Part shown: positions 1 through 64,000 of the stretch, piece after piece | How positions within the stretch are numbered: the first letter of the stretch is position 1 | How the letters are laid out: each line of letters begins with the position of its first letter | Assembly: GCF_001650905.1 (NCBI RefSeq) | Contig: NZ_LXYG01000015.1 | Location: 101,615 to 165,614, forward strand | Length of the DNA: 64,000 nucleotides | Reading direction: 5' to 3' | Origin: Balneola sp. EhC07 | GTDB lineage: Bacteria > Bacteroidota > Rhodothermia > Balneolales > Balneolaceae | Translations under genes and position numbers: made by a program | Notes under the pieces: generated by a model | What the model was told of the DNA's origin: nothing | The model's database searches: none | Seen by the model: only the letters and a program-made list of their open reading frames with translations

Positions 1-2
1 GA

Positions 3-251
3 TTTAGACAAGAATAGTTTCTTAAAGCTGCGGGATAAATCCCTTGCTAGTGAACCTGATAGAATTTGTTGATTGTTTCAATGTCACCGAGTTAACCAGA
101 GAGGACTTCAGTCCGATTGGAGGGAAGTTGGAGTTTAGACTAGAATAGTTTCTTAAAGCTGCGGGATGAATCCCTGGCTAGTGAACCTGATGGAATTTGT
201 TGATTGTTTCAAGATCATCGAGTTAACCAGAGAGGACTTTGGTCCGATTGG
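3..251. repeat. 131-bp tandem direct repeat (two units)
   Basis: Bases 3-120 recur at 134-251 with a constant offset of 131 and about ten mismatches, so the two units are roughly 91% identical. Each unit contains a short palindrome around gggat-aatccc and another around ggact-agtcc. The similarity fades after base 251, apart from a short gggattt-like echo. The left edge lies at the window start, so there may be more units upstream. I see no convincing gene in bases 1-337; the short ORFs here overlap the repeat and have no recognisable product. Confidence 0.85.
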
Positions 252-343
252 TGCAATGAATGGGATTTATCTCTGCGTTTTGTGAGGGTAAAATCATTAA
301 TGAATAACAACAGAAATTCCATCCACTATTTGTATCTTTGGAT

Positions 344-928
344 ATGTTCAAAGTCAAAGACACCATTCTTACAGAAGAGATTGCAACCACGAAATTCGCA
401 TGCGATCTGCCGCGATGCAAAGGAGCATGTTGTGTAGTGGGAGATGCCGGAGCTCCTGTTGTAAAAGACGAAATTCCTGTATTACATAAAGCCTATCGGT
501 TATTAAAAGATGAACTGAGACCGGAAGCGGTAGAAGTCGCCGAACGAGATGGAGTGGTCATCGGAAGTGAAAAAGCCGGATATGAGATCGCTTGTGTAAA
601 TGAAGCTGAATGCATTTTCGTGAAATACGGTGAGGACGATGTGTCTTATTGCTCCATCCAACAAGCTTATTTTGACGGACGCATTGACTGGGAAAAGCCA
701 TTGAGTTGCCACTTGTTTCCGGTACGGTTAAAGAAGATATCCGACTTTGATTACGCCAATTTCGAGTATGTAGACAGTTTGTGTTCGGCTGCATGTGACA
801 AGGGAAGCAAAGAAGGAATTTATTTATCCGATTTTCTTGAAAAACCACTCACCAGGCGTTATGGTGAAGATTGGTACGACGAATTTAAAGCTGCTTGTAA
901 CTATATACGAGAACAGGAAGTAGACTAG
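344..928 (+). CDS. DUF3109 family cysteine-rich protein
   Basis: A 194-residue protein of the DUF3109 (YkgJ-related, putative metal-binding) type. It is rich in cysteines: an N-terminal DLPRCKGACCVVGD cluster near residues 23-36, then CVNEAEC, YCSIQQA, LSCHLFPVR and a C-terminal SLCSAACDKG, a spacing typical of the family and consistent with iron or zinc binding (family knowledge; function unknown). The open frame can be read from TTG at 338, but ATG at 344 is only two codons in and is preferred. It ends two bases before rpoN, so the two are probably co-transcribed. It is predicted to be cytoplasmic, with no signal peptide or membrane segment. Confidence 0.85.
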   Translation: MFKVKDTILTEEIATTKFACDLPRCKGACCVVGDAGAPVVKDEIPVLHKAYRLLKDELRPEAVEVAERDGVVIGSEKAGYEIACVNEAECIFVKYGEDDVSYCSIQQAYFDGRIDWEKPLSCHLFPVRLKKISDFDYANFEYVDSLCSAACDKGSKEGIYLSDFLEKPLTRRYGEDWYDEFKAACNYIREQEVD

Positions 929-930
929 GC

Positions 931-2436
931 ATGCTTCGGAATCAACAAAATATTAGCCAAAAGCAGCAACTGGGGCAGCAGCAAAAACTGTCGCCACAGC
1001 AATTACAGTTCATCAAGTTGCTTCAGTTACCGACTATAGCTCTGGAGCAACGGATCAAAGAAGAGCTGGAACTGAATCCCATTTTGGAAGAAGCGGAACC
1101 GGGGGAAATTCGTCAGGAGAGAGTGGAAATTGAAGATGAAAAACCGATTTCTCAGGAAAAAGAAGACGGACTGGAAACGCTTGAAGAACACGAAGTAGAT
1201 TGGGATGATTTTGATACCAATACTGAATTTGAGGGAGAATCATATTCCACTCCCACACATCCGGATATGCAGGAGTGGCAGGATCTTCCCGATCCTTATC
1301 ATGCATCCTTTTTGGAAGAACTGGAAGAACAGGTGAGTTTGCTAGATCTGACCGAGGAAGAAGAATTGATAGCCGATCAGATCCTTGGATCGCTGGACGA
1401 AGACGGCTATTTCAGGCGAGAACTTGAAGCTGTGGCAGACAACATTGCTTTTAATCACAGCGTGTATGTGGAAGTGGAAGATGTAGACCGAATCCGAAAG
1501 CAAATCCAGTTGCTTGATCCCATCGGAATAGCATCTATGAGTTTACAGGATTGTTTGTTGGTACAGATAGAGCAATCCTCCAATGAACTGGATGGAAGAG
1601 AGCTGGCTATCGACATTGTTAAAGATGCGTGGCAAGCCTTTGAGAAGAAACACTTCAATAAACTGCTTCAGAAATTCAATGTATCAGAAGAAGAACTAAA
1701 AGACGCTTTTGATGTGATCAAGGGAATGGATCCACGTCCCGGAGCAGTATCAACCGGAATGGAAGAATCCCAGAATTACATTGAACCCGATTTTGAAGTG
1801 TACTGGAGAAATACGGATGAATCGAATCTGGATAAAGGAGAATTCCTCATAAATCTGAATCAAAGAAATTCACCCTCGCTTAGGATTTCCCCTGACTACA
1901 AAGAGATGTGGAATGATATCAAAGAAAAAAGAGAGAAGCCGGATCAGCAAACACAGAATTTTATAAAAGGAAAGATCGATTCGGCTAACTGGTTCATTGA
2001 ATCCATCAAACAGCGACAAAATACGTTGATGAATGTGATGAAGACCATGGTTGCTCTTCAGGAAGATTTCTTCAAGTACGGCGACAGTCTGAAGCCTATG
2101 ATCCTGAAAGATATTGCAGAGCGGATCGGGATGGATATCTCCACGATCTCAAGAGTAGTAAACGGGAAATATGTGCAAACCAATTTCGGAGTGCATGAAC
2201 TAAAGTATTTCTTTAATGAAGGAATGGAAACGGACAGTGGGGAAGAGGTTTCCAACAGAGAGGTTAAAAATATTCTTCAAACTATTATTGATGAAGAAGA
2301 TAAACGAAGTCCGATGAGTGATCAGGATCTTGCAAATCAGCTCAATGAAAAGGGATATAAAGTTGCCCGCAGAACGGTAAGCAAATATCGGGAGCAATTG
2401 AATGAGCCCGTGGCAAGACTTCGAAAACAAATATAG
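931..2436 (+). CDS. rpoN: RNA polymerase sigma-54 factor RpoN
   Basis: A full-length (501 aa) sigma-54 factor. Residues 1-50 are the glutamine-rich activator-interacting region with the typical LSPQQLQFIKLLQLP and ELNPILEE stretches. An acidic linker follows (about 55-120), then the core-binding domain and the DNA-binding part. The RpoN box ARRTVSKYRE lies at residues 479-488 and recognises the -24 promoter element. Sigma-54 needs an AAA+ enhancer-binding protein to open promoters; no such activator with a GAFTGA loop is visible in this window. The gene follows the DUF3109 gene by two bases. Downstream lies a repeat-rich gap rather than the hpf gene often found beside rpoN in other bacteria. 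Confidence 0.97.
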   Translation: MLRNQQNISQKQQLGQQQKLSPQQLQFIKLLQLPTIALEQRIKEELELNPILEEAEPGEIRQERVEIEDEKPISQEKEDGLETLEEHEVDWDDFDTNTEFEGESYSTPTHPDMQEWQDLPDPYHASFLEELEEQVSLLDLTEEEELIADQILGSLDEDGYFRRELEAVADNIAFNHSVYVEVEDVDRIRKQIQLLDPIGIASMSLQDCLLVQIEQSSNELDGRELAIDIVKDAWQAFEKKHFNKLLQKFNVSEEELKDAFDVIKGMDPRPGAVSTGMEESQNYIEPDFEVYWRNTDESNLDKGEFLINLNQRNSPSLRISPDYKEMWNDIKEKREKPDQQTQNFIKGKIDSANWFIESIKQRQNTLMNVMKTMVALQEDFFKYGDSLKPMILKDIAERIGMDISTISRVVNGKYVQTNFGVHELKYFFNEGMETDSGEEVSNREVKNILQTIIDEEDKRSPMSDQDLANQLNEKGYKVARRTVSKYREQLNEPVARLRKQI

Positions 2437-2942
2437 ATCACTGATTGCGCTGATTTTCTTTTACGCTGATTGCATCAGCGTAATCTGGTAAGGCCCATTT
2501 TCCTAGTTCCGTAGCTCCGCTGCGGAACTAACGGTTGGAGCTCAGCTCCAGAAATGTAGCAAAAGCGGTAAAAAGATGAGGCAGAGCCTCAAAACCGCAT
2601 TCCGAACGGGACGTTCGGAACGAGGAAAATCGTTTGATTGGGATTGTTCAATCTCAATAAAAAGAAGGGTCATCCTGAACTTGTTTCAGGATCTTTGTGA
2701 AGCCTAGATTCCATTAACTAGATCAAAAAACTCCTTAACAAGCTTGAACGATCCAACTGTAACTGAGGAATTTAAACTAGTAGAGCCTTCAAGCTCGGCG
2801 TTATACACATGAAATAGTTATTACTAATGGAAGCAAAGCTTCCGGGGGCATTCCGCACCGGAGGTACGGGACGAGGACAATGTCTATAAATTTATTTATT
2901 AACTTAGTGCGGGTTCTCTCTCTTACCTATAAACTCTTCTAT
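2437..2942. repeat. Gene-free stretch packed with palindromes and the longest copy of a dispersed repeat
   Basis: About 500 bases without a gene. It holds a 10-bp perfect hairpin at 2461-2483, a second at 2504-2530 (tagttccg/cggaacta), a tight palindrome at 2536-2550, a gaggc/gcctc hairpin at 2578-2590 and an 8-bp stem at 2600-2620 (ttccgaac/gttcggaa). From 2617 to 2876 runs a 260-bp element that recurs at 14475-14711, with its last third also at 5413-5520. The 2548-2607 part recurs at 4045-4103. It includes the palindrome cctgaa-cttgt-ttcagg. None of the stems is followed by a clear T-run, so I do not call a terminator. Confidence 0.8.
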
Positions 2943-4007
2943 ATGAAATTCTATTACATAGTATTGGTTTTATACTTAATGAATTGTACTTCAAACAATA
3001 ACGATATTGAGGTGCCATTTAAACAATTAGAGCCCTTTATTAATGAAGTAAATGTATCTAGTGTGAACATAGATGATATACCAATTACTGAGATTAATAT
3101 TGATGCTAAAAATATACTGTTCTATTTAGACGAAGAAGTTGACAGTCTTACCACACTAGGTTCTGTCATTAAAGTAACTAATGGGTTTGTATTTTATGAT
3201 TTGGGTACTAAAAGGCTATATAATTATAGTACTGAAGGGAAAGAAGCAAAACCATTTGCAAACGAAGGGAGAGGTCCCGGAGAAGTAAACAATGTAAGAC
3301 ACATAGACGAAAACTCGGAATATATCTATGTGTCGGATAGCGGAAACCGTAGGATAAATATTTACGATCAGCAGCTTAATTTCTTTAGAACTGAAACAGA
3401 GATATACTCAAATGAGTTTTATGTGAATGATAGCTTTTTTGTATCAGAAAACTCCCTATACAATGGGGCTAGAGACTTAATAATAGTTAAGGAAATTGAT
3501 GATTTTAATATAAACAAAGCTACTTTAATGCCAAGGTTGGTTCCATTAGGTTATCAACCAAGATCACTTAATGGAACACATTTTTCATTTAATGATAACA
3601 ATGTTTTAGTTACTGCTTATTCAGCTATTCCTTGGATATTTATATTTGATGATCAATTCGAACCGAAGCAGACGATTGTTTTTTCTAAATCGAGTTTTGA
3701 TACACTCAATACATGGCAATTGAAAATAGAGAAAGAAGTAATGGGGAAAAGTTATTTTGGGAGAAACCCGATTACAAATATTAAAGTCGTAGATAATGGG
3801 GATATATTTATAGGGCTAAGAAATGAGTTGTTAGTTTTGTCTAAGAATAAATCAGATATGTATGAACCTGTTAAAAGATTGGTATTCAACCCTACATCTG
3901 AATCAATTGATCAAAAGTATTTCGGAATTTATAATAAGGTAATTGGATCGGATGGTGAAAGAGTTTTCATACATAATTATAATTATTTGTTCTGGATAAA
4001 CTTATGA
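2943..4007 (+). CDS. Secreted lipoprotein with six-bladed beta-propeller fold
   Basis: A 354-residue predicted lipoprotein. The chosen ATG starts MKFYYIVLVLYLMNC, a signal peptide with a lipobox-like LMNC (Cys15). An earlier in-frame ATG at 2880 would add 21 residues and sits inside the upstream repeat, so it is rejected. The body has beta-propeller character: short strands with YIYVSDSGNRRINIYDQQ-type NHL/6-bladed-propeller blades and the motif GRGPGEV, which is shared as G-[RK]-G-P-[GK]-E with the next two genes. Propellers of this type in Bacteroidota are usually annotated '6-bladed beta-propeller' or BF3164-like lipoprotein; the ligand is unknown. The gene is noticeably more AT-rich than rpoN upstream. 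Confidence 0.7.
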   Translation: MKFYYIVLVLYLMNCTSNNNDIEVPFKQLEPFINEVNVSSVNIDDIPITEINIDAKNILFYLDEEVDSLTTLGSVIKVTNGFVFYDLGTKRLYNYSTEGKEAKPFANEGRGPGEVNNVRHIDENSEYIYVSDSGNRRINIYDQQLNFFRTETEIYSNEFYVNDSFFVSENSLYNGARDLIIVKEIDDFNINKATLMPRLVPLGYQPRSLNGTHFSFNDNNVLVTAYSAIPWIFIFDDQFEPKQTIVFSKSSFDTLNTWQLKIEKEVMGKSYFGRNPITNIKVVDNGDIFIGLRNELLVLSKNKSDMYEPVKRLVFNPTSESIDQKYFGIYNKVIGSDGERVFIHNYNYLFWINL

Positions 4008-4044
4008 TTATGAGGACTCCAATCAAACTTTCTTAATTTCAATT

Positions 4045-4103
4045 CTGGAATGTAGTAAAAACCTTGAAAAGATAAGGCAGAGCCTCAAAACCACATTCCG
4101 AAC
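4045..4103 (+). repeat. Partial copy of the dispersed repeat
   Basis: This stretch matches 2548-2607 nearly base for base (aaatgtag...aaggcagagcctcaaaac...cattccgaac). Only the left part of the longer element is present, and it lies in the gap between the first two beta-propeller genes. Confidence 0.75.
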
Positions 4104-4174
4104 TAGAGTCGTATTGTCAAGTTTATTATTAATTGATATTTGCTTCTAATCCATAGAATGATATACTGTATAGT

Positions 4175-5335
4175 ATGAGATTAATAATTACATCCTTTCT
4201 AGTAAGTCTTTTGCTAACAGGTTTACCCAAAAAGGGTAACGAATATTCAGACGTACAATTTCAAAAACAAGTTGAGTTTGGGACCAACAACGAAATAATT
4301 GTAGGAGATGTCACTGCGTTGTCAGTTGATGCTAAAGGACAAGTCTTTATCGCTGACGGAACTCAAACAACGATCCACATTTTTAGTCCTGATGGTACAT
4401 ATATCCAATCAATGGGCAGGGAAGGTAAAGGTCCGGGAGAATTTTCTGCTATTACTTTTAATACCTCAATAGAAATTCATCAAGACAAACTATTCATTAC
4501 AGACACCCAAACCTTTTTTCCGCATAGAGCTCATGTTTTTTCATTACAGGATTTCTCATTCGATTATACACTAAAGCTCCTGGCTGAAAACAGAGGCGAT
4601 TACGAAGAATTAAAAGGACATTATCCCAAAAGAGTGATTCCTCAAAAAGATGGGACTTTTTTAGTGTCTTACCACAAAACGCCACATCAGTATAAAGACA
4701 GCACAAGTTACATTAAGTATTATGTACAGGATATTTTCGGTAAAATTGTTTCCGGGCCGATTTTCAAACAGAAAGATCGCACTAATTTAACTTATTTAGT
4801 GAAGGATGAGTATCCATATATAGCTATACATTCTTTTCCTTTTTTTGGAAAAACAATTCTTGATATTTCAGAAGATGAATATTTATATGCATTGAAATCG
4901 AAAGAATTTAAGATCGATATTTATGATTCAAACGGAGGTTATTTAAGGTCTATTGAACATAAATTCGAGAATAGAATATTTAGTAAGAGTAAAGTTTTAG
5001 ATCGGTACAAGGAAACGGATTACGGATACAATCTGGGTGATGGAGTAGCTTTAAAAATGATAGAGCAGGCAGAAAACCTTCCTGAAATCTGGCCGGCGAT
5101 AGATCATATGTTTATTGATGACGAAAATCGTATTTGGGTTTCAACTATTGTTGATAATGATGAAGTATATGAATGGTGGATTTTAGATAACTCAGGGGAA
5201 CTAATACATAAATTTGAATGGCCAAGAAATCAACCAATTCAAACCGTTAGGAATAATAAGCTGTACACTATTGAAGAAAATCCAAAAACATTTGAAAAGG
5301 AAGTGGTCCAATATCAGATTCTAATGAACGAATAA
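4175..5335 (+). CDS. Secreted six-bladed beta-propeller protein (NHL-like)
   Basis: A 386-residue protein with an N-terminal hydrophobic signal (MRLIITSFLVSLLLTG) but no lipobox cysteine, so it is probably exported without a lipid anchor. NHL/propeller blades are visible: GQVFIADGTQTTIHIFSPDG (about 50-70), EDEYLYALKSKEFKIDIYDSNG (about 230-255) and ENRIWVSTIVDNDEVYEWW (about 310-330). The motif GREGKGPGEF near residue 80 matches GRGPGEV and GRGPKEV in the flanking genes, so the three are likely ancient tandem paralogues. The role is unknown. It lies between two copies of the dispersed repeat. Confidence 0.7.
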   Translation: MRLIITSFLVSLLLTGLPKKGNEYSDVQFQKQVEFGTNNEIIVGDVTALSVDAKGQVFIADGTQTTIHIFSPDGTYIQSMGREGKGPGEFSAITFNTSIEIHQDKLFITDTQTFFPHRAHVFSLQDFSFDYTLKLLAENRGDYEELKGHYPKRVIPQKDGTFLVSYHKTPHQYKDSTSYIKYYVQDIFGKIVSGPIFKQKDRTNLTYLVKDEYPYIAIHSFPFFGKTILDISEDEYLYALKSKEFKIDIYDSNGGYLRSIEHKFENRIFSKSKVLDRYKETDYGYNLGDGVALKMIEQAENLPEIWPAIDHMFIDDENRIWVSTIVDNDEVYEWWILDNSGELIHKFEWPRNQPIQTVRNNKLYTIEENPKTFEKEVVQYQILMNE

Positions 5336-5766
5336 TTTTCCGCATTATAATCAACACAACCAAACGGACTGTGGACCTACTTGTTTTCCAATAATAATTT
5401 AGTAACGTAGGTTTTAAACTAGTAGAGCCTTCAGGATCGGCGCTATACACATGAAATAGCTTTTTTACTAATGGAAGCAGAGCTTCCGGGGGCATTCCGC
5501 ACCGGAGGTACGGAACGAGGGTAAGAAGAAAGAGAAAGTGAGCATAGATTTAAGAGAAATATGCTTGGACACAACATAACTCTATCAGCTAAGTATAACT
5601 ATGACTTGCATATAAGATTAAATTAATTTTAATTGAAGTAAATACAATAGGGAGGACATACAAAATATAGATTTCAAAATAAGCGTCAATATTACCCTTG
5701 TACTTATTTTGTTTGGAAGAGATAAAAGGGCACAATAAAGTGTCCTTTTCAAATTTAAAAACTTAG
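5336..5766. repeat. Gap with repeat copy (5413-5520) and a leader hairpin (5724-5749)
   Basis: Bases 5413-5520 are a third copy of the right-hand third of the dispersed element, from tttaaactagtag to acgagg, and are very close to 2771-2876. The remaining 240 bases are AT-rich with no supported gene. Just before the next gene an imperfect stem, aaaagggcac/gtgtcctttt with a six-base loop (5724-5749), could be a weak terminator or a leader structure. Confidence 0.65.
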
Positions 5767-6798
5767 ATGAAAAAAGCCTTTTTAGTACTTCTCGTTTTAG
5801 GACAATTTATTTCTTGTCAAAGTAGGAAAGAACAGTCTCATTTTTTAGATACTAAAGTTCAACATATGGAACAAAGGAATTTGGTGTCTGGTGAGCTTAA
5901 TCTCGAATTCGAAAAAGACTTAGATGATGTAGATATTTTTAACTATAAAAACATCGTTGAACTTGATTCAAGTTTCCTACTTGCTAAAAAAGAAAGTTCG
6001 GAATTAGTTTTTTTGGATAAAACTACGCTGAATTTGAATAAGTCTTTTAGAATAAAAGAAGGAAGAGGCCCTAAAGAGGTTGAGTATATCATGGCTTTTG
6101 ATGCTAACGAAGATATGATCGTAGTTGCGGATAATAAACTATTAAAAATATTACAATTTGATCATGATGGTAATCTGATTCGTGAATTTAAAACAAAGGA
6201 AAAAATTCCACATAGACTAAGTTTGTCATCTGATAATTCTATGCATATAATGAACGAAGTTTTTTTTGATGATCTAAAAGATGGGTTTCTAGAAAATATT
6301 ACAATCTTAGGTGATAAAAATTATACTTATGCTAAAGAAAACTTAAAAGATTTACATCCTTTTGGCACAGAAGGAAATATTAAGAGTGTTAAAGACACTG
6401 TTTATTATTTAGGAGCTTACGAACCTTTTATAAAAAAGTACCTAAATGGAGAACAGATATATTCAAGATCTACATTAGATAATTATGATACATCGGTTAA
6501 TTATATTACCGTAATTAGCAATGATAGTCGATCTACCAGCTTAAGCCCTGCTGCAATCTTTTCTTCCAGAGACTTTGACGTAAAAAAGGGATCCATTTTT
6601 GTTATACCATATAGCAATGGCGATAATGATTTTTCATTTATTGATGTATATGCTTCCAAAGATGGTTCTTATATTAAATCATTTCGAACTATAGATGTGC
6701 CTGACAAAATCAATGTATATGAAGAGGAGAGATCTATATTGACTATAGAAAAAGTAGGGGATCTGGAAAAGCCCGTATTCAGAAAGTATAGCTATTAG
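5767..6798 (+). CDS. Beta-propeller lipoprotein (BF3164-like)
   Basis: A 343-residue predicted lipoprotein. The N-terminus MKKAFLVLLVLGQFISC gives a clear signal peptide and lipobox (FISC, Cys17). Blade-like segments include SSELVFLDKTTLNLNKSFRI, EDMIVVADNKLLKILQFDHDG and FIDVYASKDGSYIKSF. The motif EGRGPKEVEYI near residue 100 is the third version of the G-x-G-P-x-E signature shared with the two upstream genes. It is the last of the three-gene propeller set and stands about 155 bases before the first RND permease. Function is unknown; a surface or periplasmic binding role is an inference from fold and location. Confidence 0.68.
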   Translation: MKKAFLVLLVLGQFISCQSRKEQSHFLDTKVQHMEQRNLVSGELNLEFEKDLDDVDIFNYKNIVELDSSFLLAKKESSELVFLDKTTLNLNKSFRIKEGRGPKEVEYIMAFDANEDMIVVADNKLLKILQFDHDGNLIREFKTKEKIPHRLSLSSDNSMHIMNEVFFDDLKDGFLENITILGDKNYTYAKENLKDLHPFGTEGNIKSVKDTVYYLGAYEPFIKKYLNGEQIYSRSTLDNYDTSVNYITVISNDSRSTSLSPAAIFSSRDFDVKKGSIFVIPYSNGDNDFSFIDVYASKDGSYIKSFRTIDVPDKINVYEEERSILTIEKVGDLEKPVFRKYSY

Positions 6799-6807
6799 TA
6801 TCAAATG

Positions 6808-6870
6808 AGAATGCAAAAGAGACAAGGCCTCATAACAGTGTTCCGAAGGGTGCGTTTGGAATGAGATGTA
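6808..6870 (+). repeat. Degenerate copy of the dispersed repeat
   Basis: A decayed match to the 2550-2625 part: aatgcaaaag, aaggcctcat, gttccgaa and a final ggaatgag. It sits between the third propeller gene and the first RND gene. Similarity is visible but weak. Confidence 0.45.
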
Positions 6871-6953
6871 ATCTACTAGGAATTCTTTCAAAAGCTTTCA
6901 AATACAATTAATTTATACTATACTCCTAAGTGCCTATAAATTAATCATCTCGT

Positions 6954-9900
6954 TTGCTCTTACGAAAGCCAATAGCTTCTATTATTCTTGTTTTAGCGGT
7001 GCTCATTTTTGGTGGGATTACGCTGTCACGACTTTCTATTGAGCTGCTTCCGAATGTGAACCCACCCACGCTGTTAATCAGTACCGAATATAAAGGTGCT
7101 CCCGCTGCTGACGTTGAATATCGAATCAATGAGCGGCTGGAAGGGACGCTTGGCTCCGTTCGTGGAGTTCAGGAAACCCGAAGTCTTTCCAGACAGGGAC
7201 AAAGTCTCATTTTCCTCACTTTCAAATGGGGAACGGATATGGATCTGGCATTTCTGAATGTCAGGGAGAAACTAGATCAGGCAAGACCGTTGCTTCCTCA
7301 AAATGCAGAACGACCTCAACTGGTATATTCTTCAGCTTCTGATGAGCCTATAGCTACGATCGCAGTCACTTTAAAAGATGCAGAAAACCAAAGTTTCGGA
7401 AATCGCTTGGCTACAAAGCGATGGGCAGAGCAAGTTTTTACGCGTCGGTTGGAGCAACAGGATGGAATTGCGCAGGCACTGTTGGTAGGAGAAGTGGAAC
7501 CGGAAGTACAAATCAATTACGATCCCAAATTATTGGATCGCTATGGGCTAACACTTACTCAGGTTCAGCAAATCATCAGCAATGCAAACGTGTTTTCTTC
7601 CACAGGGGAACTTCGGGATGGCTGGTATCGCTATGCAATAAAGATCCAAAGCCGAATTGAGACCATCGAAGATATTGAATCGATTCCGGTTATTTCATTG
7701 GCAAACGGCCGCGTACTTACACTATCAGAAATTGCAGATGTTGAGATCAGAGAAGCCGATCCTTCTTCTTTTGCTTTGTTAGATAATCAGGAAGTCTTGA
7801 ATGTTTTGGTTAAAAAAGAATACGGAGCCAATACGGTTACAGTGTTTGAGACTTTACAGAATGCCGTAAACGAGATCAAAACCCAAAACCCTGAATTCGA
7901 TATTCAGATCATCCGTGAAGACGCTACGTACATCGAAAATTCCATTTCTAATCTGCTTCAAACGCTGATCATTGGAGGAATACTGGCTTTTATCGTTCTG
8001 TTTTTGTTTCTGGATGATATTCGGAGCCCTTTTACTATCGGGATTTCGATTCCTGTCAGCATTTTTCTCACTTTCGTGATTATGTATTTATTTGATATTC
8101 AATTGAATATCATTTCTCTGAGTGGTTTAACTCTTGGGATCGGCCTTTTGCTGGATAACTCCATTGTGGTTTTAGAGAATATCAATCGTTATAAAAAACA
8201 AGGATTAGATAAATACGAAGCGGCATCCAAAGGGACTAAAGAAATAGCATTGGCAGTAACAGCGTCCACGTTTACTACTATTTCTGTATTTCTTCCGCTC
8301 ATTTTTTTGGGTGGATTTGAGGGTGCTTTTTTCAGGGACCTTGCAGCCACTCTTTCCATAAGTTTACTTTCATCACTGCTGATTGCCTTAGTGATCTTGC
8401 CGGTTTTTGTTGTTCAATTCAGTGGAAAAGGGACTTCGGGTTTTCTTTCGAGGATATCTTACGGATTAGACACCGTGATCCAAAAGTACGAGAGGAGTTT
8501 AGCTAAGGCTATAAATAAACCACTTCTACCTATTCTTTTTACTTTAGTAGTAAGCGTAATTGCCGGATTCGCTTTTTTAAATATTCAAAAAAATGCCTTG
8601 CCCGAAGGAGAACCGGAACGCGTTGAATATCTGGTAACTCTACCCGGAAATACTTCTTTACGATCTTCAAAAGACGCTTCTAAAACCATTACAGATTTCA
8701 TAAAAAGAGAGACGGATTCTGTTCAAATTCTGTCGGTTGGTGGATACACCGACAACACAAGTTTAAGTTCTATACAGGATGAGGGTCTCAATAAATTTAA
8801 GATCACAGTGCCGGTACAAAACTGGCAGGAAGCTTACCGGGTTGAAGATCTTTTTTCATCCTTGCAGAAAACTTATCAGACGTGGTCGTTCAGTAAACAA
8901 GGAGATTCACGTATTGGAGGGAGCAGTTCATCTGTAGAAGCCCCGGTACAGTTCAGTGTAGTTGGGATAGATCGTAATTTCAGTAAAAGGATCGGTTTGG
9001 CTTTGGAAGATTACATGAGTAAGGGCTTTAAAGAAGTGTCACTTTCAGAAAAATTTCCTCAGACCGTAGAAGCTTATCAATTACAGCTTAAAAATGATCG
9101 TTTGCTGTTTTATGAGATCAGTGAACGGGATGTAATTGCTTATCTGGAATCACTAACGCGGGGAATGTATGTAACGGACTGGAACAGGCAGGATGAGCAA
9201 ATTGCTATCCGGCTATTGGGAGAGGGTGAAAATCTTACAGATCCACAGGAAATAAAGCTGAACATAAAAAATAAAGTGATTCCACTTTCCGAAATTGCAA
9301 TTATTAACGTTGTAGATGAAGCAGAACAGATAGAGCGGCTGGAACAATCGGCGATCTTAACATACAATTCTGATTTTACTTTTGTGGATTGGTGGTGGAA
9401 TTCGGATGAGATCCAAGAGCAGGTAAATGATTTTATGCAACGAACAGGACATGAAATCAAAATAGGAGGAACCGCGCTTCAGTTAATAAACCTATTGAAA
9501 GAATTAGGTCTTTTGTTGTCCATAAGTGTACTGTTGATCTATTTGATCCTTGCCATTCAGTATGAAAACCTAAAATATCCGTTTATCATTATTCTGGCAA
9601 TTCCATTTGCCTGGATTGGTTCTGTATTCGCACTTTATCTTGGCGGTGTAAGTTTAAACGCACTGTCTTTTATGGGAATTCTGATCCTGACCGGAATTGC
9701 GGTAAACGATTCCATCCTGAAAGTGGATTTTATGCGACGCTATTATGAAGAAACCGGAAATCTGGAAGAAGCGGTAAGAGAAGCAGGAAAAAACAGATTC
9801 CGTCCGGTTGTGATGACCAGTTTAACAACTATTTTAGGACTGATCCCCATGTTGATTCCGTTCGGCGATGGCTATGTTTTAAGACAATCGTTGGCAATTG

Positions 9901-10028
9901 CTTTGATGGGAGGGATGGTAACAAGCACGCTTTTAACTCTGTATTTAATTCCAATGGTTTTTAAATGGATTGAAGGGAGGAAGAGAATTAAGAATGGTTC
10001 AATTAAGAATGTGTCAATTAAGAATTAA
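6954..10028 (+). CDS. RND efflux transporter permease (AcrB/CzcA superfamily)
   Basis: A 1024-residue inner-membrane proton-driven exporter of normal family length. TM1 is near residues 8-28. The large periplasmic loop follows, and then TM4 with the proton-relay aspartate in LGIGLLLDNSIVVLEN (about residue 400). The second half has a matching periplasmic loop and TM10 with GILILTGIAVNDSILKVDF. No ATG is available: a stop lies at 6942, and the best start is TTG at 6954, giving M-LLRKPIAS as in other RND N-termini. The last 14 codons (RIKNGSIKNVSIKN) are encoded by a minisatellite that continues past the stop. The substrate cannot be read from sequence. The adaptor gene is 206 bases downstream. 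Confidence 0.93.
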   Translation: MLLRKPIASIILVLAVLIFGGITLSRLSIELLPNVNPPTLLISTEYKGAPAADVEYRINERLEGTLGSVRGVQETRSLSRQGQSLIFLTFKWGTDMDLAFLNVREKLDQARPLLPQNAERPQLVYSSASDEPIATIAVTLKDAENQSFGNRLATKRWAEQVFTRRLEQQDGIAQALLVGEVEPEVQINYDPKLLDRYGLTLTQVQQIISNANVFSSTGELRDGWYRYAIKIQSRIETIEDIESIPVISLANGRVLTLSEIADVEIREADPSSFALLDNQEVLNVLVKKEYGANTVTVFETLQNAVNEIKTQNPEFDIQIIREDATYIENSISNLLQTLIIGGILAFIVLFLFLDDIRSPFTIGISIPVSIFLTFVIMYLFDIQLNIISLSGLTLGIGLLLDNSIVVLENINRYKKQGLDKYEAASKGTKEIALAVTASTFTTISVFLPLIFLGGFEGAFFRDLAATLSISLLSSLLIALVILPVFVVQFSGKGTSGFLSRISYGLDTVIQKYERSLAKAINKPLLPILFTLVVSVIAGFAFLNIQKNALPEGEPERVEYLVTLPGNTSLRSSKDASKTITDFIKRETDSVQILSVGGYTDNTSLSSIQDEGLNKFKITVPVQNWQEAYRVEDLFSSLQKTYQTWSFSKQGDSRIGGSSSSVEAPVQFSVVGIDRNFSKRIGLALEDYMSKGFKEVSLSEKFPQTVEAYQLQLKNDRLLFYEISERDVIAYLESLTRGMYVTDWNRQDEQIAIRLLGEGENLTDPQEIKLNIKNKVIPLSEIAIINVVDEAEQIERLEQSAILTYNSDFTFVDWWWNSDEIQEQVNDFMQRTGHEIKIGGTALQLINLLKELGLLLSISVLLIYLILAIQYENLKYPFIIILAIPFAWIGSVFALYLGGVSLNALSFMGILILTGIAVNDSILKVDFMRRYYEETGNLEEAVREAGKNRFRPVVMTSLTTILGLIPMLIPFGDGYVLRQSLAIALMGGMVTSTLLTLYLIPMVFKWIEGRKRIKNGSIKNVSIKN

Positions 10029-10112
10029 GAATGTGTCAATTAAGAATTAAGAATGTGTCAATTAAGAATTAAGAATGTATCAATTAAGAATGTATCAATT
10101 AAGATTGGTTCA
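9984..10112 (+). repeat. AT-rich minisatellite of 15- and 22-nt units
   Basis: The unit aattaagaatgtgtc (15 nt), often extended by another aattaag (22 nt), is repeated about seven to eight times with small changes (gtgtc, gtatc, ggttc). It begins inside the 3' end of the RND gene and runs about 85 bases past its stop codon. The same aattaagaatt..aatg words recur near 23490-23560. Confidence 0.9.
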
Positions 10113-10234
10113 ATCAGGAATTTGTTAGTTATGAATGAATTTAAACCATGAGATCTTTTCAGGGTCGATGGAATTAAATCAAATTTTAGCAGTAAACCGG
10201 AAAGGGTTTTAACCCGCATTGTAAAGGATACGAA

Positions 10235-11296
10235 ATGGAAAAAATATTCAGAGCATCATTTTTAATAATATTCCTTGGAGGACTATTGATCTCCTGTAAA
10301 GGGAAAAAAGAAAAAGTGGAAACTCCGGATCTGGACAGCATCGAGATTCTCCCGGAAGTGGTGTTTACCGTTGTTGACGATGAGCCACTTCGCTATTATA
10401 TCGAAAGCAGAGGAGTTGTAGAGCCCGACAAAAAAATATTGATCACTCCTCGTATCGGCGGTTTTGTGGAAACTCATAATGTTACAGACGGTAAGTGGCT
10501 GGAAAAAGGTGACATCATTCTTCAGTTTGATAAAGAAGAATGGGAATTCAGAAAGAATGATGCCTACAATAAATATCTAAAAGCGAAAAATGAGTACGAA
10601 ACAGAACTCAGACTAAGGGGAGAACTCAATCAGGATACCACTCAGAACTCTTTGATGAAGATAAACACGGGATTATCTGAAGCAGAACTGAATTACGACA
10701 GAGCTAAACTCGATCTTAGTTACACAACTATTAAGGCTCCGTTTTCAGGATATATTTCAACCAAAGAAGTTGTAACAAACGGGGCATATGTAGGAGCAGG
10801 TAAGGAATTGGGAAGTTTTGTTAATACCAATACCGTAAAGATCCGCTTCGATGTACTTGAAAAAGAAATCGTTGATCTGAAACCCGGAATGGAAGTAGAA
10901 CTGGAAGGGCCTGCTCAGGAAAAATACACTGGAAAGATCACAGCCATTTCTCCTGAGATCGATCAGGAATCAAAAACGGGACAGGCAATCGTTGAAGTTG
11001 ATAATCCTGATGGCTCACTTAAAACAGGAATGACGATCGAAGGAAGAATTTTTGTACGAAGTGCTACATCCAAAGTGAGAATGCCGAGAGAAAGTTTGCT
11101 GGCCAGAGATGGCAGAACGCTCGTGTTTAAGCTGAACAAAGGCGAAGTGGAATGGATCTATGTAACTCCGGAAGAAATGAATACGGAATGGGTGCTTATC
11201 GATCATGAAGAGATAAACCCGGGCGACACTCTGGCTGTCGACAAACATTTTAGTATCAGCCACCAACAGAAGGTAATTCCATTAATGGATAACTAA
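10235..11296 (+). CDS. RND efflux periplasmic adaptor (membrane fusion protein), lipoprotein
   Basis: A 353-residue adaptor. The signal peptide ends in a lipobox LLISC (Cys21), which anchors it to a membrane. The biotinyl-lipoyl-like hairpin halves surround an alpha-hairpin: VVEPDKKILITPRIGGFVE (about 67-85) and the return half LDLSYTTIKAPFSGYIS (about 164-180). These are followed by beta-barrel and membrane-proximal domains (EIVDLKPGMEVELEG, GMTIEGRI). It should connect an inner-membrane RND pump with an outer-membrane channel. The stop codon is four bases before the ATG of the second RND gene, so they are surely co-transcribed. No TolC-type channel gene is present nearby. Confidence 0.93.
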   Translation: MEKIFRASFLIIFLGGLLISCKGKKEKVETPDLDSIEILPEVVFTVVDDEPLRYYIESRGVVEPDKKILITPRIGGFVETHNVTDGKWLEKGDIILQFDKEEWEFRKNDAYNKYLKAKNEYETELRLRGELNQDTTQNSLMKINTGLSEAELNYDRAKLDLSYTTIKAPFSGYISTKEVVTNGAYVGAGKELGSFVNTNTVKIRFDVLEKEIVDLKPGMEVELEGPAQEKYTGKITAISPEIDQESKTGQAIVEVDNPDGSLKTGMTIEGRIFVRSATSKVRMPRESLLARDGRTLVFKLNKGEVEWIYVTPEEMNTEWVLIDHEEINPGDTLAVDKHFSISHQQKVIPLMDN

Positions 11297-11300
11297 TGTG

Positions 11301-14300
11301 ATGAGAGAATTGCTGCGACGTAAATATCTGATCTCATTCTTTTATTTGATCGTTTGTATCGTCGGGCTTTCTACGTGGATGATCATTCCTGTTGAGAATG
11401 CACCGGAACTTAATCTCCCAAGAATTACGGTGTTTTACAGCTGGGGAAATACAGCCCCGGAAATTGTTGAGCAGGAGATCACTCGTAAAGTTGAAAGCGT
11501 TTCTAATAATTTGAGGGATGTTAAAGAGATCCGGTCTTTAACACAGTCAGGAAGATCCAGAGTCACAATCGAATTTAACAAGAATGCTCCGGTTGAATTC
11601 CGATCGCTGGAATTGCGCGAACAATTAGTCTCCATTGAACAAGCATTACCTCCGAGCGTTTCTCCTGCTCAAATCACCAGAAGTGTACCGGAAGAGCTGG
11701 AAGATCAACAAACGTTTATTGTATATACACTCAGTGGGGATATGGACGGCAAAGCATTGCTGGAATATGCCCGGCAGTCTATAAAAACAAAGTTGCTGGG
11801 TATTGAAGGTATTTCAGAGGTTGTTCTTGAAGGAGTAGACGATCCGGCTTTGATCATTGAATATGACCGGCAGGCACTTGAAAAATACAACTTGGTCGCA
11901 TCTGTAATTTCAAATGAAATAAGAGAGAAGCTTAGTTGGAGAACTTCAGGATATATTGATTCCGGAAGTTCACGCTTTGGTTTAGTGTTGCCTCCTGATT
12001 TCCGAAATGCAACAGAAATCTCAAATTTGAAGCTTTCTCTTCCGGGGAGCATTCGTCAGTTAAGACTTAGCGACATAGCTACCGTTTATGTAAGCGATTA
12101 TCCCTCGAAAAGCATCAGAAGAGTAAATGGAAGTACAGCTCTCACTATTCGCTTGAATAAAGAACCGGGCGCTGATGCGATGGGTTTAGCAGAATTAGTG
12201 CTGGCAGAGATGGAAGAAATAGAACGTGTTCTTCCGGATGGAATGGAACTGAGATTACAAGTTGATTCTACCGAAGAGTTACGCGAACAATTCGATCAGT
12301 TGTCAAATCAGGCAATTTTCAGTGCGTTATTGGTATTTCTGGTGGTGCTTCTTTTTATAAGAAAGATCCGTGCTCCGATTGTAATAGTCGGAAGCGTGTT
12401 CTTTTCCATTCTTATGAGCATAATTGCTTTGTACCTATTTGATTATACACTGAATGTGATCACTCTGGCAGGGTTAACTATTGCTTTGGGAATGCTAATT
12501 GACAATGCTGTAGTCGTTTTTGAACAGGTTAACCCGGGATTACCAAAAGATCGCCTGGATAGAGTGGAGCATGTGAAGAAAGAGTTGCCCGGATCATTTG
12601 TTCCGGTATTGGGCAGTACGCTAACCACAGTCGGAATTTTTGTTCCGCTTCTATTTGCTATGGAGGAATTGAGACTGTTTCTGGTACCATTAGCGGTCGC
12701 TCTTACTATTACTTTATTATGCTCTGTGATCATTGCATTTACCTGGATTCCTTATGCACTGATATGGTTAACACCTGTTTCAAAAAAAGAGAAAACGAAG
12801 GTCAAAAAGAAATCCATCAGCAGTCGCTTAAAGCATATAGCGCTTCGGACTCTGATCTTCAGAAGCAGACTGAGATGGATTTTACCGGTTTTACTAATTG
12901 CTGTAATAGGAAATCCACTTTTTGTAATAGAAACTCCGGATGATTGGGAGGATACCTCATGGCCGGAATTGACCCAGATCTATTTTGATAATCGGGATGA
13001 TATTGATCCGCTGATTGGTGGATTAACATATAAATTTGCTAAAGAAACCTATTTTGGAAGTCCATGGAGGCGTGATACAGAGGAAAAGATATCGGTGTAT
13101 ATCCGTAGTCCCCAAGGAACTCCATTGAGCGAAATTGATAAGATCGTAAAGAATTACGAAGCGATCGCTAAGCCATATACCAATGCATTTTCCTATTACG
13201 AGGCACAACTTTCTGAAGATTTTGGAGCCTATCTTACTTTTTCGGTGGAAAATGAGTATTTGAGTGAAGTAGATCCATACTATTTTTTATTTGAAGCCAT
13301 TTACCTCTCGGCTCAAACCGGGAATTTTGCCACATCTGTATCCGGATTGGCGCAGAATCACAGTACAGGCTTCGGAGGAGGTTCATCATCCCAAAGAATT
13401 ACGCTTACAGGATATGCTTATAACGAACTATATGATTTGGCACGCGAAATTCAACGCAGGCTCGAAAAAAACCGACGGGTCAGAGAAGTAGATATAAACA
13501 ACAGTTCTTATTACAGCAGAGATGATTTCTATCAGTATAATCTGGAACTCAATGATAAAAAATTGCTTGCAAGCGGACTCGACAGACGAACAATGTTGAG
13601 TGCTTTAGCAATGGATATTAACCGAGAGAACTCTTTGGGAAAGGTAGAATTTGAAGATCAGGAAATGTATTTGATCAGCCGAACCGAGAACGATCGTTTA
13701 TATGAAGAGGATCTGATGGAAAGAATGCGGAAGAGTAAGGATCTGAGCTTTGATCTGGAGGCTTTTGGAACCATCACCAAAGAAAGAGCGCTCACTGAAA
13801 TTCGCAGAGCGAATCAGTCCTATGAGCGGGTGATTACATTTAACTTCTTAGGCAATTATCGAATGGCTCAGAACTTTACGGAAACAATGCTCGAAGAAGT
13901 TCCGGTTCCTGTTGGAGCTAAAATAAAGTATGGTTTTTCAGGATTCAGCTTTAACGATGACGAACAAACAAAGAATCTTTGGCTGATTGCTATGCTAAGT
14001 ATTCTAAGTGTGTGGATGATCATATCTGCATTATTGGAAAGCTGGTCCGGATCATTGTTTGTTATACTAACCATTCCATTCAGCGCTGTTGGAATTATGT
14101 TGGGAACACTTGCTAACGATTTAAGTTTTGATCGCGGAGCAATAGCAGGAGCTTTGTTGTGTGTGGGTGTAGTCGTTAACAATGCAATACTGTTAATTCA
14201 TCAAAGGAAAACGGAAAGCGAAAGAGGAATAGGAGGAGTGAGAGCCTGGTACAAAGTATTCCGGCAAAAGCTAAGACCTGTTTTGATCACAACCACAACA

Positions 14301-14453
14301 ACGGTAATGGGATTGCTGCCCATGGTTATTTTCGGAACCGATGAATTCTGGGAAAACTTAGCAATTGTGGTGATCTGGGGACTGTTATTCAGTACAACAT
14401 TATTATTTCTATTCTCGGGATTATGGGATAGAAAATTGATTCGTGATAAGTAG
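11301..14453 (+). CDS. RND efflux transporter permease, second copy
   Basis: A 1050-residue RND permease. TM1 is at residues 8-27 (YLISFFYLIVCIVGLSTWMI), with the proton-relay motif IALGMLIDNAVVVFEQVN near residue 400 and VGVVVNNAILLIHQRK near residue 965. A GTG at 11298 is in frame, but ATG at 11301 is the better start. It is clearly different in sequence from the permease at 6954, so this is not a recent duplication. Two different permeases with one adaptor may form a heteromeric pump, as MdtB/MdtC do in Escherichia coli, or two pumps sharing an adaptor (inference). Confidence 0.93.
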   Translation: MRELLRRKYLISFFYLIVCIVGLSTWMIIPVENAPELNLPRITVFYSWGNTAPEIVEQEITRKVESVSNNLRDVKEIRSLTQSGRSRVTIEFNKNAPVEFRSLELREQLVSIEQALPPSVSPAQITRSVPEELEDQQTFIVYTLSGDMDGKALLEYARQSIKTKLLGIEGISEVVLEGVDDPALIIEYDRQALEKYNLVASVISNEIREKLSWRTSGYIDSGSSRFGLVLPPDFRNATEISNLKLSLPGSIRQLRLSDIATVYVSDYPSKSIRRVNGSTALTIRLNKEPGADAMGLAELVLAEMEEIERVLPDGMELRLQVDSTEELREQFDQLSNQAIFSALLVFLVVLLFIRKIRAPIVIVGSVFFSILMSIIALYLFDYTLNVITLAGLTIALGMLIDNAVVVFEQVNPGLPKDRLDRVEHVKKELPGSFVPVLGSTLTTVGIFVPLLFAMEELRLFLVPLAVALTITLLCSVIIAFTWIPYALIWLTPVSKKEKTKVKKKSISSRLKHIALRTLIFRSRLRWILPVLLIAVIGNPLFVIETPDDWEDTSWPELTQIYFDNRDDIDPLIGGLTYKFAKETYFGSPWRRDTEEKISVYIRSPQGTPLSEIDKIVKNYEAIAKPYTNAFSYYEAQLSEDFGAYLTFSVENEYLSEVDPYYFLFEAIYLSAQTGNFATSVSGLAQNHSTGFGGGSSSQRITLTGYAYNELYDLAREIQRRLEKNRRVREVDINNSSYYSRDDFYQYNLELNDKKLLASGLDRRTMLSALAMDINRENSLGKVEFEDQEMYLISRTENDRLYEEDLMERMRKSKDLSFDLEAFGTITKERALTEIRRANQSYERVITFNFLGNYRMAQNFTETMLEEVPVPVGAKIKYGFSGFSFNDDEQTKNLWLIAMLSILSVWMIISALLESWSGSLFVILTIPFSAVGIMLGTLANDLSFDRGAIAGALLCVGVVVNNAILLIHQRKTESERGIGGVRAWYKVFRQKLRPVLITTTTTVMGLLPMVIFGTDEFWENLAIVVIWGLLFSTTLLFLFSGLWDRKLIRDK

Positions 14454-14474
14454 GAGCAGAGCTTCGGGTGGTAT

Positions 14475-14711
14475 GGAACGAGGAAAGTCATTCGATTGGG
14501 ACTATTCAATTTCTAAAAATACGGGTCATCCTGAACTTGTTTCAGGATCTTTGTGAAGCCTAGATTCCATTAATTAGATCAAGCTCAGCGGTGATATATA
14601 TGTAGCTTTAAACTAGTAGAGCCTTCAGGCTCGGCGGTATGCACCTGAAGCAGCTAAGACGAATGGAAGCAGAGCTTCCCGGGGCATTCCGCACCTGAGG
14701 TACGGGACGAG
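14475..14711 (+). repeat. Second long copy of the dispersed repeat
   Basis: This matches 2617-2876 over nearly its full length: ggaacgagg, the gggtcatcctgaac/ttcaggat palindrome, gtgaagcctagattccatta, tttaaactagtagagccttca and cattccgcac..gaggtacgggacgag. It is about 20 bases shorter, through a deletion in the middle. It lies between the second RND gene and the convergent minus-strand membrane protein gene, and so closes the block opened by the 2617 copy. The gap 14454-14725 holds nothing else. Confidence 0.85.
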
Positions 14712-14725
14712 ATACCATCAAAAAC

Positions 14726-16129
14726 CTAAACCGAGACGGCTAATTTCAAAATATCCCACCATTCATTAAACACAACCAGCAGTACAACAAGGGCACCACT
14801 TACCAGAGTATGTAGTCCAATGGTTTTGAAAAGGTAAGAATTGCGGTGCATTCCCAGTCTTTTGGAGGCATCAAAAGCAGTGATATTAAAACTTGAGAAC
14901 CAGATAAGCAGATAACTCAAAGCCAGAAAAGAAATTAAAGTAGTATTCCAATCTCCAAAATAGCCGGTTACAATTGCGGTTACTATAATGAAATCAAGAT
15001 GGAATATGGAGGTAAACAAATTCAATCCCTGATTAAAATGTGTCATTTCTTTATTCGGGACATACAACCAGATCAGCGCAATGAGCTCTACAATCAGAAC
15101 CAAAACAGAGCTTAGTACAAACAATGAGAAATAGTTTTTTCCCATTATAGCTATATAAGGAATGTAGTAATACAAAGCTTCTAAGCCGGTATCACTTATA
15201 AATATCTTAGAGAGTATATAAACTACCAAGCCACCAAAAATGGCATGTTGAAATAAAAGAAATACTGCACTTGCAGATGAACGCTCTCTGTAGCTCATAA
15301 TATCATCCACATAAAAGCGATGCGCTGTGAAATAACGAGGAATAGTTTCCAGATATGTAGGATTGGTAGCGACGTTTACTGCAAGACTAATCCAAAGCAA
15401 AACCAGAACCAACACTGACCAATGAATAAGAGGAGTTTGGTCGGGGATGTCAGGCACTGCGATAGTAGTCGGATCCATTCCGGAAGTGCCTTCAAAAGTA
15501 CTTTTTAGATCGGTATTCTGAGCTAATACAGATTTGTACCACTCACTATCTAATAACAGAATCAGTTCTGAATTAATAAGCTGTTCTTTTAAACGGGAAA
15601 GACTTTCTGCGTATGAATTGGATGTTTCAACAACACTGAAGAGTGGTTGTGAGTGAATATTTACAGAATAAACCTTATTACCAGTTATTTCAAAAAAGTC
15701 TTCTGTATTTAAATATGTATGTGAACCTAAATATGCTTGAGAAATATTGCTGTGAGTAAAAGCTACGATCCCATTAAAAGCGGAAGAAGAATCGTAATAA
15801 GCCTTGGCATCGTTTACAGATTTCAGATACTGATCAGAATTGTTAATAAATTCATTTTCAGTTATAAATTTGTGATCCAATTTTACAAAGAAAGAGATTC
15901 CTGCGCTGTCTAATGAAGCTATTTCATCTGCAGTTAACGGATGGCTGACAAACAGATATGAGACATTGTGATTGCTGAAGAAATCCAGCTCCCTATTAAA
16001 AGCTTCTGAATCAGCAGGCTTTTCCCAATCTACAGCTACCTTTTTTTGAGCATAGCTTAAGGAATGACCGAACATCAAAAAGAATACAAAAAGCACCCAC
16101 CGCAAAAGATATGTTCTGCGGGTTTTCAC
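14726..16129 (-). CDS. Unrecognised polytopic membrane protein with exported N-terminal domain
   Basis: A 467-residue protein that I do not recognise. A signal sequence at 1-27 ends SLSYAQ. Residues 28-230 form a soluble, presumably periplasmic domain (AVDWEKPADSEAFNRELDFF...), and the rest holds about six or seven membrane segments (near 235-255, 288-312, 325-358, 372-393, 397-417 and 435-455). The start is GTG at 16129, immediately after the miaB stop codon (TAA then GTG), so translation is probably coupled to miaB. It ends the minus-strand run pgsA-pgpA-pyrE-miaB. The N-domain-plus-TM layout resembles Bacteroidota DUF-type envelope proteins, but no family can be named with confidence. Confidence 0.75.
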   Translation of the reverse strand: MKTRRTYLLRWVLFVFFLMFGHSLSYAQKKVAVDWEKPADSEAFNRELDFFSNHNVSYLFVSHPLTADEIASLDSAGISFFVKLDHKFITENEFINNSDQYLKSVNDAKAYYDSSSAFNGIVAFTHSNISQAYLGSHTYLNTEDFFEITGNKVYSVNIHSQPLFSVVETSNSYAESLSRLKEQLINSELILLLDSEWYKSVLAQNTDLKSTFEGTSGMDPTTIAVPDIPDQTPLIHWSVLVLVLLWISLAVNVATNPTYLETIPRYFTAHRFYVDDIMSYRERSSASAVFLLFQHAIFGGLVVYILSKIFISDTGLEALYYYIPYIAIMGKNYFSLFVLSSVLVLIVELIALIWLYVPNKEMTHFNQGLNLFTSIFHLDFIIVTAIVTGYFGDWNTTLISFLALSYLLIWFSSFNITAFDASKRLGMHRNSYLFKTIGLHTLVSGALVVLLVVFNEWWDILKLAVSV

Positions 16130-17488
16130 TTATGCTTCTACAGCTACTCCGAAAAATTCAGAAATACTGCTTTTTTTGATCGGTTTAGCAAGAAGGGTAG
16201 CAGATGTACAATCTGTAATCTCAACTTCTACATAATCGCCAGACTCAAAATCTCTTCGGTCAAATACACAGATCTTATTTGTATCGGTACGACCGCTCAT
16301 TTGTTCTTCAGATTTCTTACTGGTTCCTTCTACAAGCACTAGATGGCGTTCTCCGATCTCATTCTTGTTTCGTTCACCCTGAATATTCATTTGCTGAGTA
16401 ATGATCTCGGATAGACGTCTCTTTTTAACTTCTTCAGGTACGTCATCTTCAAATTTACGATGAGCTAATGTTCGTTCTCGTTCAGAATATGCGAACATAT
16501 ATGCCAGGTCATAGCCAACTTCTTTCATCAAGCTTAGTGTTTGCTGATGTTCTTCTTCAGTTTCGTGGCAGAAACCTGCAATGATATCGGTAGAGAAAGA
16601 AACTCCCGGGATAATGGCTCTCATCTGATCGATCAGTTCCAAATATTGCTCACGGGTGTAAGGGCGACGCATTCTTTCCAGCATAGAATCACTTCCAGCT
16701 TGTGCCGGAATGTGAATATAGTTGCATAAATTTGGCTGCTCAGCTATGATATGAAGTAATTCGATTGGGAAGTCCTTTGGATGCGGAGAGGAGAATCTGA
16801 AGCGAATTTCAGGATTAACCTGACTACAAGCCAACATCAGTTTAGCAAAAGAGTTCTCACCATCTTTGTAGGAATTTACGTTCTGTCCAAGCAGAGTGAT
16901 TTCTTTAATTCCTTCTTCACTTAACTGACGAACTTCTCTTAAAATACTTTCCATCGGTCGGCTTCTTTCGCGACCACGTGTAAACGGAACCACACAAAAA
17001 GAACACATATTGTCGCAACCACGCATAATCGAAACAAATGCAGAAACGCCGTTACCGACAGTTCTTACCGGAGTGATATCAGCATAGGTCTCTTCAAGAG
17101 AAAGCAATACATTTACTGCTTTTCTGCCGTCGTCCACTTCTTCTAACAGGCGGGGGATGTCGCGATAAGCATCAGGGCCAACTACGATATCAACCAAGTG
17201 CTCCTGTTCCAGAATTCTGTCTTTAATACGCTCAGCCATACAGCCAAGTACACCAACGGTAAGTTCTTTATTCGATTTTTTGATCTTCCGAAGCTCTTTT
17301 AACCGGTTCCACACCTTGGTTTCAGCATTCTCACGGATAGAGCAGGTGTTAACCAATACAACATCGGCGCTTTCCGGATTTTCGGCCAACTGCATTCCGT
17401 CTTCGATCAGAATTGAATTTACCACCTCCGAATCTGCGAAATTCATCTGGCAGCCGTAGGTTTCAATAAAAAATTTCTTGTTACTCAC
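16130..17488 (-). CDS. miaB: tRNA-2-methylthio-N6-dimethylallyladenosine synthase MiaB
   Basis: A 452-residue radical-SAM methylthiotransferase that adds the 2-methylthio group to i6A37 in tRNAs reading UNN codons. The N-terminal UPF0004 domain carries the auxiliary-cluster cysteines Cys13, Cys49 and Cys83. The radical-SAM motif CxxxCxxC is Cys158/162/165 in [25 protein letters not shown] domain occupies about residues 380-440. Length and all six cysteines fit an active enzyme. It lies 26 bases downstream of pyrE and directly upstream of the coupled membrane protein gene. Confidence 0.97.
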
Positions 17489-17514
17489 TGTACTTCTCTT
17501 TTCAAACTAAAATT

Positions 17515-18156
17515 CTATTTTGGCCAAGTGTCCGGGTTGTCTCTCCAGCTGGAAAGCAGATCCAGATCATCGCCTGTAACGATACCTTTTTCAATAGCTA
17601 CATTGATCAGTGTTTTATAATCGGTAAGGCTGTACACAGGAACGTTCACTTTTTGGAAACGTTCATCTGCTTTTGCAAATCCATAGGTGAATATAGATAA
17701 CACTGCTTCAACATTAGCTCCAACAAACTGAAGCGCTTCAAGCACAGAGATTGCCGAGCCACCGGTTGAGATCAGGTCTTCGAGAACGATAGTGCTTTGT
17801 CCTTTATCCACACCACCTTCAATTTGATTTCCCATTCCATGAGCTTTCGCTTTAGCGCGAACGTAAGCCATTGGTTTATCCAAAGCTTCCGAAACCCATG
17901 CGGCATGAGGTATACCGGCAGTTGCTGTTCCGGTGATGACATCCACATTTGGAAATTTTTCACTGATAAAAACAGTAAACTGCTGAGCGATCTTCTTTCG
18001 TACTTCCGGATGTCTTAAAGTTAATCTGTTATCGCAATAAATTGGCGAATTCCATCCTGACGACCAGGTAAAAGGATTATTCGGTCTTAGTATAACTGCG
18101 TCAATATCTAATAAGTCTGCCGCTAGTTCGCGTGCAAATGAATCGTTAATAATCAT
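17515..18156 (-). CDS. pyrE: Orotate phosphoribosyltransferase
   Basis: A 213-residue type I phosphoribosyltransferase making OMP from orotate and PRPP in pyrimidine synthesis. The PRPP-binding signature TIVLEDLISTGGSA is at residues 122-135, and the catalytic-loop lysines lie in YVRAKAKAHGMGNQIEG (98-114). The start at 18156 gives MIINDSFARELAADLLDI, a normal N-terminus. It sits between pgpA (52-base gap) and miaB (26-base gap) on the same strand. Confidence 0.95.
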   Translation of the reverse strand: MIINDSFARELAADLLDIDAVILRPNNPFTWSSGWNSPIYCDNRLTLRHPEVRKKIAQQFTVFISEKFPNVDVITGTATAGIPHAAWVSEALDKPMAYVRAKAKAHGMGNQIEGGVDKGQSTIVLEDLISTGGSAISVLEALQFVGANVEAVLSIFTYGFAKADERFQKVNVPVYSLTDYKTLINVAIEKGIVTGDDLDLLSSWRDNPDTWPK

Positions 18157-18208
18157 AAATGTCTGTAATCTTGTTTTCTCTTCTGAAATCCCGAGAATAG
18201 GTCTTTTT

Positions 18209-18676
18209 TTACGACCAAAAGAAAATAAGGCTTTTTAGACAGATAAGCGCATATAATCCTGCAAGTAAATCATCGAGTAAAATACCGGCTCCACCGTCGT
18301 ATTTTTGTAGCTTATTGATACCTAAAGGCTTTAAAATGTCAAAAATCCGGAATAATATGAAACCAATCCCTAAAATCATTAAATCTGAATCGAGTACACC
18401 GGTCGATGAAATTGATAAAAATGTGAGCGCCTGACCAGCCCATTCGTCCATAACAAGTTTTCCGGGATCTTCACCCCATTGTTCTACACAAGCTGAAGTC
18501 ACCCATAGCGAAAGGAGAGAAGTTATTAGCACAAACAGCGGTACCAAAAAAATGTTACCGGATATCATCAGAAAGTAGATGGGAACTAATGAAAGTAAAC
18601 TGCCCCAAGTGCCGGGTGCAAAAGGAATTAATCCCGAGCCGAATCCTGACCCAATGAAAAGTTTAAGCGATCTCAT
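18209..18676 (-). CDS. pgpA: Phosphatidylglycerophosphatase A
   Basis: A 155-residue membrane phosphatase that converts phosphatidylglycerophosphate to phosphatidylglycerol. The family signature GSGLIPFAPGTWGSL is near residues 13-27, and the acidic catalytic stretch includes DPGKLVMDEWAGQ (about 70-82) and YDGGAGILLDDLLAGLYA (about 125-142), with several membrane segments. Its start codon overlaps the pgsA stop by four bases (ATGA), coupling two consecutive enzymes of the same pathway. Confidence 0.95.
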   Translation of the reverse strand: MRSLKLFIGSGFGSGLIPFAPGTWGSLLSLVPIYFLMISGNIFLVPLFVLITSLLSLWVTSACVEQWGEDPGKLVMDEWAGQALTFLSISSTGVLDSDLMILGIGFILFRIFDILKPLGINKLQKYDGGAGILLDDLLAGLYALICLKSLIFFWS

Positions 18677-19263
18677 GAAGATGCCGAATTGCGAAATAGC
18701 TTTTTATTAGTAAACACATATTCTATTCCGGAATAAACTGTGATGAAAGTCACAAACATCATCAACCAGAACATAACACCGGTTGAAAGAATGATTTCGG
18801 ACCAGTCTGCCAGAATATTTCCTGTTCCTTCAAATACACCAAGGAATAAAGCGATATACAGGAATGTAAGCTGAATGGTCGTTTTTGTTTTTGCAAAAGA
18901 ACGGGTTTTCATCTGCATATCCTTCTTATTTGCATAAACACGTAATCCGGTCATAAATACATCACGGATGATGATCAAAATAACTGCCCACCATGGAAAC
19001 TGAGAAGGATCGATAAATGGGAGTACAATAAAGGCACTGAATGTGAGCACTTTATCTGCAAGCGGATCGAGAAATACTCCCAGAGAAGATTCAACCTGAT
19101 ATTTCCGGGCATAGTGGCCGTCAAAATAATCAGTGATTGCAGCGATAGTAAAGATCAGGATGCTTAACCCTCCCCAGATCAGTCCTCCCTGCAAATACAG
19201 ATACAGAAATATCGGCGCAAGGATGATGCGAAGGGAGCTGAGAATGTTCGGAAGACTTTTCAT
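18673..19263 (-). CDS. pgsA: CDP-diacylglycerol-glycerol-3-phosphate 3-phosphatidyltransferase
   Basis: A 196-residue integral membrane enzyme that makes phosphatidylglycerophosphate. The CDP-alcohol phosphotransferase signature is complete: Asp45, Asp48, Gly49, Ala52, Arg53, Gly62, Asp66 and Asp70 in the spacing D-x2-DG-x2-AR-x8-G-x3-D-x3-D. It has about five or six membrane segments. It is the first gene of the minus-strand run and is divergent from cinA across a gap of roughly 80 bases that must hold both promoters. PgsA feeds PgpA, encoded next with a four-base overlap. Confidence 0.95.
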   Translation of the reverse strand: MKSLPNILSSLRIILAPIFLYLYLQGGLIWGGLSILIFTIAAITDYFDGHYARKYQVESSLGVFLDPLADKVLTFSAFIVLPFIDPSQFPWWAVILIIIRDVFMTGLRVYANKKDMQMKTRSFAKTKTTIQLTFLYIALFLGVFEGTGNILADWSEIILSTGVMFWLMMFVTFITVYSGIEYVFTNKKLFRNSASS

Positions 19264-19342
19264 TGAACGAAGATAGGAAATAGATTGGATATAATAATAT
19301 GAAAACTAGCTTTTGGACAAAGGAATTGTGAATTTTACAGGT

Positions 19343-20629
19343 ATGAAAGTTCAGATCATCTCAATCGGCAACGAATTACTTATTGGAGACACTGTAAACA
19401 CCAATGCTACCTGGATGGGCGAGTTCATGACCGGTTTAGGTTTTGAGGTTACAGAAGTGCATACTATCTCGGATGAACTGAATCTCATCAAATCGACGAT
19501 CTCTTATTCAATGAAGCATGCTGATGTTGTGCTTTGTACCGGAGGATTAGGTCCCACACACGACGATATTACGAAAGCAGCGATCGCTGAATTGTTCGGG
19601 GTGACCATGAAGTCGGATAAAAAGGTTCTGGATTATATTAAAAAATTATTTGAGAGCAGGAATATCCCTTTTTCGGAGTCGAATAAGATACAGGCTGAAG
19701 TGCCTGAAAATTGCGAGGTATTGTTTAACAAGATGGGAACAGCGCCCGGAATGTGGTTTTATGAGAACGATTGCTATCTGGTTTCGATGCCGGGAGTGCC
19801 TTATGAAATGAAATATTTGATGGAAAATGCAGTTTCTCAGAAATTAAGAAAAGTATTTGGCGACGTTGGTTTCTTACATTCCAGATATCTGAAAACTGTT
19901 GGAATCGGGGAAAGTACTTTAAGTGATAATATTATAGGCGATCTGAATTCTTTTTTTAACAACGGTGTAAGTCTGGCTTACTTGCCGATGCCGGGAGGAG
20001 TGACTCTCAGATTGAACGGTAAAGGGGCAACAAGATCGGAGGCAGAAGAATCAGTAAATAAACTTGCGGATCATATTTATAAAAAAGCTTCTAAGTATAT
20101 TATCGGAGAAGGCAAACACCTGACCATATCAGAAGCTATTGGTAAAATTTTGATCGAACAAAACAAAACAATTGCTACTGCAGAAAGTTGTACGGGTGGG
20201 ATGATTGCAAATGAACTTACGAATATCGCCGGAAGTAGCGCGTATATGTTGGGTGGAATTGTTTCTTATGCCAATTCAGTAAAAATAAATCAATTAGGTG
20301 TCTCAGAAAACGATTTGAATGATCACGGTGCAGTAAGCAGAGAAGTCGCATTACAGATGGCAAAAGGAGCAGCAGAAAAAATTGATTCTGATATCGGTAT
20401 TTCAACTACTGGAGTTGCCGGTCCGGACGGAGGATCGGAAGAAAAACCGGTGGGTACCGTGTGGATGGGATACTGGAGCAAGGATGAACATTTTGCCATA
20501 AAAGCTTTGTTTACAAAAGATCGGTTGCTGAATAAGGAACGAAGTATGCGAACGGCTTTGGAAATGGCGCGCAGAGAGTTAAAGGGAATAGATGAAATGC
20601 CTTATAATCTGGAGAAACAATATCCTTGA
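19343..20629 (+). CDS. cinA: CinA family competence/damage-inducible protein (nicotinamide nucleotide amidase)
   Basis: 428 residues. The N-terminal half is a MoCF-biosynthesis-type domain (IGNELLIGDTVNTNATWMG, CTGGLGPTHDD), which in CinA acts as an ADP-ribose pyrophosphatase. The C-terminal half is the NMN amidase domain (ATAESCTGGMIANELT and STTGVAGPDGG). The frame opens with TTG at 19313, but ATG at 19343 gives the standard MKVQIISIGNELL start and is chosen. The gene ends in TTGA, where the TGA stop overlaps the TTG start of the next gene. Confidence 0.94.
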   Translation: MKVQIISIGNELLIGDTVNTNATWMGEFMTGLGFEVTEVHTISDELNLIKSTISYSMKHADVVLCTGGLGPTHDDITKAAIAELFGVTMKSDKKVLDYIKKLFESRNIPFSESNKIQAEVPENCEVLFNKMGTAPGMWFYENDCYLVSMPGVPYEMKYLMENAVSQKLRKVFGDVGFLHSRYLKTVGIGESTLSDNIIGDLNSFFNNGVSLAYLPMPGGVTLRLNGKGATRSEAEESVNKLADHIYKKASKYIIGEGKHLTISEAIGKILIEQNKTIATAESCTGGMIANELTNIAGSSAYMLGGIVSYANSVKINQLGVSENDLNDHGAVSREVALQMAKGAAEKIDSDIGISTTGVAGPDGGSEEKPVGTVWMGYWSKDEHFAIKALFTKDRLLNKERSMRTALEMARRELKGIDEMPYNLEKQYP

Positions 20630-22605
20630 GAGTTATTATATCCTTTTATATCGCATTGATTGTAAGCTCAACAGCATTATTTGCACAGGTTGCAGATTCT
20701 GCCAAAACAGATTCGGTTAAGATCACTTCTTCTAACACAAAAGCCAAAAACGACAGTGTGATCGCATCGCAGAAAAAGGAAGTAAAAGTAAAAACTATAA
20801 ATCTCTGGAAGAATCGTATCCCGGCATTTTCAGAGAAAATAACTACCGACAGTCTTTTGCGATGGAATATTTATCCGAACTGGGGAGATTTTTACGCCTA
20901 TCAAGGTAACGTGATTTCATACAGGCAAGGTACAATCGGAAGGACTGATGCATATAATATCAATGGCTACGATCAATATGAACAGAACTTATGGCTGGAT
21001 GATATTCTTCTGAACGATCCGGTTACGGGGCTAATCAATTACAACTATGTGCCGCATCACAAGATCGGAACAGTGTATCAGACTTATAGCGGAGATCTAA
21101 ATTCATATGTGAACATTCGTGATTACTACATAAATGAACCTGTAAGTTACCTGAACTTTGATGAAGCTTCTAATGATTACAGGAATCTGGAGTTTTTTGT
21201 AGCACAGAATACGGCGCCCGGAACTAATATTGAGCTGTCGTACTGGGATAGGAGAGACGGAGGTTTTTATCCAAATAATTCCGTTCAAGGAAGTCAGATC
21301 ATGGGACGGATTTACCACCATTTAGGAGAGAAATATCAGATTCAGGGATTGATCCTACGAAATGATTTTAATAACGATGAATCCGGTGGTTATGTAGTTA
21401 ATGACCCTGCAAGTTTTAGTTTTGGTGAGTTTACTTCAAATCCTGTAAGCAGTTCCGGAAACTCAGAAACACTTAGAAATGATATAAAGCTGAGTCTCTA
21501 CCAAAGATCGGATACAGCTTCGGCTGAGTCAGGTGGATTGATATTTAACAGAACTAAGAACGACAGAGTAGTTCGAATTAGTGCAGATACACTCAGTAGA
21601 GAGTTGCTAACACATGGTGCTCAAATCTTCAAGAAAGTGGAATTGGGTTTACTCTCAATACAGGGTGGTGCCGCAATTAATATGTCGGATATGAGGTCGG
21701 GCAATTCCATTACTAGGAACAATTGGTTTACATCAGAAGCAAAAATAACAACTGAATTAGAGCTGTTTGATGGATTAAAATTGATCGGTTCAGGAAATGT
21801 AATATCGAGAAATACAGGTCATTCCGGTTCGGAATTTTCATCAGGTATAAACATCGGAGATCCTGATAACTTGAATCTGAAGTTAACTGTGGGTGTGGAA
21901 AGCAGGATTCCGACCATTCAGACTTTATACTGGTCATCGAAGGATTACTCAGGGAATTCAAATCTTAAAAATGAGAAAATAACATCTCTATATGGTGAAG
22001 TAAATTCTTCCCTTGGAAGTTACTGGAAAGCTGGAGCTTCGGGTAGACTCAAGTTTACTGAAAACCGGATAGTATTAGATGAAGACAGTACTTTCAGTAA
22101 TACAAATTCTCAGGATCTGGCTTTTATTTCAGGATTTGTCAGATTTCAGAATCCCAATTTTGAGATCGAAAGTTCCGCGGCTTTTGAAACAACGTTGAGT
22201 TTTGAATCAGATCAAAGTCACTCAACATTTGGTTCTGTTGATACAAAATTATGGATCAGAAATGCGCTATTTTACAAGAACTATGCGTTCAACAGGGCAG
22301 CTTTTGTTAAGATCGGTGTGCGCACGCTGCTCTCACCATTCGCTTATGAAAGTCAGTTTTATAATACAGAGTTAGACTATTGGCAATCCAATTCATTAAC
22401 CAATGACGGAAGCATGCAATCATTTGTACCTGCATTTTTCAGAATGGATGCGGAACTTTCTGCCAGAGTTCGTGCAATAATGGTAGTGATAAGATGGGAA
22501 AATGCACTTGACGGTTTAGGTCAGGCAGGCTACTTTGAGGCGTCATCATTTCCGATGCCACCTCGAAGATTAATTGTTGGAATAAGAGCCCAATTCAGGA
22601 ACTAA
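20626..22605 (+). CDS. Outer-membrane beta-barrel protein with TonB-plug-like N-terminus
   Basis: A 659-residue exported protein. The signal peptide MRVIISFYIALIVSSTALFAQ is followed by a short charged linker, a plug-like segment (GYDQYEQNLWLDDILLNDPVTGLINYNYVPHHKIGTV, about 105-150) and a long C-terminal half of alternating short strands, ending in an aromatic-rich barrel strand (RRLIVGIRAQFRN). Proteins of this kind in Bacteroidota/Balneolota are annotated as putative porins or TonB-receptor-plug proteins. No TonB box is evident. The start is TTG at 20626, overlapping the cinA stop by four bases, and ftsX begins one base after it, so it belongs to a cinA-porin-ftsX transcript. Confidence 0.7.
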   Translation: MRVIISFYIALIVSSTALFAQVADSAKTDSVKITSSNTKAKNDSVIASQKKEVKVKTINLWKNRIPAFSEKITTDSLLRWNIYPNWGDFYAYQGNVISYRQGTIGRTDAYNINGYDQYEQNLWLDDILLNDPVTGLINYNYVPHHKIGTVYQTYSGDLNSYVNIRDYYINEPVSYLNFDEASNDYRNLEFFVAQNTAPGTNIELSYWDRRDGGFYPNNSVQGSQIMGRIYHHLGEKYQIQGLILRNDFNNDESGGYVVNDPASFSFGEFTSNPVSSSGNSETLRNDIKLSLYQRSDTASAESGGLIFNRTKNDRVVRISADTLSRELLTHGAQIFKKVELGLLSIQGGAAINMSDMRSGNSITRNNWFTSEAKITTELELFDGLKLIGSGNVISRNTGHSGSEFSSGINIGDPDNLNLKLTVGVESRIPTIQTLYWSSKDYSGNSNLKNEKITSLYGEVNSSLGSYWKAGASGRLKFTENRIVLDEDSTFSNTNSQDLAFISGFVRFQNPNFEIESSAAFETTLSFESDQSHSTFGSVDTKLWIRNALFYKNYAFNRAAFVKIGVRTLLSPFAYESQFYNTELDYWQSNSLTNDGSMQSFVPAFFRMDAELSARVRAIMVVIRWENALDGLGQAGYFEASSFPMPPRRLIVGIRAQFRN

Positions 22606-22606
22606 T

Positions 22607-23488
22607 ATGAGTCTAAAATATGTAATAAAGGAAGGAACAGCAGGCTTTAAACGCGCTAAATTGGCTGTTACTACATCTATATTCTCCTTGTTTATAGCAG
22701 TGCTGTTACTGGGTATTCTCGGGCGTGTATCGTACAACGTGTATACACAAGCGATGAGTTTGAAGGAGATCCAGATTGAAGTTTTCCTTTTTGATATGGA
22801 TGAGCGCTCGGTAGAAGAAGTGCGTAACCAAATCGAGGGCGAAGAGCTGGTTACGAATGTGGTTTATATTTCCAAAGATAGTGCGTCGGTTATTGCAGCT
22901 AAAGAATTAGGGGCGGGCGTTACAGAACTGATTGAATTGAACTTTTTACCTGCTTCTTTTAAAGTAGAAGTGAATACTGATTCGGGATCTGAATTGGTAG
23001 AAAGTTTAGCCTCCCGAATTCAAAACATCCGCGGAGTAGACGAAGTAGAGTATAACAGAGCACTGCTGAAAGCGCTGGAATCAAACCTGAGTATTTTCAG
23101 CTTGATTGGCAGCGGTTTGGGAATCTTAATTTTATTGGCAGCTGTGGTTTTGGTCTACAATACTATCCGCTTGACTATCTACGCAAAAAAGGATCTTATC
23201 AGAGCGATGAAGCTTGTTGGAGCTACGAATGGTTTTATAAGAAGTCCATTTATTGTGGAAGGAATTATTCAGGGATTGATTGCCGGTACTTTAGCGGTGC
23301 TGAGTGTATTTGCGATCTTTGAGTTTTTGGTCCCGATCTATATTCCTGACGTGGGAATTGTAGCATGGCCATTCGGACGTTGGTACTTCTTAGTTGGAGC
23401 GATGGTCGGTTTATCAGTTTTGATGGGCTGGTGGGGCAGCAGACTCGCTTCAAGAAAGTATATTGCTGAAACTTATATCTCTGGATAA
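22607..23488 (+). CDS. ftsX: Cell-division protein FtsX (permease-like)
   Basis: A 293-residue FtsX-type protein: TM1 near residues 22-46, an extracytoplasmic domain about 50-165 (EIQIEVFLFDMDERSVEEVRNQI), then three C-terminal TMs with the FtsX signature RAMKLVGATNGFIRSPFIVEGIIQGLIAG (about 200-230). With FtsE it controls cell-wall hydrolases during division; ftsE is not in this window, which is usual where ftsE and ftsX are split. It starts one base after the preceding outer-membrane protein gene. Confidence 0.92.
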   Translation: MSLKYVIKEGTAGFKRAKLAVTTSIFSLFIAVLLLGILGRVSYNVYTQAMSLKEIQIEVFLFDMDERSVEEVRNQIEGEELVTNVVYISKDSASVIAAKELGAGVTELIELNFLPASFKVEVNTDSGSELVESLASRIQNIRGVDEVEYNRALLKALESNLSIFSLIGSGLGILILLAAVVLVYNTIRLTIYAKKDLIRAMKLVGATNGFIRSPFIVEGIIQGLIAGTLAVLSVFAIFEFLVPIYIPDVGIVAWPFGRWYFLVGAMVGLSVLMGWWGSRLASRKYIAETYISG

Positions 23489-23498
23489 GCAATTAAGA

Positions 23499-23564
23499 AT
23501 TAACAATGGCTCAATTAAGTATTGATTTATGTCAATTCTTAATTGGTAATTGAACATTGTTAAT
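23499..23564. terminator. Composite hairpin between convergent genes (possible bidirectional terminator)
   Basis: An outer 10-bp stem (attaacaatg 23499-23508 with cattgttaat 23555-23564) encloses an inner 8-bp stem (caattaag 23512-23519 with cttaattg 23538-23545). It lies between the stop codons of ftsX and the Fur-family gene. The words are those of the minisatellite at 9984-10112. Confidence 0.5.
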
Positions 23565-23568
23565 CCTT

Positions 23569-24072
23569 TTACGCTTCAGCGCTTTCCTTTTTAGTGTTTT
23601 CTTCTTGACGAGCTTCACAGGCTTTTTCGTCCTTACAGGTTCCGTAGAAATGCAGAGAGTGAGAGTCGATATTCATACCGTGGATCTTACCTAGTAATTC
23701 CTGTATTTCCCCAATTCTGGGATCACAAAATTCCAACACATGCCCACAATCATTACAGATAATATGATCGTGCTGTTGGTAAGCATAAGCGCGCTCATAG
23801 TAGTACTGACTTTTACCAAACTGTTGACGCTGAACCAGTCCGCATTCAACTAAAAGATCAAGTGTGTTGTACACCGTAGCGCGTGATACACGAGTCCCAA
23901 CTTCTTCCATTCGATAGAAAATATCATCCGCATCAAAGTGGCCGTCGGCACGGTAAATTTCTTCTAAAACCATAAACCTTTCAGGTGTTTGGCGTTGTTT
24001 ATGCTCTTTCAAATAAGATCTGAAGATCTCTTTTACTAACTGAATTGTTTCTTCGTGTGCCGGGTGTGCCAT
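23569..24072 (-). CDS. Fur-family transcriptional regulator
   Basis: A 167-residue metal-responsive repressor. The winged-helix domain has the Fur recognition helix RVSRATVYNTLDLLVECGLV. The dimerisation domain carries the regulatory histidines in QQHDHIICNDCGHVLEFCD, with a CxxC half-site, and a second cysteine pair spaced C-x5-C (CKDEKAC) rather than CxxC. The ORF can be extended to 24123, but MAHPAHEETIQLVKEIF from 24072 is the natural start. Whether it senses iron, zinc or peroxide cannot be decided here. It is divergent from the acyl-CoA synthetase gene and convergent with ftsX. Confidence 0.92.
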   Translation of the reverse strand: MAHPAHEETIQLVKEIFRSYLKEHKQRQTPERFMVLEEIYRADGHFDADDIFYRMEEVGTRVSRATVYNTLDLLVECGLVQRQQFGKSQYYYERAYAYQQHDHIICNDCGHVLEFCDPRIGEIQELLGKIHGMNIDSHSLHFYGTCKDEKACEARQEENTKKESAEA

Positions 24073-24185
24073 CTGTGAAATTTTTCTTTTAATATAAGAC
24101 TTGTATAGGTGCATTTGAAACACAAGAATTTCTTTCTATATATAGTATATTCCAATCGGAAAAATATTGATCAAAATTTACAAGC

Positions 24186-26069
24186 ATGCCTACAATCGTA
24201 CCGTTCGAGACATTAGCAGAACTTCCTGTAAACCTGGCAAATAAATTTGCCGGAAATAACAAAGCTGTATTTCATCGTAAAACAGATCCTAAATCTGAGT
24301 ACACGCCCATTTATTGGGATCAGGTGATCGAGGATGTCCATTCTTTAGCATCTTATATGCTTTCTGAAGGAATTGAACATGGAGACAGAGTAGGGATTCT
24401 AAGCGAAAACAGATATGAATGGGCTGTTGTTGATCTTGCGATCCAAATGATCGGAGGAATCAATGTATCTTTATACACTACACTTCCTGCGGGTCAGTGC
24501 GAATATATCTTACAGGATTCGGAAGCTAAGATGTTCTTCGTTTCTACAGGAATACAGTTAAAGAAAGCTGTGGAGGTTTATGATAATTGTGAGCATTTAA
24601 AAACGATTATTGCATTCGATAATCCGAAGAATAAAAAACATGCCGAAAAGGAATTTGTTCTTCTTTTCGAAGATGTACTGAATGAAGGTGCAAAGCAAGC
24701 TGAGAAATTTAAAGATGAGATCAGAAAAAGAGTACAGGCTGTTTCGGTAGAAGATATCTCGACGTTGATCTACACTTCAGGTACAACAGGAAGACCAAAA
24801 GGAGCGATGCTTACCCATCAAAATATTGTAAGCAATGTTAAAGCAGCTACACAACATATTTATTGGGATGATAAAGATCGACTTCTCTCATTTCTTCCAC
24901 TATGTCATTCTTTTGAGAGAACAGCCGGCTATTATGCAATAATTTCTTGTGGAGCTGAGATCTATTATGCCGAAAGTGTAGATACCGTTTCAAAAAATAT
25001 GCCTGAAGTGAAGCCAACGGTAATGATAAGTGTGCCAAGACTTTTCGAAAAGATCTATAATCTGATCGTTAAAAGTGTAGAGGAGGGTAGCGACACCAAG
25101 AAAAAGATTTTTAACTGGGCTGTTGATACCGGAAGAAAGTACTCATCAGGGAAAAGAGGCTTGGTTTCGATTCAAAAGAAGATCGCTGATAAACTGGTTT
25201 TTGATAAGCTGAAAGAAAGAACAGGCGGGCAAGTAAGGATATTCGTTTCCGGGGGAGCGGCTTTGCCACCTGAGATCGATGATTTCTTTAAAGCTGCGGG
25301 TTTAACCATTTTGCAGGGATATGGATTGACAGAAACTTCACCGGTAATGGCTGCAAACAGAGTAGGTGAAGAAGTAACCGGAGTTGTTGGAGCCGTGATA
25401 CCGGGAGTTACTGTAGGAATTAAAGATCTGGAATCCGGCGAGATCATAGCTCAAATAAGTGGAGAAGATTATCCTACGGAACTTTCTTCTGAGCCCGGAG
25501 AGATACTTTGTAAAGGGCCGAATGTAATGAAAGGTTACTGGCGTAACGAAGAAGCTACCAAAGAAATGATCAATGAAGACGGCTGGTTACATACCGGTGA
25601 TGTCGGACGTTTTGTAAAAGGAAATTTGAAGATTACGGATCGTATTAAGCATATGATCGTTAATGCAGGTGGTAAAAATATTTATCCAGGTCCAATTGAG
25701 GATATGTTTAAGACCAGTAAGTGGATCGATCAAATGGTTGTTGTAGGAGAAGCTCAAAATTTTATGGCCGGATTGATAGTGCCTGACTTTGAAATTCTGG
25801 CAAAGTATGCCAAAGACAATGGACTTGAATATAAAACCAATGAAGTGTTGATCTCGCATCCTGAAGTGAATGAACTATTCAAAAAAGAGATTCGGGCTTT
25901 CTCGAAAGATCTGGCGTCTCATGAGAAGATCCGGGATTTCAGATTACTCCCCGATGAATTTACAGTGGAAACAGGAGAGATCACTCCAACCATGAAAGTA
26001 AAGCGCAGAGTTATTGCAGAAAAATATGCAGATCAGATTGCTGATATCTATAAAGATGACAAAAACTGA
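24186..26069 (+). CDS. Long-chain acyl-CoA synthetase (AMP-binding)
   Basis: A 627-residue ANL-superfamily ligase that activates fatty acids to acyl-CoA through an acyl-AMP. The P-loop-like signature YTSGTTGRPKG is at residues 196-206, followed by the adenylation motifs YGLTETSP (about 380) and WLHTGDVGRFVKGNLKITDRIKHMI (about 465-490), and the catalytic lysine region near the C-terminus (ITPTMKVKRR). The family is FadD15-like long-chain ligases. The next gene starts three bases after its stop, so they form a two-gene transcript. Confidence 0.93.
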   Translation: MPTIVPFETLAELPVNLANKFAGNNKAVFHRKTDPKSEYTPIYWDQVIEDVHSLASYMLSEGIEHGDRVGILSENRYEWAVVDLAIQMIGGINVSLYTTLPAGQCEYILQDSEAKMFFVSTGIQLKKAVEVYDNCEHLKTIIAFDNPKNKKHAEKEFVLLFEDVLNEGAKQAEKFKDEIRKRVQAVSVEDISTLIYTSGTTGRPKGAMLTHQNIVSNVKAATQHIYWDDKDRLLSFLPLCHSFERTAGYYAIISCGAEIYYAESVDTVSKNMPEVKPTVMISVPRLFEKIYNLIVKSVEEGSDTKKKIFNWAVDTGRKYSSGKRGLVSIQKKIADKLVFDKLKERTGGQVRIFVSGGAALPPEIDDFFKAAGLTILQGYGLTETSPVMAANRVGEEVTGVVGAVIPGVTVGIKDLESGEIIAQISGEDYPTELSSEPGEILCKGPNVMKGYWRNEEATKEMINEDGWLHTGDVGRFVKGNLKITDRIKHMIVNAGGKNIYPGPIEDMFKTSKWIDQMVVVGEAQNFMAGLIVPDFEILAKYAKDNGLEYKTNEVLISHPEVNELFKKEIRAFSKDLASHEKIRDFRLLPDEFTVETGEITPTMKVKRRVIAEKYADQIADIYKDDKN

Positions 26070-26072
26070 TCA

Positions 26073-27053
26073 ATGGGTTTAATAAAGCATGACTTACTTG
26101 TTCTTGGATCTCAGAATGCTAAGGAACAAGATCAAAAATTAACCAGAGAGCAAGTCAGGCCTGTACAAATTTTATACAGAGATGGCTCAATTAAACCAGT
26201 GAATTTTTTCAATTCCTGGGGTGAAGTTGGTGTAAGCTCTATTGCCTGGGATTCAAGATATGCTGATGAACTTTTTGTTTCCGAAAATGAAGAAATAAGA
26301 AGGCTTAATGTAGCTTCAAGATCTTTTAAATCTCTAGACATCGGCAAAGCCGGGGATATCCATGACATACATTTTCTAGATGATATTCTGTGGATATCTA
26401 ACACTGAGCACGATGAAGCAATTGGATTTAGTCCTGAGACTAATAAAGTAAAAGAGAGAATTTCTTTAGCTTCGTTTAGAACAGAGTATGAGAAGAGCGA
26501 TGATCTGGAAAAAGTAATAGACAGATTTCACTGTAATCAGATCTTTCTGAACTATAAAAATGAGAAGTGTGCATTAATTCATCACGTTAGTGGCTGGCAG
26601 TACTACAGGATTCTTTTTGAAGCGCTGGTTAAACAACAAGGGGATGGAGGTGTTTTAAATCTGGATACACAAGAAGTATTCCCGCTAAAACTGCAAAGTC
26701 CACATTCAGTTCGGTTAATAAATGGAAATTATTGGATTCAGGATAGTGGAGATAGATCTGTTAAGATATTTGATCAGAAATGGAAGTTATTGTCAACTAT
26801 AGAACTCGGCGGATTTGGAAGAGGAATGGCTTTTTCAGAAAAAGATAACGTTGGCTATATAGGACTTTCTGCCACCAGAAAAAGATATTTAAAGGTAATT
26901 CCTACCGGTAAATATCTTCACAACCGAGTAGTTACTGTCGATTTGGAGAAAAGGAAGACTTCAGGAGAAATTGTAATCCCAAACATCGAACAAGTAGACA
27001 ACGTGTATATTTTAGACAATGAAATGTTGTCTAAATTTGAATCTCTATCCTAG
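26073..27053 (+). CDS. Cytoplasmic beta-propeller protein, DUF4915/TIGR03032-like
   Basis: A 326-residue protein with no signal peptide. The stretch LQSPHSVRLINGNYWIQDSG followed by GGFGRGMAFSEKDNVGYIGLSATRKR resembles the DUF4915/TIGR03032 propeller family (SPHSxR...WxxDSGxG...GFxRGLAF). Earlier blades include FVSENEEIRRLNVASRSFKSLDIG and DILWISNTEHDEAIGFSPETNKV. The molecular role of the family is not established. It is translationally close to the acyl-CoA synthetase (three-base gap), which may hint at lipid or secondary metabolism. Its TAG stop overlaps the TAG stop of the convergent gene in a shared CTAG. Confidence 0.55.
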   Translation: MGLIKHDLLVLGSQNAKEQDQKLTREQVRPVQILYRDGSIKPVNFFNSWGEVGVSSIAWDSRYADELFVSENEEIRRLNVASRSFKSLDIGKAGDIHDIHFLDDILWISNTEHDEAIGFSPETNKVKERISLASFRTEYEKSDDLEKVIDRFHCNQIFLNYKNEKCALIHHVSGWQYYRILFEALVKQQGDGGVLNLDTQEVFPLKLQSPHSVRLINGNYWIQDSGDRSVKIFDQKWKLLSTIELGGFGRGMAFSEKDNVGYIGLSATRKRYLKVIPTGKYLHNRVVTVDLEKRKTSGEIVIPNIEQVDNVYILDNEMLSKFESLS

Positions 27054-27490
27054 AACCAGCCCGCACCGGTAATTCTGAAAGGCCATGGAATAGAGGATAG
27101 CATGATCAGTAAACCTATGAGGTAGAATACAGCTACTCTTTTGAATTTTGTAATACTTTCCGGAGCTCTTTTGGATAATGAAAATCCTAGTGTAATCAAC
27201 ACAATTGCAATGATCATCATAGAAAAATGCTCAATTGTATAAAATCTGAATATTTCACTTTTGATAGCTCCCTCTTCAAAAGAGACCAAAGGACTAATGA
27301 AGTAGAGGCCAAGTCCGAGTATCAATTGAATATGGGTAAATATGAGTGCAAACAAAGCACTTTTTTTATCTGAAGATGTGAATTCTTTTTTTCCGAACCA
27401 ACCTGAAAAAGCCTTATACAAAGCCAAAACTATCAATATTAAAACGATCCATCTGTTTACTGAATGTAAGTGTAATAGTATATTATACAT
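27050..27490 (-). CDS. Small four-TM membrane protein (cytochrome-b-like)
   Basis: A 146-residue integral membrane protein with four predicted helices (about 12-28, 46-66, 85-107 and 120-138). Histidines lie near the start of helices (LHLHSVNRW, FTHIQL, IEHFSMM), the pattern seen in a Bacteroidota family often annotated as 'cytochrome B'. Heme binding is not demonstrated by sequence alone. It is the last gene of the minus run that begins with the cysteine desulfurase; five bases separate it from the DUF1499 gene. Confidence 0.65.
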   Translation of the reverse strand: MYNILLHLHSVNRWIVLILIVLALYKAFSGWFGKKEFTSSDKKSALFALIFTHIQLILGLGLYFISPLVSFEEGAIKSEIFRFYTIEHFSMMIIAIVLITLGFSLSKRAPESITKFKRVAVFYLIGLLIMLSSIPWPFRITGAGWF

Positions 27491-27495
27491 GGCTT

Positions 27496-27954
27496 TTATG
27501 GTTTGTTAATCTCTTTTCGAGCGTGTTTTAAAATTTTGTTTACTCTTCTTTTGTTAACTCCCAGATCGTAGTAACCTTCTCTGCTGGAGCTTTTAATATG
27601 GACGAATGTAATGTCTGCATTCGATGAATTTGAATCAACATGAATAACAACATCATCTAACCATCCGAATATCGGGATTTTAAAAACAGCATTGATCAGT
27701 TTTTTATCAGAAATATTTACTTCTTCTATTTTCTCAGCATTATTTGAGCTAAGTGATTTCAGGAATGCTTCCTGAACAGTTTCAGGCGCGGCTTTAAGAG
27801 TCTGAGTTGTCCTGAAGCAATTCGGACTTTCCGGACAGGGATCTAAAGTGTTTTCAGGAATTTTCAATTCTGAGTTTATAGGTTTAATAGAGTTATTACA
27901 GCTAATAATCACAGTAAAAGACAGAAAAACCAAAACTGCGAAGAATATTTTCAT
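27496..27954 (-). CDS. DUF1499 domain lipoprotein
   Basis: A 152-residue predicted lipoprotein with signal peptide and lipobox VIISC (Cys19). The DUF1499 domain is recognisable from CPESPNCFRTTQ near residues 39-50 and from SSSREGYYDLGVNKRRVNKIL near the C-terminus. The family's function is unknown. It lies two bases after the LOG gene and five before the four-TM gene, all on the minus strand. Confidence 0.85.
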   Translation of the reverse strand: MKIFFAVLVFLSFTVIISCNNSIKPINSELKIPENTLDPCPESPNCFRTTQTLKAAPETVQEAFLKSLSSNNAEKIEEVNISDKKLINAVFKIPIFGWLDDVVIHVDSNSSNADITFVHIKSSSREGYYDLGVNKRRVNKILKHARKEINKP

Positions 27955-27956
27955 GG

Positions 27957-28502
27957 TTATAGCTTTTGCTCAAGTACTGAAATCGTTTCCTCAAGATTTG
28001 AAGTAATCGAAAATAGTTCACGGTTATTTCCTCTAACAAAATCGTGATCTATAGCTGTATCCACAAAGGAAGACAATCCATCAAAATATCCGAAAGCGTT
28101 TACAAGGATGATCGGTTTATCATGAATTCCCAATTGTCTCCATGTAAGAATTTCGAAAAACTCATCAAGAGTTCCGAAGCCTCCCGGAAGCACAACAAAA
28201 GCTGATGATCTTTTCTCCATTAAAGCTTTTCTAGTATGCATATCAGGAGTTTCTATTATCTCTGAAACACCTGTATGAACGACTTCTGCTCTCTTTAAAG
28301 CAGTAGGAATGATACCAATCACTTCGCCTTTCTTTTCAAGTGCTGCATCAGCTATTACACCCATCATACCAACCTTGCCACCACCGTACACCAGTCCCCA
28401 GTTTTTAGAAGCTATTGTGGAGCCTATTTGTTTTGCGAGGTTTTCAAATTTTTTGTCTTCCGGTATTCTTGATCCGCAGTACACACATATATTTATATTC
28501 AT
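27957..28502 (-). CDS. LOG family protein (TIGR00730)
   Basis: A 181-residue Rossmann-fold protein of the LOG/'lysine decarboxylase-like' family. The nucleotide-binding glycines are in VYGGGKVGMMG (38-48), and the catalytic signature PGGFGTLDE is at residues 106-114. Family members act as nucleoside 5'-monophosphate phosphoribohydrolases. Its start overlaps the stop of the cysteine desulfurase by four bases (ATGA). 'Lysine decarboxylase' labels for this family are misleading. Confidence 0.9.
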   Translation of the reverse strand: MNINICVYCGSRIPEDKKFENLAKQIGSTIASKNWGLVYGGGKVGMMGVIADAALEKKGEVIGIIPTALKRAEVVHTGVSEIIETPDMHTRKALMEKRSSAFVVLPGGFGTLDEFFEILTWRQLGIHDKPIILVNAFGYFDGLSSFVDTAIDHDFVRGNNRELFSITSNLEETISVLEQKL

Positions 28503-29659
28503 GCTGTGGCGAACATTCGGGTTAATACATTATTTAATTTCTCAACAAAGTAAATTACATCCTCTTCGGTGTTCTTTTTTCCAAAGCTAACCCGGATGCT
28601 TGATTTAGCCAGATTGTCATTTAATCCAATTCCTGCCAAAACATGTGATGGCTCAACAGCTCCGGAAGTACAAGCCGAACCATTGGAAACACAAATACCA
28701 TCAATATCCAGATTCAGTAGAAGCATCTCTCCGTCAATAAAGTGTCCATCTTTATTCGAGAATGAAAGGTTTAGAATATGAGCAACACCGGTTTCAGGAT
28801 TTCCATTGATCTTATAATCAACATCTAATTCATCGTCCATCTTCGAAAGTAGGAGAGATCTTAATTTTTTATAGTGATCAGTATTCTCTTCCATTTCATT
28901 GGTCATAAGCTCAAGTGCTTTTGCAAAACCAACTATTCCGGGAACATTTAAGGTTCCTCCCCGACGTCTGCGTTCCTGTGATCCTCCTGTCATCCAGGGC
29001 ATCCATCTGGCTCCGTTTCTTACGTACATGATGCCTACGCCTTTAGGCCCATAGATCTTATGTCCGCTACCACTCAGAAGATCGATTCCCAAGTCTTTCA
29101 CATCAACAGGAATTTTACCTAAGCTTTGAACAGCATCAGTATGAAAAGGTATGTTTTTGCCTCTGCATAATTCTGCGATCTCTTTGATATGATTTATACA
29201 ACCGATCTCATTATTAACATGCATTATGCTTACAAGAGCAGTTTTGTCTGATATCTTTTCTTCTACAGCCGATGCTGTAATAGTTCCACACTGTATTGGT
29301 TCAGCAAAAAGGTTTTTAAATCCCTTCATTTTGGACATTTCAACAGGATGAAGAACAGCATGATGTTCAAGTTCTGAAGTAATGATCTCATCTTTTTCTC
29401 CGGCAACAGCCAAAACTCCTTTGATCGCTGCATTATCACTTTCAGTACCACCGCTAGTAAAAATCACTTCAGACGGTTCTGCACCAATTACTGAAGCTAC
29501 AAACTCTCTGGCATCTTCTACAGCGACTTTGGCTTTTTGGCCTAAATGATGAGCAGAATTTGCATTCCCGAAATCTTCCCGCATAAACGGAAGCATTGTT
29601 TCCAGTACTCGCTCATCAATTGGAGTGGTTGCTGCATTGTCGAAGTAAACTGTTTTCAT
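28499..29659 (-). CDS. Cysteine desulfurase (NifS/IscS-like)
   Basis: A 386-residue PLP enzyme supplying sulfur for Fe-S clusters or tRNA thiolation. Counting from the preferred ATG at 29659 (MKTVYFDNAATTP), the PLP-binding lysine is Lys201 in SGSGHKIYGPKGVG and the persulfide cysteine is Cys330 in GSACTSGAVEPSHV. A longer frame reaches 29719 but adds 20 residues that are not family-like. It heads a four-gene minus-strand transcript with overlapping or nearly touching genes. No iscU or suf genes are beside it, so the acceptor is not evident. Confidence 0.93.
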   Translation of the reverse strand: MKTVYFDNAATTPIDERVLETMLPFMREDFGNANSAHHLGQKAKVAVEDAREFVASVIGAEPSEVIFTSGGTESDNAAIKGVLAVAGEKDEIITSELEHHAVLHPVEMSKMKGFKNLFAEPIQCGTITASAVEEKISDKTALVSIMHVNNEIGCINHIKEIAELCRGKNIPFHTDAVQSLGKIPVDVKDLGIDLLSGSGHKIYGPKGVGIMYVRNGARWMPWMTGGSQERRRRGGTLNVPGIVGFAKALELMTNEMEENTDHYKKLRSLLLSKMDDELDVDYKINGNPETGVAHILNLSFSNKDGHFIDGEMLLLNLDIDGICVSNGSACTSGAVEPSHVLAGIGLNDNLAKSSIRVSFGKKNTEEDVIYFVEKLNNVLTRMFATA

Positions 29660-29723
29660 AGATCGGAATGTAGAGTTAAAATCACCAGTGAAAATATTCA
29701 AAATAGCGTTGAATATCACCCAT

Positions 29724-29750
29724 AAAAAAAGCCTTCCGAAGAAGGCTTTT
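29724..29750 (-). terminator. Rho-independent terminator of the 1250-aa protein gene
   Basis: A perfect 6-bp stem (gccttc 29731-29736 and gaaggc 29741-29746, loop cgaa) extended by A/T pairs. On the minus strand it is followed by a run of seven T. It lies just after the stop at 29772 and before the cysteine desulfurase gene. Confidence 0.85.
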
Positions 29751-29771
29751 AGAAGCTCTGATCAAATATGA

Positions 29772-32700
29772 TTATTTAATGAGCATTAACTTTTTGGTTT
29801 TTACCACATTCCCGGCTTTCAGACGATATATATACATTCCACTGGCCAAAGAGGAAGCATCCCATGTAGCAAAATGATTTCCTGCTGAGAATTTCTCATT
29901 AACGAGAGAAGTAACTTTCTGGCCTAACATATTGTAGATAGTGATTTCTACATTCACAGCTTCCTTTAAACTGAAAGGAATAGTTGTGGTAGGATTGAAA
30001 GGGTTTGGATAATTCTGTCCAAGTGTGGTTTCATTTGGAATATCTGTAAGCTGTTCATCTTCATTCGAAGTGATAACCATTGCATCAATCACAGCGCCTG
30101 TTTCTGCATTGATAAGGTATTCAGCACTTTCATGTTCGTATTCCTCAGTAGTTTTGTGTCTTGAAGTTCTTAAGAAGCGAACAGTCCAAGTAACCAATGA
30201 GCTATCAACTCCTTCAGGGTGTAGCCAGAAGCGATTACCTGCCTGAACTTCAATGTCGAGTCGAACCAGATCGAAATCAACACCCAGATCATCTCTGAAA
30301 TCAGCGGCTCCGGCTGCATCTGCAATGGCCACTGCAGAGTCGCTATCAATAATAGTTTCAGAAATGCTTGCCAGATCAGCGTAACTGACTCCTTCAGGAA
30401 TAATATCAAATGAATTTCCTGAGAAGTATGCTTCACCGCTTGCGTCAACAAATATTGGTGTCTCAGAATCATTTATTTCAGAGTAAAATCTATATTCTAC
30501 AAAGAAGAACTTTCCTTCAAGAAGGTCAGAGTTTTCCTCATTATTCTTCAGAGCTTTTTCCTGCTGATCGAGCGCTGGGTTTGAAAATATATTTCCACTG
30601 GCGTCAATAAAGTAAAGCTTGTTATCATCATAGATATTTATAGCTAAGGTGTCGGCCGCAGCTCTGCCATCTAATGCAGTAATTGGTTCATCCTGATCAA
30701 TATTTGAACCCAGGAATGTTCCGTCTTCAAAATCCAGGAATACTTCAAATCCGGTAAATTCGTAATTGAAGGTTTGCTCATTAAAGCTCTCTTTGGAATA
30801 GATCACCCCCCAAACTGCACCATCGGCAGTAATACCATCTGGTAAAAGAGAAGGAGCATTTATTGCTATATATTCAACGTAAAGATATTCTGCATCTCCT
30901 TGCCTGAAGTCGCTACCACCATTTTCTTCAGCTACAAATGCTGCAGAATCGGAATCAAAGAAAGAAGAAGGGAGTGGAGACAGATCATCAAAAGTGGCAT
31001 CCTCTAATTCAAGATCGTAAAGGAATTCTTCTGTATCCAATGTATCAACGAATCCAACTCCAAAAGGATTTACTCTAAATGCTAAAGCTACCTCAGTTGT
31101 AGAGTTATAATAAAGTAAACCCCATTCTTCGCCGGTACCGGTTGGAGTGTTTATCTCATCATCAATTTTAAAATGGCTGAAAGAATATTTCTGTAGTCCT
31201 TTTTTCTGATTGACTTCATCATTGAAGTCATCATAATCTACCAGATCCTCTTCGGTAAACATGAAGTAAAGTTCCAATCCGGGATCTAACTCTGCAGCTA
31301 CTGAATTTGCTAATGAAACAGCAGTACTTGCAGAAATTGGTTCAAATGCTTTGAACTGAATATCAATATCTATCAGATTTCCACCTGAAACGGTAATCGA
31401 GTTCAAAGAGCCATCACTATCAGGATCGTAAATTCCAATGGCGGAAGGTGTGTCATCAAAGCCATCTTTAATAAGATTAATTGAAAGAGGGAAATAAACT
31501 CCGTCTCGGACACCATTTAGAGTATATGTTCCTGTTGTGGTATCTGCAAGAGTTGCCTTAGCAATTGTAAAGCCAGGCCCTTCAGAGTCGCTCTCATTTT
31601 TATTTTCCACAAACGGGTTTGAAGTAAATAACGCAACCATTACTCCCTCATATTCATTTTCAACAGTCTTGGCCGGTGCATCAGTATTTGTATTAATAGA
31701 ACCTGAAACAGATTGATTTACTGAGCTAGATGAAGTTGTATAATTGAATACATAAGGTCTTTCGAGAACTCCACCTGCAGTATTTTCGGCTTTACTTACT
31801 AACCATGTATAGTCAGTATCAGCGGAGTGAAGTACCTTAAAGTTGAGAGTTCTGCCCACATCCGTTAAAGTAAAATCTACAACCTCAATTGAATCAAGAG
31901 GGAATGGTATTATTTCGAGCCCATCCCCGAAAAACCCATATTCATTTAGTTTTACGGGTGCGTCAAAGGTAATACTAACAGTTGAAGTGTCGCTACTGAC
32001 TGCAACATCGCCATCAGAGGGAGAGCTACTCACAACATTAAAGGAAGGTCCGTTTTCTACTTTATTTCCGGCTTTGTATAGAATGTCTCCGGTTGATATA
32101 TCAATATAGAAAACAAGAGAATCTTCACCGAAACCGTCATGATCGTTAGTTTGTTTGAATTCAAAATTAAAATTCTGAGCTTCATACTCCACTCTCCAAT
32201 GTGTAGGAGCCGAAGTAGTATTATCTAAAGGATATTCCCAATATGCTTGAGCAGCAACAAATTCAACGCTGGCAAAAGTGGCATTACCCGCTTCCTGTCT
32301 GAACTGAGCACCACCATTCATTTCAGCTATAGCAGCCACAGAATCACTATCTATCATATTTTCAGGTAAAGAGTTTACCGTACTGATTGAAACGGGTATA
32401 TCGAGTTCGTCAGATGCAACGGTTTCAATTAATTGTGCTCCGAATGGAGAGATTCCCACTAAATGAACAGAGTCTTTTACAGAATCGTAAAAGAACATAC
32501 TCCAGATTATGCTTTTTCCTTTTTCAGGATCAAAAAATGGATTCTGGTGATCATCTAAAGAAGCAGTTACCGGAATTCCTTTGAAAAGTTGTTTTGGCTG
32601 AGGGTTATCAAAAGAATCAAAAACTAAGGGTATTTCTGCGATTCCTGCTTTAGCTTCTACATCGCCACTAAAATTCAAACTGGAAGTTCGATTGTAAGCT

Positions 32701-33524
32701 TCTCCAAAAGTAAACGGTTCAAAAAGCAACTTCCTCAGATCGATGTTATGTAGGGTGTCAGTTGGTACATCAGTACTATTAACTTTGACAGTATCCAACG
32801 AGTAGTCTTCATTCGGATCGTGAATAAATAGCTCCGGAAATCCTTCTTGCTCTTGTTCAATAGAAAAGATATTAAGGCCAAATGCGAAAAAATCTCCTTC
32901 TCTGATACCGTCAATAGAATATTCTCCTGTTTCCGGATTTACGAATGCTATGTGAGCTGCATCTAATGGATCATTTTCATCCTCTTCATTCGGCTCTTCT
33001 TCAGTTCCTTCAAAATCTAAACCGATATCCAGAGTTTCTTCGCTTAGAATAACCGTTAATCCTCCTAAATGATCTGCTGAAGAATTAGCTTTCAATTTTG
33101 ACATTTCTTCTTCTGTTATTTTACCATTTACAACAAACTCACCTGCAGTAGGATTAGTAGTAAATCTGAACAGATAGGGCGCTCCAAGTTTATCTCCATC
33201 TTTTGCGTGCGCATCCAGTACAATAAAGGTGAAGTCTGTATTGTCAGCAAGACCTCCATCAATGATCATGGATAAAGAATCCTCACTTAGTCTCAACTGG
33301 TTTATTTGAATTGAATCAAAAGGAAGGATTAGAAAAGGAATTTGAAATCCTTCTGTAAAAGAGCTGTCATTGAAAGCGATCTTTTTGTTGAAAGTGATCA
33401 TGATCGAATCCTGATCAACATCTTCAGCTCCGTGGGCGGGGCTGGTACTTGTTACAAATAAGTTTTGAGCTGAAAGACTTGTTCCAATTCCAATAAAAAG
33501 GAAAAATAGTATCAGTTTTTTCAT
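29772..33524 (-). CDS. Large secreted protein with Ig-like (SbsA/Big_5) domains and C-terminal sorting domain
   Basis: 1250 residues with signal peptide 1-19 (ending SLSAQ). Two Big_5-type Ig-like domains are visible: about 25-130 (TSTSPAHGAEDVDQDSIMITF) and about 497-605 (SSSPSDGDVAVSSDTSTVSITF). A further region repeats three times, each copy ending in a [FI]DSDSA-type motif followed by NGG or GAA and [QD]FR[QD]. The last 83 residues (from 1168) are a type-A sorting domain beginning LGQNYPNPFNPTT and ending KTKKLMLIK, as recognised by the type IX secretion system or its relatives (TIGR04183). It should therefore be exported through the outer membrane. The protein is very acidic. Function is unknown; a terminator follows it. 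Confidence 0.88.
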   Translation of the reverse strand: MKKLILFFLFIGIGTSLSAQNLFVTSTSPAHGAEDVDQDSIMITFNKKIAFNDSSFTEGFQIPFLILPFDSIQINQLRLSEDSLSMIIDGGLADNTDFTFIVLDAHAKDGDKLGAPYLFRFTTNPTAGEFVVNGKITEEEMSKLKANSSADHLGGLTVILSEETLDIGLDFEGTEEEPNEEDENDPLDAAHIAFVNPETGEYSIDGIREGDFFAFGLNIFSIEQEQEGFPELFIHDPNEDYSLDTVKVNSTDVPTDTLHNIDLRKLLFEPFTFGEAYNRTSSLNFSGDVEAKAGIAEIPLVFDSFDNPQPKQLFKGIPVTASLDDHQNPFFDPEKGKSIIWSMFFYDSVKDSVHLVGISPFGAQLIETVASDELDIPVSISTVNSLPENMIDSDSVAAIAEMNGGAQFRQEAGNATFASVEFVAAQAYWEYPLDNTTSAPTHWRVEYEAQNFNFEFKQTNDHDGFGEDSLVFYIDISTGDILYKAGNKVENGPSFNVVSSSPSDGDVAVSSDTSTVSITFDAPVKLNEYGFFGDGLEIIPFPLDSIEVVDFTLTDVGRTLNFKVLHSADTDYTWLVSKAENTAGGVLERPYVFNYTTSSSSVNQSVSGSINTNTDAPAKTVENEYEGVMVALFTSNPFVENKNESDSEGPGFTIAKATLADTTTGTYTLNGVRDGVYFPLSINLIKDGFDDTPSAIGIYDPDSDGSLNSITVSGGNLIDIDIQFKAFEPISASTAVSLANSVAAELDPGLELYFMFTEEDLVDYDDFNDEVNQKKGLQKYSFSHFKIDDEINTPTGTGEEWGLLYYNSTTEVALAFRVNPFGVGFVDTLDTEEFLYDLELEDATFDDLSPLPSSFFDSDSAAFVAEENGGSDFRQGDAEYLYVEYIAINAPSLLPDGITADGAVWGVIYSKESFNEQTFNYEFTGFEVFLDFEDGTFLGSNIDQDEPITALDGRAAADTLAINIYDDNKLYFIDASGNIFSNPALDQQEKALKNNEENSDLLEGKFFFVEYRFYSEINDSETPIFVDASGEAYFSGNSFDIIPEGVSYADLASISETIIDSDSAVAIADAAGAADFRDDLGVDFDLVRLDIEVQAGNRFWLHPEGVDSSLVTWTVRFLRTSRHKTTEEYEHESAEYLINAETGAVIDAMVITSNEDEQLTDIPNETTLGQNYPNPFNPTTTIPFSLKEAVNVEITIYNMLGQKVTSLVNEKFSAGNHFATWDASSLASGMYIYRLKAGNVVKTKKLMLIK

Positions 33525-33639
33525 TTGATCTCCATAAGTTTGATTTATTAACTAAAATAAAACACAAAGAACAATACAACTGTGTATTTTACCCCGAAGT
33601 TGTCGCTGATGAGTAAAGTGTACAATTGAGTTATTGAAT

Positions 33640-33657
33640 CTTATTTAATCAAATAAG
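33640..33657. promoter_or_regulatory. Palindrome upstream of pgk
   Basis: A 7-bp inverted repeat cttattt-aatc-aaataag ends 31 bases before the pgk start, in the 164-base gap between pgk and the divergent 1250-aa protein gene. Both promoters must lie in this gap. The position fits an operator or promoter-proximal element; no regulator can be assigned. Confidence 0.3.
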
Positions 33658-33688
33658 ACAGTTAAAAACAACATTCCTTACAAAAAAA

Positions 33689-34882
33689 ATGAAAAAACTT
33701 ACCCTTACCGATATTCAAGTAAAAGATAAAAAAGTACTTATGCGCGTTGATTTTAACGTGCCTTTGAAAGATGGAGTGATCACAGATGACAATCGGATAG
33801 TACAGGCTTTACCATCAATAAATTATGTAGTAGAACATGGCGGTTTATTGATATTAACAAGTCATTTAGGACGTCCTGATGGTAAACCAAATGCTGAGTT
33901 TTCATTAAAAGCTGTTGCGGATCATTTGGCTTCATTGGTTGATGCTAAAGTTCATTTTGCTACTGATTGCATCGGAGATGAAGCTAAAAAGGTAATAGAA
34001 CAAGCTAATTTTGGTGAGATCGTTTTACTCGAAAATGTTCGATTCCATAAAGAAGAAACTGATAACGATGAGATCTTTAGTGGTCAATTAGCCAGCCATG
34101 CTGATATTTTTGTAAATGATGCATTTGGAAGTTCTCACAGAGCACATGCTTCTGTAGCAGGGGTAACTCAGTTTATGGAGCAGTCTGCTTCGGGTTTTTT
34201 ACTGGAAAAAGAGATCAAATATTTAAGTGAAAGCGTAAACAATCCCGATAGACCTTTTGTGGCAATTTTAGGTGGAGCTAAAGTTTCTGATAAGATCGGA
34301 GTGATCGAAAATCTTCTGAACAAAGTAGATACCATTATTATTGGCGGGGGAATGACGTACACATTTTATAAAGCGTTAGGTTTGCCAATTGGTAATTCTT
34401 TGTTAGAGGAAGACAAAATCGAACTGGCTAAAGAATTGATCCAAAAAGCTAAAACAGCAGGTGTTAAATTAATGTTGCCGATGGACTCAGTAGTAGCCAA
34501 AGAATTTGACAATGATGCCGAACATAAAGTTGTAAATGACAATGGGATAGAAGATGGTTGGATGGCACTTGATATTGGCCCACAGTCAGCTATTTCGTAT
34601 GGTAATGTGATCAAGATGGCGAAAACGGTACTTTGGAATGGACCGATGGGTGTTTTTGAAATGAGTAATTTTGCGGATGGTACATTTGCCGTTGCAGAAT
34701 CGCTTGCTGAGGCTACAAAGTTTGGAGCAACAACGATCATAGGTGGGGGAGACTCAGCTGCCGCTATTAAAAAATCCGGATTGAATGATCAGGTTTCTCA
34801 TGTATCAACCGGAGGTGGAGCCAGTTTAGAGTATCTGGAAGGTAAGGAACTTCCGGGTGTTAGTTCGTTGACTGATAATTAA
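33689..34882 (+). CDS. pgk: Phosphoglycerate kinase
   Basis: A 397-residue glycolytic kinase transferring phosphate from 1,3-bisphosphoglycerate to ADP. The signature [11 protein letters not shown] is at residues 16-26, with substrate-binding SHLGRPDGK (about 57-65), the hinge and nucleotide region GGAKVSDKI, and the C-terminal GGGDSAAAI and [13 protein letters not shown]. Length and motifs are normal. It is transcribed alone or with the following DUF3857 gene, 44 bases downstream; no strong terminator is visible between them. Confidence 0.97.
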
Positions 34883-34926
34883 TAATCAAGTAATTTATTA
34901 TTAATTATTTAAAAACTAGTGCCCTA

Positions 34927-36921
34927 ATGAAAACACGTATCAATTTTATATTTCTTTTTCTTTTAATCTCCGGAGTTTTGGTTGCGCAACCTAAAAAGTT
35001 TGGAAAAGTTTCAGCTACTGAGCTAACCCAGAAATTTAGCGCAGCAGATTCAAATTTTAATGCGGTTGTTTTATTTGATTACGGTCAGTATTCAATTGAA
35101 AAAGATTTCGTTTATACAGTTGAAAGACATAAAAGAATTAAAATTTTAAATGAAAACGGATTAGGAGAAGCTAGTTTTAGGTTTGTATATAATCCAACCA
35201 GGGACTATGATCAAAAATTAGATAAAGTTGAAGCCTTTACATTCAATCTTAATTCTAAACGTAAAGTAGATAGAATTAAATTCGACGATAAAAATTTGAT
35301 TGTTCAGGATATGGAAGGTGGTTTTAAAAGCGTTTCTTTTACGATGCCACAAGCTAAGGCCGGTACAATTATAGACATTCGTTACATACTTGAATTAGGA
35401 AGCGCCGGACAGCTTCCGAACTGGTATTTTGATGATAGCATACCTGTTAAATGGAGCGAATTAGTTGCTGAAATTCCTAATTTCCACAGGTTTGATATAA
35501 TATCCCGGATATCAAGCAAACTAGATATAAACGAAGCTAAACCTACTGAAATTGGGATCAGATATGAATACAAGCCAGAAAATACGAATTACGTAACAAA
35601 GAAATTAAGAATGTCTTCTCCTGCACAGAAATTCAGATGGGCTATGAAAGATGTTCCTCCTATAATTTCGGAACCATATTTAAGTTCTTATGAAAACTAC
35701 AGGTCTTATATTTTACTTCAATTTACGGGAATTGATATTCCAAATTATAGTATTAAAGAAGATTATACTAGTTCATGGCAGGAAGTAAGTAATACATTAC
35801 TCGAAGATGAAGATTATGGCGGACGTTTAAATACAGGGAATTGGGTAATACCTGTTTTAGAAAATATTGGTGATTTTGAATCAAAAAAACATCAATTAGA
35901 GAGTATTTTTAGTTATGTAAATTCTTTCAACTGGAATGGTTCGAATAGAATTTACACAACAAAAAATCTACAAGATGTAAATAAGGATAAGAGTGGTAAC
36001 TCTGTAGAACTAAATCTTTTGTTGGTTCTTTTATTAAGGGAAGCAGGGTTTAATGCCGATCCATTAATTCTTAGTACAAGAAGCAATGGGCGAATTATTA
36101 AAGGCTTTATACTCCCCGATCAGTTCAATAAAACTATTGCGGTAGTAAATTTAAACGAAGAAAAATATTTTCTTGATGCTACAAGTGAATTTAAAACTAC
36201 AATGCTTAGCCGAGAAAATTTAAATGAAGCAGGCTTACGGGTAAAAGAGTTTAATGCAGTTTGGGAACCTCTTGTCAATTCAGACATAAGTAAAACAGAA
36301 GTTGATGTAGATTATAAACTGAAAGACGATAGTTCAGTACAGGGCTCAATAAATCTAATTTTAGAAGGAGAGGACGCCTTATACTTTAAAAAGTCATTTT
36401 ATCAAGATTCTGTGGCTCTATTAAAAGAATATTTGGGTTTTGAAGGAAGAGATTTGGTTATAGAGGAAACCAATTTCGAGGGTGGTACTTTTTATAAACC
36501 GACAATTAATTTCTCTGCTGATTTTAATGTTACAGCCTTACCAAATGAAAGCAACAAAGAAAGTATTTATATTGATCCAGCATCTTTTCAATTTCTAGGA
36601 TTAGAAGAACTGACTAATAGTTATCGAGTTTCACCTATCGAATTCCCATCAAAATTTATTCGCAAAATTGATTTTAGAATTGAGTTACCAGAGGGGTATC
36701 AAGTTGATGGATTGCCCGATGACACAACAATTGTTGTACCGGATAAAATTTTCAATTATGTGGAATATTATGGTGAAAGAGAGAATGTAGTAATCGTTGA
36801 AAAGAATTTAGTGGGCTTGGATAATCAATTACCTCGTGATTCTTATCCTACTGTAAAGTCAATTTTCTCTATTATTTCTAAACCACCGAAAACAATAGTA
36901 ATTAAAAAAGTTGGTGAATAA
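34927..36921 (+). CDS. Secreted DUF3857 protein with inactive transglutaminase-like domain (module 1, A)
   Basis: 664 residues with a signal peptide ending LVAQ (residue 21). The N-terminal DUF3857 domain spans about 45-245 and the transglutaminase-like domain about 315-425, with an Ig-like C-terminal domain to the end. In the transglutaminase core the catalytic Cys position is Ser359 (SGNSVELN against YGDCKALT in its partner) and the His position is Lys402 (QFNKT against QFNHV). Only Asp417 (FLDAT) is kept, so it should have no catalytic activity. It overlaps the next gene by 11 bases. Its closest relative in the window is the gene at 40656. Confidence 0.85.
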   Translation: MKTRINFIFLFLLISGVLVAQPKKFGKVSATELTQKFSAADSNFNAVVLFDYGQYSIEKDFVYTVERHKRIKILNENGLGEASFRFVYNPTRDYDQKLDKVEAFTFNLNSKRKVDRIKFDDKNLIVQDMEGGFKSVSFTMPQAKAGTIIDIRYILELGSAGQLPNWYFDDSIPVKWSELVAEIPNFHRFDIISRISSKLDINEAKPTEIGIRYEYKPENTNYVTKKLRMSSPAQKFRWAMKDVPPIISEPYLSSYENYRSYILLQFTGIDIPNYSIKEDYTSSWQEVSNTLLEDEDYGGRLNTGNWVIPVLENIGDFESKKHQLESIFSYVNSFNWNGSNRIYTTKNLQDVNKDKSGNSVELNLLLVLLLREAGFNADPLILSTRSNGRIIKGFILPDQFNKTIAVVNLNEEKYFLDATSEFKTTMLSRENLNEAGLRVKEFNAVWEPLVNSDISKTEVDVDYKLKDDSSVQGSINLILEGEDALYFKKSFYQDSVALLKEYLGFEGRDLVIEETNFEGGTFYKPTINFSADFNVTALPNESNKESIYIDPASFQFLGLEELTNSYRVSPIEFPSKFIRKIDFRIELPEGYQVDGLPDDTTIVVPDKIFNYVEYYGERENVVIVEKNLVGLDNQLPRDSYPTVKSIFSIISKPPKTIVIKKVGE

Positions 36922-38824
36922 GTCCGCAATATTCATTTCAATACTTTTTCTGGTAACATGCTCTTCGAATCATGGGATGACGGAAAAAGTTTACGATAGT
37001 CAGTATATCAATGAATTGAATAAAAGAGTTGGCGCATTTCAGGAAGAAGATTTTTTTGTAAATAACTCTGAAACTGAAATTAAAATAAAAGCTGACGATA
37101 AGGTTACAAAAACTGTCAGGAAAGAAATAGTAGTACTTAATGAAAATGGTAGAAGAGAGTCTGAGCTAGTTTTATTTTATGATTCATTTATTAAAATAGA
37201 AGAAATTAAAGCAAGTATTTATTCAGTTGATGGAGTGAAGATCAAAGATATTGATGCTGATGATATACGAGACTTACCAATATTAGAATCTGCATCCTCT
37301 TTTGGTGACAGTAGAATTAAATATATCTCTTTTAATCATAACAAATATCCTTACATAATTGCATATGAGTATGAAGAGAGCAGTACTAATTTTCTTTATA
37401 AATTAAACTGGGTTCCTGAAGAACAAAACATTTATACAAATTCTGTTTCTTTAAGGCTTGAATACCCGAAAGGATTAAAAGTTAATATCAAGGATTTGAC
37501 TAAAAGTTTTAACCTGAATGAATTTGAGACAAAAAAATCAGAAATTCTTGAATGGAAAAAATCTAAGGGTATTAAAAACAGAGCATTAGGTGAAGGATTA
37601 GAAAGGGTACTGATTCAGCCTCTAAAATTTAGTGTATCAAACAATAAGGGGAGTTTTAAAGATTGGGAGAGTTTTGGACACTGGTATCATACATTAAACC
37701 AGGGACGACAAGAACTAAGCGATGAAAAAAAGAAAGAACTAGATAAAATACTTGCAAAAGCTAAAACTCGATCAGAAAAAATAGAAACAATTTATAATCA
37801 CCTTCAAGAGAATTCCAGATATATAAGTATTCAATTGGGAATTGGTGGATGGCAGACTTTTCCGGCTAGCTTTGTAGAAAAAAATGGGTATGGAGATTGT
37901 AAAGCTTTAACCAATTTTACTTTTGCTATGTATGAGTATGCGGGTATTGAAGCATATCCTGTTTTGATCAATAGTGGATTGGATGTAGAACCACTTATTG
38001 AGGACTTTCCAAGCAATCAATTTAATCATGTAATTTTATATCTCCCTAATAAAGGGGATGAGATATGGCTCGAATGTACAAGCCAAATAATGCCTTTCAA
38101 TTATATAACATCTTATAATGCAAATAGATATGGTTTAAAGATTACAAATGAAGGTGGAGAGCTAATTAAAACACCATCTTTAACTTCTGAAACGAACTAT
38201 GTTTTTTCATCTACTTTTGTATCCTTAGAAGAAAGTAACAATGCTGTAATACAAAGAAATATTAGTAAAGCCAGTGGAGAATACTTAGAGAAATATTATT
38301 TCGGTTTTGCTAATAAAACAGAACAGCAAAAAGTAGGTTGGCTCAATGAAAATTTTAAAATTAAGGCCGATCGTTATTTTTCTATTGAAACATCTGCTAT
38401 TGATAGAAAAGAAAACCCTGTTTCATTTTCTTATTCAATAACTACTGACGATTATTTCAGGAAATCGGGGGACAGGATATTTTTTTCAACCTATCAGTTT
38501 AAAGAACCGGGGGCATATAATGAACATACTAAAGTAATTTATTACCCCTCCAAAGAAGTTGATTCTATCTCTGTAAAAATACCAGTGGGTTATAAAATTG
38601 AAGTTCTCCCTAAGGACACTAGCATCAGTAACCGGTTCGTAGATTATTCTTTACACATAAAAGTTGATACAAAGAAAAATATTTTATCCATTATTAGAAC
38701 TTTTATTCTAAAAAAAGAAATACAGAGTAAATTCGAAATAGAAGAACTTCAAGCTTCTTTAAAGCGAATAGATGTATTAGATGAAAAGGATATAATATTT
38801 AAAAAATTGATCGATCAGGATTAA
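36911..38824 (+). CDS. DUF3857/transglutaminase-like lipoprotein, catalytic residues intact (module 1, B)
   Basis: A 637-residue lipoprotein: MVNKSAIFISILFLVTC, lipobox LVTC (Cys17). DUF3857 lies about 45-240 and the transglutaminase core about 285-400. Catalytic Cys330 is in GYGDCKALTNF, His373 in QFNHVIL and the acidic residue Glu388 in WLECTS. The start is TTG at 36911 (GTG at 36914 is also possible). TTG is preferred because the paralogous pair at 42601 uses ATG at the same 11-base overlap and both proteins then begin M-x-NK. The activity may be a transglutaminase, peptidase or amidase; substrate unknown. It is probably co-translated with its inactive partner. Confidence 0.85.
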   Translation: MVNKSAIFISILFLVTCSSNHGMTEKVYDSQYINELNKRVGAFQEEDFFVNNSETEIKIKADDKVTKTVRKEIVVLNENGRRESELVLFYDSFIKIEEIKASIYSVDGVKIKDIDADDIRDLPILESASSFGDSRIKYISFNHNKYPYIIAYEYEESSTNFLYKLNWVPEEQNIYTNSVSLRLEYPKGLKVNIKDLTKSFNLNEFETKKSEILEWKKSKGIKNRALGEGLERVLIQPLKFSVSNNKGSFKDWESFGHWYHTLNQGRQELSDEKKKELDKILAKAKTRSEKIETIYNHLQENSRYISIQLGIGGWQTFPASFVEKNGYGDCKALTNFTFAMYEYAGIEAYPVLINSGLDVEPLIEDFPSNQFNHVILYLPNKGDEIWLECTSQIMPFNYITSYNANRYGLKITNEGGELIKTPSLTSETNYVFSSTFVSLEESNNAVIQRNISKASGEYLEKYYFGFANKTEQQKVGWLNENFKIKADRYFSIETSAIDRKENPVSFSYSITTDDYFRKSGDRIFFSTYQFKEPGAYNEHTKVIYYPSKEVDSISVKIPVGYKIEVLPKDTSISNRFVDYSLHIKVDTKKNILSIIRTFILKKEIQSKFEIEELQASLKRIDVLDEKDIIFKKLIDQD

Positions 38825-38838
38825 CCAAGGAATTTAAA

Positions 38839-39771
38839 TCACTCCCCAAAAATCTGATTTAGGTATTCGGCCATACGGTAGCCAGAAAGTGCCATTCTCT
38901 TTTGAGCGATCTTATAGGCCATTTCTTTGTATTCCTGAGAAGGCTGTTCATCTTGTTTCAGATCTTCCGGATATACTTTTTCCATTGTGATCTCTTTTCC
39001 TTCCTTATTCCAAACTGTTGAATTCTGAAGATCTATTAAGACTTTAAATTCTGATTTTGGATGCTTTTTTTCGATCATTTCAGCATTGGCAAGATAGTAG
39101 TCGAAATCGTCAACATCATCATCTTTAGGGTTTGCTACATCTATGATTCCATCCCAGTACGCGTGTAAATTCCATGGCCAGCTGTCACCAAATCTGAAAC
39201 TATTTCCGCCACGGTCCCCGTCAGGTGTATCTTCAGTCACGCGTGAAGTATTATGCAACGGCATATGAATATCACCAACTAAATGAAGAACCCATGCAAT
39301 TTGAATAGCTTTTTCTTCTGCAGATACTTCAGAACTGTTGAGGGTTTCTCTGAATAAAGCGATACGCTCCACAATGTGCTCATCATCAACAAAGCCTTCT
39401 GCATCAACCGGACCGTCCTCTGTCTGCTTCCAGTAACTGCCAACATAATGCCACGGACCTTTATGGTATTTGTCATAACGAGCTTTTTCATCTCTGTCAC
39501 GAACTACATCAGGCCAATACGCAGCGTTCATAAAATAATATTTATCCGCATGTTCACTTTCCTCATCATAGAATTCCATCAGGTCAGAGTCCTCTGGTGC
39601 TTGCTTGAGGATAAACATAATATTCTCTTTAGCAACAGGAGTAAGATTATCCCAGGCAATAGCAGCAATTACACGATGACCGGTTGCATTCCAGGAAATA
39701 CCCGATGTTGGATTTAACGTTAGCGTTAGAAGAAATGAGAGTGCGAGTGTAGAAGCTAGAATTTTTTTCAT
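38839..39771 (-). CDS. Secreted S1/P1-type zinc nuclease
   Basis: A 310-residue exported nuclease. The signal peptide is about 1-26, so that Trp27 becomes the mature N-terminus that chelates zinc, as in S1/P1 nucleases. All nine expected ligands can be found: Trp27, His32 (WNATGH), Asp88 (WPD), His108 (PWHYVG), His163, Asp167 and His173 (HLVGDIHMPLH), and His203 and Asp207 (LHAYWD). The last five keep exactly the P1 spacing. It should cleave single-stranded DNA/RNA and 3'-nucleotides outside the cytoplasm, perhaps for phosphate or nucleotide salvage. It converges with the lipoprotein gene at 36911 with a 14-base gap. Confidence 0.93.
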   Translation of the reverse strand: MKKILASTLALSFLLTLTLNPTSGISWNATGHRVIAAIAWDNLTPVAKENIMFILKQAPEDSDLMEFYDEESEHADKYYFMNAAYWPDVVRDRDEKARYDKYHKGPWHYVGSYWKQTEDGPVDAEGFVDDEHIVERIALFRETLNSSEVSAEEKAIQIAWVLHLVGDIHMPLHNTSRVTEDTPDGDRGGNSFRFGDSWPWNLHAYWDGIIDVANPKDDDVDDFDYYLANAEMIEKKHPKSEFKVLIDLQNSTVWNKEGKEITMEKVYPEDLKQDEQPSQEYKEMAYKIAQKRMALSGYRMAEYLNQIFGE

Positions 39772-39854
39772 GAGCCTGATTTAATTTCAATTTCACTAAG
39801 GATACGAAACAACCATTATCAAAACATTAAAAGAAGGCAAAAATTATATAAAAA

Positions 39855-39880
39855 AAGCTCACTGTTTTCACAATGAGCTT
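39855..39880 (-). terminator. Rho-independent terminator of the DinB-fold gene
   Basis: A 10-bp stem with one mismatch (aagctcactg 39855-39864, loop ttttca, caatgagctt 39871-39880), followed on the minus strand by a T-run (the plus-strand A7 up to base 39856). It lies directly after the minus-strand gene ending at 39903. Confidence 0.8.
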
Positions 39881-39902
39881 AAAGGAATTGATCCAGAACT
39901 AA

Positions 39903-40493
39903 TTACATCGCATTCATTTCTGCCAATACTTCCTGCATCTGGAATGTGTGTCTCTGGCTGTGAGCGGCAATAATTAGCATGATCTGGTAGACATCTGCAT
40001 CGCCGAAAGGAAGAGCCGTAACATGACCTCTGAGATCAGCATCTGTAGAGCTTAAGAACTCAACGAGTTTAGTTCTCGACTTTTCTAATTCTGATAACAT
40101 TTCAGCTTTGGAAGACCATTTCCCTGAAGGCTCGAATGGTGGAGCTGTTTTAACTTTAGTCCCTCTGTTTGCCAGCATACCGATCAGCGCTCCATCCTGA
40201 GCGGAAAGATCTTTCTCCGACATTGTTTCGTCATTAGCTAATGTTCCTTGTGCCATTCCAAAGAATGCTGTTTCAGTAAGCAGGATATGTTCTAAAGCAT
40301 TCGAAACAGACCAGCCGCCATCTTCAGGTTTATAGTTAAAAGACTCTTCCGGAAGATCTTTTACAGCTTCAACAATATTTGCATGCGTTGTTTCAAGATA
40401 ATTGATAGCAAAATCTTTTTCGGCTTGACTTAACTGAGCCGTTAAAGGCATTGTTAAAACCCCAAATCCAATAATTAGTAGTAGTTTTTTCAT
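39903..40493 (-). CDS. Exported DinB-fold protein
   Basis: 196 residues with a signal peptide ending MPLTAQ (residue 20). The DinB/YfiT four-helix fold is indicated by the metal-binding His triad: His69 in NALEHILLTE, and His178 and His182 in AAHSQRHTFQM. Most DinB-family proteins are cytoplasmic metal-dependent thiol transferases or nucleases; an exported version is common in Bacteroidota but has no known substrate. It lies between the two DUF3857 modules on the opposite strand, beside the S1/P1 nuclease but separated from it by its own terminator. Confidence 0.85.
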   Translation of the reverse strand: MKKLLLIIGFGVLTMPLTAQLSQAEKDFAINYLETTHANIVEAVKDLPEESFNYKPEDGGWSVSNALEHILLTETAFFGMAQGTLANDETMSEKDLSAQDGALIGMLANRGTKVKTAPPFEPSGKWSSKAEMLSELEKSRTKLVEFLSSTDADLRGHVTALPFGDADVYQIMLIIAAHSQRHTFQMQEVLAEMNAM

Positions 40494-40655
40494 GATGCTC
40501 GAATTAGTTAATAGTTACCTGAGTAACAATTAACTATATAAAAAGGGGACAAACAAAAAAAGAGATAACTATGAACACAAAAAACTTAAAGAAAAACTGT
40601 AAATAATTAATTATGTTCGCCTATCAACTAAAAAAATATGCTAACTACTCTTGTG

Positions 40656-42611
40656 ATGATTAAAAATTTTACCCTGTTCTTGATTGTATTGTTCATGTTT
40701 ATCCCGCACCTAACAGAAGCTCAAAAAAGGGATTTCGGCGATATTTCAAAGCAAATGATCGAAATGGATGTATACGAAAAAGATTCAACAGCCAGTGCAG
40801 TTGTGATCTTTGACGTAGGAGACGCAGAGCTGGACAATAGGTTGGAAGTTCAATTCAGAAGACATATCAGGATCAAAATTTTGACTGATGAAGGATTTAC
40901 ATATGGAGATTTTTCAAAAAGGTATATAGAAAAGAAACCTGAACAGGATATATCAAAGATAAAAGCAGCTACTTACAATCTGGAAAATGGTGAGATTATA
41001 AAAACTGAACTGGATAAAGATGACATCTTAATTGATAAAGAAGGGGATGGGTATACTGAAGTAAAGTTTACGATGCCAGCCTTACGTCCGGGCTCAATTA
41101 TAGAATATGAATATCTATTTGAATCTGAATCTCCACTTGATCTACCGGATTGGGACTTTCAAAAGTCAATCCCAAGTATGTGGAGTGAATACATGATCAG
41201 AATTCCGGAATGGTTCAGATATTTAAAAGTATCAAGAGGATATGAACCATTCTTCAGTATTGAAGAGAAACCTTACCAAAGTGGAGGACGTCAAAATTAT
41301 GTTGGTACTGAATCTACCTGGGTCATGAAAGATATACCCGCGATAGAAGAAGCTCCTTATATGAAATCTATAGATAATTATAGATCAGCAATTAAATTTC
41401 AACTAGCCAATATAACAGTGCCGGGTGTTGTTTATGAAGATTATTTATCTGATTGGCCAAGAGTAGGGGGAGCTTTAGCGGAATCATCGAGCCACGGTAA
41501 AACACTCAAGAGGAATAAGTTTTTAGCCAATGTCTTGGAAGACATTATTTCAGAGGAAGATTCTGAATTGGAGAAAATGAAAAAGATATATAGTCATGTT
41601 TCAAGCCATATGAATTGGAATGAGATGCTTTCATTTAATGCTTCACAGGATCTGGAAGATTCTTATAAAGAAGGAGATGGGAATAGTGCTGACATCAACT
41701 TGATGCTTGTTAATATGCTTAAAGAGGCAGGGTTAAGTGCTCATAGTGTGGTTTTGAGTACAACTGATCATGGAGATGTGATCCGGATGTTCCCTTTGAT
41801 TTCACAGTTCAATCATGTTATTGGTTATGTAGAAATTGGTAATGACTTCTATTTTTTAGATGCAAAAAATGAGAAAAGGCCATTTAATTTACTTCCCGCA
41901 AATTCTATAAATAGTGTTGGGTTTTTGATCGATATTCCAAAAAAGCAGTTTAAGTGGATAAATATTGAAAACAAGGATGAAAACAACCTGAGTATTTATA
42001 TAGATGCTTCGCTGAATGAAGATGGGAAATTGGTTGGAGTGTTGAATTCCAAATCAAATGGATATTATGCACATTACACCAGAGAAGAATTTGAAGATGA
42101 AGACGATATAAAAGAAAGCATTAAGCAAAATACTTTTAGTGACCCTGTTAATACTGTAATTGACTCTGCGAATGTTAAAGAGAGTGAACTACATGAGGAT
42201 CTAAGATTCAGTGCGCATTTTGAGGTTTCAGCAAATATATCAGGAAACGTGATCTATTTAAATCCCATGATCGTAGAGCGTTTATTAGACAATCCATTTA
42301 AGGAAGAAGAACGCGTATTTCCTATCGATTTTGATTATACATTTGATGAAACCGTTACTTTGAGATTCACAATACCGGAAGGCTGGAGTGTGGATGAAGT
42401 TCCATCATCAAAAATTTTCAGAACCCCTGATGAAAGTGCAAATTACAGAAAGCTTTTCCAGGTAGCGGGAAATACTATTATGATGCAGTATAAATTTAGT
42501 ATCAGTAAGCATAATTATAATCCTGAGGACTACTTGTTCTTAAAAGACTTTTTTAAAGCATTAATTGAAAACCAATCTGAGCAAATAGTTTTAAAGAAAA
42601 ATGAAGAATAA
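40656..42611 (+). CDS. Secreted DUF3857 protein with Cys-less transglutaminase-like domain (module 2, A)
   Basis: 651 residues from the preferred ATG at 40656 (MIKNFTLFLIVLF; an ATG at 40638 would add six residues). The signal peptide ends TEAQ. The layout follows the gene at 34927: DUF3857, transglutaminase-like core, C-terminal beta domain. The catalytic Cys is replaced by Ser344 (DGNSADINL), but His387 (QFNHVIG) and Asp402 (FLDAK) remain, so this copy has lost less than module 1 A. It overlaps the next gene by exactly 11 bases, as in module 1. A binding or partner role for the active lipoprotein is an inference. Confidence 0.85.
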   Translation: MIKNFTLFLIVLFMFIPHLTEAQKRDFGDISKQMIEMDVYEKDSTASAVVIFDVGDAELDNRLEVQFRRHIRIKILTDEGFTYGDFSKRYIEKKPEQDISKIKAATYNLENGEIIKTELDKDDILIDKEGDGYTEVKFTMPALRPGSIIEYEYLFESESPLDLPDWDFQKSIPSMWSEYMIRIPEWFRYLKVSRGYEPFFSIEEKPYQSGGRQNYVGTESTWVMKDIPAIEEAPYMKSIDNYRSAIKFQLANITVPGVVYEDYLSDWPRVGGALAESSSHGKTLKRNKFLANVLEDIISEEDSELEKMKKIYSHVSSHMNWNEMLSFNASQDLEDSYKEGDGNSADINLMLVNMLKEAGLSAHSVVLSTTDHGDVIRMFPLISQFNHVIGYVEIGNDFYFLDAKNEKRPFNLLPANSINSVGFLIDIPKKQFKWINIENKDENNLSIYIDASLNEDGKLVGVLNSKSNGYYAHYTREEFEDEDDIKESIKQNTFSDPVNTVIDSANVKESELHEDLRFSAHFEVSANISGNVIYLNPMIVERLLDNPFKEEERVFPIDFDYTFDETVTLRFTIPEGWSVDEVPSSKIFRTPDESANYRKLFQVAGNTIMMQYKFSISKHNYNPEDYLFLKDFFKALIENQSEQIVLKKNEE

Positions 42612-44535
42612 AATTAATGTCCGTTTAAGCACAATTCTGATATTTCTGTTTGTATTGAATTGTGGTGGAACTCAAGAAATTTATGAAGCTGAAACACTTT
42701 CATATTCTTACGAGATGTCTGAATGGGATAAAGATGTAAATTCAGTTGTCAGAAATCATGAAACAGAACTGGAATATATCAACCAAAATAGTGCTGTTCT
42801 AAGAGTGAAGGAAGCCATAACAATTCTGGATAAAGAGGATAAACATCTTGCTAATGTCTATCTACACTATGATAAATTCAGAAGTATCGACTTCATAAAT
42901 GCTAATATAATTGATAAAGATGGTAATCTCGTCAGATCATTTACTTCGGATGATGCCTATGATTTCAGTTCGGCAGATGGCTACACCTTCTTTTCTGATA
43001 GCAGGGTAAAACTTTTAGAGCTGTTTCATAATGACTTTCCATATACAATAGTTACTGATTATCAGATCAAGTACAACGGGTTGTTGAATTTACCGACTTG
43101 GTATCCGTTGTGGTATGACCAAATTGTAGAGCAGTCAGAATTGAGGATCATAGATAGAACCAATGGAAGTTTAAAATATCATGCAGATGGTTTTGATGAA
43201 AAGCCTACCATTTCTGATTCCACAATTGGGAAGATCTATACATGGAATTTTAGTAATGATGAGCCAATGACGAATGAGCCTTTAAGTCCGCCTGCACCTG
43301 AGGTCTTACCAAAAGTTTTAGTTGCTCCCATAATTTTTGAAATAGAGAATACCTATGGATCAACCAGCTCATGGGAAGAATTTGGTCAATGGTATTATCT
43401 TTTGGGTAAAAATGAGAGAGAATTGAGCGATGCAGCAAAAAAGGAGGTAGATGCAGTCCTTGATGGAGTGGAAAACGAAAAACAGAAGGTAAAAGCTCTT
43501 TACAAATACCTGCAGCAAAAAACGAGGTATGTTAGCATTCAATTAGGTATCGGGGGGTGGAAACCATTTTCTGCAGATTATGTTTTTAATAACGAATACG
43601 GAGATTGTAAAGCTTTAACTAATTTTATGCAGGCTGTACTTGAGTATGCAGGAATAGAATCTCATCCGGCACTTATTAGAAATGGTGCTGATGAACCGGA
43701 TCTAATAGCAGACTTTCCAAGCAGTCAGTTCAACCACGTTATTCTAAGAGTTACTCTTTCTGATGGAGAACATATTTGGCTTGAGTGTACAAGCGCATAC
43801 ATGCCTTTTGGCAGTATTGGTAATGGGAATGAAAATAAACAAGCTCTGTTAGTTACTCCAACAGGAGGAGAACTAATTGAAACGCCTAAAAGACCTTATT
43901 CTCTAAATAATCAGGAAATCGTCTCGCATGTATTATTATCAAAAAATGGCGAAGCGAGTATAAATGTTAATATTAAAAGTGAAGGGGTTGTTCGCGATCA
44001 GGTTTTACATGAAATCTTACCCAAATCAGAAAAAGAAAGAGTAGAATGGTTATCAACTAGTTATGATATTCCCAATTCTGATATTATAGGTATCAATTTT
44101 GAAGATCTTATAGACGATGATCCTAACTACAATTTTGATTTTTCTTTTAAAAAAGAGAGTTATGCTTCAGCTTCTTCAAAGCGTTTGTTTGTGCCGGTTA
44201 ATGTATTGAGCAATTGGAACGTTAGTTTTTCTAATGAAGAAGACCGAAAGTTTGATGTTTGGTTACCTGTTACTTTTCAGGAAAAAGACAGCACAATTTT
44301 TAATATACCTGAAGGCTTTGTCCTTGAAGGAATTCCGAAATCAGAAAATATTGAGAACAGTTTTGCTTCTTACAATGGATCATTTGAAAAATTAGACTCA
44401 AACAAAGTTCTTTTTACAAGGATCTTCAGTATTAAGTCAAGAAAATTAAAACCTGAACAGTATCCGGATTTTATAGACTTTATGAACGAAGTTTCACGAT
44501 TAGATAATCAACAAATGGTACTTGTATTGGAATAA
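42601..44535 (+). CDS. DUF3857/transglutaminase-like lipoprotein, catalytic residues intact (module 2, B)
   Basis: A 644-residue lipoprotein with lipobox FVLNC (Cys21) and ATG at 42601. The transglutaminase core keeps Cys336 (EYGDCKALTNF), His379 (QFNHVIL) and Glu395 (WLECTS). The stretch YVSIQLGIGGW before the catalytic Cys is nearly identical to YISIQLGIGGW in the gene at 36911, while the rest has diverged widely, so the duplication is old. It ends 10 bases before a strong terminator. It is probably outer-membrane anchored and faces the periplasm or surface. Confidence 0.85.
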   Translation: MKNKINVRLSTILIFLFVLNCGGTQEIYEAETLSYSYEMSEWDKDVNSVVRNHETELEYINQNSAVLRVKEAITILDKEDKHLANVYLHYDKFRSIDFINANIIDKDGNLVRSFTSDDAYDFSSADGYTFFSDSRVKLLELFHNDFPYTIVTDYQIKYNGLLNLPTWYPLWYDQIVEQSELRIIDRTNGSLKYHADGFDEKPTISDSTIGKIYTWNFSNDEPMTNEPLSPPAPEVLPKVLVAPIIFEIENTYGSTSSWEEFGQWYYLLGKNERELSDAAKKEVDAVLDGVENEKQKVKALYKYLQQKTRYVSIQLGIGGWKPFSADYVFNNEYGDCKALTNFMQAVLEYAGIESHPALIRNGADEPDLIADFPSSQFNHVILRVTLSDGEHIWLECTSAYMPFGSIGNGNENKQALLVTPTGGELIETPKRPYSLNNQEIVSHVLLSKNGEASINVNIKSEGVVRDQVLHEILPKSEKERVEWLSTSYDIPNSDIIGINFEDLIDDDPNYNFDFSFKKESYASASSKRLFVPVNVLSNWNVSFSNEEDRKFDVWLPVTFQEKDSTIFNIPEGFVLEGIPKSENIENSFASYNGSFEKLDSNKVLFTRIFSIKSRKLKPEQYPDFIDFMNEVSRLDNQQMVLVLE

Positions 44536-44545
44536 AATGTATACC

Positions 44546-44573
44546 CAAGTATTAATACTTGAATTTTTTTTTT
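44546..44573 (+). terminator. Rho-independent terminator after the second DUF3857 module
   Basis: The perfect palindrome caagtattaatacttg (44546-44561) is followed by ten T (44564-44573). It closes the transcript that begins at 40656 and separates it from ssb. Confidence 0.85.
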
Positions 44574-44644
44574 AAACTTTTTTTGTAAGGAATTCTTCTG
44601 AGCTTGTCTTACTTTACAAACAAAATAACTTAATCCAATACGTA

Positions 44645-45106
44645 ATGAGTTCACTAAATAAAGCACAATTAATCGGAAGACTCGGGCAAGATCCTGAAGT
44701 AAGATACACGCAATCAAACACAGCTGTGGCTACATTAAGCATAGCTACAAGCGAGCGTTATAAAGACAGTAACGGCGAGCAGCAAGAAAAAACTGAATGG
44801 CATCGTGTGGTTGCATGGGGAAGACTGGCTGAAATTTGTCAGCAGTATTTAACTAAAGGTTCATTGGTTTATATTGAAGGACCGATTCAAACCAGATCAT
44901 GGGAAGACAACCAAGGTCAAAAAAGATATACCACTGAAATTAAAGCCCTTCAAATGACCATGCTTGACAGCAAAGGCAGTGGCGGAGGAAACCCGGGTGG
45001 TAATCAAGGTGGAAATCAAAATGCCGGCAATCAAAAACAACAGATGTCCAGCAATGTTGAGCTTGGGAAAGATTTTGATAATATGGATGATGATCTTCCA
45101 TTTTAG
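44645..45106 (+). CDS. ssb: Single-stranded DNA-binding protein
   Basis: 153 residues. The OB fold covers 1-108 ([59 protein letters not shown]). A Gly/Asn/Gln-rich linker follows (about 113-137), with the conserved acidic tip DDDLPF that recruits repair and replication proteins. It is followed by its own terminator and then gldE; ssb-gldE adjacency is common in Bacteroidota. Confidence 0.97.
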
Positions 45107-45125
45107 TAAAAATTGAAACATTTCA

Positions 45126-45160
45126 GGCGGTGCGAAGTCATACTTTCACCGCCTTTTTTT
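45126..45160 (+). terminator. Rho-independent terminator of ssb
   Basis: A 7-bp GC-rich stem (ggcggtg 45126-45132 and caccgcc 45147-45153) followed by seven T at 45154-45160, beginning about 20 bases after the ssb stop. Confidence 0.92.
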
Positions 45161-45217
45161 ATTTTTGTTAGGAAGCGTTCACCTAGTTAAATTCCCCCCA
45201 ATCAAAATTATATATAA

Positions 45218-46603
45218 TTGAGCACCCTCTTAGAGTTTCATAATTTTATTTCAGCACTTTTTTTAGATATTTCTGTGTCCGGCATTTCTGCAGAAATAGA
45301 TTATGTTGTGATTTCCATACAGTTTGTGGTAATGATATTCGGGCTTGCGGTATCAGCAATATTCTCGGGATCTGAAGTCGCTTTCTTTTCTCTTTCCTCA
45401 CGACTGGAAAGTTTGACTGGTGCAGAAGTCCCTCACGTAGCTGATTCCCGGATTTTAACAATGCTGGATAAACCAAGACGATTGTTAGCTACCATTTTGA
45501 TAGGGAATACTTTTGCAAATATAGTGGCTTCAGTAATGGCTGCTGTAATAACAGGCTCTTTTGTGGCTCACTTTGGGTTGTCGGAAGTAGTTGTATTTAC
45601 TGCTGAAGTTGTTGTGTTAACTTTTATGATTTTGATCATCAGTGAAATCACCCCAAAAATTATTGCCATAAATGATCCTCTCACAGTTTCCAGAAGATGG
45701 AGTACTTTTATATATGTGCTTTTTGTTTTGCTTAAGCCGTTTTCAAAATTGATTGCTGACAGCACTATTTTTATGGAAAAATATCTTCCAAAGCCATCAA
45801 ACAAGATGACTACTGATGATATCCGGACTATGGCTGAGGTGAGCGAACAAGACGGTTCAATTAAAGAAGATGAAAGAGAAATTATTGAGAATGTTATAGA
45901 GTTCGGAAATATAACCGTTCGGGAGATCATGACCTCAAGGGTGAATATAAGTGCAGTCTCGACTCAGGATTCACTGTCGGATATACTAAGTGTTATTCAG
46001 GATAAAGCGCTCTCAAGAATGCCGCTATATGAAAATGATCTGGATAATATTCTGGGTGTAATTTACGCAAAAGACATTTTGCCATACCTGAATGATCAGA
46101 GAGAGGAGCCCTCATTTAACTGGAAGACTATTTCCAGAAACGCGCTGTTTATACCTGCCACAAAAAAATTGGACGATCTTTTGAGAGATTTTCAGCAAGA
46201 GAAAACTCACATAGCAGTTGTGGTAGATGAATATGGTGGCACGGAAGGGATAGTTACCATGGACGATATTCTGGAGGAATTAGTAGGTGATATCACAGAC
46301 GAATCATCTGATGACCAGCAGTTATATACACAATTCAAAAACGGTATCTATATTTTTGACGCACAGATCGATCTTGATGATATGGAAGACGTCGTAGATT
46401 TAGAGTTGAGTACTGAAAATGATGATTTTGAAACTTTAGGCGGGTTGATCTATCATCTGACGGAAAGCTTGCCAACGGTAGGAGAAAGAGTGATCTACAA
46501 AGGATTGGAATGTACAGTTCACTCCGTTCAGAATAACAGAATTAAAAAAGTTCGTGTAAAGCTCGTAGAGGGACAAAAAGAAATCTCTGAAAAAGAAGAT
46601 TAG
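45218..46603 (+). CDS. gldE: CNNM/CBS-domain membrane protein, GldE-like
   Basis: 461 residues. An N-terminal DUF21/CNNM transmembrane domain (about 33-200, with FSGSEVAFFSLS and SEITPKIIAI) is followed by a CBS pair (about 220-345, VREIMTSRVNISAV, VVVDEYGGTEGIVTMDDILEELVGDI) and a CorC/HlyC C-terminal domain (about 365-450). In gliding Bacteroidota, GldE has this architecture and lies next to ssb, as here, hence the name; gldD is not adjacent, so a gliding role is not shown. The start is TTG at 45218, since no ATG precedes the CNNM domain. murB begins five bases after it. A paralogue lies at 55910. Confidence 0.8.
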   Translation: MSTLLEFHNFISALFLDISVSGISAEIDYVVISIQFVVMIFGLAVSAIFSGSEVAFFSLSSRLESLTGAEVPHVADSRILTMLDKPRRLLATILIGNTFANIVASVMAAVITGSFVAHFGLSEVVVFTAEVVVLTFMILIISEITPKIIAINDPLTVSRRWSTFIYVLFVLLKPFSKLIADSTIFMEKYLPKPSNKMTTDDIRTMAEVSEQDGSIKEDEREIIENVIEFGNITVREIMTSRVNISAVSTQDSLSDILSVIQDKALSRMPLYENDLDNILGVIYAKDILPYLNDQREEPSFNWKTISRNALFIPATKKLDDLLRDFQQEKTHIAVVVDEYGGTEGIVTMDDILEELVGDITDESSDDQQLYTQFKNGIYIFDAQIDLDDMEDVVDLELSTENDDFETLGGLIYHLTESLPTVGERVIYKGLECTVHSVQNNRIKKVRVKLVEGQKEISEKED

Positions 46604-46608
46604 CCTCA

Positions 46609-47628
46609 ATGTCTACTAAGCTTTCTATTCACAAAGATTTTGACCTGTCTTCCTTTAACACGATGGGAGTTTCTTCAAAAGCTGCATTTTTCGCAGAAGT
46701 AGCTTCTGTTCCAGAACTTCAGGAAGCCATTAAGTTTGCTAAAGACAAGAATCTGGAGATCTTGGTTCTGGGAGGAGGGAGCAATATCCTTTTTAAAAAG
46801 GATTTTGATGGCCTGGTAATTTATAATGCACTCAAAGGAAGAGATTTTCTATCAGAAATAGATTTGAAAATTGCTTCAGGTGAAAACTGGCATGAACTCG
46901 TTTTATTTTGCGTAGAAAATGGCTTGGGTGGTATCGAAAATCTGTCACTTATTCCCGGGTCAGTTGGTGCAGCTCCAATCCAAAATATCGGGGCGTATGG
47001 AGTAGAACTAGAAAATGTGTTTTTAAGTCTTGAAGCATTTATGATCGATTCCGGTGAATTAAAAACTTTCACCAAGGATGAGTGTAAGTTTGGTTATAGA
47101 GAAAGCATCTTTAAAAAAGAGCTTAAAGGAAAAGCCGTTATTACATCAGTGACTTTACGCTTATCAAAAGACCACACCGTGAATACTTCATACAAAGCTT
47201 TATCGGAGAAGTTGTTAGAAAAAGGAATTTCCGAACCTGATATCAAGGATATAAGTGATTGTGTGATAGAAATTCGTCAGAGTAAACTTCCTGATCCTAA
47301 GCAAATTGGTAATACGGGCAGTTTTTTCAAGAATCCGGTGATCTCTGTGCAGCACTTCAATCAGTTAAAGTCTGAATATCAGGATCTCCCAAGTTATCCA
47401 GTTACTGAAAGACAGGTTAAAGTTCCGGCAGGCTGGTTGATTGAAAAAGCAGGATGGAAAGGTAAACGAATTGGAGATGCAGGTGTGCATGATAAGCAGG
47501 CTCTGGTACTCGTAAATCATGGAAATGCCACCGGAGAAGAAATTTGGAACTTAGCAACGGAAATTTGCCTTTCTATAAGTACTGAATTTGAAATAAACCT
47601 AATTCCGGAAGTAAATTTGATAGGTTAA
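46609..47628 (+). CDS. murB: UDP-N-acetylmuramate dehydrogenase
   Basis: A 339-residue FAD enzyme of the second peptidoglycan step (NADPH reduction of UDP-GlcNAc-enolpyruvate). FAD-binding LVLGGGSNILF is near residues 46-56 and IPGSVGAAPIQNIGAYG near 118-134. The catalytic serine is in NTGSFFKNPVI (about 235), and the C-terminal Glu is in the last residues (NLIPEVNLIG). The length is that of the E. coli type I enzyme. It is five bases after gldE and 18 before the M48 protease gene. Confidence 0.96.
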   Translation: MSTKLSIHKDFDLSSFNTMGVSSKAAFFAEVASVPELQEAIKFAKDKNLEILVLGGGSNILFKKDFDGLVIYNALKGRDFLSEIDLKIASGENWHELVLFCVENGLGGIENLSLIPGSVGAAPIQNIGAYGVELENVFLSLEAFMIDSGELKTFTKDECKFGYRESIFKKELKGKAVITSVTLRLSKDHTVNTSYKALSEKLLEKGISEPDIKDISDCVIEIRQSKLPDPKQIGNTGSFFKNPVISVQHFNQLKSEYQDLPSYPVTERQVKVPAGWLIEKAGWKGKRIGDAGVHDKQALVLVNHGNATGEEIWNLATEICLSISTEFEINLIPEVNLIG

Positions 47629-47646
47629 GATTAACAAAAAGGTATT

Positions 47647-49137
47647 ATGAATTCATTTATTAAAACAACAATACTTGTTGTAATTACAGCTTTGGTGCTT
47701 CCTAGCTGCGTATCTATTCAAACCAGCCCGGTTTCCGGGAATAAAAGAGCTTATGGTTATTCATGGGAACAGGAATTACAACTCGGTAAAGAAGCAGATG
47801 CAGAAATAATTGCGCAATATGGATTATATGATGATGAAGAACTTGCGAATTATGTGACTAAATTGGGAAATGAACTTCTTGAAGTAAGTCATTTCAGCAG
47901 AGAGGACACTCCAAACGAATATAAAAACACGGATTTTACTTTTAGAGTACTTGGGAGTCCCGTTGTAAATGCTTTTGCACTTCCCGGAGGATACGTTTAT
48001 GTGACAAGAGGCTTAATGGCTCATTTAGAAAATGAAGCACAGTTAATGGTTGTATTGGGGCATGAGATCGGTCATGTAGCTGCAAGACATGCTTCTCAAC
48101 GCGCTGCAGAACAGCAATTTGGGCAATTAGCTATAATTGGTGGCGCAGTATTGGGAGAGTCAATTGGATTAGATGGAGGGAATATTCTTCAGTTAAGTAG
48201 TCAGACTGCACAATTATTATTTCTAAGCTATAGCAGAGATGACGAAAGAGAATCTGATCAGCTAGGGGTTGAGTATTCTGCAATGAAAGGATACAAAGCA
48301 GCAGAAGGAGGAGAGTTTTTTACTTCCCTGAAAAGAATTTCCGAGAAATCAGGTCAGAGCATCCCTTCGCATTTATCTTCACATCCTGATCCCGGTGAAA
48401 GAGAAAAAAATATTCCTGAATTAGCTGCTGAATGGGCTCAAAAAGGATACGAACAAACTATTGTTGATAATGAAGAATATTTAAACATGATCGACAACAT
48501 CATGTATGGCCCCAACCCAAGAGAAGGGTTTGAACGGAATGGAATATTTTACCATCCGGATCTAAAATTTCAATTTCCGGTACCTGCAGGTTTCAGTGTC
48601 ATCAATCAGGCTTCAGCGGTTATATTGGTAAATGAAAGTCAGGATGCTATTGTGCAATTTTCCATTGACAATGAGAATTCAACTCCGGAAGCTTCTGTTA
48701 AGGCATTTTTGAATCAGGAAGGAGTGAATACTACTAAGCAAAGCTCAACCAATCCTAACGGTTTGAATGGTTACGAAGCCGAAGCTAACCTCCAACAGGA
48801 AGACGGAACTTCATTGACCATAGATATCACCGCTCTGAGTTATAATGGAAATATTTACAGGTTTCTGAGTTATACTACATCTCAGCAGTTCGGCGAATAT
48901 GAAAAACAATTTGCTGCAGTTCCTGATGGTTTTGACCGACTTACTGACTCGTCAATTCTGAATATAAAACCTGTAAGACTGGAACTGGTAAAAACAACTA
49001 GATCAGGTTCTTTTTCCAGTTTTCTGCCTTCAAACCTGCCGATGAATATTGAACCGTTAGACATAGCAATTATTAATCAAGTTCAATTGGACCAGAATAT
49101 CTCTGCTGGCAGTTGGATAAAAATACCAAAGCAATAA
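47647..49137 (+). CDS. M48-family metalloprotease lipoprotein (BepA/LoiP-like)
   Basis: A 496-residue lipoprotein with lipobox VLPSC (Cys21). The zinc motif HEIGH is at residues 139-143, with the third ligand Glu200 and Asp204 in SRDDERESDQLG. After the protease domain (about 40-270) is a C-terminal half, with IAIINQVQLDQNISAGSWIKIP at the end resembling a LysM-like tail. M48 lipoproteins of this type degrade misassembled outer-membrane proteins in the periplasm (family knowledge). It follows murB by 18 bases, and the next gene starts immediately after its stop. Confidence 0.9.
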   Translation: MNSFIKTTILVVITALVLPSCVSIQTSPVSGNKRAYGYSWEQELQLGKEADAEIIAQYGLYDDEELANYVTKLGNELLEVSHFSREDTPNEYKNTDFTFRVLGSPVVNAFALPGGYVYVTRGLMAHLENEAQLMVVLGHEIGHVAARHASQRAAEQQFGQLAIIGGAVLGESIGLDGGNILQLSSQTAQLLFLSYSRDDERESDQLGVEYSAMKGYKAAEGGEFFTSLKRISEKSGQSIPSHLSSHPDPGEREKNIPELAAEWAQKGYEQTIVDNEEYLNMIDNIMYGPNPREGFERNGIFYHPDLKFQFPVPAGFSVINQASAVILVNESQDAIVQFSIDNENSTPEASVKAFLNQEGVNTTKQSSTNPNGLNGYEAEANLQQEDGTSLTIDITALSYNGNIYRFLSYTTSQQFGEYEKQFAAVPDGFDRLTDSSILNIKPVRLELVKTTRSGSFSSFLPSNLPMNIEPLDIAIINQVQLDQNISAGSWIKIPKQ

Positions 49138-49515
49138 ATGAGAAAACAATATCATATTCGAGAAGTTAATGGCGATACTCTGGCATGGGACGTGGATAAA
49201 CTCGTAAAAATTTCAGAACACTATTTGCCGAAAGAAGTGATGATCGAATCGATTGACGATATCGACAAAAATTTTTGGTTTCAGGGTAAAGATGATGTGC
49301 CATCAGTACGTGAAATAGCGAAGCATATTGAATATGCAGAAAAAACTAGTTTTAAATATCCTGTTATTCTTTCTTCAGATGGGAGTGTAATGGATGGCAT
49401 GCACCGTATTCTGAAAGCTATGATGAAAGGGAAAGAAACTATCAAAGTAGTTCAGTTTCTGGAAGATCCTGAGCCGGATCACAAGAACAAATCGCTGAAA
49501 GAACTTAAGTATTAG
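49138..49515 (+). CDS. Small ParB-like-fold protein of unknown function
   Basis: 125 residues. The stretch YPVILSSDGSVMDGMHRILKAMMKGKETIKVVQF (about 79-112) matches the D-G-x-H-R-x-x-A pattern of ParB/sulfiredoxin-type nuclease folds. No DNA-binding helix-turn-helix is present. The ATG directly follows the TAA of the M48 protease gene. The last 11 bases overlap the end of convergent pdxB. A nucleotide-binding or hydrolysing role would be an inference only. Confidence 0.6.
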   Translation: MRKQYHIREVNGDTLAWDVDKLVKISEHYLPKEVMIESIDDIDKNFWFQGKDDVPSVREIAKHIEYAEKTSFKYPVILSSDGSVMDGMHRILKAMMKGKETIKVVQFLEDPEPDHKNKSLKELKY

Positions 49516-50626
49516 TCAGAGGTTTAACACCCAGCTTTTTAAGGATATTAAATTCATCCAGCAAAGTTTTATCCAAACTGATATAGGGATATTCATATCT
49601 GTATGGACGATCTGTTCTCAGCTTCTGGAAGAGTATAGATTTATCCGGGCGTAAATTCAGATCTCTAAGATCAGCATCATATTCTCTCAGGGGATGTAAT
49701 CTGAGAAGTAACTCATAAGCTGTGTAATTTAAATTAGCCAGATCTATTTCTTTTGACCGGTAAAGCTTTGAGGAATCGGGAACTTCTACATCAAAAAATT
49801 CAGAAAACTGTTCGATAAGCATTTTTGACGCATTTAATTTTGCTTGTTCGGAATAACCGGCTATATGGGGAGTAGCAATAAATGCTGCTTCAGCAACTGC
49901 TGTATTAAAGTCCGGTTCAGCTTCCCAAACATCTATAATTATATCCCCAACTGTATTTTCACGGACGGCATTAAGAAGGGCTAGTTCATCAATTACTCCA
50001 CCTCGGGAGGCATTAATGATCAGTTCAAAAGAATTGGCAGAGAGTTTAGAGTCACCCAACCAGTGAAATGTGGGATGAGCCCCTTCTTTTTCCAATGGAA
50101 CATGGAAAGTAAGAATGTCACACTCAAGAATATCTTTAAGTGAAGCCGAGCTATAGTTTTTGTCTCTTTGTTCTCTTGGAGGGTCATAACTCAGAAAAGG
50201 AATTTCGAACCGGGAAAGTTGATTAGCAACGGCACTTCCTGTTGCTCCGGCTCCAATAATGCCAACTTTTAAATTGGTGAGTTTCTTGCCTCTTTTTATA
50301 GACCAGAGTAAAAGTGATGTGATCACATATTCACTTACTGCATCAGCATTTGAGCCTTTAGCATCAATAACCTGTACACCTCTTGATTTGAAATACTCTT
50401 TCTCAATATGATCGCTTCCGGATGAGCCGGTTCCAATGAGCTTTAAGGATTCGGGTATTCTTTCTAAGTTTTGAGAATTGAGTTTTGTCACCGTTCTGAC
50501 AAAGAGGGCATCGTATGTTTCTAAGCCCGGTAACGGATCATTTGGATCGAATGTGGTTAGTTTCACATTGTCGTTCAAAAATTGATCTAACTTATAGATG
50601 TTTTTATCAGCAATAATTTTAAGCAA
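49505..50626 (-). CDS. pdxB: 4-phosphoerythronate dehydrogenase
   Basis: A 373-residue D-2-hydroxyacid dehydrogenase of the PdxB type, for DXP-dependent pyridoxal-phosphate synthesis. NAD-binding VGIIGAGATGSAVANQL is near residues 122-138. The active-site Arg, Glu and His are in NASRGGVIDE (about 206), VWEAEPDF (about 233) and ATPHIAGYSEQAK (about 249-261). The extra C-terminal dimerisation domain typical of PdxB (about 285-373) is present, which separates it from SerA. It converges with the ParB-like gene and overlaps it by 11 bases. Confidence 0.92.
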   Translation of the reverse strand: MLKIIADKNIYKLDQFLNDNVKLTTFDPNDPLPGLETYDALFVRTVTKLNSQNLERIPESLKLIGTGSSGSDHIEKEYFKSRGVQVIDAKGSNADAVSEYVITSLLLWSIKRGKKLTNLKVGIIGAGATGSAVANQLSRFEIPFLSYDPPREQRDKNYSSASLKDILECDILTFHVPLEKEGAHPTFHWLGDSKLSANSFELIINASRGGVIDELALLNAVRENTVGDIIIDVWEAEPDFNTAVAEAAFIATPHIAGYSEQAKLNASKMLIEQFSEFFDVEVPDSSKLYRSKEIDLANLNYTAYELLLRLHPLREYDADLRDLNLRPDKSILFQKLRTDRPYRYEYPYISLDKTLLDEFNILKKLGVKPLTNT

Positions 50627-50649
50627 ATTTACTCTGTTGAGTGAAAAGG

Positions 50650-51471
50650 TTATTTAATGATTACAGATCCCGGGCAGGCATCAGAAGATAGATCTTCAAA
50701 ATCACATACTTCATAATAGTACTGAATGTTGGAAAGATGCCAATAGCCTAAAAATACAATTATAAATTCAGATTTAAATTCATTGGGAAGTTCGGTATTA
50801 GAAAATAAAGTAAAGGATTGTCCATAATTAGCTTCCGCTCCCAATCGCTTTTTAACAGGACTTCCCTGAACCACAAGATATTGTTCATTCAAGTCATCAA
50901 AGTAATCCCAACTTCCCCCCAAAGGATAGTGGTGCCATTCATTTCCTTCCTCTGCTTTTACTTTCTTCACTGATGGAGGCCAAAAATCCCTAGCAATAAT
51001 TTGATAATTAATTGAATCTGATCTTGTAATAGTTGCGCTTTGAGAGGTGCCTGTAACTATATATTTGTACTCTGATCTTTCTTTTTTTTGGAGAGTCACC
51101 TTGAATACATCTTCTCTCAATTGGTCATCAAAATATGCTTCTGAGGTTACAATAAAATCGGAGTTCGTAAAAGGATCTGAAAATTGATCTTCTTTTTTTA
51201 AACGGTAAAAACGTCCTGCATCAACATATAAAGTTCCTTCTTTATAATTCAGATCTTCAAAAGTATCAGCATCATCTTTGTTTGGTAAATATTTAAGTTT
51301 ACCATCTTTATGGAGCGTTATGTCGTCTTTATAGCTCTTTATGCTTTCTTCTAATTTCTGAGGATAGGGATGAACTATTGTTTTAAAACTACATCCTGTT
51401 GAAAATAAGATCCCAAAAAATAAGAGCGTATAAGCTTTTCCGGAATTGAAGTATGAAAAATCTCTCTTCAT
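50650..51471 (-). CDS. Hypothetical lipoprotein
   Basis: A 273-residue protein that I do not recognise. The signal peptide ends in a lipobox FSTGC (Cys27). The mature part is rich in Tyr, Asp and Lys with predicted beta strands, and has a C-terminal cysteine pair (EVCDFEDLSSDAC) that could form a disulfide. It lies 23 bases upstream of pdxB on the same strand and is divergent from the nucleoside phosphorylase gene over only 37 bases. Confidence 0.65.
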   Translation of the reverse strand: MKRDFSYFNSGKAYTLLFFGILFSTGCSFKTIVHPYPQKLEESIKSYKDDITLHKDGKLKYLPNKDDADTFEDLNYKEGTLYVDAGRFYRLKKEDQFSDPFTNSDFIVTSEAYFDDQLREDVFKVTLQKKERSEYKYIVTGTSQSATITRSDSINYQIIARDFWPPSVKKVKAEEGNEWHHYPLGGSWDYFDDLNEQYLVVQGSPVKKRLGAEANYGQSFTLFSNTELPNEFKSEFIIVFLGYWHLSNIQYYYEVCDFEDLSSDACPGSVIIK

Positions 51472-51508
51472 GTAGAAGAAATATTAGTTTTTTGGCTATA
51501 CTTGGGCT

Positions 51509-52852
51509 ATGAATTCAAAGTACAATATTGTTTCCCTAATTCGCAAAAAACGAGACGGAAAAGTTCTTACTAAAGAAGAGATCCGTTTTTTAATTGACTC
51601 TTACACTGCTGATGAAATTCCTGATTATCAGATCAGTTCATTTCTGATGGCAGCTTTCCTCAACGGACTGAATGACGAAGAATCCGCTGCATTAACAGAA
51701 TCTATGCTTCATTCAGGTATAGTTGTGGATCTTTCGCATGTATCAGGAAAGAAAGTAGATAAACATTCTACCGGTGGAGTGGGTGATAAACTATCTCTTA
51801 TACTCGCACCAATTGTAGCAAGTGCCGGAGTTCCGGTTCCTATGATATCAGGTCGAGGACTTGGACATACCGGTGGCACTTTGGATAAATTAGAATCTAT
51901 TCCCGGATTTTATGTGGATGTAGATCTGGCTCGTTATAAAGAGATTTTGGAAAAACAGAATCTGGTGCTCGTTGGGCAAACTGAAGAAATTGCACCTGCT
52001 GATAAAAGACTTTATGCACTACGTGATGTGACTGCAACGGTAGAATCCATTCCGTTAATTGCCGGCAGTATTATGAGTAAGAAACTTGCCGAAGGAATTG
52101 ATGCCTTAGTACTGGATGTGAAATATGGTTCCGGAGCATTTATGAAGACAGAAGAAGATGCCACAAAACTCGCTCAGGCTTTGGTTGGTATTGGAGAGCA
52201 ATTCGAAAAAGAAACCATCGCGTATCTTACCAATATGAAACAGCCTTTGGGATACAAGATAGGTAATTGGTTTGAAGTGGAGGAATCCATAGATGCTCTG
52301 AAAGGTGAAGGACCCGAAGATATAATGGAGATCTCACACCTGCTTTCCGGAACTATGATCTATTTAGGCGGAAAAGCAGATTCAGTTGAAAAAGGAATAG
52401 AAATCAGTAAACAACAAGTAGAAAAAGGTGAAGCTTTTCAAAAGTGGCTGGATATTGTAGAAGAGCAGGGCGGAGATATTTCATACATCAACAATCCCGG
52501 TAAATATCCGACTGCTGATTACGAGTTTGAATTGAAATCATCTGAAGATGGATATATCTCTGAGATGGATGCTTTCGAGATAGGAACCGCTACTGTTGAA
52601 CTGGGAGCTGGGAGAAAAGTCAAAGAAGATGACGTGGATCCTCAGGCCGGAATTGTGTTAAAAAAGAAAGTAGGAGATAAAATCACAAAAGGTGAAACAA
52701 TTTTAGTGGCATATACGAACAAGCCAACCACGATCGAGCCTGTGACCGCACAGTTGTATGGAGCAGTAACGATCTCAGATACAAAACCTGAAAAGGAGTT
52801 TCTGGTTACGAAAGTAGTTGACAAAAACGGGGTTCGGGATTTCCGGCTTTAA
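51509..52852 (+). CDS. Pyrimidine-nucleoside (thymidine) phosphorylase
   Basis: 447 residues of the DeoA/Pdp family, releasing thymine or uracil from nucleosides with phosphate. The phosphate-binding KHSTGGVGDK is at residues 85-94. The substrate-binding region includes RGLGHTGGTLDKLES (116-130), the lysines in IMSKKLAEG, and DVKYGSGAFMK. A C-terminal alpha/beta domain is complete. The length and the type of the glycine-rich loop favour the Pdp branch, but DeoA cannot be excluded. It stands alone, 72 bases before pspA. Confidence 0.93.
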   Translation: MNSKYNIVSLIRKKRDGKVLTKEEIRFLIDSYTADEIPDYQISSFLMAAFLNGLNDEESAALTESMLHSGIVVDLSHVSGKKVDKHSTGGVGDKLSLILAPIVASAGVPVPMISGRGLGHTGGTLDKLESIPGFYVDVDLARYKEILEKQNLVLVGQTEEIAPADKRLYALRDVTATVESIPLIAGSIMSKKLAEGIDALVLDVKYGSGAFMKTEEDATKLAQALVGIGEQFEKETIAYLTNMKQPLGYKIGNWFEVEESIDALKGEGPEDIMEISHLLSGTMIYLGGKADSVEKGIEISKQQVEKGEAFQKWLDIVEEQGGDISYINNPGKYPTADYEFELKSSEDGYISEMDAFEIGTATVELGAGRKVKEDDVDPQAGIVLKKKVGDKITKGETILVAYTNKPTTIEPVTAQLYGAVTISDTKPEKEFLVTKVVDKNGVRDFRL

Positions 52853-52924
52853 AATGTTGAATTACACTAATAATCAGTTAATTTGTATCTATGAACATAG
52901 GGCATTAAAAAAAGGAAAAAAATC

Positions 52925-53668
52925 ATGTTTAAAAGATTCATACGTGCATTAAAATCAATGTTTGGTGGAGTAATAAGCTCCATGGAAGACCCAAAATTAA
53001 TTTTAGAGCAAAACATTCGTGATCTGAACGATCAAATACCGCAAATGAATGAAAACATTGCGACGGTTAAAGCAAACTTGATTATGCTTCAGAAGGAGTC
53101 TAACCGAAATGAAAAACTGATCGGTGAATTAACTTCTAAGATCAAATCTGCAATTCAGGCAAATCGTGATGATATTGCTGAGGGATATGCACTTCAACTA
53201 GAAAAGGCGAAAGAGAATTTTGCACACACAAAAGATCAGTTAGTATTTGCTGAAAAAGCGTACGACAAAGCACTGAAAGTGAAGAAAGTTTTCATGCGTG
53301 AAAAAGATCGCAAAATTCAGGAAGCTAAAGAAGCTTTGCGTGCAAGCGAAAGAGCTGAATGGCAGTCTAAAATTGCTGATACTTTAGAGCAGTTTGAAGT
53401 TGGTGGCATGGATCAGACTCATGATGAGATGATCAACCGATTAAACGAAAAAACGGCTAAGAACGAAGCTCGAATGGAAATTGCGTTAGATGGTATCGAT
53501 ACTGAGACCATGGAAATTGAAGCGAATGCCGAAAAGATCCGTGCTCAATCATTGGTAGAGCAATTCAAGTTAGAAATGGGTGAATCTTCCGGTTCGATCA
53601 ACATAGATGAAGAACCTGTTGCTGAAGAATCTCCAAAAAAATCTGTTGGTAATAAAGAGAAAAACTAA
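52925..53668 (+). CDS. pspA: PspA/IM30 family membrane-stress protein
   Basis: A 247-residue coiled-coil protein of the PspA/Vipp1 (bacterial ESCRT-III) family. The amphipathic N-terminal helix MFKRFIRALKSMFGGVISSM leads to EDPKLILEQNIRDLNDQI, the family hallmark. A long helical hairpin runs about 25-150, then helices with EARMEIALDGID (181-192) and EQFKLEMG (212-219). A low-complexity tail (220-247) is extra. PspA binds stressed or curved inner membrane and forms rods or rings. It is the first of six closely spaced plus-strand genes ending with an AAA+ ATPase. No pspF, pspB or pspC is visible nearby. Confidence 0.92.
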   Translation: MFKRFIRALKSMFGGVISSMEDPKLILEQNIRDLNDQIPQMNENIATVKANLIMLQKESNRNEKLIGELTSKIKSAIQANRDDIAEGYALQLEKAKENFAHTKDQLVFAEKAYDKALKVKKVFMREKDRKIQEAKEALRASERAEWQSKIADTLEQFEVGGMDQTHDEMINRLNEKTAKNEARMEIALDGIDTETMEIEANAEKIRAQSLVEQFKLEMGESSGSINIDEEPVAEESPKKSVGNKEKN

Positions 53669-53679
53669 CGGAGACTCTT

Positions 53680-54156
53680 ATGAGTAACAAAAGTGAAGAA
53701 GAACGCGAACGCCTGAAGCAGGAATACAAGGAGCATTACCGTCGCATCAAAGAAATAAAAGAGCGTGGTAAAAGGGCTGAGCAAAAAGGAAAGATCGCTC
53801 AGGCTGTCAACAACATGAATCCGGATAATTTACTGGAATCAGTTGATGAGTTTCTGGGAAAAGTTCGCGATAAAGTTACTCATGCGGAAGCCAGGCTAGA
53901 CGTTGCTATGGATAGCATGGATGAAGATTCTGAACTTGAAACAGAAATAAAGAATGAACAGCACGAAGCTGAGTTAAAAAAGCAAAAGGCCAAACAAACT
54001 TTACAACAGGTTAAGGCTGAAATGGGGATGCTTTATTCCGAGATCGAAAAAACCGCAGACGAAATAAAAACGGAAAAAACGATCGGGACAAAAAAGGATC
54101 AGGTAAAGAATAAAGAAACCGATTCATCACCAGGCAACGATACAGAAAAAGAGTAA
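53680..54156 (+). CDS. Short coiled-coil protein resembling the C-terminal part of PspA
   Basis: 158 residues, highly charged and almost wholly helical, with no signal or membrane segment. Residues 70-81 (EARLDVAMDSMD) line up with EARMEIALDGID in the preceding PspA, and 108-116 (LQQVKAEMG) with EQFKLEMG. It therefore looks like a PspA relative that keeps the distal helices but lacks the amphipathic helix and most of the long hairpin. A charged N-terminus (ERERLKQEYKEHYRRIKEIKERGKR in part) replaces them. It begins 11 bases after pspA, and its stop overlaps the start of the next gene by one base. A co-polymer or regulator of PspA is an inference. Confidence 0.7.
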   Translation: MSNKSEEERERLKQEYKEHYRRIKEIKERGKRAEQKGKIAQAVNNMNPDNLLESVDEFLGKVRDKVTHAEARLDVAMDSMDEDSELETEIKNEQHEAELKKQKAKQTLQQVKAEMGMLYSEIEKTADEIKTEKTIGTKKDQVKNKETDSSPGNDTEKE

Positions 54157-55043
54157 TGTCAGCAGACGAACTAAACATCAATTATACTCGCGAAGCATTT
54201 ATGAATCCCATTAACCTGGGAGGATTATTGATCGCAACACTTACCGCTTTTTTCATCAGCGATTTTGGAGATGCTTCTAGTGTGATGCTAACCACAGTGT
54301 TTGGTTTGGAGCTGATGTACTTGGGTATAGTTCCTAAGCTGCCTCGTTTCAGAAAAAAGACGGAACTTAAAAAGATCAAGGAGCGTCACGCTTCCAGTAA
54401 TGAAAAAGATCTGTTTCAATCGCTGGATTCTGCAAGCCAGAAACGCTTTTTAGTACTTAAGCATCTTGCTAAAATGGTGCAGGAAAACTTCGAAAAACTT
54501 CCGTACAGCTCACAGGGATTGCTGGATAATATTGGTAAGAAAATTGAAGAACTGTTGGGGAATTATCTCACACTTCTGGATCTGATAAAACGCTATGAAG
54601 TGTATCTGAATACTTCTCTGGAAACAAATCTTAAGGAAGAAGTAATCCGACAAATAGAAGAAATTAAGACGATCGAATCAGAAAAACTGAAGCGTACAAA
54701 AGCACGACGTGTGGCGATCATGCAAAAAAGGCTTCAGAAATTTAAGATCGCTAAAGAGAAATATTTAGTGTGTGAAACTCATTTGGAAACCATAGAAGAT
54801 GCTGTCAGATATATCTATGAGCAATCTATGACCATGAGTAATCCGGAAGAAATTGGCTTCCAATTAGATAACTTGTTAACCGAAGTGGATGAAACTTCGC
54901 AATTGATTGACGACTTAGATCAGGATATCTTACCTGAGTATACCACGGAATGGGAAACTGAACTGGACTTTGATTCTATTTTAGATGAACTTTCTGATGA
55001 TGTATCAAACGTGTCAAGCACAAAGAAACAAGTTAAAGAATAA
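54156..55043 (+). CDS. Membrane-anchored coiled-coil protein of unknown function
   Basis: 295 residues. Two adjacent hydrophobic helices (about 17-36 and 40-59) form a membrane hairpin, followed by RFRKKTELKKIKERH, positively charged and so probably cytoplasmic. A long coiled-coil/helical domain (about 90-280) and an acidic tail complete it. I do not recognise the family. It shares one base with the preceding gene and lies three bases before the enoyl-CoA hydratase gene. Its layout suggests a membrane receptor or anchor for the PspA-like proteins encoded upstream (inference). Confidence 0.65.
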   Translation: MSADELNINYTREAFMNPINLGGLLIATLTAFFISDFGDASSVMLTTVFGLELMYLGIVPKLPRFRKKTELKKIKERHASSNEKDLFQSLDSASQKRFLVLKHLAKMVQENFEKLPYSSQGLLDNIGKKIEELLGNYLTLLDLIKRYEVYLNTSLETNLKEEVIRQIEEIKTIESEKLKRTKARRVAIMQKRLQKFKIAKEKYLVCETHLETIEDAVRYIYEQSMTMSNPEEIGFQLDNLLTEVDETSQLIDDLDQDILPEYTTEWETELDFDSILDELSDDVSNVSSTKKQVKE

Positions 55044-55046
55044 TTC

Positions 55047-55826
55047 ATGAGCTTATCATTTGAAACACTACTTCTGGATGTAGATGAATCTGGAGTGTGT
55101 GTACTTACTGTAAACCGTCCCGATAAAATGAATGCGTTAAATAATCAGGTTTTTGAAGAACTTGATTCAGCGCTGGATCATATCAGAGAGAGCAAAGAAA
55201 TTAAGGCACTTATTGTAACCGGTGCCGGCGATAAAGCTTTTGTAGCCGGAGCTGATATCAAAGAATTAAACACTTTGGGAGATTCTGAGGCAAAAAAGAA
55301 ATCACTTCGCGGGCAAAGAGTTTTTCAGAAACTGGAAGACCTGACTATACCTGTAATTGCAGCCGTTAATGGTTATGCTTTGGGTGGAGGATGTGAATTT
55401 GCAATGGCTTGTCATGTTCGTATTGCTTCTGAAAATGCATTGTTGGGCTTACCTGAAGTCAGTCTGGGATTAATTCCGGGATATGGAGGGACTCAGCGTT
55501 TACCTAAATTAGTAGGAGAAGCTAAAGCTCTTGAATTGACATTGACAGGTAGATTTGTAAAAGCTGAAGAAGCCAAGGAAATTGGATTGGTGAATCAGAT
55601 AGCAGAAGAATCAGCTTTAGAGTCAGCCAAAGAAATGGTCAAAAGCATGCTTAAACAAGGACCACTTGCTTTAAAAAATGCTATCTTGGCAATTAAGGAA
55701 TCAGGTAATGAGTCAGGGTATAATTCCGAAGCAAATTTATTTGGAGAATTGTACAACACTGATGATTTTAAAGAAGGTACAAGTGCGTTTCTGGAAAAAA
55801 GGAAACCATCTTTTACCGGTAAATAA
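55047..55826 (+). CDS. Enoyl-CoA hydratase/isomerase (crotonase) family protein
   Basis: A 259-residue crotonase. The oxyanion-hole elements FVAGADIKELN (about 65-75) and GYALGGGCEFAMACHVRIAS (about 108-127) are followed by the catalytic acidic residues in LPEVSLGLIPGYGGTQRLPKLVG (about 135-157): both the Glu in CEFAMAC and the one in PEVSLG are present, as in true hydratases. It should hydrate short-chain enoyl-CoA. It is set between the membrane coiled-coil gene (three-base gap) and the CNNM gene (83-base gap), an unexpected metabolic gene in a membrane-stress run. Confidence 0.92.
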   Translation: MSLSFETLLLDVDESGVCVLTVNRPDKMNALNNQVFEELDSALDHIRESKEIKALIVTGAGDKAFVAGADIKELNTLGDSEAKKKSLRGQRVFQKLEDLTIPVIAAVNGYALGGGCEFAMACHVRIASENALLGLPEVSLGLIPGYGGTQRLPKLVGEAKALELTLTGRFVKAEEAKEIGLVNQIAEESALESAKEMVKSMLKQGPLALKNAILAIKESGNESGYNSEANLFGELYNTDDFKEGTSAFLEKRKPSFTGK

Positions 55827-55909
55827 GAACTAACATTTCGTTAATGAAAGACGAACCTCCATCGAGTTTCACATATTGTAAAGAAGTAGAAAAGGGAGCC
55901 AAATAAATT

Positions 55910-57184
55910 ATGGAATGGCTTCTCATTACCGGAACTATTTTATTGAGTGGATTTTTTTCGGGATCCGAAATTGCATTTGTAACGGCAAACAAACTCAAAC
56001 TTGAAGTAGCTTCCAGAAAAAACAATCTCATCTCAAGTTCGATAGGTTTTTTTACTAAAAATCCGGACACTTTTCTCACAACTACTCTTGTTGGAAATAA
56101 CATCGTAAATGTTGTTTATGCTACTTTAATGGCTCTGTTTCTTGTAGAACCCATTATGCATTACACTGAATTGTGGTTTGGTGTTGAGCCGTCATCATTT
56201 CAGATATTGGCAATACAAACATTTATAGCTTCGCTCATTATTATGCTTTTTGGCGAGATACTCCCTAAAGCTATTTTCAGAGCACAAGCAGATATCATGG
56301 TTAATGTGATAGCACTTCCATTGAGATTATTTTACTGGATATTAAGACCGTTGATTGCTATTGCAAACGGATCTTCCAATGTGCTGATCAAATGGTTGGT
56401 TCCTGATGCTGAAAAAACCGAACAATTTTATCGAAGGCAGGATGTGGAGCTGATCGTAAAGGAACTCAGGGAAAGCGGAGGAAGTGAAGATATTGATGAA
56501 GATGATTCTGAGATCTTGCATAATGTACTGGAGCTTTCAAATATGCGCGTTAAGGAATCCATGATCCCACGCATCGATATTGAAGCTGTGGATAAATCTA
56601 CGCCAATTGAAGATGTGCTGAATACCATGATCGAATCGGGTCATTCAAAATTACCGGTGTACCGAGATAGTATTGACGATGTCATTGGTGTTGTATTTGC
56701 TCACGATTTTTTCAAAAACCCAAAGTCGTTGCATGAGATCATTCGTCCAATAAAATTGGTTCCTTCCAGTAAAAAGTCCAAAGATCTGATGCAGGAATTT
56801 CGTCAGTCTAATTTATCTGTAGCAATTGTTCTGGACGAGTATGGCGGAACAGCAGGAATGATCACCATCGAAGATCTCCTCGAAGAAGTAGTTGGTGATA
56901 TTCAGGATGAATACGATACCGATAGTGAGGTAATGAAACGAATCGCGCCAAACAACTTTGTGGTAAGCGGAAATGTTGAAATTGATGAGTTAATGAATGC
57001 CTTCGAAGAAATTAAAATTCCTTTGGAACCTTCTCAGTATGATACCGTAGCGGGTTATGTTATCAATCATTTGGGGCGCATTCCAAAAGTGAATGAAGAA
57101 GTGCTGATTGAAGGCAATAAATTCATAATTAGTAAGGCAACTCAAAGCCGAATTGAGACAATAAGACTAACTATTATTGAGTAG
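55910..57184 (+). CDS. CNNM/CBS/CorC-type membrane protein
   Basis: 424 residues. A DUF21/CNNM domain (about 1-190; [31 protein letters not shown]) is followed by a CBS pair (about 205-330; [39 protein letters not shown]) and a CorC/HlyC domain (about 340-420). Family members are linked to magnesium or other cation transport and are often labelled 'hemolysin family'. It is a paralogue of the GldE-like protein at 45218. It is the fifth gene of the pspA run, and the AAA+ gene follows after five bases. Confidence 0.9.
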
Positions 57185-57189
57185 GGCAT

Positions 57190-58902
57190 ATGTTTGATCA
57201 TTATCCGAAGTGGTCGCAGGAATTTGCGAGAAAATACCTTAGCAGAACCATAAATACTTTTTTGATTCACGGAAACGTGCACGATATGGTTGCACTCAAA
57301 ACCGATGAAGGAACAGAATTCAATCGTTTGAAGTCGTTTCTGTCAGATGAATTTTTTGGAGCCCGTGATTTTGTTGTGTTCTACGACAGAGCTTCCGGAA
57401 TTTACTTCAGAGACAAAGAATCTCAACAGGATTTTAATCAGGCTATAGCAGGCCGAGACAGCATTGTTGGAACTGATTATGCCAAAAAGATGCCTAAGGA
57501 TCCTGTCCGTGTGATGTCTTTACTGGAACAGTACTTCCGACTTCGTTTAGATCAAAAGAAAAGCATAGCGCTTATAATCGATTATGCAGAAACCATCATA
57601 CCGATGAGTGATGCCGGTTCAACCGGAAACGAGGACAGAACTTCTCAGGTTTATTTATCACGATGGGCACATGACCCTATGTTTTTAGCTTCAGATTTTA
57701 CTTGTGTGATGATCACCGAAAATCTTGCAGATCTGAATAAAACCATTGTTCAGAATCCATACACCACAGAGATCAAGATAAATATTCCGGGAGAGGAAGA
57801 TCGTCTGGCGTTTGTAAAATATGAGACGCAAAACGACGATTTCAAAAAGTTATCGGATGTTTCTCCTGCGATCATAGCTCAGCAAACGGCCGGATTGAAT
57901 TACGTGAATATCCGAAGTGTGCTTTCGAACGCTCGTGAAAATCAGGAGAAGATCACCTTCGATGGATTATCGGAAAACAAGAAAGATCTGATCGAAGCGG
58001 AAGCATATGGATTGTTAGAATTTGTGGAAACGCCGTATTCGCTCGATAACGTAGCGGGACATACTCATGTGAAGCAACACCTTCGTCAGGCGGTTAAAGC
58101 CCTTAAAGCAGGCCGACAGGATGTAATGCCGATGGGTTATCTGGTTTGTGGTCCGGTAGGAACGGGAAAAACCTTTTTAGTGACTTGTTTTGCAAGCGAA
58201 GTTGGAATACCAATGGTAAAACTGAAGAATTTCAGAAGCCAATGGCAGGGTGTAACGGAAGGAAATCTCGAAAAGATCTTGTCGTTGTTGAAAGCGATGT
58301 CGCCGGTAGCGGTGATGATCGATGAAGCCGACGCATATTTAGGCGATAGATCATCCGGAGGAGACAGCGGAGTTTCCAGCCGTGTGTTTTCGCAGATCGC
58401 TACTTTTATGAGTGATACCACCAATCGTGGTAAAATTGTTTGGTTTTTGATGACGGCTCGTCCGGATCTGATGCCTATCGATTTAAAGCGACAGGGTAGG
58501 GCGGAAGAGCATTTAGCATTGTTCCCACCTCATACCAAAGAAGAGCGAATTGAGCTGTATGAAGCAATGGCTAAGAAGACTAGCTTGAAGCTTACTGAGG
58601 ATTATATTCCTGCAGTTGTTCAGCAAGGTTTAAAAACATTCTCGGGAGCCGATATGGAAGCGGCTTTAACACGAGCAAAATTCCGTGCAGCGGCAGAAGG
58701 CAGGAAGAAAGTCACACCGGAAATTCTGGATGCAGCATTAGCAGATTTCATCCCACCAACCTATCCGGAGGAAGTGGAATTACAAACTTTGAATGCAGTG
58801 ATCGAATGTACTTCAAAAGAACTGTTACCAGAGCGCTATCGCGAGATGGACAGAAATGAGATTCTTTCTACAATCGAGGAATTGAAGTTTAGAGTAGGCT
58901 AA
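57190..58902 (+). CDS. AAA+ ATPase with degenerate N-terminal ATPase-like domain
   Basis: 570 residues. The C-terminal AAA module is complete: Walker A GPVGTGKT (321-328), Walker B VMIDEADA (375-382), a sensor-1-like FLMTARPD (419-426), candidate arginine fingers Arg434/Arg437 and a sensor-2 helix FSGADMEAAL (484-493). Residues 1-280 look like a second ATPase fold without a P-loop: FLIHGNVHDMV sits where Walker A would be, and IALIIDYAE (126-134) resembles a Walker B strand. This two-part layout recalls Ycf46-type AAA proteins. It is the last gene of the pspA run. By analogy with Vps4 on ESCRT-III it may remodel PspA assemblies (inference). Confidence 0.88.
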   Translation: MFDHYPKWSQEFARKYLSRTINTFLIHGNVHDMVALKTDEGTEFNRLKSFLSDEFFGARDFVVFYDRASGIYFRDKESQQDFNQAIAGRDSIVGTDYAKKMPKDPVRVMSLLEQYFRLRLDQKKSIALIIDYAETIIPMSDAGSTGNEDRTSQVYLSRWAHDPMFLASDFTCVMITENLADLNKTIVQNPYTTEIKINIPGEEDRLAFVKYETQNDDFKKLSDVSPAIIAQQTAGLNYVNIRSVLSNARENQEKITFDGLSENKKDLIEAEAYGLLEFVETPYSLDNVAGHTHVKQHLRQAVKALKAGRQDVMPMGYLVCGPVGTGKTFLVTCFASEVGIPMVKLKNFRSQWQGVTEGNLEKILSLLKAMSPVAVMIDEADAYLGDRSSGGDSGVSSRVFSQIATFMSDTTNRGKIVWFLMTARPDLMPIDLKRQGRAEEHLALFPPHTKEERIELYEAMAKKTSLKLTEDYIPAVVQQGLKTFSGADMEAALTRAKFRAAAEGRKKVTPEILDAALADFIPPTYPEEVELQTLNAVIECTSKELLPERYREMDRNEILSTIEELKFRVG

Positions 58903-58994
58903 AGTTTCTAGAAACAAAAGACAAAACCCAAATTTCAAATTACAAAAGTGTAGTTTTCGGGTTCTGCATCAAAAGCGTTTGTTTGGAATGTTTC

Positions 58995-59047
58995 TCCATC
59001 CCAAGCTCTTGCTTGGGATTATTAGAAGGGAGCTCCTGCTCCCAATA
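58995..59047 (+). repeat. Paired-hairpin repeat, left copy
   Basis: Two stems in a row, catcccaag-ctctt-gcttgggat and gggagc-tcct-gctccc, ending in aata. A near-identical pair lies at 59505-59557, so the two copies bracket the broken gene at 59063-59509. Confidence 0.8.
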
Positions 59048-59062
59048 CTTTTTTTGATTACT

Positions 59063-59509
59063 CTATGGATTCTGAAAGTAGTCTAATACTATCTTGTCCT
59101 CCGTCAAAATATGATCAGTAAGGTGAAAGACTTCATCGATCCATTCATGTTCAAGTGATTCTTCACGATCTAAGAATCTCCCAAGCAATTCAACATTTGA
59201 CCAAGGGGAGTTTTCTTTATTTACCATTCCTATTTGAAAGTTATCGTGATCCATTCTTATTTCAAATGGGAATGCAAATCTATGTTCAGGAATTTCATTG
59301 ATTCCTCAATCACCTAAACTAATAACCCCAAAGGCAAATTTATCATCATGATTCTCTGTGAATTTAATGTAATAAACGGAATGGGCATTTCCGTTACTGT
59401 AAACAAATCGAGTTAATGTAGTAGATTTATGCCCAAAACATTCACATTTATTTTTGACTGGTTTACTGAATTCTATTTCAATCACATTTCTTAATTTTAG
59501 TTTTTCCAT
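59063..59509 (-). pseudogene. Small hypothetical gene interrupted by one in-frame TGA
   Basis: The minus-strand frame runs from ATG at 59509 for 67 codons to a TGA at 59306-59308, then continues in the same frame for 80 more sense codons to a stop ending at 59063. Read through, it is a compact protein of about 148 residues. The break falls in VISLGD-TGA-GINEIPEHRFAFPFEIR, where a Trp (TGG) would fit well. The second part could restart at ATG 59254. Family not recognised; a Cys-x-Cys (KCECFGHKS) lies near residue 23. A nonsense mutation or a sequencing error is more likely than recoding. Confidence 0.75.
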
Positions 59510-59557
59510 CCCAAGTTCTTGCTTGGGATGGCAATAAAGGAGCTCCTGCTCCCAATA
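59505..59557 (+). repeat. Paired-hairpin repeat, right copy
   Basis: The same two stems as at 58995-59047 (catcccaag-ttctt-gcttgggat, then ggagctcctgctccc and aata), with the spacer changed. Its left end touches the start codon of the interrupted gene. The rest of the gap to 59696 holds nothing I can support. Confidence 0.8.
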
Positions 59558-59696
59558 AATAACGTTTAATATTGTACGGAATTGATCTGATCATTTCTAA
59601 TCACATTCGGAAAGTAATCGTTTAAAAAAAGTAATTGATTTAATGAAAGTCTGGATTCCGGAGCAGCAAGCTGTTTACTTTATAAATCCTAAGTTT

Positions 59697-60725
59697 CTAA
59701 TTTTTGCCCAATATTTTAATAATTCGACCATATACAATATCCGCTAAATTCCAGTTGTATAACTTGGGATCAGTTGTGCTTGTAAACTGAATAACCACTG
59801 CATCAATATCTTCGTCGTATTCGGCAATACTCTGATAACCGGGAACCCATCCTTTGTGATCATATTGATAAATTGAAGAGTAGATTTCCTGTTCTCCTTC
59901 TTCAAATAATGTCCCATTATTCAATGCACGCAGAAAGATCCCGACATCTTCAGCGGTGGCCAGCATACCATGCTCGTCTTCTTTTAAATCAAAAGGATGT
60001 CCAACGTGATATCCGCTCATCACGCTGTCAATATTTACTTCATCTAGTGATGCGAAAGTATTGTTAAGATTCAGCGGTGTCAGAACTTCTTTCTGAATGA
60101 ACTGAAAGGTCTCATAACCCAGAATATTTTCCATGATCTTATTGAGCAACAGATAATTAGTATTGCAATATTCGTAGTCTTCATCGGGTTCAAAGTTAGC
60201 CGGTTTGTCCAGAATCAGTGCAAGACTTTCTTCGTAGGTTTGTGTTGGAGCAGCCCAAAAATTCGGGGCATCTGTAAAATTGGGAATACCGCTTCGATGC
60301 TTTACCATCATTCTCAAAGTGATTGTACTTGCATTTTCGATCCTTCCATCAAGTTCGGGTAGGTAATCAGCAAGAGTTTCATCGAGATCCAAACGACCGT
60401 CATTGACCAGTTTAGTAACAGAAACCGCAGTGTAGAGCTTGCTGATACTGGCGATCTTGAATAAAGCTTTAGGATTGGCGGGTATTCTATTTTCCTTATT
60501 GTGAAAGCCCGCTGCATAAAAAGCGGGAGGTTTGCCCCCCTCATCTACATAAACTATTATTCCATCAAAACCATGTTCGATCGCTTCATTTGCTTGATCC
60601 TGAACCGAGTCGGGCAGAGGTAATATCCACGCCCACACTAAAAGCCAGGGCACAAAGAATAAGGAAGTTATAGTGCCAACCAGCAATACTATTCTGAGTA
60701 CAAGTTTTTTGGGTTTCTTTTTCAT
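59697..60725 (-). CDS. Serine hydrolase of the class C beta-lactamase family
   Basis: A 342-residue protein with an N-terminal membrane anchor or signal (about 10-36). The nucleophile motif is Ser93-x-x-Lys96 (ASISK), and the second motif is Tyr186-Cys-Asn188 (YCN). The third KTG-like box is replaced by something near HKGWVPG. Such proteins are peptidases or esterases related to DD-carboxypeptidases rather than true beta-lactamases in most cases. It is slightly shorter than the usual 380-450 residues. It lies 26 bases downstream of the YdeI-type gene on the same strand. Confidence 0.9.
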   Translation of the reverse strand: MKKKPKKLVLRIVLLVGTITSLFFVPWLLVWAWILPLPDSVQDQANEAIEHGFDGIIVYVDEGGKPPAFYAAGFHNKENRIPANPKALFKIASISKLYTAVSVTKLVNDGRLDLDETLADYLPELDGRIENASTITLRMMVKHRSGIPNFTDAPNFWAAPTQTYEESLALILDKPANFEPDEDYEYCNTNYLLLNKIMENILGYETFQFIQKEVLTPLNLNNTFASLDEVNIDSVMSGYHVGHPFDLKEDEHGMLATAEDVGIFLRALNNGTLFEEGEQEIYSSIYQYDHKGWVPGYQSIAEYDEDIDAVVIQFTSTTDPKLYNWNLADIVYGRIIKILGKN

Positions 60726-60751
60726 GTGATTTCAGGGCTTTTATCTTTTTG

Positions 60752-61327
60752 TTACCGGAATTGTTTTGGCTTCATGTTTTGACCGGCATCTTCTACGATC
60801 TGTTGAATTCTTTTTTGCCTTGTCTCATCTCTTTTAGCAGAAACTATCCAGTACAAGAGTTGTTTTTTAACAGATTTACTCAGGCTGTTAAAGTATTCCA
60901 TTGAGCCATTATACTTTTCAAATGCTGATTTCAGATCCTCAGGAATTACAAGTGCTTCAACTTCATCTAAAATTGTCCAGGAGCCGTTTTCTTTTGCGAC
61001 TTCAATAGTTTTGTAACCTGCTTCTTTCATAAGTCCCAGATCCATTAAAGTTTTAACTTTATCCTTATTGATCTTAGACCAATTACTTTTTGATTTTCGC
61101 TTACAGAAATACTGTCTGTATTTTTCATTATCTATGGCTTTTTTGGTGCTGTCTATCCAGCCAAAACAAAGCGCTTCATCTACTGATTCACTCCAGCTTA
61201 AATTATAGTTCGGAGATTTTTTCTTATAAAAGATAAGCCAAACAGCTTCTTTTTTATTGTGATTCAATTCGAGCCAATCTCTCCAATCCTTTTTGTCATT
61301 AGGACAAAACTCTTCAACATCTTTCAT
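60752..61327 (-). CDS. YdeI/OmpD-associated family protein
   Basis: A 191-residue cytoplasmic protein. The signature ALCFGWIDSTKK (about 53-64), with YRQYFCKRKSKSNWSKINKDKV, is typical of the YdeI/OmdA family. The C-terminal part IVSAKRDETRQKRIQQIVEDA matches the bacteriocin-protection (OmdA) tail of the family. The biochemical role is unclear. It is probably co-transcribed with the serine hydrolase gene that follows. Confidence 0.85.
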   Translation of the reverse strand: MKDVEEFCPNDKKDWRDWLELNHNKKEAVWLIFYKKKSPNYNLSWSESVDEALCFGWIDSTKKAIDNEKYRQYFCKRKSKSNWSKINKDKVKTLMDLGLMKEAGYKTIEVAKENGSWTILDEVEALVIPEDLKSAFEKYNGSMEYFNSLSKSVKKQLLYWIVSAKRDETRQKRIQQIVEDAGQNMKPKQFR

Positions 61328-61473
61328 ACTGTGTTTCGCATTTTCGCTAAGGATACTCCAATACCCAATAATTGTTACTAATATTTTAAGGGTTTGATCT
61401 GATCTTGTCTAGTTAGAACCGAAAAGTAAATCTGAATTAACAGGAATTGTAGTATGGAGTTTAGAAGAATCCT

Positions 61474-62448
61474 CTATTTCAAGATCTGATCCATCACCCA
61501 GGCAGTATGAGTAGCTGAATTTCCGGAAGAAGGGTGCAAAAAGTCCCTGTCCATCAACGCTCTTTTCATATTTTCAATATGATAAAACTGAATGTGTTCG
61601 GGATGTTCTATAAAGACTTTCTCTTGTTTGGTTTCGCTATCTAGTTCAATAGCTTCGTTCTTAAAAACAGAAAATCGGATCGTTCCTTTACTGCCGATGA
61701 TCTCAACTTCATCTTCATAACGATAACTTCCAAAATTCCAGCTTCCCGATCCGGTGATTCCATTTTCGTAAATCCACGAACCCGTAACCGCATCTTTAGC
61801 AGTGTATAAACCGAGTTGATTGGTGCTTATTCCTTCAGTTGTTCGAACAGAACCGAAATAGTAACTGAACAGATCTAGTCCATGGCAAGCCAGATCATCG
61901 AAATAACCGGCTTTGGCTATTTTGGCATCGGTGCGCCAATTATAAGTGCCAAGAAGATCGATATCCTTTGGAGGACAGGAGTAGTTCCAGTTTATATGCC
62001 TGACCTCTCCGATATACTTTTGATCAAGCCATTCTTTGATTTTAAGAAAACGAGGTAATGACCGGCGATAATAAGCTACAAACAAAGGGATTTTTTCGAT
62101 TTCGAAAGCCAGTGTAATCTCTTTGCATTCCTCATAGCTTGGTGCCATTGGTTTTTCAATACAGCACAGTTTTCCGGCTTTTGCAACTTTGAGCGCATAT
62201 TCTAAATGGGAGTCGGGAGGAGTTGCGATATAAACAGCATCAACGTCGTCATCATTGATCAATAGATCAGCATCGGTGTAATGCTTTTTAACTTTATGAC
62301 GCTCAGCGTAATCTTTCACTTTTTCTTCATCACGCCTCATTACAGCGATTAGCTCAAAGCCATCAACTTTTTGGTATGCCGGACCACTTTTAACTTCTGT
62401 TACATTACCGCAGCCAATAATTCCCCAACGTATAGTTTCCGAATTCAT
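61474..62448 (-). CDS. Gfo/Idh/MocA family NAD(P)-dependent oxidoreductase
   Basis: 324 residues. N-terminal Rossmann motif WGIIGCGNVTEVKSGPAY (8-25), then the conserved EKPMAPS (about 96-102), whose lysine is catalytic in the family, and a C-terminal alpha/beta domain with the active-site stretch DDLACHGLDLFSYYFG (about 180-195). Substrates are usually sugars or their derivatives; the specific one cannot be read from sequence. It stands alone, with 146 bases before the YdeI gene and 80 after the DUF6090 gene. Confidence 0.92.
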   Translation of the reverse strand: MNSETIRWGIIGCGNVTEVKSGPAYQKVDGFELIAVMRRDEEKVKDYAERHKVKKHYTDADLLINDDDVDAVYIATPPDSHLEYALKVAKAGKLCCIEKPMAPSYEECKEITLAFEIEKIPLFVAYYRRSLPRFLKIKEWLDQKYIGEVRHINWNYSCPPKDIDLLGTYNWRTDAKIAKAGYFDDLACHGLDLFSYYFGSVRTTEGISTNQLGLYTAKDAVTGSWIYENGITGSGSWNFGSYRYEDEVEIIGSKGTIRFSVFKNEAIELDSETKQEKVFIEHPEHIQFYHIENMKRALMDRDFLHPSSGNSATHTAWVMDQILK

Positions 62449-62528
62449 TTGGTAAAATTATCCTTATGCTTCTCCTAAGTAGGCGAGAACAAGCAATTAC
62501 TTATAACCATTGTTGTACTTTCGTTATT

Positions 62529-63260
62529 TTATTGGCAGTTTTTGAGTTCAATACAATCAATTCTATCCAGAATATCAGTATAAATCGTCTTAAGATTATT
62601 AATTCCTTCATAGAATACCATATTACCTTGTGACCAATATTTTAAAAGTTCAATTATGTTTGAATCATTCTCTATTTCATTAAAATCCATAAAAGTCTCG
62701 TAATATGTACTATCAGATTCTTTAATGAGAACACTATTTCTATATGGAATAAAAGCAGCTTCGTGAGAAACAGCAATATTCCTCCAATTTTCTAATTGTT
62801 TATCACTGAAATTTGAAAAAGATTCCGCTTGATTTAATAAGTCTCGTAATTTCAAATCAGTTATATTATTTAATGTTCCGGTAGAAACTAGTTCATTATA
62901 TGTGTCAGTTTTTAACTGCCAAGGATGGATATAATTAGGTCTGGCTATAATTTTTGAAGAATCTTGAGAATTGTTTTCAATTTTATTAATTAAAGCATTT
63001 AATTCTTTTGATAGATGTAAATATAATTCCTTATTTGATTCTATTTGCTGGATATTCCATGTTGCTTCTTCTTTTAAGCGAATTAAATATTGAACTTCCA
63101 ATGCAGTCTTTTTCTGATCTTCATTCCAATTGTTAATTTGCAGGGCTATCAGAATTCCAATAACAACAAGGAAGATTTCTCCAACTGCATAAATAAGATA
63201 CTTACTGAATTTGTTTTCAGTCAGCATCTTTTGTCTAATTTTTCTAAAGAATTTTATCAT
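62529..63260 (-). CDS. DUF6090 family membrane-anchored protein
   Basis: A 243-residue protein with the N-terminus MIKFFRKIRQKMLTENKFSK, then YLIYAVGEIFLVVIGILIALQINNWNE, the single-TM signature seen in the Bacteroidota DUF6090 family. A helical domain follows, with TYNELVSTGTLNNITDLKLRDLL near residues 118-140. Function is unknown. It is AT-rich compared with its neighbours and has no close operon partner. Confidence 0.85.
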   Translation of the reverse strand: MIKFFRKIRQKMLTENKFSKYLIYAVGEIFLVVIGILIALQINNWNEDQKKTALEVQYLIRLKEEATWNIQQIESNKELYLHLSKELNALINKIENNSQDSSKIIARPNYIHPWQLKTDTYNELVSTGTLNNITDLKLRDLLNQAESFSNFSDKQLENWRNIAVSHEAAFIPYRNSVLIKESDSTYYETFMDFNEIENDSNIIELLKYWSQGNMVFYEGINNLKTIYTDILDRIDCIELKNCQ

Positions 63261-63385
63261 TGGTTATCGGTTAGTCATAATGAAGCACAACAAAGGCATT
63301 ATACCCACTCTTTTTATGTAATTTTTAAAATAGTGGAGCTAATATGGATAAATGCAATTCAATTACCAAGACCGAATCAATTAGC

Positions 63386-63418
63386 ATCGGTCGGACGGCT
63401 TAGAGCCGTCTGACCGAT
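63386..63418. repeat. Strong isolated hairpin (15-bp stem)
   Basis: The arms atcggtcggacggct (63386-63400) and agccgtctgaccgat (63404-63418) pair with one mismatch around a three-base loop. It lies in the 256-base gap between the DUF6090 gene and the last gene and has no following T-run, so it is more REP-like than a terminator. The gap holds nothing else I can support. Confidence 0.75.
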
Positions 63419-63516
63419 AAGTAGTAAAATGTCATTGCTTCCAAAAAGTAGGGGAGTACTTTGGAACGTCCAATACTGATCGTGAAAGAAATCAACTCAA
63501 TGTTGAATCACGTTTT

Positions 63517-63972
63517 TTATTGGGTAAGTTCCTTATTCCTAGTTTTAAAATAAACGTAAAAACTCAAAATGATTGCTAATGAAGAAACAATCGTCATCAC
63601 AGTTCCCGGTACGAAATTCACAAACCCACCCAGATCCATAAAAAGGAAATAACCTAAATCTGCAAGTCCGCCGGTAATAGCTGCAAGGAAAATTGCATTT
63701 CGGTTTCCTTTCCACACAAAGAATGCTGCAATGAAAGTCACGATCCCAATCCAAAAAAGGTTGAATCCGTGTTGTCCAATTATTGCTCCTGATGCTTCTG
63801 AATATTCCATCTGTACAAGACTTGGTTCAACTGCATCTGCAATACCTGCCACAGAGGAAGAAATATCATTAGTTAAAACTCCTTTCATGGTCATTATTCC
63901 GGCTAATATGTGAACAATGCCCCAGATGATCCACAAGATTGAAGAGGCCTTTAGCAGTATAGAAGTTTTCAT
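63517..63972 (-). CDS. Small four-TM membrane protein
   Basis: 151 residues with four predicted membrane helices (about 8-30, 67-89, 93-112 and 120-142) and a short polar loop (DAVEPSLVQMEYSEASGAIIGQHG). I do not recognise a named family with confidence; similar small proteins are common in Bacteroidota as hypothetical integral membrane proteins. The start codon is 28 bases from the window edge, so the upstream context is not visible. Confidence 0.7.
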   Translation of the reverse strand: MKTSILLKASSILWIIWGIVHILAGIMTMKGVLTNDISSSVAGIADAVEPSLVQMEYSEASGAIIGQHGFNLFWIGIVTFIAAFFVWKGNRNAIFLAAITGGLADLGYFLFMDLGGFVNFVPGTVMTIVSSLAIILSFYVYFKTRNKELTQ

Positions 63973-64000
63973 TTTGTTTGTGATTTATAACTTATGAAAT

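Follow-up and report, generated by a model that had tools for sequence, protein, structure and literature searches.

Why would a bacterium keep, directly beside the gene of a secreted transglutaminase-fold enzyme, the gene of a relative deprived of the catalytic cysteine, and why would it hold two such pairs? The question is raised by the window, i.e. the whole stretch of 64,000 nucleotides of Balneola sp. EhC07 (G000) that was analysed. The original prediction described two pairs, each made of a secreted protein without the cysteine (A) followed by a lipoprotein with an intact Cys-His-Glu triad (B), and this description was borne out by the open reading frames, the domains and the residues. 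The A1, B1, A2 and B2 frames are unbroken, all lie on the forward strand at the positions originally predicted (Table 1), and they account for all four DUF3857 matches of the whole genome (3.62 Mb, 20 contigs). Proteins of the DUF3857/transglutaminase type are frequent in the Bacteroidota, and no described function was found for them.

Anatomy of the two gene pairs

Table 1. Features of the two A-B modules and of their borders (positions within the window).
Feature	Coordinates	Strand	Description
pgk	33689..34882	+	Left border of module 1, conserved
Module-1 segment	34883..38835		Sharp borders; missing from sister species G007
A1	34927..36921	+	Secreted, inactive DUF3857/transglutaminase-fold protein; triad positions Ser/Lys/Asp
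B1	36914..38824	+	Predicted lipoprotein, Cys-His-Glu intact; longest ORF from TTG 36911, start at GTG 36914 more likely
S1/P1-nuclease-like gene	38839..39771	-	Right border of module 1, conserved
DinB-like gene	39903..40493	-	Left border of module 2
Module-2 segment	40562..44566		In G001/G004, divergent A-B or A-A-B cassette here; DNA on either side homologous
A2	40656..42611	+	Secreted, inactive partner; Ser/His/Asp; start at 40638 or 40656; AlphaFold pLDDT 93.7
B2	42601..44535	+	Predicted lipoprotein, Cys336-His379-Glu395 intact; AlphaFold pLDDT 90.7
ssb	44645..45106	+	Right border of module 2; gldE-like, murB and M48 genes come next

In both pairs the B frame opens 8-11 bp before the A frame closes, an arrangement that would be compatible with translational coupling. 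Reading of the sequences by eye gives a Sec-type signal peptide for A and a lipobox-like cysteine for B1 and B2. The two A proteins share 30% identity and the two B proteins 32%. All four exceed the curated cut-off of DUF3857 (PF12969, 24.6 bits), with 31.2 bits for A1, 64.5 for B1, 39.9 for A2 and 64.7 for B2. The Transglut_core domain (PF01841, cut-off 23 bits) is recognized in A2 and B2 (28.5 bits each), falls just under the threshold in B1 (22.4) and is weak in A1 (13.5), and the C-terminal ends of B1, A2 and B2 show Pfam traces of DUF3858.

The Cys-His-Glu residues of an active enzyme are aligned in B1 and B2. In both A1 and A2 the cysteine is replaced by serine, and in A1 the histidine is replaced by lysine as well. 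These differences extend to the families as a whole. Among 127 B proteins the triad reads C-H-E in 122 and C-H-D in 4, i.e. 126/127 together. A cysteine is found in a single one of 180 A proteins, the position being mostly occupied by Val, Ala, Gly, Ile or Gln, and the histidine is a tyrosine in 106/180. The triad aspartate is nevertheless kept in 178/180 A proteins, which also conserve features of their own, namely Asn348, Gly373 and an STRx[HN]G loop located past the strand that comes after the former Cys helix. Between the window genome and the sister species G007, dN/dS amounts to 0.067 for A2 and 0.057 for B2, within the range of seven flanking genes (0.030-0.102). On the basis of the retained aspartate, the new loop and this dN/dS value, A is not decaying; a dead paralogue under selection thus stands beside an active one, as expected of an enzyme-pseudoenzyme pair.

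A serine in place of the cysteine could also mean that A2 is itself catalytic, with Ser344 completing a Ser-His-Asp triad. Indeed, S-H-D occupies the triad positions in 21/180 A proteins, A2 included. This explanation is very improbable given that A1 reads S-K-D, that the tyrosine stands for the histidine in more than half of the family, and that the family is still constrained even if most of its members carry Val, Ala, Gly, Ile or Gln at the cysteine position.

The lipoprotein nature of B, presented in the original prediction as part of the design, proves to be a local feature. A lipobox-like cysteine was detected in just 32/124 B proteins, part of them spurious, which rules out lipidation as a conserved trait; B is predicted to be lipid-anchored mainly in the Balneolaceae and to be mostly a plain secreted protein elsewhere.

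Among known structures, A2 (E 3.5e-29) and B2 (E 4e-31) each resemble most closely 3KD4, the BDI_1141 protein of Parabacteroides distasonis annotated as a "putative protease", which is also the one PDB entry matched by the A and B profiles. It shares with the A and B proteins the architecture DUF3857, PF01841 core and DUF3858 (PF12970). At the cysteine stretch, 3KD4 reads YGTPL instead of the YGDCKAL of B in a weak sequence alignment, so that this sole solved relative seems to be catalytically dead too. Neither an activity nor a partner of 3KD4 was found in the searchable papers.

Pairing of A and B across the Bacteroidota

The original prediction called for a search of A-B pairs across the phylum. 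In a survey of 148 Bacteroidota genomes, strong full-length B proteins (>400 bits) are encoded by 41 genes in 39 genomes, and a comparison by hand of the A and B coordinates places an A gene within ~400 bp of all 41. A second, independent scan of named genomes used the B alignment as query, without asking for A. It confirmed at least 582 B relatives; the 80 B loci among the matches listed span Balneola, Pontibacter, Hymenobacter, Rufibacter, Chitinophagaceae, Saprospiraceae, Bacteroidales and others. An A gene lies beside, or no more than 2.7 kb from, 79 of these 80 loci, counting contig ends that carry the tail of an A, the exception being L161. The gene orders A-B, A-A-B, B-A and B-A-A were all observed; in 106/126 cases the two genes are co-directional with B after A, and the gap is at most 50 bp in 79. 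No third partner of the pair is conserved across genera, the neighbours changing clade by clade. The A-B pairing is therefore, almost without exception, a phylum-wide unit in the Bacteroidota, and its occurrence throughout the phylum places it beyond chance.

The reverse dependence is looser. A full-length A protein (at least 300 bits) is found without a strong B in 5 of the 44 A-bearing genomes (G065, G014, G013, G133 and G143), a minority, and extra lone A copies accompany a pair in other genomes. The lone A proteins comprise those of G065 and G014, a Balneolaceae subfamily and copies located after pgk. The partnership had been described as obligate: this holds for B, which is without A in 0/41 and 1/80 loci, and is too strong for A. 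Several genomes of the genus Balneola and of its family are devoid of any such gene, which makes the module dispensable. A second genome with two pairs, G126, was met in the 148-genome survey.

In the phylogenetic trees, the A proteins form one clade and the B proteins another (support 96 and 99), also when the triad columns are removed (100/99 for A and 100/100 for B). The loss of the cysteine is thus ancient and was inherited by A1 and A2 alike. Where they can be tested the A and B trees agree, and the independent histories that would have spoken against a partnership were not seen. A mirror-tree comparison was dropped as a sign of coevolution: A and B distances correlate at 0.82, barely more than the 0.77 obtained for B against the lone A of those genomes.

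Taken together, the linkage in either gene order, the overlapping frames, the strong purifying selection acting on A, the conserved residues, the joint displacement of A2 and B2 and the recurrence of tandem active and dead DUF3857 pairs (both detailed below) suggest that, on balance, A and B together make up one enzyme of the cell envelope, most likely a thiol-amidase composed of an active and a pseudoenzyme subunit. B would be the secreted, and in the Balneolaceae lipid-anchored, transglutaminase-fold thiol enzyme whose Cys-His-Glu triad is predicted to cleave or transfer amide bonds of peptides or proteins in the envelope. A would be a paralogue inactivated long ago, in which the fold and the triad aspartate persist and the new STRx[HN]G loop borders the former active site; this subunit is predicted to bind the substrate and/or B and to set the specificity or the activity of B. 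We infer a physical A-B complex, amidase chemistry, the kind of substrate and a periplasmic location from the protein families and the signal sequences.

Lone A proteins, solo active DUF3857 proteins and the dispensability of the module stand against a single enzyme. The first two would fit a situation in which A and B serve one pathway without forming a complex, A binding alone, B acting independently and the operon ensuring expression only; the mirror-tree, in which the neighbouring A does not stand out, points the same way. This alternative is somewhat unlikely in view of a near-total linkage of B to A that is maintained phylum-wide while the gene order changes and no other neighbour is shared. 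The two-subunit reading has practical consequences. The pairing rule turns two genes of "unknown function" into a testable two-subunit enzyme; B expressed as a single gene may miss activity; and candidate positions for mutation are Cys336 of B, and Asp402 and the STRx[HN]G loop of A.

Probable separate origins of modules 1 and 2

The original prediction regarded the two pairs as copies of one duplicated module. A sister relationship of B1 and B2 is rejected (AU test, p 0.0009), and that of A1 and A2 is borderline (p 0.06). On this phylogenetic evidence A1B1 would not be a local duplicate of A2B2, firmly so for B and with less certainty for A.

Module 2 occupies the family's usual site upstream of ssb. 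Most of the proteins flanking it are 88-97% identical to their counterparts in G001 and G004, the lower values being those of murB (78% in G001) and of the DinB-like gene (79-80%). In contrast, identity falls to 39-44% for A and 42% for B, no higher than the level observed between genera. The DNA homology to G001/G004 ends at 40561 and restarts at 44566. G001 and G004 are metagenome assemblies; in each, the cassette is embedded within a contig and flanked by syntenic genes to its left and right, and the two genomes share the related allele. The tree of the flanking genes is (G001,(G004,(G000,G007))) with supports of 95-100, and the clade uniting these four genomes is rejected by A (p 0.007) and by B (p 0.009), with the same shift in both. 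A2 and B2 thus seem to have been replaced together, at an unchanged site, by exchange between Balneola species, and module 2 would carry an exchanged allele. Such an apparent exchange between close species suggests that the target varies between populations.

A low identity could also result from fast evolution, or from the sorting of ancestral tandem duplicates. The pair does outrun its flanks somewhat outside Balneola, where no gross exchange is seen; A-A-B arrays exist, so that some paralogy must be admitted; and a grouping of the whole genus is compatible with the A and B trees (p 0.13 and 0.09). Both possibilities are unlikely. Between G000 and G007, A is 94% and B 96% identical with a dN/dS of ~0.06, a divergence too slow to lead to ~42%, which disfavours mere fast evolution, and two B genes at the ssb site were met in none of the Balneolaceae genomes sampled. 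The abrupt DNA borders on both sides and the rejection of the flank topology by A and B in the same manner also speak against this alternative. The exchange of A2B2 is not a general rule: in other genera A and B evolve just moderately faster than their flanks, no in-place exchange was seen in Pontibacter, Hymenobacter, Rufibacter or Chitinophagaceae, and the gross exchange is found in Balneola alone.

The situation of module 1 is different. In G007, pgk and the nuclease gene are almost adjacent, the DNA homology with the window running up to 34882 and again from 38836, and the outgroup G006 has no insert between these two genes either. The pair looks gained on account of these two genomes. The GC content of A1 (32%) and B1 (30%) compares with ~38-43% for most other genes of the window. 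Searches of 129 genomes from the order and 394 from the phylum yielded no full-length relative of B1 above 34% identity. These observations go against the proposal that both pairs had been kept for a long time. In separate best trees, A1 and B1 group with the same two partner pairs (those of G023 and G119), with weak supports of 60/52 and 78/73, and the long branches of B1 and of the G023 protein may attract each other. In G001 and G004, the site after pgk is occupied by a lone A and a barrel-like gene. The lone A proteins found after pgk in G001, G004, G012 and G020 constitute a separate clade, and the possibility that A1 is a diverged copy of them was rejected (p 2e-9).

The simplest reading is that this lineage probably acquired A1B1, a divergent pair, from a source outside the sampled genomes. 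It is improbable that A1B1 is instead an old duplicate passed on vertically, with losses in the related genomes. A grouping of all Balneolaceae B proteins, B1 included, is compatible with the data (p 0.16). Vertical inheritance is at odds with the absence of the pair from G007 and from the G006 site, with the lack of any close B1 relative in the order and phylum genomes, with the low GC content, and with the distinctness of A1 from the displaced lone A of the pgk site.

Known systems and other DUF3857 pairs

Inactive transglutaminase domains have been met before. In RloB, such a domain is fused to seven transmembrane helices (PMC12239564), and an inactive transglutaminase of this kind was encountered in a screen for vesicle production (PMC12096838). 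RloB resembles A by an envelope-exposed inactive domain and by a gene located beside those of partner enzymes. RloB is however a seven-helix inner-membrane protein whose partners are an aspartic protease and an ATP-grasp protein, whereas A is a soluble DUF3857 protein whose partner is its own active paralogue. Indeed, the A2 model past residue 360 consists mostly of beta strands with three helices, in place of the seven C-terminal transmembrane helices of RloB, and no RloB-type Pfam match was obtained in the four proteins. Polymorphic toxins also contain inactive transglutaminase domains, for which an anchoring role by peptide binding was proposed (PMC3482391). Like A they have lost catalytic residues; unlike A, which retains its aspartate, they are found within large RHS toxins and have no active transglutaminase partner. 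A search of the literature, with most subscription journals and preprints outside its reach, returned one incidental mention of DUF3857 and no description of the A-B pair. The phylum-wide pairing points to a two-subunit cell-envelope enzyme undescribed in this literature.

The same design is met again in other families. Further tandem pairs of an intact and a dead DUF3857 protein were observed in the Bacteroidota: L098, L108, L110 and L112 (family II), L246 (family III), and L248 and L252 (family IV). The dead members of families II and IV cluster together (97/98), and a single dead clade over all pair families is compatible with the data (p 0.47). It can tentatively be imagined that the Bacteroidota possess a general two-subunit envelope design, spread over several families of tandem pairs, that its dead members may share one ancient dead subunit duplicated with its partner, and that one version serves in Balneola as a cassette of specificity, exchanged horizontally at fixed chromosomal sites. 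If true, a swapped cassette would fit a system under conflict, with phages, rivals or a variable surface substrate.

Besides the solo active DUF3857 proteins, active forms fused to TPR repeats exist. Proteins of ~1260 aa were considered as A-B fusions and rejected, as they combine TPR repeats with one active DUF3857-transglutaminase unit. In family IV, the lipobox-like cysteine is carried by the dead member of the pair.

Variable content downstream of pgk

The content found 3' of pgk varies among close Balneola species, as can be observed by comparing module 1 of the window (A1B1) with the loci L005, L008, L010 and L011. The alternatives are A1B1, a lone A accompanied by a PorV-like/barrel gene, or no insert. 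In L005, the 3' end of pgk occurs a second time, past the lone A and an ORF of 389 aa; this duplicate may be an assembly artefact, since the end of the contig bears an apparent sequencing adapter. Elsewhere in the window, three adjacent AT-rich genes (GC 30-34%, products of 343-386 aa) resemble A1 and B1 in composition and possibly constitute a further accessory block.

Coordinates of the loci considered
Feature	Locus	Positions
A1B1 interval	window	34883-38835
AT-rich genes	window	2880-6798
pgk 3'-end copy (99 bp)	L005	246-344
Second pair family	L098	6409-10329
Second pair family	L108	6623-10431
Second pair family	L110	5762-9689
Second pair family	L112	5022-8902
Additional pair types	L246	4864-8720
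Additional pair types	L248	4565-8448
Additional pair types	L252	3833-7745

Lone A proteins of the Balneolaceae

A subfamily of lone A, devoid of B, is present in this family (L014, L016, L019, L021, L028-L031, L105), and the catalytic Cys is replaced by Gln in most of its members. The L016 copy has an amidohydrolase/dihydroorotase-like gene on one side and a gene of the TsaD family on the other.

Other DUF3857 arrangements and the solved relative

In the second family of tandem DUF3857 pairs, a member with an intact Cys-His-Asp adjoins a degenerate one in which Asp, Gln or Glu occupies the Cys position and the acid is also gone. Two additional tandem types likewise combine an active and a dead protein; in L248 and L252 a lipobox-like Cys is carried by the dead member, not the active one. 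In other Bacteroidota (L233-L241), proteins of ~1260 aa fuse TPR repeats, assigned from a Pfam scan of L234, to a single predicted active DUF3857-transglutaminase unit. The only solved DUF3857-transglutaminase relative found, PDB 3kd4, was deposited as a 'putative protease'; its catalytic position (residues ~280-290, weak alignment) seems to lack a Cys.

What the first reader, a model, noticed from the sequence alone, without database searches (positions are those of the whole stretch)
52925..58902. PspA operon with a PspA-like partner, membrane coiled-coil protein, CNNM protein and a two-part AAA+ ATPase
Seen: six plus-strand genes with gaps of 11, -1, 3, 83 and 5 bases. Known: PspA/Vipp1 are bacterial ESCRT-III relatives, and ESCRT-III filaments are disassembled by the AAA ATPase Vps4. 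Inference: a self-contained membrane-remodelling set with filament former, accessory filament subunit, membrane anchor, ion- or CBS-regulated membrane protein and ATPase. The usual Psp regulators (PspF, PspB, PspC) are absent, so regulation would have to differ.
Basis: partly seen in the sequence, partly recalled or inferred. Interest (0 to 1): 0.75.

Follow-up and report, generated by a model that had tools for sequence, protein, structure and literature searches.

The report
Bacterial ESCRT-like set with tail motif
A bacterial relative of the ESCRT membrane-repair machinery travels through evolution with a paired-domain ATPase, and a short shared tail motif on its filament proteins disappears where that ATPase disappears, which suggests how a bacterium could recycle such filaments.

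Summary
The six genes and five gaps are exactly as described. The gene left out of the title is an enoyl-CoA hydratase; an upstream pyrimidine-nucleoside phosphorylase belongs to the same order. The seven-gene order holds in 12 of 12 Balneolales loci fetched by handle and 58 of 80 named loci; in Rhodothermales the PspA-partner-membrane core persists but AAA lies elsewhere. PspA beside an ATPase with two AAA+ domains, the first inactive, is already in print (mSystems 2024). What I did not find in print is a C-terminal motif, K[ST][ILV]G, in the variable tails of both PspA and the partner, itself a 'half PspA'. Of 111 genomes read, 97 of 97 with AAA carry the motif in PspA, partner or both. Of 14 without AAA, ten have lost motif and partner, in three lineages, one still holding an AAA pseudogene relic; the four exceptions are fragmentary assemblies. 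With three events the sign test is not significant. Best reading: a p97/Vps4-like ATPase docks on tail motifs and remodels PspA filaments, analogous to Vps4 and MIM motifs. Direct binding is untested.

The parts
   Evidence: TIGR02644 559.8 bits, cut-off 409; same place before PspA in 12 of 12 Balneolales loci
52925..53668 (+). PspA/IM30-family protein, 247 aa
   Evidence: PspA_IM30 63.3 bits (cut-off 33.9); profile matches solved Vipp1 chains at E 7e-6
53639..53650 (+). codons of the C-terminal tail motif KSVG in PspA
   Evidence: translation; only strict match K[ST][ILV]G[RKN] in the last 40 residues among 326 own-genome ORFs
53680..54156 (+). partner ('half PspA'), 158 aa: equivalent of PspA residues 126-219 plus tail
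   Evidence: hhalign probability 99.2%, E 1.4e-19
54076..54087 (+). codons of the tail motif KTIG in the partner
   Evidence: translation
54156..55043 (+). membrane protein, 295 aa: two hydrophobic helices within residues 18-61 (hydrophobicity judged by eye), then a long helical part
   Evidence: AlphaFold2 model (mean pLDDT 73.6); no significant PDB match; not a PspA relative by profile (probability 5.5%)
55047..55826 (+). enoyl-CoA hydratase/isomerase family protein, kept in the order but not tied to the AAA gene
   Evidence: ECH_1 225.9 bits; still present in four AAA-less loci whose flanks were read
55910..57184 (+). CNNM-CBS-CorC_HlyC membrane protein
   Evidence: TIGR03520 GldE 236.3 bits, below its cut-off 376
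57190..58902 (+). tandem AAA protein, 570 aa: residues 1-270 a degenerate AAA module without P-loop, residues 271-570 an intact AAA module
   Evidence: P-loop in 0 of 53 N halves and 53 of 53 C halves; Walker B DE, Arg434/437 and pore-loop Trp352 invariant in 53 of 53

Best explanation
The locus encodes a bacterial ESCRT-III-like filament system with its own recycling ATPase. PspA is the membrane filament. The partner is a half-PspA (only the C-terminal part, no counterpart found for the N-terminal membrane helix and first 125 residues) that can plausibly join or cap the filament but not bind membrane by the usual helix. Both end in a variable tail with the motif K[ST][ILV]G, in PspA mostly followed by R, K or N. 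The tandem AAA protein (degenerate first module, intact second module with a Trp pore loop) binds these tails and pulls on subunits to exchange or remove them, as Vps4 does through MIM motifs. The membrane protein is probably an anchor or nucleator. Shown: gene order, half-PspA homology, the motif, its association with AAA, degenerate and intact ATPase modules. Inferred: docking of the motif on the AAA protein, pulling, and all membrane steps. About 0.85 that AAA, PspA and partner work together; about 0.55 that the motif is the docking site of the AAA protein.
For: Of 111 genomes, AAA+/motif+ 97, AAA+/motif- 0, AAA-/motif- 10, AAA-/motif+ 4, counted with [KR][ST][ILVM]G in the tails; K[ST][ILV]G gives the same four numbers (110 genomes, and the window). 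The ten are 8 of 9 genomes of family f33, G177 and G261; in each the partner is also gone. In G177 the contig reads phosphorylase-PspA-hydratase-CNNM with partner and membrane gene gone, and a relic of AAA residues 502-569 with two stops lies right behind CNNM. The motif is not for the partner: 7 genomes (f5: 2, f40: 5) have AAA, no partner found, and the motif in PspA. It is not for the membrane protein, hydratase, CNNM or phosphorylase: three f33 loci read with flanks keep all of those and lack the motif. Where PspA lacks the motif but AAA is present (G013, G034, G118, G096, G277), the partner has two copies. Distinct PspA tails with motif 89 of 94, against 0.92 expected on shuffling; partner tails 87 of 88 against 1.16. 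Motif K, T and G columns have entropy 0.40-0.66 bit, most other tail columns 2-3. Background: 0 of 1327 other ORFs have the strict motif in their last 40 residues, 3 have it anywhere; 0 of 16 canonical PspA from outside the class. ATPase residues invariant in the second module.
Against: Four AAA-less genomes keep the motif (G275, G217, G230, G196; 220-670 contigs, 87-92% complete), and no AAA fragment was found in them; gaps are the likely but unproven reason. Only three independent losses: the sign test gives p 0.25 and cannot reach 0.05; only 26 of 106 inner branches of the tree are starred. G261 is only 83% complete. AAA is not linked to PspA in the Rhodothermales loci seen. No complex was predicted or measured. 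The receptor could be an unlinked gene lost at the same time. The membrane gene was lost too in G177. The motif pattern was drawn from the sequences it is counted in.
Confidence: 0.55

Rival explanations
1. The motif is a recognition site for another protein (for example a Ser/Thr kinase or a phosphothreonine reader, since its second position is S or T in nearly every tail), and AAA is lost with it because the whole pathway was dropped.
For: The second motif position is T in 80, S in 13 and P in 1 of 94 distinct PspA tails; the association is genomic only; no binding was shown. That kinases and readers favour such sites is general knowledge, not a result here.
Against: Among the operon genes only AAA tracks the motif; partner and membrane genes do not.
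Confidence: 0.25
2. The AAA protein is a general unfoldase or quality-control ATPase and the tail motif is a degradation tag on PspA and partner, so the system controls PspA amount rather than filament turnover.
For: The closest solved folds are p97/Cdc48 ATPases.
Against: The strict motif in the last 40 residues occurs in 1 of 326 own-genome ORFs, PspA itself (about 0.4 of 3.6 Mb looked at), so no wider set of clients is seen there; no protease gene sits in the order.
Confidence: 0.13
3. The AAA gene is a passenger: the order is only a stable Balneolales gene string without joint function.
For: The order mixes metabolic genes (phosphorylase, hydratase), and AAA is not linked in the Rhodothermales loci seen.
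Against: AAA and tail motif go together also where they are unlinked, and absence is shared in three lineages.
Confidence: 0.07

Closest known systems
PspA with a protein of two AAA+ domains, N-terminal copy inactive (mSystems 2024, PMC11237479; example PspA AEY64321.1)
   Same: PspA beside a tandem AAA protein whose first module lacks the P-loop; ATP-dependent membrane remodelling was proposed there; the paper also notes a Bacteroidetes locus (CBH24266.1) with PspA, a Snf7-type gene and a third coiled-coil gene.
   Different: I saw passages only, not the supplement. No tail motif is mentioned in the nine places found with 'motif', 'tail', 'MIT', 'MIM' or 'C-terminal extension'. Seven-gene order, unlinked AAA in Rhodothermales, half-PspA nature of the partner and co-loss are added here. 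Orthology with the clostridial example was not tested.
ESCRT-III with Vps4 (archaea, eukaryotes)
   Same: ESCRT-III-superfamily filament protein, AAA ATPase with aromatic pore loop, short motif in flexible tails (MIM, from the literature); the second AAA module aligns with yeast Vps4 (3eih, Z 20.7, rmsd 3.3, 262 residues).
   Different: No MIT domain among Pfam hits; two AAA modules instead of one; motif unlike MIM sequences (recalled); the p97 D2 module matches equally well (3cf0, Z 21.1).
Cdc48/p97 tandem AAA ATPases
   Same: Two AAA modules in the same arrangement; best sequence and fold matches.
   Different: First module has no P-loop in 53 of 53; no room for an N-terminal domain in front of it.
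Canonical Psp system (PspF, PspABC)
   Same: PspA-family filament protein.
   Different: No PspB, PspC or PspF in this operon; this PspA has a tail with the motif, while 16 canonical PspA read from outside the class have none.

Membership tests
PspA/IM30 (PF04012) | profile match above the curated cut-off | tested here: met
   63.3 bits, cut-off 33.9
PspA/IM30 (PF04012) | rods or rings of PspA on membranes | not testable with these tools
   needs biochemistry
ESCRT-III/PspA fold for the partner | homology to PspA | tested here: met
   hhalign 99.2%, E 1.4e-19, PspA residues 126-219; no Pfam match to PspA_IM30 at E<=1
ESCRT-III/PspA fold for the partner | full hairpin with N-terminal membrane helix | tested here: not met
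   no counterpart of PspA residues 1-125 in the alignment
Vps4 | N-terminal MIT domain | tested here: not met
   no MIT family among Pfam hits at E<=1; the N-terminal half is modelled as a second AAA module
Vps4 | single catalytic AAA cassette | tested here: not met
   tandem modules aligned with p97 over residues 6-540
Vps4 | disassembles ESCRT-III polymers by pulling on tails | not testable with these tools
   motif-AAA association is indirect support only
Cdc48/p97 | two AAA modules in tandem | tested here: met
   (7rlh_A Z 21.5, rmsd 9.7, 460 aligned)
Cdc48/p97 | both modules with Walker A | tested here: not met
   P-loop in 0 of 53 first modules, 53 of 53 second modules
Cdc48/p97 | N-terminal substrate/cofactor domain | tested here: not met
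   residue 6 of the model already aligns with p97 residue 210 in the best row, so only a few residues precede the first module
PspA plus dual-AAA association of PMC11237479 | PspA gene near a two-AAA protein with inactive N-terminal copy | tested here: met
PspA plus dual-AAA association of PMC11237479 | orthology with the published AAA proteins | not tested
   their sequences were not at hand
Canonical Psp operon | PspB/PspC in the operon | tested here: not met
   operon genes by Pfam; whole genome: PspB 0 matches, PspC 2 matches on other contigs

The most novel reading that the evidence does not exclude
A bacterial counterpart of the Vps4-MIM relation: an ESCRT-III-superfamily filament of bacteria is disassembled by a dedicated tandem AAA ATPase that reads a four-residue tail motif shared by PspA and a truncated PspA adaptor, with the degenerate first AAA module serving as the tail reader. 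[quoted passage not shown]
Probability: 0.4. Interest if true: 0.85.

Novelty: new variant of a known kind. Interest (0 to 1): 0.64.

Why it matters
Liu et al. 2021 (PMC8281802, passages read) state that it is not clear whether PspF plays a Vps4-like role for PspA or whether an equivalent ATPase exists for Vipp1, and that homology of the MIM region is uncertain; a 2026 review (PMC13051332, passages read) says regulation of disassembly is unclear and points to chaperones. A conserved tail motif whose presence follows one ATPase gives a candidate ATPase, a candidate docking site and ready negative controls (lineages that lost both), so the question becomes directly testable with purified proteins.

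Tried and rejected
Rejected: that all six or seven genes act as one set, since hydratase, CNNM and phosphorylase stay when AAA, partner and motif go (four loci read with flanks). Rejected: that the partner or the membrane protein is the receptor of the motif (AAA+ genomes without partner keep it; f33 genomes keep the membrane protein without it). Rejected: the membrane protein as a third PspA homologue by sequence (probability 5.5%). Its model gives BAR-like and designed-bundle rows (best Z 13.0, many 9-11; Foldseek best E 0.08), which for long helices may be a common arrangement only; left open. No Rfam match and no tRNA in the window. Promoter and terminator scan not above shuffles. AAA neighbours in five Rhodothermales loci showed no shared context by eye on a crude ORF list, which in one of them (L148) missed AAA itself. 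Paper searches for PspA with Salinibacter and AAA, or with Balneolaceae, gave 0 papers; PspA/ESCRT-III/AAA/tail searches listed no paper whose title or abstract start describes this motif. Those searches cover open-licence PMC only.

Rows dropped and limits. Eight class genomes show two PspA-family matches (G030, G132, G157, G160, G164, G244, G261, G267); only the operon-type copy was counted. Second copies of G160 and G261 were read, are canonical and have no motif; the others were not read. Of 186 class genomes with PspA, 110 were read for tails besides the window's; the other 75, mostly Balneolaceae, were not read by handle. G172 counts as partner-less only because its contig ends (partner hit). 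AAA status rests (E<=1e-60), rechecked at 1e-6 for 19 genomes. In one search, which kept ORFs of 150 aa or more and the strict pattern in the last 40 residues, it was found in 61 of 76 PspA and only 18 of 46 partner rows, because many partner tails carry it further inside or with other residues after G. In one search a PspA ORF was recovered from 16 of 17 loci. In one search the group table, which sets the ten AAA-/motif- rows only against the four AAA-/motif+ rows, needs two changes, one of them forced by starred branches. The named loci overlap with the genomes fetched by handle.
Full report
OBSERVATION. By Pfam they are PspA_IM30, two proteins without a family above cut-off, an enoyl-CoA hydratase (not named in the title), CNNM-CBS-CorC_HlyC, and a 570-residue protein whose C-terminal half is AAA. 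A pyrimidine-nucleoside phosphorylase gene ends 72 bases upstream of PspA.

CONSERVATION OF ORDER. The window lies in a genome of a class here read as Rhodothermia from the titles of related records (Balneola, Gracilimonas, Fodinibius, Rhodohalobacter, Rhodothermales). In 20 loci around the AAA gene, 12 of 12 from the window's order hold phosphorylase-PspA-partner-membrane-hydratase-CNNM-AAA, with AAA identity down to about 60%; in the 8 others AAA stands without them within the stretch fetched (one of these contigs, L046, begins 1 kb before AAA). Among the 80 named loci, which overlap with those genomes, the seven genes stand in order in 58; 5 hold part of the set on contigs that begin inside or just before it (in L098, 1.4 kb before CNNM shows no hydratase match); 17 hold AAA without the set, several on short contigs and one (L116) cut inside AAA. 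Around PspA of 14 Rhodothermales-type loci (L053-L066), PspA and the membrane gene are together in 14 of 14, with the partner between in 12, and phosphorylase, hydratase or CNNM often flanking. So the PspA-partner-membrane core is spread over the class, and AAA is linked to it in Balneolales. PspA is found in 186 of 195 class genomes, AAA in 173 of 195. In 118 genomes across the phylum, 31 match AAA; 29 are orthologue-like and all lie in this class, and two are weak general AAA matches.

THE PROTEINS. The partner aligns with PspA residues 126-219 (hhalign 99.2%, E 1.4e-19): it is a half PspA without a counterpart of the N-terminal membrane helix and the first part of the hairpin (helix names recalled). 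The membrane protein has two helices within residues 18-61, hydrophobic by eye, and then long helices (AlphaFold2, mean pLDDT 73.6); sequence and fold comparisons leave it unassigned. The AAA protein is modelled with pLDDT 87.4 and pTM 0.80. Foldseek and VIA-align give p97/Cdc48 tandem modules first (7rlh_A Z 21.5, rmsd 9.7, 460 residues), and single-module Vps4 ties with p97 D2 for the second module (3eih Z 20.7, rmsd 3.3, 262 residues; 3cf0 Z 21.1). In 53 aligned sequences the first module has no P-loop (0 of 53), the second has it in 53 of 53, and Walker B DE, Arg434, Arg437 and the pore-loop Trp352 are invariant. The names of these motifs are from general knowledge of AAA proteins.

THE TAIL MOTIF. 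After the PspA core, tails are variable (median 35 residues) except for K[ST][ILV]G, in PspA mostly followed by R, K or N. Of 94 distinct PspA tails from AAA-bearing genomes, 89 have [KR][ST][ILVM]G against 0.92 on average after shuffling; of 88 distinct partner tails 87, against 1.16; 13 partner tails have two or more. Motif columns K, T and G have 0.40-0.66 bit entropy, most other tail columns 2-3. Among 1327 other ORFs of the loci none has the strict motif K[ST][ILV]G[RKN] in its last 40 residues and three have it anywhere. In 326 ORFs of the window and 340 kb of its genome the strict motif at the end is in PspA alone; the relaxed form adds the partner and two unrelated ORFs. Sixteen PspA from outside the class (16 of 17 loci gave an ORF) have none.

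CO-LOSS. For 111 genomes I read PspA and partner tails and compared them with AAA presence: AAA+/motif+ 97, AAA+/motif- 0, AAA-/motif- 10, AAA-/motif+ 4; the narrower pattern K[ST][ILV]G gives the same numbers. The ten are 8 of 9 f33 genomes (the ninth, G229, has AAA, partner and motif), G177 and G261. In all ten no partner was found. In three f33 loci read with flanks (G200, G258, G266), phosphorylase, PspA, membrane gene, hydratase and CNNM remain in order, and the tail ends in TVH-type remnants. In G177 partner and membrane genes are gone, the PspA tail is 19 residues long, and a 68-residue relic of the AAA end with two stops lies behind CNNM; the exonuclease VII gene further downstream is in place as in two AAA-bearing loci of the same genus group (L126, L133). 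Seven AAA-bearing genomes of f5 and f40 have no partner found but keep the motif in PspA. Five AAA-bearing genomes have no motif in PspA but two in the partner. Hence, among the genes of the operon, only AAA follows the motif.

STATISTICS AND CAVEATS. On a tree of PspA cores without tails (quick method, 26 of 106 inner branches starred) the motif changes 3 times, AAA 7 times, or 3 without the four fragmentary genomes. Independent pairs: 3 the same way, 0 the other way, 4 without difference; the sign test p is 0.25 and cannot reach 0.05 with so few events. The four exceptions have 220-670 contigs and no AAA fragment. Shared loss does not prove contact.

WHAT IS KNOWN. The mSystems 2024 paper (PMC11237479, passages read) reports bacterial PspA beside a protein with two AAA+ domains, the N-terminal one inactive, proposes ATP-dependent membrane remodelling, and notes a Bacteroidetes locus with PspA, a Snf7-type gene and a third coiled-coil gene. 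I found no mention of the tail motif, the half-PspA relation or the co-loss in those passages or in the listings; supplements were not available. Liu et al. 2021 (PMC8281802, passages) leave open whether an ATPase takes the Vps4 role. A structural study of PspA (PMC11746142, passages) suggests that disassembly may be done by chaperones or PspF in analogy to Vps4. The preprint form of the 2024 ESCRT survey (PMC11188069, passages) confines systems with Vps4 and ESCRT-III to archaea and eukaryotes.

MECHANISM. Most likely the AAA protein assembles as a ring with the first module as a structural or docking tier, binds K[ST][ILV]G tails of PspA and of the half-PspA, and pulls subunits through the Trp-lined pore of the second tier, exchanging or removing filament subunits. 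The half-PspA would be an adaptor or cap that adds tail motifs. Ring formation, docking and pulling are inference. Regulation is unknown; PspB was not found in the genome, while two PspC-domain genes lie elsewhere.

VERDICT. Real, conserved, partly in print as an association; the tail motif and its joint loss with the ATPase are the new and testable part.

Noticed in passing
L033 about 6056-6939 (G065; named copy L077 6974-7860): The membrane-protein gene is split into two overlapping frames in this one genome, a frameshift or sequencing error; the six neighbours match over their length.
   Followed up: no
L071 and L153 (G160, G261; also G267): Three Rhodothermales-type genomes hold a second, canonical PspA (165-172 bits); the two read carry no tail motif.
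   Followed up: partly
window 59697-60725, - strand: Serine-hydrolase of the class C beta-lactamase fold family downstream of AAA on the other strand; far below the cut-offs of the resistance-gene models shown (best 25 of 48 listed).
   Followed up: no
L112 (LKNA01000034.1): Record titled Chitinophagaceae carries the full Balneolales-type seven-gene order at 69% AAA identity; the title may be a misassignment.
   Followed up: no
G129:C152:259-1989: The AAA gene of this genome contains one in-frame TAG.
   Followed up: no
window 51509-52852: Pyrimidine-nucleoside phosphorylase precedes PspA across the order and in many Rhodothermales-type loci; the reason for this pairing is unclear.
   Followed up: partly
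window 54156-55043 model: The long-helix part of the membrane protein resembles BAR-type bundles weakly (Z 9-11, below what helical bundles can reach by common arrangement).
   Followed up: partly
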